DNA of 36,577 nt from an uncultured Prolixibacteraceae bacterium (GTDB taxonomy: Bacteria > Bacteroidota > Bacteroidia > Bacteroidales > Prolixibacteraceae): NCBI GenBank assembly GCA_903834475.1, contig CAILJH010000221.1, forward strand, positions 1 through 36,577, given 5' to 3'. The notes beneath the pieces were generated by a model. The model was not told the origin of the DNA. It made no database searches and was given only the letters and a program-made list of their open reading frames with translations. Positions 1 to 36,577 of the stretch are shown here, one piece after another. Made by a program: the position numbers and the translations under genes. The first letter of the stretch is position 1; the number at the start of each line of letters is the position of its first letter.

Positions 1-2
1 GA

Positions 3-236
3 GGAAAGGTTAGTTCAAATTGGGAAAGGCATCCGGGACTGTTCATTTTAAATTTGGAAGTACCATTTAATACAACTGCAATTGTTTATCTCCCCGGAAA
101 AGAAAAGGATGAGGTGAAAGAAGGGAAATCAACGCTTGAAAAGCATGAAGGTATTGAGTCTTTGGGTTACAAAGACAGCGCACATGTGTTAAAAGTGCAT
201 TCAGGAAGTTATCGGTTTACATCGAAATCGCTATGA
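3..236 (+). CDS. Alpha-L-rhamnosidase (GH78), C-terminal fragment, truncated by window start
   Basis: The frame is open from base 3 and has no start in the window, so this is the 3' end of a larger gene. The 77 visible residues match the C-terminal beta-sandwich of GH78 alpha-L-rhamnosidases: a 'GKVSSNWE' strand, then 'LNLEVPFNTTAIVYLPG', the usual 'P-x-N-T-T-A-x-V-Y-L/V' strand, and a final 'GSYRF'. The second GH78 in this window has the equivalent strand 'VKIPANTTATVYV'. The stop codon TGA (234-236) overlaps the ATG of the following GH92 gene in an ATGA arrangement, which points to translational coupling and one operon. Specificity cannot be judged because the catalytic barrel lies outside the window. 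The TTG at 54 is only an internal codon. Confidence 0.8.
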   Translation, partial: GKVSSNWERHPGLFILNLEVPFNTTAIVYLPGKEKDEVKEGKSTLEKHEGIESLGYKDSAHVLKVHSGSYRFTSKSL

Positions 237-2545
237 TGAGATTTGCTGCTGTAGTCATTTTGGTCCTTGCTGCCTGTCAGCCCGTTGCGAATCAACAAGC
301 TGATTTTACCAGCTATGTTAATCCTTTCATCGGAACCGGTGGCGAAATGAATGTTGGGTTTGGGAATATGTTTCCCGGTGCGGCTTATCCTTTCGGCATG
401 ATTCAGCTGAGTCCAGACAATGGAGGGCAAGGGTGGCAATATTCAGGAGGATATCGTTATCCCGACAGCACCATTGTTGGATTTTCGCATACCCATTTGA
501 GTGGAACCGGTGTTGCCGATTATTGCGATATTTCGGTCATGCCCACCATCAAACCCATCGATGAAAAGTTTTTTATTCAAAGCGATTCAACGATTAATCA
601 GATAATTTCAGAAAACGGATTCAATCCGAATGGTTTTATCAATCGCGACGGTAATTTGGGACCATTTGACAAGCATTTCCTTCTGAAATACCGTTCGAAG
701 TTTTCGCACAAAACGGAGAAAGCATCTCCCGGATATTATTCGATCAAGCTTCAGGATGATGACATTGATGCGGAATTGACTGTTTCGGAACTGGCTTCAA
801 TGCATCGCTATCATTTCAATAAAAAATCTGATATTCAAAGTATTGTTCTCAATCTTGGCTATACCAATAGTGATGTCACAACTGATGCTTTTGTTCGTTA
901 CCGTTCTGCTCAAATGATTACCGGGTATCGGTTTTCTTCAGGAAAAGCCAATGTGCAGCGGGTTTATTTTGCCATGCAGTTTTCCCGTCCGATAAAAAAT
1001 CATCAGTTCTTTTTGTCTGAAGAAACTCCTGAACCAACTTCTGCAAAAGGGAAACAACTGGCTGCTGCACTGTCTTTCGATGGAAATGAAAGTCCTGAGT
1101 TACTAATAAAGGTTGCAATTTCTTCAGTCAGTGAAGATGGTGCTCTGGCCAACCTGAAAACTGCGGATCCGTTCGGATGGAATTTTGATCGGATGCATCA
1201 GGCATGTCGCCAAAAATGGAATGATGAGTTGTCAAAAATCAAAATTACGACTACAGATTCGGTTAAAAGAACCATTTTCTACACGTCCCTTTACCATTGT
1301 TATTTAGCTCCCTATCGTTTTTCGGATGTCGATGGGTTTTATAAAGACTTTAATCACAAACCTGAAAAGGCAGAAGGATATACTCAATACACCTTGTTGT
1401 CGCTTTGGGATACTTTCCGGGCCGAAAATCCTTTGTTGTTGCTGATGCAGCCCAAGGTTGAAGAAGACATCATTTATTCGATGATGGCCAAATACCGACA
1501 GACGGGCGAATTGCCTTATTGGGAAATTTCGGGCAACGAAGGCGGATCGATGATTGGTTTCCACGCAGCAGTGCTGATGGCTGATGCGGTAAGTAAGAAC
1601 GTCGGAAAATACGATCTGGAAGAAATGTATAAAGCTTTGGTGGCAGTTTCTGAAACCGATAGAAAGGGATTGGACTTTTACCGGGAGTTTCATTTTGTTC
1701 CTACCGACAAAGAAAAGAACGGTACCGTTTCAAAAACACTGGAATACGCCTACGATGACTGGTGTATTGCTCAAATAGCCAAACAGCTTGGCAAAACTGC
1801 AGATTATCAGAAGTATATGGACCGATCTCAATATTATAAAAATCTGTTTGATCCGGCCAACCGGTTGTTCCGTGGCAAAAACAGTGACGGAACCTGGTAC
1901 GAACCCTTTCATCCGCGTTTTGCAGAATATGGCAATCCGCTTTGTGTGGAAGGAAACACTTGGCAATACTCATTTTTTGTTCCGCATGATATGCCTGGAT
2001 TAATTGAATTGATGGGTGGAAAGAATGGTTTTGAATTGATGCTCGACAGCTTGTTTAATCAGACCTCCGAATTGCTGGGCGAAGATACAGAGGATGTGAC
2101 CGGCCTGATTGGACAGTATTCACAGGGAAATGAACCCGATCATAACTCAGCTTATTTGTATGATTTGGTTGTGAAACCCGAAAAAACCCAATTTTACACC
2201 AACAAAATTATCAATAAACTGTACAAAAATTCTCCGGAAGGTTTGTGTGGAAATGAGGATTGTGGGCAGATGTCGGCCTGGTATGTTTTCAGTGCGATGG
2301 GAATGTATCCGGTAAATCCGGTTGATGGACGATATTATTTTGGAAGCCCGCAGTTTGAAAAAACAGAAATTCAGCTTCCGAATGGAAAAACCTTTAGCTT
2401 AATAGCCCATCAGGTTTCGCCTGAAAATATTTACAGCAAGTCAATCACGCTGAATGGCAAACCACTCGATCGCTTGTATGTAACCTGGGATGAAATTCGA
2501 AAGGGTGGAGAGCTTATTTTTGAGATGAATAATTGCAATAAGTAG
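233..2545 (+). CDS. GH92 exo-alpha-mannosidase lipoprotein
   Basis: GH92 enzymes are calcium-dependent inverting exo-alpha-mannosidases that remove mannose from N-glycans or mannans. At 770 aa this has the usual family length. The N-terminus is a lipoprotein signal with lipobox L-A-A-C (Cys15). The N-terminal sandwich begins at 'YVNPFIGTGG' (about residue 28), followed by 'FPGAAYPFGMIQLSPD' and 'GFSHTHLSGTG'. The helical barrel carries 'QGNEPDHNSAYLYD', with E634 at the glutamate generally assigned as catalytic acid in this family, and 'CGNEDCGQMSAWYVFSAMG' with E675. All core motifs are present, so it should be active. The ATG at 233 is followed by another ATG; the first overlaps the upstream stop, and the signal peptide starts immediately. 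The linkage hydrolysed cannot be read from sequence. A second, diverged GH92 lies at 20599. Confidence 0.95.
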   Translation: MMRFAAVVILVLAACQPVANQQADFTSYVNPFIGTGGEMNVGFGNMFPGAAYPFGMIQLSPDNGGQGWQYSGGYRYPDSTIVGFSHTHLSGTGVADYCDISVMPTIKPIDEKFFIQSDSTINQIISENGFNPNGFINRDGNLGPFDKHFLLKYRSKFSHKTEKASPGYYSIKLQDDDIDAELTVSELASMHRYHFNKKSDIQSIVLNLGYTNSDVTTDAFVRYRSAQMITGYRFSSGKANVQRVYFAMQFSRPIKNHQFFLSEETPEPTSAKGKQLAAALSFDGNESPELLIKVAISSVSEDGALANLKTADPFGWNFDRMHQACRQKWNDELSKIKITTTDSVKRTIFYTSLYHCYLAPYRFSDVDGFYKDFNHKPEKAEGYTQYTLLSLWDTFRAENPLLLLMQPKVEEDIIYSMMAKYRQTGELPYWEISGNEGGSMIGFHAAVLMADAVSKNVGKYDLEEMYKALVAVSETDRKGLDFYREFHFVPTDKEKNGTVSKTLEYAYDDWCIAQIAKQLGKTADYQKYMDRSQYYKNLFDPANRLFRGKNSDGTWYEPFHPRFAEYGNPLCVEGNTWQYSFFVPHDMPGLIELMGGKNGFELMLDSLFNQTSELLGEDTEDVTGLIGQYSQGNEPDHNSAYLYDLVVKPEKTQFYTNKIINKLYKNSPEGLCGNEDCGQMSAWYVFSAMGMYPVNPVDGRYYFGSPQFEKTEIQLPNGKTFSLIAHQVSPENIYSKSITLNGKPLDRLYVTWDEIRKGGELIFEMNNCNK

Positions 2546-2574
2546 TAAATAAATGATTCTTCCAGTCATGTAGG

Positions 2575-2640
2575 GTCGGCATATTGGTAGCCCCGGCTTT
2601 TAAGCCAGAGTATAAAAAGGGCAAGTGTTTTAGCGCCGAC
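2575..2640. repeat. Degenerate dispersed hairpin repeat (copy 1)
   Basis: This intergenic element is bounded by perfect 6-bp inverted ends, GTCGGC at 2575-2580 and GCCGAC at 2635-2640. Inside is a short stem GGCTT/AAGCC. Its left part, 'AGGGTCGGCATATTGGTAGCC', resembles the better preserved copies at 5031 and 22969 in the segment after their first hairpin. It is probably a decayed member of that family. It could also act as a transcript-end hairpin for the GH92 gene. Confidence 0.5.
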
Positions 2641-2725
2641 GGACAATATTAAATAGGAGTTTATTTGATATTTCGACGCAATTGTTAGATTTTGATGAAA
2701 AACAAAATTGATTAACTTTCTAAAT

Positions 2726-4990
2726 ATGAGAATATTAAAACTTAAATTATTAATTTCAATTTACTGCATTTTTATTATTGGGCTGATCTCTTGCAGTCCG
2801 GAGATAAAGAAATCGGAATCTCCATCGAACCCTGATAGTTATCAGGATGTTCCCTTTGTTCAGGAAACACAAGATGCTTACCATATCAGTAATAATCCTG
2901 TTGATAATGAAGTCCGGAGTATTGCTGTCGATAAACAATCAAATGTTTGGATTGCGACAGCTTCAGGAATTTTCTGTAAAAATTCAGGAACAAGGGAATG
3001 GAAGCCTGTCATTTCAGGAGCTGACCGTGGTCCTGCTTATTCGGTTGCAGTAAATCCTGACGGTGGGGTGCTGATGGGAACGTGGAATGGTATTTACAGG
3101 TTTAAGAATAATCAGCTTCAGAAGGAAGAAGGAGTCAATCCGCCAATTTCAATTATTTGCAACGATGGCGATGGAAATTACGCATTGGGTCCTAATGGCA
3201 TCTGGCATTCGAAAGATAATCGCTGGGAAAATTCAAAATATATTCTGGCACGTTCGGTTCGCGATGCTGCTGTGGATAAAAACGGAGTTTTATGGATTGG
3301 TACCGATGCTGGTTTGTACCAATGTCAGGATGGAAAAACTACCTTGTTTCAGGATACGAGTGAGCTTATCAGTTGCTATGTTAAGGCAATTTCGTTTGAC
3401 CCGAAAGGTGAATTATGGGCCGGTGTGATGGGCGGTGTTTCTGTTCGCCAAAATGGAAGATTGGTTAAAAATCTGACTTCTATAGATGGAATTCCTTCAG
3501 CAATAGTGAATTGTATCAGTCAGTCACCCGATGGAATGATGTGGGTTGGAACTGATGTCGGCGTGGTTCGTTTTGATAAGGATGGCAAGCATTCCCTGCG
3601 TTTCAGTAAACGCTGGTTAACCGACAATAAGGTGAACGATGTGGCTTTTGATGATTCCGGTAATGCCTGGATAGCTACCAATAAAGGTGTAAGCGAGATC
3701 AAGCGGAAAATGATGACACTTGCTGATAAACAAGCCAATTTTTACAATCAACTGATGAAGAAGCACATCCGTGCACCATGGACTTGTGGCAGCCTTCGGC
3801 TCAAAGTTCCAGGCGATACTGCCACCTGGCGGAATACCGATGACGATAATGACGGTGAATATACCAGTGGATATCTGGCCATGGAAAGTTTCAGGTATGC
3901 TGTAACCAAAGATCCTGATGCAAAGGCTAAAGCCCGGAAAGCTTTTGAGTTTCTGAAGTATTTACAGACAGTAACCGGTACTGAAGGTTTTTTTGCACGA
4001 TCAATTGTTCCACCCACGTGGACTTATGTGTTGCATGATATGAACAGAACCTATACCCCTCAGGAAGTGGCAGAAGAGTTGGTAAAAGATCCGCGTTATA
4101 AGCCAGTAGAAGAACGTTGGTGTAAATCAAAAGATGGAAAATGGTTGTGGAAAGGCGACACAAGTACCGATGAAATGGATGGTCATATGATGGGCTATTT
4201 CTATTTTTATGAACTGGCAGCTGATCAGGAAGAGAAAGATCTTGTGCGGGATCATGTTAAAAAGATCATCGATCATTTAATTGAAACCAAATATAATCTG
4301 GTTGACATTGACGGAAAGCCCACGCATTGGGCCATCTGGTCGCCTGAACAGATTAATCATGATCCGGATTGGGCATCGGAGCGAAGTATCAACTCGTTTG
4401 AATTACTGACTTACCTGAAATTTGCCAGCCACCTTACCGGAGATGAAAAATATGAGAAGGAATATCGCAGGTTGATTGACAATGAAGGTTATCTGGAAAA
4501 TGTTTCTCACCTGAATCAGAAAAATCCGGCCTGGCAAATCTATTTCGACCGCACGCTCGAAGGTTATCTTTTTCCTATTTTGCTGAAATATGAACACGAT
4601 CCCAAATTGAAGGAAATTTATCAGAATCTGATGGATGGATGGATGGCCAATCAGCCCGCAGGTGAAAACCTGATGAACAATATGGCCTATGCATTTACAA
4701 CCGGCAGGAAAGTTAATGTTACTCAGACCATTGATTTTTTACACGATACACCGCTTGATCTGGTCAACTGGCACATTGATCAAACTTTGCGGGAAGATAT
4801 TCACATCGTGAGGAATCCCATTCTGGAAGAAATTCAGATTTCTGAACTTCCTCCGGCAAGTGAGCGGGCAACTGTGCGGTGGGATAAAAATCCATGGTCG
4901 GCAGTTCAGGGTGACCCATCCGTAGTAAGTGAACCGGTGTTTTGGCTCCTGCCATACTGGGCTGCAAGGTATCAGGGTATTATTCAATAA
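2726..4990 (+). CDS. Lipoprotein with N-terminal beta-propeller and C-terminal helical-barrel (six-hairpin-like) domain
   Basis: I do not recognise a named family for the whole 754-aa protein. The ATG at 2726 is preferred over the upstream TTG at 2708 because it directly starts a lipoprotein signal with lipobox L-I-S-C (Cys23). Residues about 55-335 are repeats of the two-component-regulator propeller type (Reg_prop): 'VWIATASGIF', 'LWIGTDAGLYQ', 'LWAGVMGGVSV', 'MWVGTDVGVVRF', 'AWIATNKGVSEI'. Residues about 340-754 are helix-rich and aromatic, as in (alpha/alpha)6 barrel glycosidases or lyases, with an acidic motif 'DEMDGH' at 482-487 and 'NLVDIDGKPTHWAIW'. No histidine kinase or DNA-binding part is present, so it is not a hybrid two-component sensor. 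It is most likely a surface or periplasmic glycan-binding or glycan-cleaving protein. A diverged paralogue lies at 31811. Confidence 0.75.
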   Translation: MRILKLKLLISIYCIFIIGLISCSPEIKKSESPSNPDSYQDVPFVQETQDAYHISNNPVDNEVRSIAVDKQSNVWIATASGIFCKNSGTREWKPVISGADRGPAYSVAVNPDGGVLMGTWNGIYRFKNNQLQKEEGVNPPISIICNDGDGNYALGPNGIWHSKDNRWENSKYILARSVRDAAVDKNGVLWIGTDAGLYQCQDGKTTLFQDTSELISCYVKAISFDPKGELWAGVMGGVSVRQNGRLVKNLTSIDGIPSAIVNCISQSPDGMMWVGTDVGVVRFDKDGKHSLRFSKRWLTDNKVNDVAFDDSGNAWIATNKGVSEIKRKMMTLADKQANFYNQLMKKHIRAPWTCGSLRLKVPGDTATWRNTDDDNDGEYTSGYLAMESFRYAVTKDPDAKAKARKAFEFLKYLQTVTGTEGFFARSIVPPTWTYVLHDMNRTYTPQEVAEELVKDPRYKPVEERWCKSKDGKWLWKGDTSTDEMDGHMMGYFYFYELAADQEEKDLVRDHVKKIIDHLIETKYNLVDIDGKPTHWAIWSPEQINHDPDWASERSINSFELLTYLKFASHLTGDEKYEKEYRRLIDNEGYLENVSHLNQKNPAWQIYFDRTLEGYLFPILLKYEHDPKLKEIYQNLMDGWMANQPAGENLMNNMAYAFTTGRKVNVTQTIDFLHDTPLDLVNWHIDQTLREDIHIVRNPILEEIQISELPPASERATVRWDKNPWSAVQGDPSVVSEPVFWLLPYWAARYQGIIQ

Positions 4991-5030
4991 TTGCTCAAAT
5001 GTTGTTAGTTTGAGGAATAAATTTGTGGTT

Positions 5031-5148
5031 CAGCCCGGGACGGGCGAAATATTGATAACCTGGAGTAAAACCGCGGGTTTGTAGGAACAGAAATTTAAAC
5101 CGCCTGCAAGAATGCATTATTCAAGGGAAGATTCTTCTTTCGGACAGA
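5031..5148. repeat. Composite dispersed hairpin repeat (copy 2)
   Basis: The element begins with a 5-bp stem and 3-nt loop (GCCCG-GGA-CGGGC, 5033-5045), followed by 'GAAATATTGATAACCTGG'. A second, weaker long-range stem follows: CCGCCTG/AAGAAT near 5100-5114 pairs with ATTCTT/CGGACAG near 5131-5147. The same order of parts occurs at 22969-23100 with compensatory changes. It fills most of the 210-bp gap between the propeller gene and the esterase. Confidence 0.6.
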
Positions 5149-5200
5149 ATGTAGGTTGAGATCAAAAATAAAAAATGGTAATAATTTTAGAATAAAACGT

Positions 5201-6370
5201 ATGAAAACAAAATCCCGGGTAATTGCCGTAATCGTATTGCTATTACTGATTTCTAAACTTGAAGTTTCTGCTCAGGAAAATATGTTGTGCCAGGATGCCT
5301 ATTGGACCGAAGATCAGGCCAGCGTGATCATGAAAAAATGGGCTTCGGAATGGAAAACAAAAGCCGACTGGGAAAAACGTGCAGATGTGATCCGGCAGGG
5401 AATCATCAAGGGAATGAAACTGGACCAAATGCCGAAAGTGCCCAATGATTTTAAACCGATCATCCGGAATACCCGGACGATGGATGGCTATATTGTTGAG
5501 AACATTGCCATTGAAAGTTTTCCAGGGTTTTATATCACCGGAAATCTTTATCGGCCCATAAAAGCAGATAGGAAATGTCCGGCTATTTTAACACCTCATG
5601 GCCATTGGGCGGACCGGCGGGTGAGTACTGACGTTCAGACAAGAAGCGCGTGTTTTGCCCGAATGGGCGCCGTAGTTTTTGCCTACGACATGGTTGGTTA
5701 TACCGACTCGAAGCAGGTTTCGCATAAAATTCCGATAGCCTTGTTGCTACAGACTTTCAACAGTAAAAGAGTTATCGATTATTTGGTATCGCGCCCCGAT
5801 GTTGATCCCGAACGGATCGGCATAACCGGCGAATCAGGCGGGGGAACCCAAACCATTTTGATAACTGCTATTGACAGTCGAATTAAAGTTTCAGCGCCGG
5901 TTGTAATGGTTTCAGCTTATTTCTTTGGTGGTTGCACCTGCGAAAGTGGAATGCCGGTTCATCGTGACAAGGATCATCAGACCAACAATGTTGAAATAGC
6001 AGCCCTTTGCGCACCACGGCCCATGTTGCTGGTTTCAGATGGCGGCGACTGGACTAAAAATACTCCCCGTATCGAGTTTCCATATATTCAGAAAGTGTAT
6101 GCCTTGTACGATGCCGAAAGCAAAGTGGATAATGCACACTTTCCGGGAGAAAGGCATGGGTATGAGGCAACAAAACGTTATCCGGTATACAATTTTTTTG
6201 ATCAATATCTTGGTATAGATGCTGATCGCATTTATAAAGGTAAGTTCGATGAAAGCTTTGTCACCATTCTTCCAAAAGAAGATTTGATGGTTTTTACCGA
6301 TCAGAATCCAATTCCGGCAAATGCTATAAAAGGTGATGAAGCAGTATTGACTTATTTGAATTTGCATTAA
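5201..6370 (+). CDS. Secreted alpha/beta-hydrolase, acetylxylan-esterase-like
   Basis: This is an exported alpha/beta-hydrolase of 389 aa. The ATG at 5201 is chosen because it directly starts a Sec signal peptide (hydrophobic 'VIAVIVLLLLI', cleavage after 'VSAQ'); an upstream TTG at 5156 would add 15 residues before it. The strand 'PAILTPHGHW' precedes 'MGAVVFAYDMVGYTDS', then the nucleophile elbow 'GITGESGGGTQT' with Ser212. The acid is probably an Asp in 'LLVSDGGDW', and His319 lies in 'GERHGY'. The arrangement resembles the acetylxylan esterase/AXE1 and Abhydrolase_7 group often found in Bacteroidota glycan loci. Its likely role is removing acetyl or other acyl groups from glycans so the neighbouring rhamnosidases and mannosidases can act. 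The substrate is inferred from context only. The next gene starts 19 nt downstream. Confidence 0.85.
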   Translation: MKTKSRVIAVIVLLLLISKLEVSAQENMLCQDAYWTEDQASVIMKKWASEWKTKADWEKRADVIRQGIIKGMKLDQMPKVPNDFKPIIRNTRTMDGYIVENIAIESFPGFYITGNLYRPIKADRKCPAILTPHGHWADRRVSTDVQTRSACFARMGAVVFAYDMVGYTDSKQVSHKIPIALLLQTFNSKRVIDYLVSRPDVDPERIGITGESGGGTQTILITAIDSRIKVSAPVVMVSAYFFGGCTCESGMPVHRDKDHQTNNVEIAALCAPRPMLLVSDGGDWTKNTPRIEFPYIQKVYALYDAESKVDNAHFPGERHGYEATKRYPVYNFFDQYLGIDADRIYKGKFDESFVTILPKEDLMVFTDQNPIPANAIKGDEAVLTYLNLH

Positions 6371-6389
6371 TCTTTAAAACCTGAATTCC

Positions 6390-9300
6390 ATGAAAATACG
6401 ATTGATTTTATTTTGTCTGATAATTCTGGTACTGAATTCCTGTTCGACAGTGAAAGTTGAACCGGCAGTTTCGGAACTTCGGTGCGAATACCTTGCAAAT
6501 CCGGTTGGAATGGAAGTTTTAAAACCACGTCTTTCCTGGCAAATTAAGAAAGAAGTTCGGGGAGCAAAACAAACAGCCTACCGGATTTCAGTCGCGACAA
6601 CAGATGATCTTCTACAGAATGATTCTCCTGATTTATGGGATTCAGGTAAAATTGATTCGGATCAGTCCATTCAGGTTGTTTACAATGGAAAACCATTAAA
6701 ATCGGGGATGAAGGTCAGCTGGAAAGTTAAGATTTGGGATGAAGATAAAATTGAATCTGCCTGGAGTCCATTTTCGCATTGGGAAATGGGATTACTTGAA
6801 AAGGCCGACTGGCATTCCAAATGGATTGGTGCACCTGCTGCAATAGAATCAAAAGAATATCAACTTGCGGCTCCGCTTTTCAGGAAAGAGATTAGCATTT
6901 CCAAAAATATCAGGCATGCACGTGCTTACATCAGTGGGCTCGGTTATTATGAATTGTATATCAACGGAGCCAAAATTGGCGATCATGTGTTGTCGCCCAA
7001 TCAGACCAATTACGATCGCCGGAAGTTAGAAAAATGGAGTGAATCCCGGATCGGAAATATGAACTCCACCGTTCTTTACGAAACTTTCGATATCACTTCT
7101 GCACTTAAATCCGGAGGAAATGCTTTCGGAGTAATTTTGGGAAACGGTTGGTATATTCAGGCCGACCGTCCGGATGATACCATGCTTTGGTACGATACTC
7201 CGCGACTGATTGCCCAATTTGAAATTGAATACGAAGATGGAAGTAAAGATGTTTTGGTTAGTGACGAAAGCTGGAAAAGTGCTTTAAGTCCAATTCGTTA
7301 CAACGGATTACATTCAGGAGAAATTTATGATGCGCGGTTGGAACAAAAAGGATGGAATGAAGCAAGATTTGACGATTCAAAATGGGTTCAGGCAGTATCG
7401 GTTCGCCCTCCAACCGGAATTCTGAAAGCACAAATTTCGCCTCCCGACCGTGTAACTCAAATAATCAAGCCGCTTTCAATAAGTCCTCGCGGCGAAGGCG
7501 TTTACCGCTTCGACTTGGGACGGCTATTCTCCGGCTGGGCAAGGCTAAAAATTTCAGGAGCGAAAGGAACTGTGATAAAACTCAAATTTATCGAAGAATT
7601 TGGCCCAACTTACGGTCAGACGGACACTTATATTTTAAAAGGTGAAGGAACCGAAATCTGGGAGCCGCGTTTTACCTGGCATGCTTTCAGGTATGTGGAT
7701 GTGATTGGTTCTCCAACTGCATTAAATCTGGAAAATATTGAAGGTCTGGTTGTCAATACCGATATTCAGCGAGCTGGTAGTTTTGAATGTTCCAATCAGT
7801 TGCTGAACAAGATTTTGAAAAATTACCAGTGGACTCAATTAGGGAATGTTCATGGTGGAGTTCCCAGTGACTGCCCGCACCGGGAACGCCGCGGATATAC
7901 CGGCGATGGTCAGATTTCGGCCAATGCCGCAATTGACAATTTCGATATGTCGCAGTTTTATACCAAATGGCTGGGCGATATCAGCGATGCGCAAAATCAT
8001 CAGACCGGATATGTGCCCAATACAACTCCTTATCAGGATGGAGGAGGGGGAACTGCCTGGGGAGCAGCCTATGTGATCATTCCTTGGTATATGTACCAAT
8101 ATTACGGTGATATTCGTATTCTGCAAAACCATCATTCCGGCATGAAACACTGGATTGATTACATGAAAAATTCCCTGAACAAGGATGGAATTTTAGCTAA
8201 TCAGGGGCTGGGAGAGTGGGTTCCACCGGATATTGTTGATCTCCCTGAAGATTTCGTGAACAGCTGCTATTATTATCATTGCTGCCAGTTGATGATTGAG
8301 ATTTCCGGAGTACTTGAGAATACTTCTGATCAGCAATATTTCAAAGATTTGGCAGAAAAGGCGAAATCAGACATCAACAGGGTTTATTTCAATGCTTCCA
8401 ATTCGAGTTATTCAATTGGCCGGCAGGGAGCAAATATTTATCCGCTTGGATTTGGAGTTGCAGAAGATCAGAATGTTAAAGCAGTTTTTGAAAATCTGGT
8501 TAAGAATGTAACTGGCCCGAATAAAGCTCATTTTGATACCGGTATTTTGGGAACACCGCTTTTGCTCGAAGTCCTGACTGAAATGGACCGGCCTGATTTA
8601 GCTTATACACTCATGAATCAACGCGATTTTCCGGGTTTCGGTTTCATGATCGAAAAGGGTGCTTCCACCATTTGGGAAACTTTTCAGGGTGATGTTTCGC
8701 ACAGCCACCCCATGTTTGGCAGCGTTTGTGCATGGTTCTACCAGCATCTTGGCGGAATTTCGCCTGATCCGGTCCATCCGGGTTTTAAACATTCGATCAT
8801 CAAACCAACTCCGCTAAGCAGTTTGACGTATGCCAACACCAGCTATCAATCGATGTACGGTGAAGTAAAAACGCAATGGAAATTTGTCGGTGAAAATTAT
8901 TTCCTGGATGTAAAAATTCCTGCGAATACAACTGCAACAGTTTATGTGCTGGCTAAAAATGAGGAGAATGTGACCGAGAGTGGCAAGTCAATCTCAAAAG
9001 ATGAACAGGTAAGATTCCTGAAAATGGATGGTAAATATGCCGTTTATGAGGTTGAGTCAGGAGATTACCAATTTGCATCTGAAGGATCCCGTAAGTTACT
9101 GCGGAACACCATTCTCACCAACCCGATTATTCATCCGGCTGATACTTTAGCTTTACTGCACGATTCGGTGAATGTTAGCATCACTTCGGATGTTGTTGAA
9201 GCGCATATTTATTACACCACCGACAATTCAGAACCCGACAGCACATCGGCGTTGTATAAAGCGCCGTTCAATATTACCAAACCAACAGTAATCAAAGCAA

Positions 9301-9794
9301 AAGCCATTTTAAACGGGTATGATCCAAGTTTTACCAAAACGAATTACATCGATTTCATCGATCCAAAGGCAAATGGCTTAAGCTACAAATATTACGAAGG
9401 TGAATGGATGAAACTCCCTGATTTTTCAAAGTTTCCGGTCATAAAGAAAGGTACAGTTTATAAATTCGGACTCGATAAAATCATTCCAACCAAGGATGAA
9501 TATGCCCTGGTTTTTGATGGGATGATAAAAATCAAAAATGAGGGTAACTATGAATTCTTTATCCAGTCAAACGATGGAAGCCGCCTGTTCATTGACAATA
9601 AACGGATTATCGATCACGATGGTCCGCATGGCGCTGATATAGAAAAGACAGGAAAAGCAACCTTGTCGAAGGGAAATCACCCCATCCGACTTCAGTATTT
9701 TCAGGCGGGTGGTGGAATGTATCTTTTGGTACAATATTCCGGTCCGGGAATTGATAAGCAGGAGGTTCCTGCAGCGGTTTTGTTTCAGAAATAA
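6390..9794 (+). CDS. Multidomain GH78 alpha-L-rhamnosidase lipoprotein with CHB_HEX_C and PA14 domains
   Basis: At 1134 aa this enzyme is longer than a typical GH78 (about 900 aa). It has a lipoprotein signal with lipobox L-N-S-C (Cys18). An Ig-like domain ('NPVGMEVLKPRLSWQI', about 35-135) is followed by the rhamnosidase N-terminal and core beta-domains (about 150-460; 'RHARAYISGLGYYELYING'). The (alpha/alpha)6 barrel (about 470-800) holds the general-acid motif 'DCPHRERRGYTGDGQ' (494-508, E499) and the proposed base E763 in 'STIWETF'. A C-terminal sandwich ends near 890. Two additions follow: a chitobiase C-terminal-type domain (about 917-985, 'YYTTDNSEPDSTSALY') and a PA14 domain (about 995-1134, 'FFIQSNDGSRLFIDN'), both plausible carbohydrate-binding parts. 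It should release terminal alpha-L-rhamnose outside the cytoplasm. The downstream gene starts 12 nt later. Confidence 0.93.
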   Translation: MKIRLILFCLIILVLNSCSTVKVEPAVSELRCEYLANPVGMEVLKPRLSWQIKKEVRGAKQTAYRISVATTDDLLQNDSPDLWDSGKIDSDQSIQVVYNGKPLKSGMKVSWKVKIWDEDKIESAWSPFSHWEMGLLEKADWHSKWIGAPAAIESKEYQLAAPLFRKEISISKNIRHARAYISGLGYYELYINGAKIGDHVLSPNQTNYDRRKLEKWSESRIGNMNSTVLYETFDITSALKSGGNAFGVILGNGWYIQADRPDDTMLWYDTPRLIAQFEIEYEDGSKDVLVSDESWKSALSPIRYNGLHSGEIYDARLEQKGWNEARFDDSKWVQAVSVRPPTGILKAQISPPDRVTQIIKPLSISPRGEGVYRFDLGRLFSGWARLKISGAKGTVIKLKFIEEFGPTYGQTDTYILKGEGTEIWEPRFTWHAFRYVDVIGSPTALNLENIEGLVVNTDIQRAGSFECSNQLLNKILKNYQWTQLGNVHGGVPSDCPHRERRGYTGDGQISANAAIDNFDMSQFYTKWLGDISDAQNHQTGYVPNTTPYQDGGGGTAWGAAYVIIPWYMYQYYGDIRILQNHHSGMKHWIDYMKNSLNKDGILANQGLGEWVPPDIVDLPEDFVNSCYYYHCCQLMIEISGVLENTSDQQYFKDLAEKAKSDINRVYFNASNSSYSIGRQGANIYPLGFGVAEDQNVKAVFENLVKNVTGPNKAHFDTGILGTPLLLEVLTEMDRPDLAYTLMNQRDFPGFGFMIEKGASTIWETFQGDVSHSHPMFGSVCAWFYQHLGGISPDPVHPGFKHSIIKPTPLSSLTYANTSYQSMYGEVKTQWKFVGENYFLDVKIPANTTATVYVLAKNEENVTESGKSISKDEQVRFLKMDGKYAVYEVESGDYQFASEGSRKLLRNTILTNPIIHPADTLALLHDSVNVSITSDVVEAHIYYTTDNSEPDSTSALYKAPFNITKPTVIKAKAILNGYDPSFTKTNYIDFIDPKANGLSYKYYEGEWMKLPDFSKFPVIKKGTVYKFGLDKIIPTKDEYALVFDGMIKIKNEGNYEFFIQSNDGSRLFIDNKRIIDHDGPHGADIEKTGKATLSKGNHPIRLQYFQAGGGMYLLVQYSGPGIDKQEVPAAVLFQK

Positions 9795-9806
9795 CCAATC
9801 TAAAAT

Positions 9807-11126
9807 ATGCGTAGTATTCTGATATTTAATATTTTGCTTCTGATAACGTTCAACGTTTTTTCGCAGACTTATTGGAAAATCAAGAATGAACATGAGGATG
9901 AAATATTACTAACCATTGATTTGAATAAGGAGAAACAGACGTTTGAAGCCTATACCCGGAAAGAAGCATTAAAAGATATTGCAGGTTCGTTTACTTATAC
10001 TTTAGCCAAAGCTGCCGGAAAATTAAAACATCCCGAAATTGTTTTCATTGAGGGCAAAACTCAATCAATAAAAGACAGTCTTCACTTAACCGGAACTTTT
10101 ACCTATTTCGACAAGCAATATCCATTCTCTGCGGCAATTTCAGGAAATAGTTTCAAAGGTAGATTTATCGACCGTGACAAGCATCGGCCATTGACTGGTG
10201 TGAAAATGCCAAATAGCAAGCCAATAAAGGATTATCAGTACATCATTAATACTGCTTTTTCGCTGACAGAAAGGAATATACTGAATAAATCGTGGTTGAA
10301 ATCGTCTGAATGGATTGATTTCAGGAAGAAAATTGATGAACTGAAACCGAAAATAGCCGACGATTACGAGTTGGCAGCATCGTTTGTCTGGTTGGGGAAA
10401 AAGTTGCCTTTCACATCATACGAAATCAGTAAAACCAGACCTTCAGGCCAGATTTCCTTCAGAAAGAATGCTGCGGCATATAAAGAATTAAAGCCAAATA
10501 CTGCATTGGTTGATGTGAATTCACTTCCTTCAACGAAGATAGAAATAGACAGTATCGCAGTCATTATTGCAAAAAAAGGCTATTCGAATCTGATCATTGA
10601 CCTGCGGGGAAGAAGAAGTATAACTCCTAAAGCAGCAAATGAATGGCTCAATTACCTTTCGAATAAACCTTTCGTAGCCGGAGTATTCCTGACTCGAAAA
10701 TGGTTCGATACCAATGTTCTCCTTCCAAAACCTCAGGAATATCTGAAAGTGTTCAATTGCTTTACGGATGGAAGTTTGAAGGATGGAGAGCTTTGCAAGG
10801 AATCCGGTCGTGTATTGAATTGCGTTCCCCGGACGAAAACGTTCAAAGGCAAGGTTTTCGTTTTGACCGATTCGAAAACATCGAAAACATCCGAGGTGCT
10901 TGCTGATGTCCTTCAGAAAGAAAAGATTGCCATTTTGGTTGGTCAAAAGACTTCTGGAGCATCGATTCTTATTGAAAATTTGAAAATTAATGATGAATAC
11001 GACCTTGTTTTGCCGGTTGCTGATTTTTATAACTCAGAAGGCAAAAACCTGAATAAAGATGGGATCGAACCAGATAAGTTAGTTTCAGGAGAAGATGCGC
11101 TGACCTATATTCTGAAAAGTTTATAA
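9807..11126 (+). CDS. Secreted S41 (tail-specific protease)-like protein, probably catalytically inactive
   Basis: The 439-aa product has a Sec signal peptide ending near 'NVFSQ'. The N-terminal half (about 25-200) matches no family I recognise. The C-terminal half has the S41/TSPc fold signature: 'SNLIIDLRGR', 'GKVFVLTDSKTSKTSEVLADVL' (split here as 'GKVFVLTDSK' and 'TSKTSEVLADVL'), 'AILVGQKTSGAS' and a late 'GIEPDKLV', as in C-terminal processing and tricorn-type proteases. In active members a serine lies three residues before the conserved Glu and a lysine 25 residues later. Here those positions are Lys360 and Ala385, so both catalytic residues appear lost while the spacing is kept. It may bind peptides or cell-wall material without cutting. 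It is the last gene of the first block, 12 nt after the GH78. Confidence 0.7.
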   Translation: MRSILIFNILLLITFNVFSQTYWKIKNEHEDEILLTIDLNKEKQTFEAYTRKEALKDIAGSFTYTLAKAAGKLKHPEIVFIEGKTQSIKDSLHLTGTFTYFDKQYPFSAAISGNSFKGRFIDRDKHRPLTGVKMPNSKPIKDYQYIINTAFSLTERNILNKSWLKSSEWIDFRKKIDELKPKIADDYELAASFVWLGKKLPFTSYEISKTRPSGQISFRKNAAAYKELKPNTALVDVNSLPSTKIEIDSIAVIIAKKGYSNLIIDLRGRRSITPKAANEWLNYLSNKPFVAGVFLTRKWFDTNVLLPKPQEYLKVFNCFTDGSLKDGELCKESGRVLNCVPRTKTFKGKVFVLTDSKTSKTSEVLADVLQKEKIAILVGQKTSGASILIENLKINDEYDLVLPVADFYNSEGKNLNKDGIEPDKLVSGEDALTYILKSL

Positions 11127-11199
11127 CTATCGGAGTAAATCTACGCAGATATAATCAGTATGGGTTAATATTTGATTTTAGTTAATGGACAGTAAATCT

Positions 11200-11207
11200 T
11201 ATTTTTG
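11200..11207 (+). promoter_or_regulatory. Candidate -7 box upstream of lacI
   Basis: The octamer TATTTTTG matches the Bacteroidota -7 consensus TAnnTTTG exactly. It lies 88 nt before the lacI ATG in a 169-bp AT-rich gap. The nearest upstream TTTG (11171-11174) is about 25 nt away, somewhat far for the -33 element, so this remains a candidate. Confidence 0.4.
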
Positions 11208-11227
11208 AGCTCAGTTGTATTTCAGCC

Positions 11228-11251
11228 GATATTCTATTTCTATGGAATATC
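11228..11251. promoter_or_regulatory. Inverted repeat in the lacI leader, possible operator
   Basis: Perfect 7-bp arms GATATTC (11228-11234) and GAATATC (11245-11251) are separated by 10 nt. They lie between the candidate -7 box and the lacI start, where a repressor could block transcription. The site lacks the central CG of the palindrome at 12341, so it would be a different site or a leader hairpin. Confidence 0.3.
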
Positions 11252-11295
11252 TACAGACATTTCGAATGTTTGATTGGTAACCTGTTCGTCTAAAT

Positions 11296-12324
11296 ATGAA
11301 AAAAGCCTCGCTTAGCGACATTGCATTACGATTGGGAGTGTCTAAAACCCTGGTATCTTTTGTTCTCAATGGTAAAGCAAAAGAATATCGGATCAGCGAT
11401 GACATTTGCCAACGCGTGATGGATGTAGCCAAAGAGCTGAATTACACGCCAAACCGGATTGCCCAGGGTTTACGAACAGGGCATACAAAAACTATCGGAC
11501 TCATCATTGCCGATATTGCCAATCCGTTTTTCGGAAAACTGGGTCGAGAAATTGAACAGGAGGCTGCCCGGTACGGATACAATATCATTTTCTGCAGTTC
11601 AGATGAAAATCCGGAAAAATCTGCACAACAGATTGCTATGCTTCAGCAAAGTCAGGTCGACGGATTCATTATATCTCCGCCAATTAACAGCGAAGACCAA
11701 ATACGGACCCTTGCCAAAGGACAAATTCCTTTTGTACTGATTGACCGTTTCTTTCCAGAAATAGATTGCAATCATATTGTGGTCGATAACTTTGATGCAG
11801 CTTATACAGCCACAAAACACCTGCTCTCATTGGGTCGGCGAAGGATTGCCAATATTACACTGAATCTGGATCTGGCCAACATGAAAGACAGGACCGACGG
11901 TTACAAGCAGGCTTTACGCGATGCTTCAATTGAAGTGGATGAGAACCTGGTAAAGGTTTTACCTTTCTCTCATGAAAATAAAGATGTTGCCCTGGCTATT
12001 AACGAGCTGCTTGGAAAAAAGGATGACCTTAAAGCTGATGCAATTTTGTTTTCAACCAGTAAAATCGGAATAATGGCGATCGAATGTATATCCTCTTTGG
12101 GCCTGAAAATACCTGATGATATAGCTGTGGTAAGTTTTGACAACACCGATGCCTATAAAATTTGTGTTAGTCCTGTAACTGTTATTGGTCAGCCGCTCAA
12201 GGAAATTGGAAAAACTGCGATGCAGATCCTGCTGAATGAAATTAAACATCCGGGAGTTAAGGTTAAAACTCAAAAGGTTACCCTTAAAACCGAATTTATT
12301 GTGAGGAAATCTTGTGGATCTTAA
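11296..12324 (+). CDS. LacI-family transcriptional regulator
   Basis: The 342-aa protein has the standard LacI layout. The DNA-binding domain covers about residues 5-60 ('LSDIALRLGVSKTLVSFVLN' helix-turn-helix, then the hinge-helix region 'YTPNRIAQGLR'). The sugar-binding domain runs from about 62 ('TIGLIIADIANPFFGKL') to the end ('DDIAVVSFDNTDAYKI', 'TVIGQPLKEIG'). The effector should be a sugar or sugar phosphate produced by the regulon. It heads the ROK kinase, SIS isomerase, GH38 and MFS cluster, so a mannose-related ligand is likely by context. A perfect palindrome with central CG lies 17 nt after its stop codon and before the kinase gene, consistent with local control. The start ATG is well placed for the helix-turn-helix. 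Confidence 0.95.
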   Translation: MKKASLSDIALRLGVSKTLVSFVLNGKAKEYRISDDICQRVMDVAKELNYTPNRIAQGLRTGHTKTIGLIIADIANPFFGKLGREIEQEAARYGYNIIFCSSDENPEKSAQQIAMLQQSQVDGFIISPPINSEDQIRTLAKGQIPFVLIDRFFPEIDCNHIVVDNFDAAYTATKHLLSLGRRRIANITLNLDLANMKDRTDGYKQALRDASIEVDENLVKVLPFSHENKDVALAINELLGKKDDLKADAILFSTSKIGIMAIECISSLGLKIPDDIAVVSFDNTDAYKICVSPVTVIGQPLKEIGKTAMQILLNEIKHPGVKVKTQKVTLKTEFIVRKSCGS

Positions 12325-12340
12325 ATTTTTCATATTTTCG
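12313..12340 (+). promoter_or_regulatory. Candidate promoter of the ROK-SIS-GH38-MFS cluster
   Basis: A TTG (12313-12315) is followed after 17 nt by TATTTTCG (12333-12340), seven of eight bases matching the TAnnTTTG -7 box. The CG palindrome starts at the very next base, so a bound repressor would cover the expected start site. The -33 element overlaps the end of lacI. Confidence 0.4.
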
Positions 12341-12354
12341 CTAAATCGATTTAG
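12341..12354. promoter_or_regulatory. Perfect 14-bp palindrome, probable LacI-family operator
   Basis: CTAAATCGATTTAG is a perfect 14-bp palindrome centred on CG, the typical symmetry of LacI/GalR-family operators. It lies in the 49-bp gap between lacI and the ROK kinase gene, 19 nt before the kinase start and directly after a candidate -7 box. I found no second perfect copy in the other intergenic gaps of this window. Confidence 0.6.
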
Positions 12355-12373
12355 TAAAAAATAAAATGTTTAT

Positions 12374-13360
12374 ATGTCTGAAAAAAAAATATTAGGTGAA
12401 ATCTATTTAGGTCTGGATATCGGCGGAACCAAATGTGCTGTTGTAGTAGGAGATGCTTCTTTTTCTATCCTGAAAAAAATTGCATTTGATACCCGGACCG
12501 AGCGAGGTTATCAGTCTATTCTGGATGAATTTAAAGTTCATATTCATACCTTATTGGATGAATTTTCAGCTTACCAGTTGAAACGAATTGGCATTAGTTG
12601 CGGTGGTCCGCTGGATTCAAAAAAAGGCATGATTTATTCACCGCCGAATTTATCCGGATGGGATAATGTGCCAATAACTAAAATTTTCAGTGATGAATTT
12701 GGAGTTGAAACCGCCATTCAGAATGATGCCAATGCATGTGCTTTAGCCGAATGGCTGATGGGTGCCGGAAAAGGAACATCAAATATGATTTTCCTGACTT
12801 TCGGAACCGGAATGGGTTCGGGACTGATTTTAAACGGAAAATTGTATGCCGGAACCAATGACCTTGGAGGAGAAGTTGGTCATATCAGGTTGGCTCCTGA
12901 TGGTCCGGTTGGTTTTGGAAAAGCCGGTTCATTCGAGGGATTTTGCAGTGGCGGCGGAATTGCCCAGCTGGCAAAAAAAATGGTAGCTGAAAAACTGAAT
13001 GCGGATAAACCGGTTGATTTCTGTCCGTCGTTGGATTTGGTCAGTGAAATCGATGCAAAAATGGTTTTTCTGGCTGCTCAGACCGGCGATCCGGTTGCCA
13101 ATGAAATTATTGGAATATCTGCAAATTACCTCGGTCAGGGACTTTCTATCCTGATTGATGTTTTGAATCCGGAATGTATTGTCATCGGAAGTATCTATGC
13201 GCGCAACGAAATGCTTTTTCAGCCGTTAATTGAAAAAGTTCTGCAACGGGAAGCCATTCCTTCGGCGCTGGAAGTTTGCCGGATAAAACCTGCAGAACTG
13301 GGCGAATCGATTGGCGATTTTGCTGCTTTATGCGTAGCCATTTATGAGGATAAATTTTAA
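12374..13360 (+). CDS. ROK-family sugar kinase without the zinc-binding cysteines
   Basis: ROK proteins phosphorylate hexoses such as glucose, mannose, fructose or N-acetylmannosamine at the expense of ATP in the cytoplasm. The 328-aa product has the ATP-binding motif 'LGLDIGGTKCAVVV' (about 13-26), 'GISCGGPLD', the catalytic-region 'QNDANACALAEW', the phosphate-binding 'FLTFGTGMGSG' and 'LGGEVGHIRL' with His170. The usual CxCGxxGC zinc motif is replaced: the three cysteine positions are V179, F181 and S186 within 'GPVGFGKAGSFEGFCSG'. I recall other ROK proteins with the same replacement, so this may mark a subfamily rather than decay. With the adjacent SIS isomerase and three mannosidases in the window, mannokinase is the favoured inference. 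There is no helix-turn-helix, so it is not a ROK repressor. Confidence 0.9.
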   Translation: MSEKKILGEIYLGLDIGGTKCAVVVGDASFSILKKIAFDTRTERGYQSILDEFKVHIHTLLDEFSAYQLKRIGISCGGPLDSKKGMIYSPPNLSGWDNVPITKIFSDEFGVETAIQNDANACALAEWLMGAGKGTSNMIFLTFGTGMGSGLILNGKLYAGTNDLGGEVGHIRLAPDGPVGFGKAGSFEGFCSGGGIAQLAKKMVAEKLNADKPVDFCPSLDLVSEIDAKMVFLAAQTGDPVANEIIGISANYLGQGLSILIDVLNPECIVIGSIYARNEMLFQPLIEKVLQREAIPSALEVCRIKPAELGESIGDFAALCVAIYEDKF

Positions 13361-13371
13361 ATCATTGAAAA

Positions 13372-14022
13372 GTGGAAAACAACTTTTTTATCGACGAATT
13401 AATTGAACGATACCCGCAGTTATTGGCGGTGAAAAATGAAATACAAAAAGCTGGCGATTGCCTGATTGAATGTTATACACAAGAAAAAAAAGTCCTGGTT
13501 TGCGGTAATGGCGGAAGTTGTTCCGATTCGGATCACATTGTAGGCGAATTAATGAAAGGATTTGAACATATGCGGCCAATACCACAATCGCTGAAAAATC
13601 AATTGGCTGGAATAGACGAAGAACGCGGAAAATACCTGGCCGCAAAACTTCAGCATGGTTTGCCTGCCATTTCCCTGACTGCCCACAGCGGACTGATAAC
13701 TGCCGTGGCCAATGATACAGATGCCAACCTGATTTTTGCTCAACAGGTTGTTGGTTACGGAACACCGAGAGATGTGTTAATTGCTATCAGCAGCTCCGGA
13801 AATTCGCAGAATGTGATTGATGCAATTATTACCGCAAAGGCAAAAGGATTGACAGTAATTGGTTTGACCGGTGAAACCGGCGGAAAAATGAAACCGTTTT
13901 GCGACATCCTGATTAATGTTCCCGGAAAGCGTACAGCAATCGTTCAGGAATTGCATTTACCGGTTTACCATTTGCTCTGCGTCATGGTCGAGAATCATTT
14001 TTTTGGAAATTACCGCTTTTAA
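13372..14022 (+). CDS. GmhA-like SIS-domain sugar-phosphate isomerase
   Basis: This 216-aa SIS protein starts at GTG, 11 nt after the kinase gene. 'VLVCGNGGSCSDSDHIVGEL' and 'VLIAISSSGNSQNVIDAI' are the two SIS sugar-phosphate-binding segments. It resembles GmhA (sedoheptulose-7-phosphate isomerase) and keeps all four residues that bind zinc there: His55 and Glu59 (H-x3-E), Gln192 and His200 (Q-x7-H in 'QELHLPVYH'). GmhA converts a ketose phosphate to a manno-configured aldose phosphate. In a mannosidase locus, beside a sugar kinase, the six-carbon equivalent, mannose 6-phosphate to fructose 6-phosphate, is an attractive inference. A true heptose role is the alternative. An insert around residues 65-90 makes it longer than classical GmhA. 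Confidence 0.88.
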   Translation: MENNFFIDELIERYPQLLAVKNEIQKAGDCLIECYTQEKKVLVCGNGGSCSDSDHIVGELMKGFEHMRPIPQSLKNQLAGIDEERGKYLAAKLQHGLPAISLTAHSGLITAVANDTDANLIFAQQVVGYGTPRDVLIAISSSGNSQNVIDAIITAKAKGLTVIGLTGETGGKMKPFCDILINVPGKRTAIVQELHLPVYHLLCVMVENHFFGNYRF

Positions 14023-14055
14023 TCCCGCTAAAACTTCTAAACATCTAAACCTATC

Positions 14056-16623
14056 ATGAAAAATAAGACTTCAAAGGAAAAGAATCCGATTTCCCGCAGA
14101 ACCTTTATCAACCGGACTGCAGCAGGAACAGCTTTTATCGCACTTGGTCCGGTAACCAAACTTTTTGCAGATGATTTGCAACAAGTAATTCCCTGGCCCG
14201 AATATGCTTCCGGATTTACTGTTCATATGGTCGGACACGGTCACATCGATCCGGTTTGGTTATGGCCATGGTCGGAGGGAGTTGCAGTTGTTTACAGCAC
14301 ATTCCGTTCGGCATTGGATCGTATGAACGAAACCCCTGACTTTAAATTCACCACAAGCTCTGCTCAGTTTTACCAGTGGGTGTCTGAAAACGATCCAGAG
14401 ATGATGAAACAAATCCGCAAACGCGTTGATGAAGGTCGCTGGAGTATCGTTGGAGGCTGGTGGGTTGAACCCGATGTAAATATTCCCAGCGGCGAAGCTA
14501 TGGTCAGGCAGGGATTGTACGGTCAGCATACACTGCAGCGTATCCTCGGTCATCGTGCGACCACTGCTTTTAATCCTGATTCGTTTGGTCATACCAGTAC
14601 TTTGCCTCAAATCATCAAATTGCAGGGGATGGACAATTATGTGTTTATGCGCCCCGGACCGCACGAAAAGACACTTCCGGCAGATTTATTCTGGTGGGAA
14701 GGTGTAGATGGAACACGCGTCTTAACTTACCGTATTCCATTCAGTTATGGCGATGGAGGAACAGTCCGTAATCGGCTGATTCAGACACTCGAACGGTTTA
14801 AAAATCAACCCATGAAGAGCTACATCCAGTATTTTGGTGCCGGTGATCATGGTGGTGGTCCAACGAAAGAAAATATCCGTTCGATCAAAGAGATTCAGGG
14901 AGAAAAAGATGCTCCAAAACTACTTTTCAGTACGCATGATCGATATTTCAAAGAGATTCGGGAAGATAAAAACATAAAACTTTCCGTGGTGAAAGATGAT
15001 CTTCAGCACCATGCCAGAGGTTGTTATACGGCTGAATCTGCCATCAAAAAAGGCAATCGCCAATCGGAGGCTGCACTGGTTACTGCGGAAAAAATAGCCG
15101 CCATCGGCCGAATTTCCTGGGGTGCCAATTATCCAAAAAAGGAATTAACCACAGCCTGGCAACGGGTTCTTTTCCTTCAGTTTCACGATAGTCTGGCCGG
15201 AAGTTCTTTGTTTGATCATTCCCAGACTGCTGCTGAAGGCTATGGATATGCGCTCGACATTGCTAATCAAACTTCAGTAATGGCACTTCAGAAACTCGAG
15301 CTTCAAATACCTACGGAAGATCCGGATTCGCAATACCTGGTGGTTTTCAATCCACATGCCTGGGAAGTGAAGACCAGCCTGGAATATGATTTAAACTGGG
15401 GAACCCAGCACAAAGGTTCGCAGGTTGACGATGAAAAGGGAAATCCACTGCTGCATCAATGGACTGCTGGTTCGAGTGAGGCAGGCAGCCGAAAAAAACT
15501 GATCGTACAGACGACTGTTCCACCAATGGGATACCGTCAGATCCGCCTGCACGACGGCGAACAGCTTCTGCCAAAGACTGCTGCAACTGCTGAAGGCAAT
15601 AAACTTGAGAATGAATTTCTTCGGGTACAAATTTCGGGTTATGGTGCCTTGGGAATTTTCGATAAGGAAACCGGGAAGGAAATCTTTTCAGGAGGTAAAA
15701 GTGGTTGCAGGGCGGTGGTCATAAACGACAACAGCGATACTTGGAGCCACGATATTGTGACCTTCGCTGATGAGATCGGATCGTTTGGAAATGCAACATT
15801 TAAAGTTCTTGAAAATGGTCCGCTTAGGGCAACTATCCGGGTGAAAACGACCTATGGTGCTTCCATTCTGACCATTGACTGGACACTTTATGCCGGTTCA
15901 AGGAATCTGGAAGCCAAAGTCAAACTGGATTGGCACGAACAGCTAAAAATGCTGAAATTTTCATTTCCGGTTGATGTTGAATCACCAGTTTCAACTTATG
16001 AAACTCCATACGGGCATATTGTCAGAGAGACCAATGGGGAAGAAAATCCGGGTCAGCGGTGGATTGATGTGACGGGGAAAAGCAAAGGAAATTCGTATGG
16101 ACTAACTGTGATCAACGACGCAAAATACGGCTACAATGTGCTGGATAATGACATGCGGATTTCAATTGTCCGTTCGGCTCCGTTTGCCCATCATAATCCA
16201 AAGGTGCTGGATATGAATGCAGAACATTACTGGATGGACCAGGGAATTCAAACTTTCCGGATGGTACTGGTTCCTCATCAGGATTCGTGGGAAAAGAATA
16301 ATATTCCAAGGATGACAGAGGAATTCATTGCACCTGCAGCAACAATTTATCAGGGAATCCATGGCGGATCGATTCCAAAATCAGGTTCTTTCCTTTCGGT
16401 TGATGTTCAAAATATTGATTTAAACTCCGTTAAACAGTCGGAAGAAGGAGAAGATCTGGTCATTCGTTGTGTCGAAACTTCAGGATTACAAACAAATGCC
16501 TCCATCGATTTACAGTTTAATAAACACCAATGGAAAGGCAGTTTCCGGCCATTCGAAATCAAAAGCCTTCGGGTAAATAAGAAATCAGGAGCAATAAAAG
16601 AAGTTAATCTTCTGGAAGAGTAA
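14056..16623 (+). CDS. GH38 alpha-mannosidase with Tat signal
   Basis: GH38 enzymes are zinc-dependent retaining alpha-mannosidases. The 855-aa product starts with a twin-arginine signal ('SRRTFINR', then a hydrophobic stretch and 'LFADD'), so it is probably exported folded with its metal. The catalytic domain opens with 'GHGHIDPVWLWPW', giving zinc-ligand candidates His61 or His63 and Asp65. 'FNPDSFGHTSTLPQ' contains the expected nucleophile and zinc ligand Asp175, and 'LQFHDSLAGSS' supplies His377. Middle and C-terminal beta-domains follow (from about residue 420), ending in 'WKGSFRPFEIKSLRV'. Length and motifs agree with bacterial GH38. It probably acts on mannose-containing oligosaccharides in the periplasm, complementing the two GH92 enzymes. 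It follows the SIS gene by 33 nt and precedes the permease gene by 50 nt. Confidence 0.95.
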   Translation: MKNKTSKEKNPISRRTFINRTAAGTAFIALGPVTKLFADDLQQVIPWPEYASGFTVHMVGHGHIDPVWLWPWSEGVAVVYSTFRSALDRMNETPDFKFTTSSAQFYQWVSENDPEMMKQIRKRVDEGRWSIVGGWWVEPDVNIPSGEAMVRQGLYGQHTLQRILGHRATTAFNPDSFGHTSTLPQIIKLQGMDNYVFMRPGPHEKTLPADLFWWEGVDGTRVLTYRIPFSYGDGGTVRNRLIQTLERFKNQPMKSYIQYFGAGDHGGGPTKENIRSIKEIQGEKDAPKLLFSTHDRYFKEIREDKNIKLSVVKDDLQHHARGCYTAESAIKKGNRQSEAALVTAEKIAAIGRISWGANYPKKELTTAWQRVLFLQFHDSLAGSSLFDHSQTAAEGYGYALDIANQTSVMALQKLELQIPTEDPDSQYLVVFNPHAWEVKTSLEYDLNWGTQHKGSQVDDEKGNPLLHQWTAGSSEAGSRKKLIVQTTVPPMGYRQIRLHDGEQLLPKTAATAEGNKLENEFLRVQISGYGALGIFDKETGKEIFSGGKSGCRAVVINDNSDTWSHDIVTFADEIGSFGNATFKVLENGPLRATIRVKTTYGASILTIDWTLYAGSRNLEAKVKLDWHEQLKMLKFSFPVDVESPVSTYETPYGHIVRETNGEENPGQRWIDVTGKSKGNSYGLTVINDAKYGYNVLDNDMRISIVRSAPFAHHNPKVLDMNAEHYWMDQGIQTFRMVLVPHQDSWEKNNIPRMTEEFIAPAATIYQGIHGGSIPKSGSFLSVDVQNIDLNSVKQSEEGEDLVIRCVETSGLQTNASIDLQFNKHQWKGSFRPFEIKSLRVNKKSGAIKEVNLLEE

Positions 16624-16673
16624 ATTTTCAATGTATTAAAATTCAATTAATTAAATAACTAAAAACTAAACTT

Positions 16674-17825
16674 GTGAATAACTCAAAACTTGAAATGCGG
16701 AAGATAATTCCGGTATTCCTTTCCTTTATTGTGATGGGGTTTATAGATATAATCGGAGTCGCAACCGGATATATCAAACAAGACTTTGGATTAACTGACT
16801 TTGTTGCTCAGTTTCTGCCTATGATGGTGTTGCTGTGGTTCTTCGTATTGTCAGTTCCAATCGGAATCCTGCAAGATAAATATGGGAAGCGGAATATGCT
16901 GAACATAGGGATGGTCATTCAGGCGGTCGGACTTGGACTCCCATTTGTACATTATTCATTCGGAATGATGTTCGCATCTTTCATTCTTCTCGGAATTGGC
17001 AATACCGTGATTCAGGTTTCTGCAAATCCTCTGCTTCAGGATGTTTCTCCTTCTGAAAAACTGGCCAGTTACATGAGTACTTCTCAGTTTGTAAAGGCAA
17101 TCATTTCTTTTTCAGGTCCGATCATTGCCTCTTTCATGGCCTTGCATTTTGGAAACTGGAAACTTGTTTTTGCAATTTATGGGATTACTTCCTTATTGGC
17201 AGCATTGTGGTTGTCGATGACACCGATTGTAGAATCTAAACCCGATCGGAAACCGGCATCTTTTGCCTCTTGCTTTGGATTGCTGAAAAACCGCTTTGTT
17301 GCTTTCATGGCGCTTTCTATTTTCCTGATTGTCGGTGCAGAAGTTGCTATCAATACCAATATTGCAAATGTTCTGATTGCGAAATATGGATTAACTCTTG
17401 ACCAGGCTGTGATTGGTATCAGTTGGTTTTTTGCCGGTGAGACCATCTCCCGTTTTCTGGGTGCCATCATACTGAACTGGATCAAACCCCGGGTGTTTCT
17501 CTTGCTAACTACTCTTTTGGCCCTTTTGGGTGTGCTGGGTGTATTCCTTGCGCCGAGTAACATGGTTGCATTTGTATCCATCATGGTAATCGGACTGGGT
17601 GCCGGAAACCTGTTTCCAATCATCTTCTCGTTGGCTTTGGCCAAAATGCCGGATCGTGCCAATGAGATCTCCGGATTGTTGATTATGGCTGTTTCCGGAG
17701 GGGCTTTCATTCCTTTAGCAATGGGTTATGTGAGCACCGTATTCGGACCTATGGCCAGTTTATTTGTCATCGGAGGATGTATGCTTTACCTTCTTTGGGT
17801 ATCTTTTTATGTGAGGAAGAGCTAA
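16674..17825 (+). CDS. FucP/GlcP-type MFS sugar permease
   Basis: The product has 383 residues and about 12 hydrophobic membrane segments; it starts at GTG. 'IPVFLSFIVMGFIDIIGVATGYIK' (segment 1; written only as an indicator of position 12-35) leads into 'FGLTDFVAQFLPMMVLLWFF'. 'GILQDKYGKRNMLNIG' is the MFS loop 2-3 signature, and 'GIGNTVIQVSANPLLQDV' is characteristic of the fucose:proton symporter (FHS) group, where asparagines in this segment contact the sugar. 'FAGETISRFLGAIIL' and 'GLGAGNLFPIIFSLAL' belong to the C-terminal half. It should import a free monosaccharide by proton symport, here most plausibly mannose released by the adjacent GH38. Substrate choice is inferred from context. 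The amidohydrolase gene starts 12 nt later. Confidence 0.9.
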   Translation: MNNSKLEMRKIIPVFLSFIVMGFIDIIGVATGYIKQDFGLTDFVAQFLPMMVLLWFFVLSVPIGILQDKYGKRNMLNIGMVIQAVGLGLPFVHYSFGMMFASFILLGIGNTVIQVSANPLLQDVSPSEKLASYMSTSQFVKAIISFSGPIIASFMALHFGNWKLVFAIYGITSLLAALWLSMTPIVESKPDRKPASFASCFGLLKNRFVAFMALSIFLIVGAEVAINTNIANVLIAKYGLTLDQAVIGISWFFAGETISRFLGAIILNWIKPRVFLLLTTLLALLGVLGVFLAPSNMVAFVSIMVIGLGAGNLFPIIFSLALAKMPDRANEISGLLIMAVSGGAFIPLAMGYVSTVFGPMASLFVIGGCMLYLLWVSFYVRKS

Positions 17826-17837
17826 GGAACTGATTCA

Positions 17838-19199
17838 ATGAAGCGATTGAAAAATCTTATCCTGCTTAGTTTATCGTTAGTACAAATAGCTAATGCGCAG
17901 ACTCGAACTTTACCGAAGTCCGGTTTTGAGCAGCGGATTCATGAAGCTGTATTTGCGGTCCGGCTAATAGATACCCATGAGCATATCATGAGTGAAAAGG
18001 AAGCGCTTACCAGTGCTGCTGATTTTAGCTGTCTGTTTACGAATTACCAGCAGTCTGATTTAATATCTTCAGGAGTGGCGCAGGATAAGGTTTACAATTC
18101 ATTTAAAGGAAAAGATTCAAGCATTGAAGAAAGATGGTCTGTGATAAAAGATGCCTGGGCTAATGTGCGAACTACTGCTTACGGAAGGTCGGTACTTGTT
18201 AGTGCAAAAGATCTTTATCGCATTGACGACCTGAATGAGAATACCTACAATGAACTTTCCAAACGCATCAAAGAAGCACACAAGCCGGGATACTACGAAG
18301 ATGTTCTGAAGAAAAAAGCCAAAATAGATGCCTGTTTCATCATGGAGTACAATACTACAAATCCAAGGGATGTGGTGAACGAAGGGAATTGCAACTTCAG
18401 GAGATTTTTTGTGTACGATAAGTACATCAGTTTCTTCGGCTACAATAAAATGAGGACAAGGTTGAGTAATTATGGCAAGGATTTTACTACTCTACCACAA
18501 TTGGAATTGCTTATCGACAGTGTGTTTGCTCAGGATGTGAAAATTGGAATTCAGGGAGCAAAATTTGGAGTGGCTTACTACCGGACCTTGAAGTTTGATG
18601 ATGTTTCGCGTGAAACGGCCACTGATGTTTTCCAAAAGATGAAGGCTGATCCGGATCATGTTTTTTCGTTTGAGGAGGCGAAACCGCTTCAGGATTTCAT
18701 GTTCTTTAAATTACTTAGTCTATGCGATAAATATAAACTGCCGGTTCAGATTCACACCGGATTGCAAACCGGAAGTGGCAACGATATTTCAAATGCTAAC
18801 CCAACCGGATTGACCAAGGCATTCTTCAAGTTTCCTAACCTGAAATTCTGTCTGCTTCATGCCGGATATCCATACGGTGGAGAGATGGCGGCTCTAGCCA
18901 AAAATTTTCCAAACGTGTATATCGACATGGCATGGTCGGCTATTATCTCCCAATCCTATACGCTACGTTACCTTCAGGAATTCATTGAGACCGTTCCTAA
19001 CAATAAAATTATGGCATATGGTGGAGACAGCCAGACTGTTGAAGGAGCTTATGGTGCATCAATTCTGGCAAGGGAAACCGTTGAACTGGCCTTGACGGGA
19101 ATGGTTAAAGATGGTTATCTTACCGAAAAAGAAGCTTTGGATGTGATCCGAAAGGTCCTTCGGGAAAATGCGATAAGTATTTATAATCTGAAATTTTAA
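17838..19199 (+). CDS. Secreted amidohydrolase-superfamily metal-dependent hydrolase
   Basis: The 453-aa protein has a Sec signal peptide (cleavage after 'IANAQ') and a TIM barrel of the Amidohydro_2 type. Candidate metal ligands are in canonical order: His47 and His49 in 'DTHEH' on strand 1, His306 in 'VQIHTG', His341 in 'LLHAGYP' and Asp397 in 'AYGGDS'. Such enzymes hydrolyse C-O or C-N bonds, decarboxylate, or isomerise uronates. The export signal argues against central metabolism and for action on a sugar derivative or lactone outside the cytoplasm. It sits between the permease and a secreted TIM-barrel protein with gaps of 12 and 2 nt, so it is almost certainly in the same transcript. 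The substrate is unknown; no residues seen fix it. Confidence 0.8.
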   Translation: MKRLKNLILLSLSLVQIANAQTRTLPKSGFEQRIHEAVFAVRLIDTHEHIMSEKEALTSAADFSCLFTNYQQSDLISSGVAQDKVYNSFKGKDSSIEERWSVIKDAWANVRTTAYGRSVLVSAKDLYRIDDLNENTYNELSKRIKEAHKPGYYEDVLKKKAKIDACFIMEYNTTNPRDVVNEGNCNFRRFFVYDKYISFFGYNKMRTRLSNYGKDFTTLPQLELLIDSVFAQDVKIGIQGAKFGVAYYRTLKFDDVSRETATDVFQKMKADPDHVFSFEEAKPLQDFMFFKLLSLCDKYKLPVQIHTGLQTGSGNDISNANPTGLTKAFFKFPNLKFCLLHAGYPYGGEMAALAKNFPNVYIDMAWSAIISQSYTLRYLQEFIETVPNNKIMAYGGDSQTVEGAYGASILARETVELALTGMVKDGYLTEKEALDVIRKVLRENAISIYNLKF

Positions 19200-19201
19200 C
19201 T

Positions 19202-20425
19202 ATGAAAAAATATTTCTTATTGCTTCTATTTTGGTTCCTTTTTGCAGGATATTCCAATGCTCAGGAAAAGCTTGAATCCATTGGACAGATACCTATTCTG
19301 GCATGGTACAGTATTCCGGCAAGTGAAACTACTGTAGCACGTTTTCAGGAGATGAAAGACGCGGGGATAACCCATTCGCTCAGTTTTTATTCCAATTTGG
19401 AAGAGGTGCAAAAGGCTTTGGATGTAGCAGCAAAGGTTGGTGTGAAATTGGTGGTTTCCTGTCCTGAACTAAAATCAGATCCGGAGAAAACGGTCAGACG
19501 CTTTATGAACCATCCTGCTTTGGCTGGTTATCACCTGATGGATGAGCCCAGTATGCGCCTTTATCCCGAATTGGGAGCATGGGCCGGAAAAATACAAGCT
19601 ATTGATAACAAACATTTTTGCTATGTGAATCTGTTTCCGAATTTTGCCGACTCAACTCAACTGGGAACAAAAGATTATAAAGTATATGTGAGTGAATATG
19701 TCAGGCAAATTCCTGTACAATTCATTTCGTTCGATTACTATCCGGTTCTGAAAGACCGGCTATCCAAAACCTGGTATCAAAATCTGGAACAAATTTCCGA
19801 AGAATCCAGAAAGTCAGATAAGCCATTTTGGGCTTTTGCACTCACCACCAATTATGACGACGATCACCTGACACCTCAAACGCTGGCAGCCATGCGGCTT
19901 CAGGTGTATAGCGATCTGGCATATGGTGCGCAGGGAATCCAGTATTTTACCTACTGGTCGGCAACTTCGGTTAATGCGCCGTCAGGTGAAGATCAGCGTG
20001 GTGCTCCAATTAGTGTGGCCGGTAAGCGAAGCGTGGTTTACGACCGGGTGAAACTCATGAGTCAGGAAATACAAAACCTTTCCGGTGTCTTCCTTGGATC
20101 CAAGGTGGTCAGTGTTCGTCATACCGGCCTGGGAAAGATTCCGTTAGGAACTATTCGGCTGACTTCACTTCCCAAAGCGATCAAGGTACTTGATACCAAT
20201 GGCGCTCCGGCAATTGTTTCAATCCTTGAGAAGGACGAAAATTTATTTTTGGTGGTAGTTAATAAAGACTTTTTAAGCAGCATGAAGTTGACTGTTTTTG
20301 GCGACGAATCGGTAAAGAAAGTATTGAAAGACGGAAATGTTGTACCATCCAGCGCCTATGAAAGTTCAATGGAACTGGATGCCGGCGATGTTGCAATTTA
20401 TATGTTTCCGACTGAAAAGAAATAA
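19202..20425 (+). CDS. Secreted TIM-barrel glycoside-hydrolase-like protein (clan GH-A type), family uncertain
   Basis: The 407-aa product has a Sec signal peptide ('LLLLFWFLFAGYSNAQ'). The barrel starts at 'IPILAWYSIPASETTVARF' and runs through 'DAGITHSLSFY', 'VGVKLVVSCPEL' and 'ALAGYHLMDEPS'. Glu115 in 'MDEP' occupies the place of the Asn-Glu-Pro acid/base in clan GH-A enzymes. Later strands are 'PVQFISFDYYPVL', 'PFWAFALTTN' and 'GAQGIQYFTYWS', where the nucleophile glutamate of GH42/GH5-type enzymes would normally lie; no clear glutamate is seen at that last strand. A small C-terminal beta-domain follows ('NLFLVVVNKDF', 'LDAGDVAIYMF'), as in many GH-A enzymes. It starts 2 nt after the amidohydrolase gene. 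I cannot assign a family or substrate. Confidence 0.6.
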   Translation: MKKYFLLLLFWFLFAGYSNAQEKLESIGQIPILAWYSIPASETTVARFQEMKDAGITHSLSFYSNLEEVQKALDVAAKVGVKLVVSCPELKSDPEKTVRRFMNHPALAGYHLMDEPSMRLYPELGAWAGKIQAIDNKHFCYVNLFPNFADSTQLGTKDYKVYVSEYVRQIPVQFISFDYYPVLKDRLSKTWYQNLEQISEESRKSDKPFWAFALTTNYDDDHLTPQTLAAMRLQVYSDLAYGAQGIQYFTYWSATSVNAPSGEDQRGAPISVAGKRSVVYDRVKLMSQEIQNLSGVFLGSKVVSVRHTGLGKIPLGTIRLTSLPKAIKVLDTNGAPAIVSILEKDENLFLVVVNKDFLSSMKLTVFGDESVKKVLKDGNVVPSSAYESSMELDAGDVAIYMFPTEKK

Positions 20426-20462
20426 TTGTAAAAGTATGTGTCCAAAAACTCCTAAAAAGAAA

Positions 20463-20555
20463 TGCCACTAAGTCTCCAAGACACGAAGCATCACAATGTG
20501 TTGAATTTAAACAAAGTATTCTTCGTGTAACTTTGGGTCTTTGAGACTTTGTGGC
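20463..20555. repeat. Long imperfect inverted repeat (dispersed intergenic element)
   Basis: The left arm (20463-20488, starting TGCCACTAAGTCTC) and right arm (20521-20555, ending GAGACTTTGTGGCA) are complementary except for scattered mismatches and a 10-nt gap in the left arm. I recognise this 'CCACWAAGTCTC...ACGAAG' palindrome as a common Bacteroidota intergenic repeat. Its right arm overlaps the upstream extension of the following GH92 reading frame, which is a reason to start that gene at 20599. Confidence 0.65.
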
Positions 20556-20598
20556 AAAAAAAAGAATTGGTTCAGATAATAATTTTAAAAGAATAGAA

Positions 20599-22926
20599 AT
20601 GCTTAATGATCATAAATTCAAGTCGTTAGTCTTTGCTGCAATGGTTAGCATTTCCGGCATGACCGTAAACTCATTTGCTCAAACAAATCCGGCTGATCTG
20701 GTAAATCCTTTCCTTGGAACCGATGATCACGGACACACTTTCCCCGGAGCAGCTTTTCCTGGAGGAATGGTTCAATTGGGGCCGGATACCGATATCAGCG
20801 GTTGGGACTGGTGTTCAGGTTATCACTACAGTGACAATTCGATCATGGGATTCAGTCATTTACACCGTAGTGGAATGGGTGCCGGCGACTGGGGCGATAT
20901 TCTCCTGATGCCGACAACCGGAAAACTGAAAATTGAACCGGGAAGAAAGGAAAAACCCGGAACAGGATACCGATCCGTTTTTTCGCATCAGGAAGAACAG
21001 GCGTCGCCCGGATATTATTCAGTTATCCTGAAAGATTACGGAATCAGAGCCGAATTAACCGTTTCGGAACGGGCCGGATTTCATAAATATACTTTTCCTA
21101 AATCCAATGATTCTCATATCCTGATTGACATGAACCACGGCATTGGAGACCGGTGTACCGATTCTCAGATTCAGGTTGTGAATAACACCGAAATCGTGGG
21201 GCATCGCCTTTCAAACGGATTTGTCGATAATCAGAATGTTTATTTCTGTGCCAGATTCAGCAAACCCTTCAGCTCTTTTGGTACCTGGAACAACAAAACA
21301 ATTTCAGGATTAAGGGAAGCATCAGGTAAACGGGCTGGTGCATTTGTTGATTTTGTCACTGCTGAAAACGAAATTATTCAGGTAAAAGTCGGAATTTCGT
21401 ACACCAGTATTGAACAGGCACGTCTGAATCTGGACCAGGAAATACCGGACTGGAATTTTGATCAGGTAAAAGCAAATGCTGAAAAGAAATGGAATCAATC
21501 ACTGAGCAAGATAGAAGTTCAGCTTGATCAGAGCAGCGATGAAGCTTATCGAAAGGATAAACTGGTTACCTTCTATACAGCACTTTATCATTCGCTGCTG
21601 TTCCCGGCTACTTTCGGCGATGTGGACGGAAAATACATGGGCCTTGATAATAAGGTTCACACCGCAAACGGTTTTACCTATCGCAGCGATTTTTCGCTTT
21701 GGGATACGTTCCGGGCTGAAATGCCTTTGCTGACTTTGATTGAGCCTTCAAGAAACAATGATGCCATAAATACCTGGATTGCCCAGTACGAGCAGGGTGG
21801 CTGGATGCCCACACCGCAACAGTTTGGAAACAGCTACACCAACGATATGATCGGCGATCATCCGGTGGTTGCCATTCTGGATGCTTATCAGAAAGGAATC
21901 CGGAATTTTGATTTGGCGAAAGCATATGAAGGAGTCAGGAAAAATGCCATGGAAACCCCTCCGGCTGGCTGTCTTTCCGAAGGGCGCCCTGGACTGGAAT
22001 CATACAAAAAATTAGGATTTGTGCCATACGACCAGATCAGGGAATCGGTATCCAAAACTTTGGAATACGCATTCAACGACTGGTGTGTAGCTCAGCTGGC
22101 ATTGGCTCTTGGTAAAACTGCCGACTATGAACTATTCATGAATAGGGCAGCGAACTACAAAAATATTATCGATACGAAAACAGGGTTTGCACGCCCTAAG
22201 AAAAGCGATGGTTCGTGGCTTTCCCCTTTTGATCCAACATTTGTTGGCCACGGAAAAGACCGTCACTATACAGAGGCCAATGCCTGGCAATACACCTGGT
22301 TTGTTCCTCAGGATGTGCAGGGATTGGTTAATCTGGAAGGTGGACGGAAGCGGTTTGTTGAACGACTGGATTCACTTTTTTCGATCAGTTCTGAAGTAAA
22401 AAGCACTGTTTCGGATATTACCGGTTTGATCGGGCAATATGCACACGGCAATGAACCCAGCCACCATACAGCTTATCTGTTCAACTATGCAGGTGCTCCA
22501 TGGAAAACGCAAAATATCGTCCGGACCGTGGTTGACAGTTTATACAGCTCCGGACCAGCCGGATTATGCGGGAATGAGGATATGGGACAAATGTCGGCCT
22601 GGTATGTATTAAGTTCAATGGGATTTTACCCGGTTGCTCCGGGCCAAAATGTTTGGACAATCGGAAGTCCGGAATTCAGTAAAGTAGTCATTCATTTGGA
22701 TAAGTCTTTCAATAAAGCCAGCGAGTTCGTTATCGAAACAAGTAATAATTCTAAGAAGAACAGATACATTCAATCGGCAACGTTAAATGGTAAACCTTTA
22801 GTCAAGCCTTGGTTCGATCATTCTGTTATCCAAAACGGAGGTAAAATAATTTTCCGGATGGGCCCTGAACCATATAAAAACTGGGGTAGCAAACCAGAAA
22901 ATGCTCCTCCATCAATGACGAAATAG
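20599..22926 (+). CDS. Secreted GH92 exo-alpha-mannosidase
   Basis: The frame is open from 20551, but those first 16 codons lie partly in an intergenic repeat. The ATG at 20599 starts a plausible Sec signal peptide with cleavage after 'VNSFAQ', giving 775 aa. Core GH92 motifs are all present: 'DLVNPFLGTDD', 'FPGAAFPGGMVQLGPDT', 'GFSHLHRSGMGAGDWGD', 'YAHGNEPSHHTAYLF' with E619 (generally assigned catalytic acid) and 'CGNEDMGQMSAWYVLSSMG' with E660. The 41-residue spacing between these glutamates equals that of the GH92 at 233. Unlike that enzyme it has no lipobox, so it is probably soluble in the periplasm. The C-terminus 'GPEPYKNWG' is typical of a large GH92 subgroup. The two GH92 proteins are clearly diverged and probably cut different linkages. 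Confidence 0.95.
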   Translation: MLNDHKFKSLVFAAMVSISGMTVNSFAQTNPADLVNPFLGTDDHGHTFPGAAFPGGMVQLGPDTDISGWDWCSGYHYSDNSIMGFSHLHRSGMGAGDWGDILLMPTTGKLKIEPGRKEKPGTGYRSVFSHQEEQASPGYYSVILKDYGIRAELTVSERAGFHKYTFPKSNDSHILIDMNHGIGDRCTDSQIQVVNNTEIVGHRLSNGFVDNQNVYFCARFSKPFSSFGTWNNKTISGLREASGKRAGAFVDFVTAENEIIQVKVGISYTSIEQARLNLDQEIPDWNFDQVKANAEKKWNQSLSKIEVQLDQSSDEAYRKDKLVTFYTALYHSLLFPATFGDVDGKYMGLDNKVHTANGFTYRSDFSLWDTFRAEMPLLTLIEPSRNNDAINTWIAQYEQGGWMPTPQQFGNSYTNDMIGDHPVVAILDAYQKGIRNFDLAKAYEGVRKNAMETPPAGCLSEGRPGLESYKKLGFVPYDQIRESVSKTLEYAFNDWCVAQLALALGKTADYELFMNRAANYKNIIDTKTGFARPKKSDGSWLSPFDPTFVGHGKDRHYTEANAWQYTWFVPQDVQGLVNLEGGRKRFVERLDSLFSISSEVKSTVSDITGLIGQYAHGNEPSHHTAYLFNYAGAPWKTQNIVRTVVDSLYSSGPAGLCGNEDMGQMSAWYVLSSMGFYPVAPGQNVWTIGSPEFSKVVIHLDKSFNKASEFVIETSNNSKKNRYIQSATLNGKPLVKPWFDHSVIQNGGKIIFRMGPEPYKNWGSKPENAPPSMTK

Positions 22927-22968
22927 TCATTCAGATATGACGCTAATCGAATTAATTCACAATTATTT

Positions 22969-23100
22969 GCGCCCTGAAAGGGCCGAATAATAATAGCCGG
23001 GGGCAAGTGAGGAACGAACGTCGCCCCGGGACAAGAAATTGGCAGGAAAACCGTCCGCGAAAAGCAGTTGAAAAAGGCTTTGCTTTATTTTCGGACGGAA
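22969..23100. repeat. Composite dispersed hairpin repeat (copy 3)
   Basis: This element occupies nearly half of the 296-bp gap before the PfkB-HAD gene. It opens with GCCCT-GAA-AGGGC (22971-22983), then 'CGAATAATAATAGCC' and a GC-rich hairpin of CCGGGGGC with GCCCCGG. A long stem follows, CCGTCCG (23051-23057) with CGGACGG (23092-23098), containing an inner AAAGCA/TGCTTT stem. The same order occurs at 5031-5148. I see no gene in the remaining AT-rich bases 23101-23222, which should hold the promoter of the next gene. Confidence 0.65.
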
Positions 23101-23222
23101 CAGAATCGGTCTTGAAAAGTAAATAAGAAATATAATCTAGTTTTTGATTGACCTTTCTGGAATAAGTGGATTTTAAAATCCATATAAAACAAATATTCTG
23201 AAAAATTAAAATTCATATTGAA

Positions 23223-25121
23223 ATGAAAAAAGAACAAATCCAAAAAATCCTGAAAGATATAAGCAATGTCAAAATTGCTGTTGTGGGCGATTTTTGCCTG
23301 GATGCCTATTGGTTTATCGATGAAGCCATGAGCGAAATCTCGGTGGAAACCAACCAGGCTACACGGCCGGTGGCAACACAGCGTTATTCGCTTGGCGGGG
23401 CAGGCAATGTGACCAATAACCTCGCGGCGATGGGGATTGGAGATATCCGTGCTTTTGGCGTGATTGGTACTGATCCGTTTGGTGCCGAAATGGTTCGGGT
23501 CATGAAACAAACCGGCATTGAACCAAGGAATCTGCTTATTCAGAAAGAAAACTGGTACACGCATGCCTATGCCAAACCGTACATTGACGACCAGGAGTTG
23601 AACCGCGTTGATTTTGGAAATTACAACCGTTTGTCTCAGGAAACGGCCGATCGCTTGATTGCTAACCTGGTTCAGGAAATTCCGGAAGTGGATGTCATCA
23701 TCATCAACCAGCAGGTTCCTTCAGGAATTCACATCGACTATTTTAAGAAATGTTTGGTGGAGGTTATTGCAAAGTTCCCTGAAAAGACTTTTATCGTTGA
23801 CAGCCGCAACTTCAACGATTATTATACCGGCGCTATCCGGAAAATGAATGATACCGAAGCTGCCAGATTGTGCGGACTCGATAAAAAGCCGGACGATATT
23901 GTGCTTTATTCTGAAATTGTAGCATCCGCTAACGAATTATTCCAGCGTTACCGGAAACCACTTTTTATCACCCGTGGCAGCAAAGGATCGCTGACGATTG
24001 ACGAAAACGGAATTACTGATATTCCCGGACTGATGATCCTCTCGAAAGTGGATACCGTTGGGGCCGGCGACAGTTACCTGGCCGGAGCAGCGTCTTCACT
24101 GGCTGCCGGTTATTCCATGAATATTGCAGCGCAGCTTGGCTCTTTTGTGGCTGGAGTCACGGTGCAGAAATTATTCCAGTGCGGAACTGCAAGTCAGTAT
24201 GAAATACTCGCGATAGGTGAGGATCCGGATTACATTTTTGGCTCTGAATTGGCTGAAGATATTCGTCATGCCAACTATCTGCCGAATACTGAGATTGAAA
24301 TTGTGAATAAATGGGAGGAAAAACTTCAGATCAAACATGCCATTTTCGATCACGATGGAACCATTTCTACTCTTCGTGAAGGCTGGGAACTGATCATGGG
24401 TCCGATGATGATGAAAGCAATTTTGGGCAACCAATATTTAGAGGCTGATGAAGCATTATACCAGAAAGTTCAGAATAGGGTAAACGAATTCATCGACAAA
24501 ACGACTGGTATTCAGACCCTGGTACAAATGCAGGGATTAATCGGTTTGATCAGGGAATTTGGATGTGTTCCGGAGGATCAGATACTGGACGAATTTGGTT
24601 ACAAGCAAATTTACAACGAAGAGTTGCTGGAAATGGTGAAAGTCCGCGAAGCGAAATTTGCCAAAGGCGAGCTCTCGCTGGAAGATTTTACCTTGAAAAA
24701 CGCGGTTACTTTTCTTCAGAAACTCCATGACGCCGGAATTAAACTCTACCTGGCCAGCGGTACCGACGAGGAGGACGTGAAAAGCGAAGCCCGGGTTTTA
24801 GGTTACGATCATTTGTTCGAAGGCCGGATTTACGGTGCTGTTGGTGATGTGACCAAAGAAGCAAAAAAGATTGTTTTGGACCGTATTCTCGATATGATCG
24901 GCGATTCTGCTTCAGGAAAAGTAGCCACTTTTGGTGATGGTCCGGTTGAAATGCGCGAAACCAATAAGCGCGGCGGTGTTTCTGTCGGAATTGCCAGCAA
25001 TGAACTGAGGCGGTACGGCCTGAATGAAAGTAAACGTACCCGGTTGATCAAAGCCGGTGCCGATGTCATCATTCCTGATTTCTCGCAATACCGGCAATTG
25101 CTGGATTTGTTGAATATTTAA
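23223..25121 (+). CDS. PfkB-family sugar kinase fused to a HAD-superfamily phosphatase
   Basis: This is a 632-aa cytoplasmic fusion. Residues about 15-330 are a PfkB/ribokinase domain closest in wording to the heptose-7-phosphate kinase half of HldE: 'VAVVGDFCLDAYWF'-like start, 'RYSLGGAGNVTNNLAAMG', 'AFGVIGTDPFGAEM', and the catalytic loop 'DTVGAGDSYLAG' with Asp283. Residues about 372-632 are a HAD hydrolase: 'AIFDHDGTIS' gives the nucleophile Asp376 and acid Asp378, a cap domain spans about 395-500, 'LYLASGTDEEDV' is motif II, and 'ATFGDGPVEMRE' (Asp572) is motif IV. Both catalytic sites look intact. No nucleotidyltransferase domain is present, unlike HldE. Fusing a kinase to a phosphatase suggests phosphorylation at one position and removal at another, or regulation. 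The downstream deoxyhypusine-synthase-like gene is the probable partner. Confidence 0.85.
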   Translation: MKKEQIQKILKDISNVKIAVVGDFCLDAYWFIDEAMSEISVETNQATRPVATQRYSLGGAGNVTNNLAAMGIGDIRAFGVIGTDPFGAEMVRVMKQTGIEPRNLLIQKENWYTHAYAKPYIDDQELNRVDFGNYNRLSQETADRLIANLVQEIPEVDVIIINQQVPSGIHIDYFKKCLVEVIAKFPEKTFIVDSRNFNDYYTGAIRKMNDTEAARLCGLDKKPDDIVLYSEIVASANELFQRYRKPLFITRGSKGSLTIDENGITDIPGLMILSKVDTVGAGDSYLAGAASSLAAGYSMNIAAQLGSFVAGVTVQKLFQCGTASQYEILAIGEDPDYIFGSELAEDIRHANYLPNTEIEIVNKWEEKLQIKHAIFDHDGTISTLREGWELIMGPMMMKAILGNQYLEADEALYQKVQNRVNEFIDKTTGIQTLVQMQGLIGLIREFGCVPEDQILDEFGYKQIYNEELLEMVKVREAKFAKGELSLEDFTLKNAVTFLQKLHDAGIKLYLASGTDEEDVKSEARVLGYDHLFEGRIYGAVGDVTKEAKKIVLDRILDMIGDSASGKVATFGDGPVEMRETNKRGGVSVGIASNELRRYGLNESKRTRLIKAGADVIIPDFSQYRQLLDLLNI

Positions 25122-25127
25122 CCCTGG

Positions 25128-25231
25128 AGAAGTTCGGAGTTTGGAGTGCCTAAAGTTCGGAGTTGAAACCCCGGTACCCTAACCATGTGACATTTTAACA
25201 ATTTAGCAATTCAACCATTTAACCATTAAAA
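25128..25231. repeat. Low-complexity intergenic repeat with direct repeats
   Basis: AAGTTCGGAGTT occurs twice (25130-25141 and 25153-25164), followed by an A/T-rich run built from 'AACAATTTAGCAATTC' and 'AACCATTTAACCATT' units. I recognise such strings as common filler between Bacteroidota genes. No gene is seen. Confidence 0.5.
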
Positions 25232-25234
25232 AAT

Positions 25235-26344
25235 ATGCCTTATCCAAAATTAGACCGTGATCAGCTTGATGTCAAGAAATTGAGCGTGCGAAAGAATAAA
25301 GTCTATATTGAAAAAGATCAGGTTCCGATTACTCAGAAACCGGCTCATCTTTCTGAACTGGGTCAGCAGCTGATCGAAAAAACAGCGGATCGTATCCGGT
25401 TGGCCAGAAACAAAAAGAAATCAGTGATGCTTACCTTTGGTGCCCATACCATAAAAAACGGCATGGCTCCAACCCTGATTGCCTTGATGGAAGAAGGTTG
25501 GGTAACTCATCTTTCGACCAACGGCGCCGGAATTATTCACGACTGGGAGTTTTCATTTCAGGGAAAATCGAGCGAAGATGTCCGGGAAAATGTGGAACTC
25601 GGGCAGTTTGGAATCTGGGACAGTACCGGTTTCTATATCAATCTGGCGCTGATTGTTGGTGCTTACGAAGGATTAGGATATGGAGAGTCGGTCGGAAAAA
25701 TGATTTCGCTGGAAGGTCTGCAAATTCCTGAACTTTCAGGATTGCAGCTTGAAGCCATTCAAAATATTAAAACAAATCCTGAACTTGCAGCTGCAGCAAT
25801 TGATCTGGCCGGAGTGATTCAGAAATTCAAGTTGCAGGCTGGTTTTATGAGCATTCCTCATCCCTTCAAGAAATATTCGGTTCAGGCAAGTGCTTACGAG
25901 TTGGGAATTCCGTTTACTGGTCATCCAATGTTTGGCCATGATATCATTTACAATCATCCGATGAACCATGGAGCTGCCATTGGCCGGGTAGCACAGAATG
26001 ATTTCCTGAGTTTCGCCAAAAGTGTCAGCAATCTCGACTTTGGAGTGTATATGTCGATTGGCTCGGCAGTCATGTCGCCCATGATTTTTGAAAAAGCCCT
26101 GTCGATGTCTCAAAATCTGATCATTCAGAAAGGCGGTCATATTGATAATCATTATATGCTGATTGTCGATCTGGCTAAATCAGACTGGGATTGGAACACG
26201 AATGGCGAGCCACCGATGGATAATCCGGCCTATTACCTGCGATATTGCAAGACGTTTAACCGGATGGGCGGCGAAATGCACTATCTTACAGCCGATAACC
26301 GAGACTTCTTGCTGGCTATCTATCAGGAATTGGCTGGGAAATGA
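25235..26344 (+). CDS. Deoxyhypusine-synthase-fold protein lacking the catalytic lysine
   Basis: The 369-aa product aligns by eye with deoxyhypusine synthase (DHS), an NAD-dependent enzyme. 'HTIKNGMAPTLIALMEEG' and 'THLSTNGAGIIHD' (T95-D103) match the DHS nucleotide-binding strand 'TTAGGVEED'. 'LGIPFTGHPMFGHDIIYNH' matches '[20 protein letters not shown]'. The following 'GVYMSIGSAVMSP' sits where DHS has 'GMIILGGGVVKHH'. The lysine that forms the enzyme intermediate is therefore Ser281 here. Bacteria generally lack the eIF5A target, so this is very unlikely to make hypusine. An NAD-dependent reaction on a small molecule is more plausible. It lies 113 bp after the PfkB-HAD fusion and 235 bp before an AGE epimerase. 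Annotation pipelines may call it 'deoxyhypusine synthase', which would mislead. Confidence 0.75.
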   Translation: MPYPKLDRDQLDVKKLSVRKNKVYIEKDQVPITQKPAHLSELGQQLIEKTADRIRLARNKKKSVMLTFGAHTIKNGMAPTLIALMEEGWVTHLSTNGAGIIHDWEFSFQGKSSEDVRENVELGQFGIWDSTGFYINLALIVGAYEGLGYGESVGKMISLEGLQIPELSGLQLEAIQNIKTNPELAAAAIDLAGVIQKFKLQAGFMSIPHPFKKYSVQASAYELGIPFTGHPMFGHDIIYNHPMNHGAAIGRVAQNDFLSFAKSVSNLDFGVYMSIGSAVMSPMIFEKALSMSQNLIIQKGGHIDNHYMLIVDLAKSDWDWNTNGEPPMDNPAYYLRYCKTFNRMGGEMHYLTADNRDFLLAIYQELAGK

Positions 26345-26408
26345 TATTTTTAATTTAAACAAATAAGTTATTGAAGAATTTTCTAAACAGAACTATCCAA
26401 GAATTCAG

Positions 26409-26508
26409 AGACCCTGAAACCCAGCCTGCCGGCTGGCAGGAAGTTCAGGGTGACTTGTTCAAGATGGTCCACCAATGCACGGAGCGTCATGCTGAACTTG
26501 TTTCAGCA
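26409..26508. repeat. REP-like palindromic intergenic repeat ('HAELVSAS' type)
   Basis: The left part pairs ACCCTGAAAC with GTTCAGGGT-like bases (26411-26453) around an inserted GCCTGCCGGCTGGCAGGA hairpin. The right part contains GTCATGCTGAACTTGTTTCAG (26486-26506). Its core CTGAACTTGTTTCAG is identical to both cores of the element at 29795. A translated frame through it reads 'RHAELVSAS', a hallmark of spurious genes over this repeat, so I call no gene here. Confidence 0.65.
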
Positions 26509-26579
26509 TCTACAACTTGGTTTACTGATGAGAACTGGAAAAATAATAAATTCGAAAAGTAATACCTAACTTACAGAAT

Positions 26580-27851
26580 ATGAATAAAAATAACCTTGCA
26601 ATTTTAAAAACCGAGGCCGAAATCCATTTGGTTAATGAGCTTTTGCCATTCTGGACCACCCGGATGATTGACAAAATCAACGGTGGTTTTATCACCCATT
26701 TCGATAAAGATGGAAATGATACGGGTGAAGATGAAAAGTCGCTGATTGCCCAAACCCGCTGCCTTTACACCATTTCCTCAGCTCATCGTGCCGGATATGG
26801 CGACGGAAAATATGCAGCAATGGCCAAACATGGCGCTGATTTTCTGATCGACAAAATGTGGGACAAGGAATTCGGTGGCTTTTACTGGATGATGGACCGG
26901 AAAGGAAATGTAAAAATCGATCAGAAGATCATTTACGGACATAGTTTTGCTATCTATTCGCTGAGTGAATATACTCTGGCAACCGGCGATCAGCGTGGAA
27001 TCGAATATGCTGAAAAGGTTTTTGATCTGCTTCAAAAATACTGTGCAGATACCATGTATGGCGGCTACTGGGAAATGTTTCAACGCGATTGGACTCTCTG
27101 CGGACCTGGCAGCCAGGGAGGCGACCGGAAAACACTGGATGTTCACATGCACCTGATGGAAGCCTACACCACGCTTTACGAGGCAACAGGTAAAGATGTC
27201 CATCGCCGGAAATTGCTGGAAGACATCGATTTGCTCATCAATCGCATCATTCATCCGGTTTACAAAACAGGTATTCCACAGTTTTTTAAGGATTGGACGG
27301 TTGCTCCGCAAATCAAGTTTGACATCATCTGGGGCTGGGATCGTTTTTCGGAGGAAGGACAGAAAGGCAATGCGACCGATAACACCTGTTACGGGCACAA
27401 TGCTGAATTTGCCTGGTTGTTGATTCATGCGCTGCATATCCTGAAAATCGATCCGATGAACTATTCGGATTTATTCCGGATTATTTTCGAACACACGGTA
27501 AATAATGGAATTGATTGGGAATTTGGCGGTGTGTTTGTGGAAGGTCCTCATTCCGGTGGTGTTTATGACAAGGAAAAGGAATTCTGGCAACAGGCTGAAG
27601 TCCTGATTGGACTGCTTGATGGAGTCATTCTGTTTGGTGACGAAAAATACATGACTGCTTACGAAAATGTCCATCGGTTTGTACTCGACAAAGTGGTGAA
27701 TAAGGGAGTCGGGGAGTGGTATCCACTGCTTTCGCGCAAAGGTGAACCCATCTGGACACACATGGGGCATTCCTGGAAGATCAATTATCATACGGTCCGG
27801 GCAATGATTCAAAGTATTCAGCGAATAGATATTTTGGCTAAACTTGAATAA
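26580..27851 (+). CDS. AGE-family sugar 2-epimerase (cellobiose/mannose 2-epimerase-like)
   Basis: Members of the N-acylglucosamine 2-epimerase superfamily interconvert gluco- and manno-configured sugars without phosphorylation. This 423-aa protein has the expected (alpha/alpha)6-barrel motifs: 'LIAQTRCLYTISSAHRAG', 'WDKEFGGFYWMMD', 'IYGHSFAIYSLSEY', 'LDVHMHLMEAYTTLYE', 'CYGHNAEFAWLL' with His273, and 'HMGHSWKINYHTVRAM' with His397 and His404. The histidines in the last two motifs correspond to the catalytic pair in cellobiose 2-epimerases. There is no signal peptide, so it acts in the cytoplasm. In this locus it could convert mannose to glucose, or a beta-mannosyl disaccharide to its glucose-ended form. 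Sequence alone does not separate these. A symporter gene follows after 291 bp of repeats. Confidence 0.88.
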   Translation: MNKNNLAILKTEAEIHLVNELLPFWTTRMIDKINGGFITHFDKDGNDTGEDEKSLIAQTRCLYTISSAHRAGYGDGKYAAMAKHGADFLIDKMWDKEFGGFYWMMDRKGNVKIDQKIIYGHSFAIYSLSEYTLATGDQRGIEYAEKVFDLLQKYCADTMYGGYWEMFQRDWTLCGPGSQGGDRKTLDVHMHLMEAYTTLYEATGKDVHRRKLLEDIDLLINRIIHPVYKTGIPQFFKDWTVAPQIKFDIIWGWDRFSEEGQKGNATDNTCYGHNAEFAWLLIHALHILKIDPMNYSDLFRIIFEHTVNNGIDWEFGGVFVEGPHSGGVYDKEKEFWQQAEVLIGLLDGVILFGDEKYMTAYENVHRFVLDKVVNKGVGEWYPLLSRKGEPIWTHMGHSWKINYHTVRAMIQSIQRIDILAKLE

Positions 27852-27868
27852 AACTAAATTCACAGGGT

Positions 27869-28106
27869 CACAGGGTTCCGTTTCACTCTACCCTGTGCTG
27901 TTACAGGTCGTCCCTACAGGACTATTTTAGGGGCAAAGCCCCGAAATGTATAAGCATAGGACGGAATGAAATGGAGTCCTATGAATTATTATCCACAGGG
28001 TTCCGTTTCACTCTACCCGGTGCTATTACAAGTTGTCCCTTCAGGACTAAAAGGTGCAACGCACCGAAATGTAAAAGCATAGGATGAAGTGAAACGAAAT
28101 CCTATG
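27869..28106. repeat. Tandem duplicate of a 125-bp repeat with two hairpins per unit
   Basis: Two units (27869-27983 and 27994-28106) share 'CACAGGGTTCCGTTTCACTC' at their left ends and fill most of the 291-bp gap before the symporter. Each contains a 5-bp stem with a 3-nt loop, GGGGC-AAA-GCCCC (27930-27942) and GGTGC-AAC-GCACC (28053-28065), followed by 'CGAAATGTA'. Each ends with an 8-bp stem, CATAGGAC/GTCCTATG in unit 1 and CATAGGAT/ATCCTATG in unit 2. Both stems keep pairing through compensatory changes. No gene is seen. Confidence 0.75.
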
Positions 28107-28142
28107 TTGCTTGAAAAAATGATTAAAACTAACTAACATACA

Positions 28143-29756
28143 ATGAGTTTATCTCTAACTTTTCTGGACTGGATTGTTCTGACCGTAGTCATGGGTGGAA
28201 GCCTTTCATTTGGATTATACATGGCCTGGCTCAAAAAGGCTGGCCATAGCAGTGTCAATTTCTTTCTGGGTGGAAGATCAATCAAATGGCCAATTGTCGG
28301 TGCTTCGCTTTTTGCAACAAACATTGGTGCTGAGCATTTGGTTGGATTATCCGGAGATTCCTATCGTTACGGACTTTCAGCCGGTTCAGTTGAATTGACC
28401 TGTGCCATAACCCTTGGTTTTGCATGCGCCATACTGTTCCCGCATTACATGAAAAATAAGATTTACACTATTCCTGAATTTCTGGAAATACGGTATAACC
28501 GGCGTGCCCGGACATTTTTTTCAGGATTGATGCTGATTATTAGCGTCATGACGAAACTTGCTTTTACCTTGTTCGCCGGTGCTCTGGTTTTGAATAGTAT
28601 TCTGGGTTGGAACGTGATGACCACAGTTTTTATCATCGGAATGGCAGTGGCAATATTCACCATTATTGGCGGATTTACTGCAGTAGCTTATTCCGATGCG
28701 ATTCAGGTCATCATCATGATTGGTGGTTCAGCTATCATGTTATTTATTGGACTGGATAAAGTGGGTGGTTGGGACGGTCTGATGACCAAAGTTCCTGAAA
28801 TGATGAAAATTGGCAAACCTTATGACGATCCGGTTTATCCATTCTGGGGAATTCTGGCTACCGCTTTTTACGCCGGAATATTTTACTGGGGAATTGATCA
28901 GGTCAATGTTCAGCGCACTCTTGCTGCACCCGATTTGAAGAATGCACGCTGGGGTTCGATGTTTGCGGTTTTACTGAAACTTACGCCGATATTTATTTTC
29001 GCATTGCCGGGTGTAATTGCGTTTGCTTTGTTTCCAAACGAATTGCAGGGTGATGAAACCAAACAAACTTTTGTCCTTCTGCTGAATAAACTTTTGCCCA
29101 GTGGCTTACGCGGATTGTTGCTGGCCTCATTAATGGCCGCCCTCGTAACTTCATTGATTGCGGTTCTAAACTCCGTTTCAACACTCGTTGTTCGCGACTT
29201 TGTGGTGGAGTTTCGTCCGGATATTCCTGAAAAGAAACAGGTGAAACTGGGCCGGTACATTATTCTGCTCGTAACTTTCCTCGGAATAGGCGCGGCCTAT
29301 CTCGTTTATAAGAACGAGGAAGGATTGTACAAATACCTGCAAACCATCACGGCATATCTGGTGATTCCGGTTTTTCCGGCCATCTTCTTCGGCATTGTCA
29401 GTAAAAAGGTCACTCTGAAAGGCGCTGCCGTCTCTGTTCTGGTAGGAATTGCACTGGCTACCATTTTTGTAATCGATCAATTATTAGGGCCAAATGCAGG
29501 TAAGGAATTATTCCCGTTCCTGCATCATCCGTTGACACTGAACTTCGGTTACCGCGGACTATGGGCCGAAATACTGATCACAGGTATTCTATTTGCAGTT
29601 TCAGCATTTACTGTAAAAACTGCTCCTGAAAAGTTGGCTCAAACAACCATTAATTTTGAGAAACGAATTACCAAATTTGAAGGAATTACAGATTGGCGCC
29701 TGCACCTGGGAATACTTTCGTTGATTACCCTGGCGCTGTATATCTGGTTGTATTAA
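28143..29756 (+). CDS. SGLT-type sodium/solute symporter (SSS family)
   Basis: The 537-aa product has about 13-14 hydrophobic segments and belongs to the sodium:solute symporter family. 'NFFLGGRSIKWPIVGASLFA' and 'NIGAEHLVGLSGDSYRYGL' are the characteristic segment 1-2 region of the sodium/glucose subgroup. 'YTIPEFLEIRYNRRARTFFS' matches the conserved loop after segment 2, 'TIIGGFTAVAYSDAIQVIIM' segment 5, and 'ASLMAALVTSLIAVLNSVST' the sodium-site segment 8. It should import a hexose or related compound with Na+. Placed directly after the AGE epimerase, it probably supplies that enzyme with its substrate. It gives the locus a second import route beside the MFS permease at 16674. Confidence 0.92.
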   Translation: MSLSLTFLDWIVLTVVMGGSLSFGLYMAWLKKAGHSSVNFFLGGRSIKWPIVGASLFATNIGAEHLVGLSGDSYRYGLSAGSVELTCAITLGFACAILFPHYMKNKIYTIPEFLEIRYNRRARTFFSGLMLIISVMTKLAFTLFAGALVLNSILGWNVMTTVFIIGMAVAIFTIIGGFTAVAYSDAIQVIIMIGGSAIMLFIGLDKVGGWDGLMTKVPEMMKIGKPYDDPVYPFWGILATAFYAGIFYWGIDQVNVQRTLAAPDLKNARWGSMFAVLLKLTPIFIFALPGVIAFALFPNELQGDETKQTFVLLLNKLLPSGLRGLLLASLMAALVTSLIAVLNSVSTLVVRDFVVEFRPDIPEKKQVKLGRYIILLVTFLGIGAAYLVYKNEEGLYKYLQTITAYLVIPVFPAIFFGIVSKKVTLKGAAVSVLVGIALATIFVIDQLLGPNAGKELFPFLHHPLTLNFGYRGLWAEILITGILFAVSAFTVKTAPEKLAQTTINFEKRITKFEGITDWRLHLGILSLITLALYIWLY

Positions 29757-29794
29757 TTTCATTTACTATGAGAACAGTAAAATCACTAAGTCCT

Positions 29795-29856
29795 GTCACC
29801 CTGAACTTGTTTCAGTGTCTCATAATTAAGGGATGCTGAAACAAGTTCAGCATGAC
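29795..29856. repeat. REP-like palindromic intergenic repeat ('HAELVSAS' type), second copy
   Basis: A 15-bp perfect core CTGAACTTGTTTCAG (29801-29815) is followed by its reverse complement CTGAAACAAGTTCAG (29836-29850), with outer GTCA and TGAC ends. The whole 62-nt element can form a long hairpin. It lies in the 159-bp gap between the symporter and the DUF1080 gene. It shares its core with the element at 26409. Confidence 0.8.
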
Positions 29857-29915
29857 GTTGCGTTTTTGTTTGATGAAATGACAATAGATTCTTAAACAAA
29901 TACAAACTATAAATC

Positions 29916-30521
29916 ATGAAAAAACTATCGTTTATTTTTATCGTTCTGATACTTATTGGCCTTTCAGAAACAAGTCAGGCAAAATCGAAATGGACCTCTC
30001 TGTTCAATGGTAAGGATCTGGCAGGATGGACTGTTCACGGGAAAGCTACCTGGTCGGTTCAGGATGGCGTTCTGGTTGGGATTGGTGGAATGGGGCACAT
30101 TTATACCGATGCCACTTGTTCCGATTTTGAATTGAAAGGAACTTTCCGAATTTCTTCTGATCCTGGTTCAAAAAGCAACAGCGGCGTTTATTTCCGGGCC
30201 AATCCACCGGCTGACAATATCGATGGTTTTCCACGTGGTTACGAAGCCCAGATTTGTCACAATCAGGATGCCTATACCGGCTGGCTTTGGAAACCCGGAA
30301 AACCCACGGGAAAAGCTACAGAACTGCTAACTAAAGATGGTGAATGGTTTGATTACCGGATTAAAATGGTTGGCAATCATATACAGTTCTGGATTAACGA
30401 CAAACCAGTGATGAGTTACGACGATACCGAATATAAATCGGGTCATTTTGCCATTCAGGGGCATAATCCGGGGATGAAGATCGAAGTTAAAGATTTGTAT
30501 TATCAGAATCTGGATAAGTAA
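29916..30521 (+). CDS. Secreted DUF1080 protein (3-keto-disaccharide hydrolase-like)
   Basis: The 201-aa product has a Sec signal peptide ('LSFIFIVLILIGLSETSQA') and a single DUF1080 beta-sandwich of the concanavalin-like fold. 'WTSLFNGKDLAGWTV' at the start, 'NSGVYFRAN', 'GYEAQICHNQD', 'WFDYRIKMVGNHIQFWIND' and 'GHFAIQGHNPGM' are the family hallmarks. Some DUF1080 members hydrolyse 3-keto-glycosides made by sugar 3-dehydrogenases, while others may bind carbohydrate. No sugar 3-dehydrogenase (GFO/IDH/MocA type) is visible in this window, so the 3-keto link is only a possibility. It is the last + strand gene before the toxin-antitoxin pair, and two hairpins follow it. Confidence 0.88.
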   Translation: MKKLSFIFIVLILIGLSETSQAKSKWTSLFNGKDLAGWTVHGKATWSVQDGVLVGIGGMGHIYTDATCSDFELKGTFRISSDPGSKSNSGVYFRANPPADNIDGFPRGYEAQICHNQDAYTGWLWKPGKPTGKATELLTKDGEWFDYRIKMVGNHIQFWINDKPVMSYDDTEYKSGHFAIQGHNPGMKIEVKDLYYQNLDK

Positions 30522-30587
30522 TTTTATTTGCGAAGATAGTTCCTGTAAAATCTTAACGTCTATGATATAATCCAATTTCATGATCCT

Positions 30588-30610
30588 TGTAAGTGAAATA
30601 TTCACTTACA
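30588..30610. terminator. Perfect 10-bp hairpin downstream of the DUF1080 gene
   Basis: TGTAAGTGAA (30588-30597) and TTCACTTACA (30601-30610) form a perfect 10-bp stem with a 3-nt ATA loop. It lies 66 nt after the DUF1080 stop and between two convergent genes. There is no clear poly-T tract after it, so it may act as a bidirectional transcript end or an RNA-stabilising hairpin. Confidence 0.45.
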
Positions 30611-30627
30611 GAGAATCACAGATGAAA

Positions 30628-30662
30628 ATTTTTCTCTTTTAAAATTCCAAAGAGAGAAAAAT
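30628..30662. terminator. A/T-rich hairpin between convergent genes, possible bidirectional terminator
   Basis: ATTTTTCTCT (30628-30637) pairs with AGAGAAAAAT (30653-30662) across a 15-nt loop. The flanks are T-rich on one strand and A-rich on the other. It lies 31 nt beyond the antitoxin stop codon, which is reached from the right, and 106 nt beyond the DUF1080 stop. Confidence 0.45.
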
Positions 30663-30693
30663 CTATATGCACAGTACGTAAAAATATTCGCAA

Positions 30694-31050
30694 TTATTTT
30701 TCAGTAACCTCGTAATTTTCTGAATCTTCGGCTACCTGATTGAATTTTGGAGTTTCTGGTGAGGTAAATTCTGTATTTTCGGCAGGTTTAATATCAATTA
30801 GCGATTTAAAATCGATGATCGGTGCTTTCCCAACAGCCAAAGCAAGTTCGATCAGTTTTTTTAGTGTGTAGTTAAACTCTCCCTTCATTATTTGCGATAC
30901 ATACCCTTTTGATACACCGAGTTGTTCAGCAAACTGATTTTGTGTCAAGTTATTATCTTTTAAATAGGAAGTGACCTGGCGGAAGATCTGATTTTGAATG
31001 GTTTCCAGCCAGTACTCTGGTCTGTTAGCTAATTCTTCACGTTTAAGCAT
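30694..31050 (-). CDS. XRE-family helix-turn-helix antitoxin
   Basis: The 118-aa product has a single XRE/Cro helix-turn-helix at about residues 32-66: 'NNLTQNQFAEQLGVSKGYVS' with the recognition helix 'SKGYVSQIMKG', then 'TLKKLIELALAVGKAP'. The C-terminal tail (about 85-118) is acidic and Pro/Glu-rich, suitable for wrapping and neutralising a toxin. It follows the toxin gene with an 11-nt gap, the toxin-first order of HigBA-type systems. It probably represses its own operon through the palindrome at 31453-31464, just upstream of the toxin gene. The pair is transcribed opposite to all other genes in the window. Confidence 0.85.
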   Translation of the reverse strand: MLKREELANRPEYWLETIQNQIFRQVTSYLKDNNLTQNQFAEQLGVSKGYVSQIMKGEFNYTLKKLIELALAVGKAPIIDFKSLIDIKPAENTEFTSPETPKFNQVAEDSENYEVTEK

Positions 31051-31061
31051 TGTGTTTTATT

Positions 31062-31445
31062 TTAACGATTGAAAAAGTCCTTCTTTATACGGCGAAAACG
31101 GTTAATATCTTTCTGTTGAGATGTCTTTTTCCCACCACAAACAATTATCCTTCCGGTTTTATCTTCGTGGAACATGTAAACGCGCAAATGCCTGGTTTTT
31201 ATTTCGTATTCCTTTATCAATTCCTTCTTTGGCGTGATATTCCTGAATTTCTCCTTTGGCAACAATTTACCATCAGAAATTTCATGTAACCGGGTTTGAA
31301 TCGTAACTAATTCAGAAGAATACGAACCTTCAGTCTCAATTTGTCTTTCAAACTCATCATATTCGCATCGTTCGTTCACCACTAACTTGAATATTTTGAG
31401 CCGACCGGTAAATTCTTCAAGGTAATGTAGTGCAAATGTAATCAT
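31062..31445 (-). CDS. RelE/HigB-type toxin of a type II toxin-antitoxin system
   Basis: The 127-aa product has the RelE/ParE-superfamily C-terminal strand pattern: 'YEIKTRHLRVYMFHEDKTGR', then 'IIVCGGKKTSQQKDINRF' and a basic end 'RRIKKDFFNR'. Family members with this pattern cleave mRNA on the ribosome or act as related endoribonucleases. The N-terminal half is helical and charged, as in HigB- and Gp49-like toxins. It is the first gene of the two-gene - strand operon. Toxin activity is inferred from family resemblance and the adjacent XRE gene. Catalytic residues in this family vary and cannot be assigned with certainty. Confidence 0.82.
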   Translation of the reverse strand: MITFALHYLEEFTGRLKIFKLVVNERCEYDEFERQIETEGSYSSELVTIQTRLHEISDGKLLPKEKFRNITPKKELIKEYEIKTRHLRVYMFHEDKTGRIIVCGGKKTSQQKDINRFRRIKKDFFNR

Positions 31446-31452
31446 TTAAGTT

Positions 31453-31464
31453 TAGTTATAACTA
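31453..31464. promoter_or_regulatory. 12-bp perfect palindrome upstream of the toxin-antitoxin operon, candidate operator
   Basis: TAGTTATAACTA is a perfect 12-bp palindrome located 7 nt before the toxin start codon on the - strand. Toxin-antitoxin operons are usually autorepressed by the antitoxin's helix-turn-helix at such sites. The position would block the promoter or start region. Confidence 0.45.
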
Positions 31465-31810
31465 TACATTTCAATTTTTAATACTATTTTGAAAGCTAAA
31501 GTTACATAAAAGGTTCAATTTTTCGTCAATAAAATTGGATTTGCCACCCACTCTGACCATGGCTTTACCATTATAAATACTTAAGGAACAGGGAATTTTC
31601 ATGGATTGCTCCAAGCCATTAAACTTAAGTATCCTATTGTTTCAGCCTTTCAGCACTATTTGGTGGGGGCTATGTTTAAGATAAATAATTTTAACTCAAT
31701 TTTCAATTGTATCGTTTTTTGATCGGGAATTTGGTTAAAAAACGATGCAATTTGAATAAAATAGGCGAAGTCGAAGTTTTAAAGTTTCGGTTTCTTTGTT
31801 TAGGTGACCA
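31465..31810. other. AT-rich divergent intergenic region
   Basis: The 365-bp gap from 31446 separates the - strand toxin operon from the + strand propeller gene, so it should hold both promoters. I see no open frame with recognisable coding content. It includes the strong inverted repeat at 31704-31753 and a TTTCTTTG (31791-31798), seven of eight bases matching TAnnTTTG but only 12 nt before the gene start. Confidence 0.5.
31704..31753. promoter_or_regulatory. Long inverted repeat upstream of the second propeller gene
   Basis: Left arm AATTGTATCGTTTTTT (31705-31720) and right arm AAAAAACGATGCAATT (31737-31752) pair over 16 bp with a single mismatch, which would be a G-U wobble in RNA. The loop is 16 nt. 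It ends 58 nt before the gene start, fitting an operator or leader structure. As RNA it could also act as a terminator-like stem with a U-rich arm. Confidence 0.5.
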
Positions 31811-34108
31811 ATGAACCTGAGAATGAGAAACTATCCAGCCATCTTTTTATCACTATCTGTTATTTTTTCGGCTTTGGCTGGATGTAACGATAAAACTTCG
31901 ACTTCTGTCTTTTTCAATGTGAAAGGTCAAACGGTTTATCAGGATTTGCCTTATCTCCAGGAATACAGTATCCGCTATTATCTGTCCGAAAATCGGCACA
32001 ATTTTAAACTTTCTGCCATTTCATCCAATCGTGACGGGCAAATCCGGATTTTGTCCGATCAGGGAATTGTTGTTCCCGAAAATGGAAGTCTTTTCTTTTT
32101 CGGAAAATTCATTCCAGACATTTCCTATACACCGCTTCTATCAAAGAAAATCAAAGCAATTTCCACTTACCGAAATCAGACTGTATATCTCGATGATCAT
32201 CAGATATTCAGCAATGCATGGGCTGGTAAAATCCAAATTGATCATGGATTGCCCAATGCTTCTGTTTTTGCTGCTGGAAATGATTTTCATTTCCTGGTCT
32301 CTGATGGTGAAAAGTTGATCTATCTGGATCTTGCAGGGAATAAACTTTGGACAGGTACTTTTAAAGGTCTCCGGCAAATTCGTTTTCAGGAAAGCAAGAA
32401 CAGATTTATTCTCGTTGCTGATGATTGTGTTGCTGAATTTACCCAGGAAAATCAGGTCAGAGTACTTTACAAAGGTTCAGGAATTACCTGTGCTTCACCG
32501 GTAAGTAAGGGAGACGACGTTGCTGTTGGAACTACTTCCGGATATTTGTTTTTGTCTAATCGGAAATTGATTTCAAAAGTTCCATGTCCTGAAATTTCGG
32601 ATGTCAAAGAGATTGACGGTCAACTTTGGTTTGGTTCTGCAAGAGGTGCATTCCGGCTGAATGAAGATGGAAAATACAGTTATTTCGCCGGAGAACGCTG
32701 GCTGCCTGGGAATAAGGTCATTTCGATTGAAGCTGGTCCCGACAAGAGCGTTCTGATTCTAACCTACAAAGGCCTGGGTCAAATTAATTTTCAGGAAATG
32801 ACTTTGGAAGACAAGGCCCTTTTTTACGAAAAACAGGTCAGGGAAAAGAACATCCGGTATGGATTAAATTGCAGTTCGGTCAGGTTTTCCGAAGGATATT
32901 CCTCCGCGCAGCTGGCCAATCAGCCCAGCGATAATCTTTGGACCGGAATGTATCTGGCTGGTCAGCTTTTCAGGTATAAGGTGACTGGTTCGGAAGAAGC
33001 AAAAGAGAATGCCTTCGAAGCTTTTGAGGCGATGGAGAGGCTATTTACAGTGACCAATATTCCCGGACTATTTGCCCGAAGTTTTGAACGTGATTATAAA
33101 GTTGAAAACTCGAAAGAAGAAGGGTGGGAGCGGAAAGAACTTTTGTCGGGAAGTCCGGCAAATTTATGGCTTCCGGCCGCTGATCATCCCAATTGGACCT
33201 GGCGCTCAACGGCCAGCAGCGACCAAACCGTGGGCCAGATTTTTGCCCTCACTGCAATTTTGGAACTTTCGGACGATGTGCAATGGAAGGCACGTGCCCT
33301 GAAATGTCTGGATGATTTGATGGGATATATTGTAAAAAACGACCTCTATATTATTGATGTGGATGGCCAGCCAACAATGTGGGGAAAATGGAATCCTGAC
33401 TATGTCAATAAGTTCCCGGTGAATGTGGGTGACCGGAAGATAACTTCATCAAACATCATTGCCTTTCTGCAAACCGCTTACCATTTTACCGGAAAGGAAA
33501 TCTACCGGAATAAAGCGAATGAGCTGATGGAAAAATTTGGCTATCTGGATAACCTCACGCGGCCTTTTTCACAGATTGGTCCATCCGAAGCCGACGAGTT
33601 GAGCAAAGTCCTTTCTGAAGAATGGAACCATTCGGATGATGAAATGTATTTTCTGGCATACTGGGGATTGTATCCGTATGCTATGAACGACGATTTAAAA
33701 CCAAAATATCAGAAAGCAATTCAGGATCACTGGGAAATTGAACGTCCGGAGAAAAATGCGCTTTGGAATTTTACCTATGCTATGACCGGAGCAAAAGAGT
33801 TTGATCTTGAACAATCAGTTGGGTTCCTGAAAACTTATCCTTTGGATCTCCGGAATTGGGGAATGAACAATTCACAGCGGAAAGATATCGAGCTGATTCC
33901 GAAAAATTTCAGGGGACAAACCACCAAAGAATTGCTTCCATTGGGCGAAATTCCGCTCTACCGACACAATGGTCAGATTTTTACACTTGATTCATCCGGA
34001 GATGGAAAATCGCTGATCAGTGCCGGCGATACCTGGCTTTTACCATACTGGATGGGGCGGTATTTGGGGGTGATCAGTGCTCCTGTGAAAAACGAAATCA
34101 AAAAATAA
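31811..34108 (+). CDS. Lipoprotein paralogous to the propeller plus helical-barrel protein at 2726
   Basis: The 765-aa product has a lipoprotein signal with lipobox L-A-G-C (Cys25). The N-terminal half (about 45-335) is a degenerate propeller; 'QLWFGSARGAFRLNEDG' and 'GERWLPGNKVISIEAG' are the clearest repeats. The C-terminal half matches the barrel of the protein at 2726: 'LYIIDVDGQPTMWGKWNPDY' against 'LVDIDGKPTHWAIWSPEQ', and both end in 'LLPYW.ARY/GRY'-type sequence. The acidic motif DEMDGH of the other protein is DQTVGQ here (471-476), so acidic residues and the histidine are lost. If that motif is catalytic, this copy has a different activity or only binds. The GH57-like gene follows by 14 nt, so the two probably work together. 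Confidence 0.72.
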   Translation: MNLRMRNYPAIFLSLSVIFSALAGCNDKTSTSVFFNVKGQTVYQDLPYLQEYSIRYYLSENRHNFKLSAISSNRDGQIRILSDQGIVVPENGSLFFFGKFIPDISYTPLLSKKIKAISTYRNQTVYLDDHQIFSNAWAGKIQIDHGLPNASVFAAGNDFHFLVSDGEKLIYLDLAGNKLWTGTFKGLRQIRFQESKNRFILVADDCVAEFTQENQVRVLYKGSGITCASPVSKGDDVAVGTTSGYLFLSNRKLISKVPCPEISDVKEIDGQLWFGSARGAFRLNEDGKYSYFAGERWLPGNKVISIEAGPDKSVLILTYKGLGQINFQEMTLEDKALFYEKQVREKNIRYGLNCSSVRFSEGYSSAQLANQPSDNLWTGMYLAGQLFRYKVTGSEEAKENAFEAFEAMERLFTVTNIPGLFARSFERDYKVENSKEEGWERKELLSGSPANLWLPAADHPNWTWRSTASSDQTVGQIFALTAILELSDDVQWKARALKCLDDLMGYIVKNDLYIIDVDGQPTMWGKWNPDYVNKFPVNVGDRKITSSNIIAFLQTAYHFTGKEIYRNKANELMEKFGYLDNLTRPFSQIGPSEADELSKVLSEEWNHSDDEMYFLAYWGLYPYAMNDDLKPKYQKAIQDHWEIERPEKNALWNFTYAMTGAKEFDLEQSVGFLKTYPLDLRNWGMNNSQRKDIELIPKNFRGQTTKELLPLGEIPLYRHNGQIFTLDSSGDGKSLISAGDTWLLPYWMGRYLGVISAPVKNEIKK

Positions 34109-34122
34109 TAAAAAACAGGAAA

Positions 34123-35877
34123 ATGAAGAAGTCAATTTTAGCACTTTTTGCATTCGTTTTAATTGGCAACCTGTCAAATGCCCAGGAGAAATATGCCATT
34201 GGCATGTTTCATTTCAACTTACAATATGTTGCAGGCGATTACAAAATCGAAAACCGGATTATTAAGGAATCTGTTTTTCCGGTTTTGCAGTTTTTTGAAA
34301 AGAATCCGCAGTACAAATCTGATATTGAAATTCAGGGATATGCCATCGAAGTTTTTGCGGAAGAGCATCCTGAAGTGCTGGCTCTCCTGAAAAAACTGGT
34401 CAACCGTGGCCAGATTGAACTGGTCATTGCACACTATTCCGATCAGTTTTTTATCGGATATCCGGCCCTCGACCTGCAAAAATCTATCGAAATATGTGAT
34501 CAGATTCTGGCAAAGAACGGAATGAAACGATCGCGGGTCTTTTTTGGACAGGAAATTCAGTGGACACCGGCATATGCCAGCGTTCTGAAAGGCAAGTACG
34601 ATTTGATTGCCACCAGTTCCGACCCGCACAGCTGGTATCGCGAGAAGACTTTGCCGTTGGTGAATATTCGTTATGGAAATGATCAGATTTTGGGACTGAT
34701 TGACAGCGAAAAAGAACTGCCCGGACTGACCTGGGATTATGCATTCCTCGACGATGGCGAGGTTTTCAACTCGCTCGATTACAACAGTAATTTCTACCGT
34801 GTTCCGGCTCAGGAAAAGGAAAGCATTGACCGGTTCAAAAAATTGGAAAAAGAAGGATACCAGTTTGTGACTATGACTGAACTGGCCAATAAAATTAAAA
34901 ACCTGAAAGGATATCAGATTCCGGACTATCCGTTTGTTCCGGAAGGAACCTGGAACATGTCGGTTTGCGGTCCTTTCATGTGGATGGGCAGGCAGCGGAC
35001 TGGTATTGAGACCGATGGAATCACCCGGGCATTGTCGTTTCGGTTACGCAGTGTGGTTCTGTTGGCAGAACGCCTGATTGAATTTGCGGCTTCCAAAGGT
35101 GCTGATGTGACTGAACTCCGGAAAATGCTTGAACAGGCCTGGAGGCATTTATTGCTTTCGGAAGTTTCCGACTCAAGCGGATGGTCGCCTTGGCTGGTTG
35201 AAGTGCAATATACTGCTACCGAAGTGGCCAATGCCAATAAAATTCTTGCAGAGATTATGGACAAAATGAAAAGTGTTTTGCCACTGGATGATAAAAATTA
35301 TCGGGTCGATACGAAAAGCGGAAAGGTTGAAGCGATGGACTCACCAAAATCAAAAACCGGCGTTGTAAGTTTCCTTCCGGTTCCTTTTGCCGTGTTGTCC
35401 GAAAAAGCGGTGAGCAGTGTGATGAAAATCAACGAAAACCTCTACCGTTTGGAAATCAAATGCGAACGACCTGCCGATGGCGCTGTGGAAATTGTATTCG
35501 ATACGCCGGCCAAAGGCCTTTATTACTCTGCAGGTGCAGGCGAGGAAATTGCTGTTGAAATCCCCAGTGACTTGAAGCATGATCCTGCATTTACCTTATC
35601 CAACGGATTTATTTATCTGGGTATTGGTTACAGTCTGGTTAAAGATTGTTCGGTAGAACATCTGGCGGCAACCTGGAAAATGAAAGAACAAAAGTTAGTT
35701 TTCAGGGAAGAACTGAATCCTGAAAACATGGAAATGAACATGCGTTTTTACCTGGTCAAAGGCGATTTCAGCAAGGGGCTTGAACTCGGGAATCAACTAA
35801 ATACCTGGCCTTGCTTCAGAATAAATATCTCAAACAATAAACTGAATTACGAAAAAATAATGCCTGAATCTATGTAA
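34123..35877 (+). CDS. Secreted GH57-like glycoside hydrolase/deacetylase-fold protein
   Basis: The 584-aa product has a Sec signal peptide (cleavage after 'LSNAQ'). The barrel follows the GH57 pattern. 'YAIGMFHFNLQYVAGD' stands where GH57 has its first-strand His-x-His motif, here His-x-Asn. 'EVLALLKKLVNRGQIELVIA' and 'ALDLQKSIEICDQIL' match the following helices. 'VFFGQEIQWTPAYASVL' matches the nucleophile strand, placing the candidate nucleophile at Glu144. 'LTWDYAFLDDGE' may hold the acid/base Asp. A beta-rich C-terminal domain starts near residue 385. GH57 enzymes act on alpha-glucans or alpha-galactosides, but this is a distant member. The substrate is unknown. GDPD follows 10 nt later. 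Confidence 0.65.
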   Translation: MKKSILALFAFVLIGNLSNAQEKYAIGMFHFNLQYVAGDYKIENRIIKESVFPVLQFFEKNPQYKSDIEIQGYAIEVFAEEHPEVLALLKKLVNRGQIELVIAHYSDQFFIGYPALDLQKSIEICDQILAKNGMKRSRVFFGQEIQWTPAYASVLKGKYDLIATSSDPHSWYREKTLPLVNIRYGNDQILGLIDSEKELPGLTWDYAFLDDGEVFNSLDYNSNFYRVPAQEKESIDRFKKLEKEGYQFVTMTELANKIKNLKGYQIPDYPFVPEGTWNMSVCGPFMWMGRQRTGIETDGITRALSFRLRSVVLLAERLIEFAASKGADVTELRKMLEQAWRHLLLSEVSDSSGWSPWLVEVQYTATEVANANKILAEIMDKMKSVLPLDDKNYRVDTKSGKVEAMDSPKSKTGVVSFLPVPFAVLSEKAVSSVMKINENLYRLEIKCERPADGAVEIVFDTPAKGLYYSAGAGEEIAVEIPSDLKHDPAFTLSNGFIYLGIGYSLVKDCSVEHLAATWKMKEQKLVFREELNPENMEMNMRFYLVKGDFSKGLELGNQLNTWPCFRINISNNKLNYEKIMPESM

Positions 35878-35887
35878 TATTACCCCT

Positions 35888-36514
35888 ATGAAACGATTAT
35901 ATTCCATACTTTCAGCATTCCTTCTGATTGCTCTGTTGGCCTTTAGCTCAGGAAACAAGTTTGATAAGATACTCAAAGAATTTCACCGCTCAAACTCCAA
36001 ATATATTTTGGTGGCAGCGCATCGTTCAGGCCATAACGGTCATCCGGAAAACTCACTTTCCGCCTTGAAACATGCTATTGAAATTGGTGCCGATATTGCT
36101 GAAACCGATGTAAAAGTGACCAAAGACAGCGTGGTTGTTCTGATGCATGACGGAAAGATTGACCGGACAACTAACGGCACAGGCAATCCTGAAAACTACA
36201 CTCTGGCTCAGTTGAAGAAATTCAGGCTTAAAATGCCCGACGGAACGCTCACCCACGAAGCCATTCCGACCTTCGAAGATTTTCTGAAGCTCGCCAAAAA
36301 CCACATTATGGTAGATATTGACATTAAAACCAGATGCCTGAAACCAGTTGTCGATGTGGTACAAAAAACTGAAACCCAATCGCAGGTTTTTTACTTCGAT
36401 AATGATTACGATGCCCTGAAAAAAGTGAAGTCGCTCCGACCATTCTGCCATGTTTATGCCGCGTGCATATTCATACCAAATGGCCGATTCGGCGCTGAAA
36501 ATTTTCAACCCTGA
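35888..36514 (+). CDS. Secreted glycerophosphodiester phosphodiesterase (GDPD), apparently frameshifted
   Basis: GDPD enzymes cleave glycerophosphodiesters to glycerol 3-phosphate and an alcohol, or related phosphodiesters. A Sec-type N-terminus ('LYSILSAFLLIALLAFSSG') is followed by 'LVAAHRSGHNGHPENSLSAL' with the first catalytic His, 'GADIAETDVKVTKD' with metal ligands Glu and Asp, and 'LMHDGKIDRTTNGTG' with the second His. The match continues to 'LRPFCHV' (near 36452), after which this frame gives 22 unrelated residues and stops at 36514. The expected continuation is in the +1 frame (see the next entry). One extra T in the TTT at 36453-36455 explains the change: removing it gives 'HVMPRAYSYQ'. 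The gene would then run past the window end. A sequencing error and a true mutation are both possible. Confidence 0.85.
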   Translation: MKRLYSILSAFLLIALLAFSSGNKFDKILKEFHRSNSKYILVAAHRSGHNGHPENSLSALKHAIEIGADIAETDVKVTKDSVVVLMHDGKIDRTTNGTGNPENYTLAQLKKFRLKMPDGTLTHEAIPTFEDFLKLAKNHIMVDIDIKTRCLKPVVDVVQKTETQSQVFYFDNDYDALKKVKSLRPFCHVYAACIFIPNGRFGAENFQP

Positions 36515-36577
36515 AATCGTGCATATTGATGAGTCGTTTTATACACCGGAATTAATTCAGCTGATCAGTAATAAAAA
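36453..36577 (+). other. Frame-shifted continuation of the GDPD gene, running off the window
   Basis: In the frame with codon starts at 36450, 36453 and so on, the sequence reads 'MPRAYSYQMADSALKIFNPE', then 'IVHIDESFYTPELIQLISNK' to the window end without a stop. This is the normal next part of a GDPD barrel ('PRA.S', 'F.P.IVHID.SF.T..L'). It supports a single-base frameshift rather than an early natural end of the upstream frame. Confidence 0.75.

Follow-up and report, generated by a model that had tools for sequence, protein, structure and literature searches.

A GSU2086-family protein with a predicted deoxyhypusine synthase-type fold and no catalytic-loop lysine, encoded beside heptose-type sugar-phosphate genes in a Prolixibacteraceae genome

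The gene at positions 25235..26344 (+ strand) of the DNA stretch analysed here, 36,577 nucleotides from an uncultured Prolixibacteraceae bacterium (the window), encodes a member of the GSU2086 family (NF052581). The protein is real, conserved and uncharacterised, and it is a variant within the deoxyhypusine synthase (DHS)/ornithine cyclodeaminase (OCD) fold, not a categorically new fold. We consider it somewhat more probable than its alternatives taken together (about 0.55) that GSU2086 proteins are cofactor-dependent enzymes of this fold that carry out a redox-neutral hydride transfer, as an epimerase or isomerase, in a heptose-type sugar-phosphate pathway.

Results

The intact open reading frame encodes 369 amino acids that match the NCBIfam model NF052581 ("GSU2086 family protein") with 327.4 bits and an E-value of 1e-97, above the curated cut-off of 250. 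The NCBIfam record describes a family without an assigned function. The window protein matched no Pfam family at E 0.001, and viral and phage searches gave no match. One scan of genome contigs returned 345 stretches with relatives of the protein, and the best 80 of these, 62-96% identical to it, were used as relatives in the analysis. Among 198 sampled genomes of the window's class, which is probably Bacteroidia judging by the names of relatives, only the window's own genome carries a GSU2086 gene, while 27 of 149 genomes of close relatives do. Compared with two plasmid-borne members (L097 and L098), the window protein has about 45-50 extra residues near positions 160-210 and represents a long form.

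An AF2 model from 53 sequences (our alignment A1 holds 52 of the best 80 loci and the window protein) reached a pTM of 0.90 and a mean pLDDT of 90.7. In a Foldseek search of the PDB the top match was the Pyrococcus DHS 7cmc (E 4.6e-07, probability 1.00, TM-score 0.43, about 0.4-0.5), followed by AgrE (3.1e-06) and an archaeal LOR/SDH protein (4.3e-06), both with a probability of 1.00 and a TM-score to the query of about 0.4. Every one of the best 50 of 88 matches with E at or below 0.001 was a DHS, an AgrE/ArgZ or a LOR/SDH structure. Judged by the model and these matches, the window protein has a DHS-type fold. The initial annotation had proposed this fold and had named a structure model as the way to check it, and here it was right.

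At the level of sequence the relation to DHS is real but remote. The Pfam DS model (PF01916) gave 17.1 bits with E 0.0035 over residues 54-110 only, under its gathering cut-off of 27, and the ArgZ-like model (PF21570) gave 17.5 bits, likewise under a cut-off of 27. When 103 family members were compared with 33 bacterial DHS-like proteins by hhalign, 290 columns were collinear (hhalign probability 86%, E 5e-6 in this one comparison); an earlier run with narrow alignments spanned 44 columns only, and it was the fuller profiles that gave the longer register. A sequence profile searched against the PDB ranked ArgZ/AgrE first (E 0.005-0.007), with DHS at 0.57, and the family profile searched against single sequences found an ornithine cyclodeaminase fragment at 1e-6 and DHS-like proteins at 1.2e-5, 0.0028 and 0.13. 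In these comparisons the ArgZ/AgrE ornithine cyclodeaminases of the ArgZ/LOR-SDH branch appear about as close as DHS, and in some of them closer. To call the protein a DHS paralogue, as had been done, is therefore correct as far as a remote relation to DHS is meant, but too narrow, since the other branch is about equally close.

With DHS (PF01916, TIGR00321) the window protein shares the fold and the collinear profile alignment. However, DHS carries a catalytic lysine in a loop that is without lysine in the GSU2086 family, and its gene neighbours also differ. With the C-terminal part of ArgZ/AgrE and the archaeal LOR/SDH proteins (PF21570, TIGR00300) it shares the same fold (6lrf, 3c2q) and an HDxE motif. 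In contrast to ArgZ/AgrE it is without the arginine dihydrolase domain, and it has sugar-phosphate genes as neighbours, not amino-acid genes. One ornithine cyclodeaminase (L144) has a GS-x-x-x-S loop that by eye resembles that of the window protein, but an hhalign alignment to the C-terminal fragment of an ornithine cyclodeaminase produced no meaningful register. The window protein had no TIGR00300 match at 0.001, and the plasmid member L098 reached 23.5 bits against a cut-off of 410.8.

The loop G276-SAVMS-P282 (residues 276-282, GSAVMSP; 26060..26080, +) lies at the site of the GGGVxK lysine loop of DHS and is free of lysine. Residue 281 of the window protein is a serine, and none of the 103 aligned members has a lysine anywhere at positions 276-286. 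Hence there is no lysine at the DHS position, whether the alignment is read ungapped (S281) or with the gap placed by hhalign (M283). By these alignments the DHS catalytic lysine is lost in the GSU2086 family, as the GSAVMSP segment had already indicated for the window protein. The serine itself does not carry the meaning of a replacement that had been attached to it. It seemed invariant among the first 82 relatives (threshold 80 of 82), but across the 103 members position 281 is S in 87, L in 8, G in 4, A in 3 and M in 1. We have therefore rejected Ser281 as a substitute catalyst. Of the 33 DHS-like proteins from this phylum, 23 have GGGVPKNF or GGGSPKNF at the corresponding place and 10 have GGGIAGDF. 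The GGGIAGDF sequences form a second, separate lysine-less DHS-like group in Bacteroidota (L145, L150, L151, L152 and L156-L161), with PF01916 E-values of about 3e-37 to 1e-43.

Conservation in the family is concentrated elsewhere. An invariant lysine, K287 (26093..26095, +; 103 of 103 members), is placed by the AF2 model in the helix after the loop, six residues past S281. It might be a displaced lysine at the active-site position of the DHS one, an outcome that the initial annotation had named as refuting. The residues H102-D103-W104-E105 (25538..25549, +) form an HDxE motif that is present in all 103 members. The motif is also found, as HD[IL]E, in the ArgZ/TIGR00300 ornithine cyclodeaminases, according to alignments with ArgZ and the protein L142; as a criterion it was chosen here from these two and is not a published one. 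It occurs in none of the 33 bacterial DHS-like proteins, four of which carry HD without the E. Invariant in 103/103 are, among others, N96, H102, D103, E105, H230, D236, P242, K287, N294, D312 and R336; H71 is kept in 102. Conservation reaches 97% or more of the 103 members at 42 positions altogether, many of them His, Asp, Glu, Lys or Arg. The set of H71, H102, D103, E105, H230, D236, K287 and R336 would suit a polyol-phosphate site.

Directly upstream of the GSU2086 gene, across a gap of 113 bp, lies a gene for a PfkB-HAD fusion (23223..25121, +; Pfam PfkB and Hydrolase), which combines an HldE-N-like (heptose-7-phosphate kinase-like) domain with a HAD hydrolase domain. The kinase half most resembles HldE domain I (TIGR02198, 130 bits, under the cut-off of 345), and its nearest solved structure is 4e84, a D-beta-D-heptose 7-phosphate kinase. 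The HAD half had no PDB match at E 0.001 and is at most a candidate GmhB. To the same cassette belongs a GmhA-like SIS isomerase of 216 aa (13372..14022, +; TIGR00441 148.6 bits, under the cut-off of 209.45), encoded about 9 kb upstream of the kinase gene; here the nearest solved structure is the phosphoheptose isomerase 2xbl.

Downstream follow an AGE-superfamily sugar 2-epimerase (26580..27851, +; Pfam GlcNAc_2-epim), a sodium:solute symporter (SSF; 28143..29756, +; Pfam SSF, NCBIfam sss) and a 3-keto-disaccharide hydrolase family protein (PF06439; 29916..30521, +). The epimerase scores 681-685 bits to PDB 8h1k and its sister entries (685 to 8h1k) and 181 bits to the next solved epimerase. 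8h1k is named N-acylglucosamine 2-epimerase in the PDB and is, as we assume, a D-mannose 2-epimerase; being much the closest structure, it may allow the substrate of the window epimerase to be fixed quickly. Between the GSU2086 and epimerase genes there is a short palindrome-like stretch (cctgccggctggcagg, 26425-26440), possibly a repetitive extragenic element. Further context is given by a GH92 family protein (20551..22926, +; Pfam and NCBIfam) and a GH38 family protein (14056..16623, +; family match), and the locus also holds a ROK kinase and an MFS transporter. With their symporter and mannosidases, the window and many related loci look catabolic, unlike the surface-sugar operon of Geobacter.

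The arrangement is conserved across genomes. A kinase or HAD homologue adjoins the GSU2086 gene (at most 300 bp away, same strand) in 62 of the 80 genome relatives, which substantiates the proposed link to the PfkB-HAD fusion; in 18 of 80 an adjacent kinase/HAD gene was not seen. Within 6 kb, a GmhA-like SIS gene was found in 26, an AGE gene in 39 and an SSF gene in 37 of these 80. Linkage counts, which were drawn on 102 loci with the window's own locus (L001) excluded, are minima, because contigs often end early and incomplete flanks were scored as misses. In one group of members (G299) a kinase or HAD gene is adjacent in 3 of 20 loci only, leaving 17 without, and several loci of this group lie, by reading, among unrelated genes. 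On a Chloroflexota plasmid the order is HAD, GSU2086, kinase, SIS, and on a Solidesulfovibrio plasmid it is adenylyltransferase-kinase fusion, GSU2086, SIS, with no HAD gene found nearby; the GSU2086 proteins of these plasmids are 32-33% identical to the window protein (tblastn). The combination of a GmhA-like isomerase, a kinase and GSU2086, usually together with a HAD protein, is found repeatedly, in Bacteroidota, Chloroflexota and Solidesulfovibrio. A quick tree was drawn for 102 members and came with long-branch warnings; cassette-linked copies fall on both sides of its midpoint root, and the linkage label changes 10 times, compared with a mean of 29.2 in shuffled labels and with 0 of 500 shuffles as low.

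The family is thus linked to genes of the GmhA, HldE-N and HAD types. The window's own partners stay below the curated cut-offs for heptose enzymes, while the SIS proteins of two related loci, L054 (211.6) and L056 (212.2), pass that of TIGR00441 (209.45). Two genome counts were not used as evidence: GmhA in 35 of 37 GSU2086 genomes, and an rfaE_dom_I kinase in 47 of 50, the latter because control genomes such as B. subtilis match too. In the loci L063 (L063:2212-5869) and L076, an SSF symporter and an FGGY-like sugar kinase, in L063 so labelled from reading the sequence and not from a family search, accompany GSU2086 where other loci have the PfkB-HAD fusion, which may point to a catabolic variant.

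The GSU2086 cassette shares its GmhA-like, HldE-N-like and HAD partners with the ADP-heptose pathway (GmhA, HldE, GmhB, HldD). To our knowledge, GSU2086 is not among the textbook enzymes of that pathway. The window also differs from it in the fusion partner of the kinase, a HAD domain and not an adenylyltransferase, and in the glycoside hydrolases of the locus.

A mutant phenotype comes from Geobacter, whose GSU2086 protein is assigned to the same family on the strength of the family's name. In the transposon sequencing (Tn-seq) table of genes needed for electrode growth, GSU2085 (hldE), GSU2086 and GSU2087 (gmhA) have log2 values of -3.1, -3.2 and -3.7 (PMC5585712, Table 1), and GSU2086 is annotated there as "hypothetical cytoplasmic protein in sugar biosynthesis operon". 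A second source lists GSU2084 as heptose-1,7-bisphosphate phosphatase and GSU2088 as glycosyltransferase (PMC3495685); GSU2084 is absent from Table 1 of PMC5585712. By locus number the run reads gmhB-hldE-GSU2086-gmhA, and its last three genes share similar mutant phenotypes, although part of the transposon effect could be due to polarity in the operon. Together with the GmhA- and HldE-type neighbours, this operon supports the earlier suggestion that the substrate is a sugar phosphate and not a protein. The same 39-entry table also contains the PurE-like GSU0140, its neighbour by number GSU0141, the adenosine nucleotide alpha-hydrolase superfamily protein GSU0536 and the nickel transporter NikMN (PMC5585712, Table 1). 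From the style of the annotations, GSU0140, GSU0141 and GSU0536 are likely to be LarB, LarC and LarE. A true LarB, that of the window's own genome, matches purE as well.

Discussion

DHS transfers hydride by means of a bound pyridinium cofactor, without net redox. Because the fold relatives use such a cofactor in this way, we propose a redox-neutral hydride-transfer role for the GSU2086 protein. Given the sugar-phosphate isomerase, anomeric kinase and phosphatase that accompany it, the protein most likely epimerises or isomerises a heptose-type phosphate at a carbon that is not activated. The enzyme would be cytoplasmic, with a heptose-type sugar phosphate as its substrate. Its partners in the cassette would be a ketose/aldose-phosphate isomerase of the GmhA-like type and an HldE-N-like anomeric kinase, joined at most of the linked loci by a HAD phosphatase. 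A C-OH group of the sugar would give up a hydride to the bound pyridinium cofactor, the transient ketone would be held or rearranged, and the hydride would then be handed back to give an epimerised or isomerised sugar phosphate. Unlike in DHS, no covalent imine between a lysine and the substrate would be formed. We infer the use of a cofactor, the epimerase or isomerase type of the reaction and the seven-carbon substrate alike. The sugar may not be a heptose, since the window kinase and SIS isomerase score under the curated heptose-enzyme cut-offs.

A role closer to the nearest structural relative would make the protein a DHS- or homospermidine synthase-like enzyme acting on polyamines or a protein lysine. 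The DHS fold fits such a role, and so does a match of the plasmid member L097 to the homospermidine biosynthesis model (1.3e-6, 27.8 bits against a cut-off of 450). However, positions 276-286 are without lysine in the whole family and the DS score lies under its gathering cut-off, the phylum has separate DHS-like genes that do carry the loop lysine, and the neighbours of GSU2086 are sugar-phosphate enzymes. We therefore regard a polyamine or protein-lysine substrate as strongly disfavoured and very improbable. The absence of the canonical DHS catalytic residue would also be expected if the protein had kept the DHS fold but lost catalysis, and served the kinase-HAD partner in a structural or regulatory way. 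This we think unlikely, as the 42 positions conserved to at least 97% in 103 members fit an active site and copies of the gene occur without an adjacent kinase/HAD partner. In a literature search we found nothing linking DHS with heptose, and a search for DHS with PfkB and bacteria gave nothing relevant.

For the cofactor of the proposed epimerase or isomerase there are two candidates. Tightly bound NAD+, which would transiently oxidise the sugar phosphate as in DHS and homospermidine synthase, has in our estimate an even chance. NAD was crystallised with the fold neighbours DHS and AgrE, going by the titles of 1dhs and 6lrg (the latter an ornithine and NAD+ complex), and it accounts for GSU2086 in genomes that are devoid of LarC. 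The nickel-pincer nucleotide (NPN) is a serious rival to the NAD dependence assumed in the initial annotation, and a more tentative one, by which GSU2086 would be a predicted non-LarA NPN enzyme with Ni-pincer hydride transfer on a heptose-type phosphate. It came into consideration because NCBIfam names TIGR00300 "ornithine cyclodeaminase, nickel-pincer nucleotide-dependent", a model that is weakly matched by L097 (3.9e-5) and L098 (2.2e-5) and whose proteins have the HDxE motif in common with the GSU2086 family. These matches are far below the cut-off, however, and L097 fits the homospermidine model better (1.3e-6). With the LarA racemases (PF09861), a separate family, GSU2086 may share the NPN cofactor and the logic of hydride transfer; Lar_N is absent from the Pfam matches of the window protein up to E 10. 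Our literature search gave nothing linking NPN with ornithine cyclodeaminase or ornithine. Genomic context speaks for NPN in several places. In a Calditrichaceae MAG (L054:2-4731) the operon reads larC-larE-larB-gmhA-GSU2086-SSF, with all three lar genes above the NCBIfam cut-offs, and the window's own genome has a larE-larC-larB operon (L164:2713-5638, contig C58) and no LarA (PF09861) at 1e-5, in an assembly that is only 66% complete. The Geobacter table places GSU0140, GSU0141, GSU0536 and NikMN beside GSU2085-2087. With NAD as the cofactor, the Calditrichaceae operon and the nickel, PurE-like and alpha-hydrolase genes of the Geobacter screen are left unexplained. LarC is found in 42 of 50 GSU2086 genomes, a sample of 37 picked by hand from the genomes of the best 80 loci plus 13 of the G299 group, and TIGR00300 itself in only 2 of them. 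For comparison, the share of genomes that have the NPN pathway is given as about 24% (PMC11796402).

Several observations weigh against NPN, though. An NPN enzyme should be accompanied by LarC in every genome, which is the case in 42/50 in the sample above and in 14/27 of the close relatives with GSU2086; the other 13, LarC absence being read from a list of 52 positives among the 149, are all listed as 94-100% complete. LarC is matched in 14/27 of these relatives with GSU2086 and in 38/122 without it (Fisher p 0.047, uncorrected for kinship). Two isolates, Draconibacterium aestuarii and Mariniphaga anaerophila, have GSU2086 and no LarC match. The LarC-negative members are 63-88% identical to the nearest LarC-positive one, and position 77 is the only one that separates the two groups; the key positions in this comparison had been preselected as near-invariant, so that their identity is expected. 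LarA-like PF09861 matches, many of them weak, occur in 44 of 51 genomes (the 50 and the window's own) and could alone account for LarC, and lar genes are linked to GSU2086 in 1 of 102 loci only. It is this balance of the evidence on LarC, lar linkage, LarA, TIGR00300 and Geobacter that underlies our rating of the two cofactors. NPN as an obligatory cofactor is too strong a claim and was dropped: among 198 genomes of the window's class a single one has LarC and a single one GSU2086, and it is the same genome, but the 149 relatives show this class-wide coincidence to be largely a family effect.

The GSU2086 family has no assigned function, and yet it is tied to a heptose cassette and to a mutant phenotype. 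We know of no sugar-phosphate chemistry so far for the DHS/OCD fold, and a GSU2086 enzyme that depends on NAD would still be new chemistry of this kind. According to PMC11796402, the genomes with the NPN pathway divide into 9% of all genomes with LarA and about 15% without, and these 15% are expected to hold non-LarA NPN proteins; a dependence of GSU2086 on NPN would bear on them. A nickel cofactor would then also be at work in the biosynthesis of cell-surface sugars and the catabolism of rare ones, which would explain why Geobacter electrode biofilms depend on nickel import and on the apparent lar genes as well as on hldE and gmhA.
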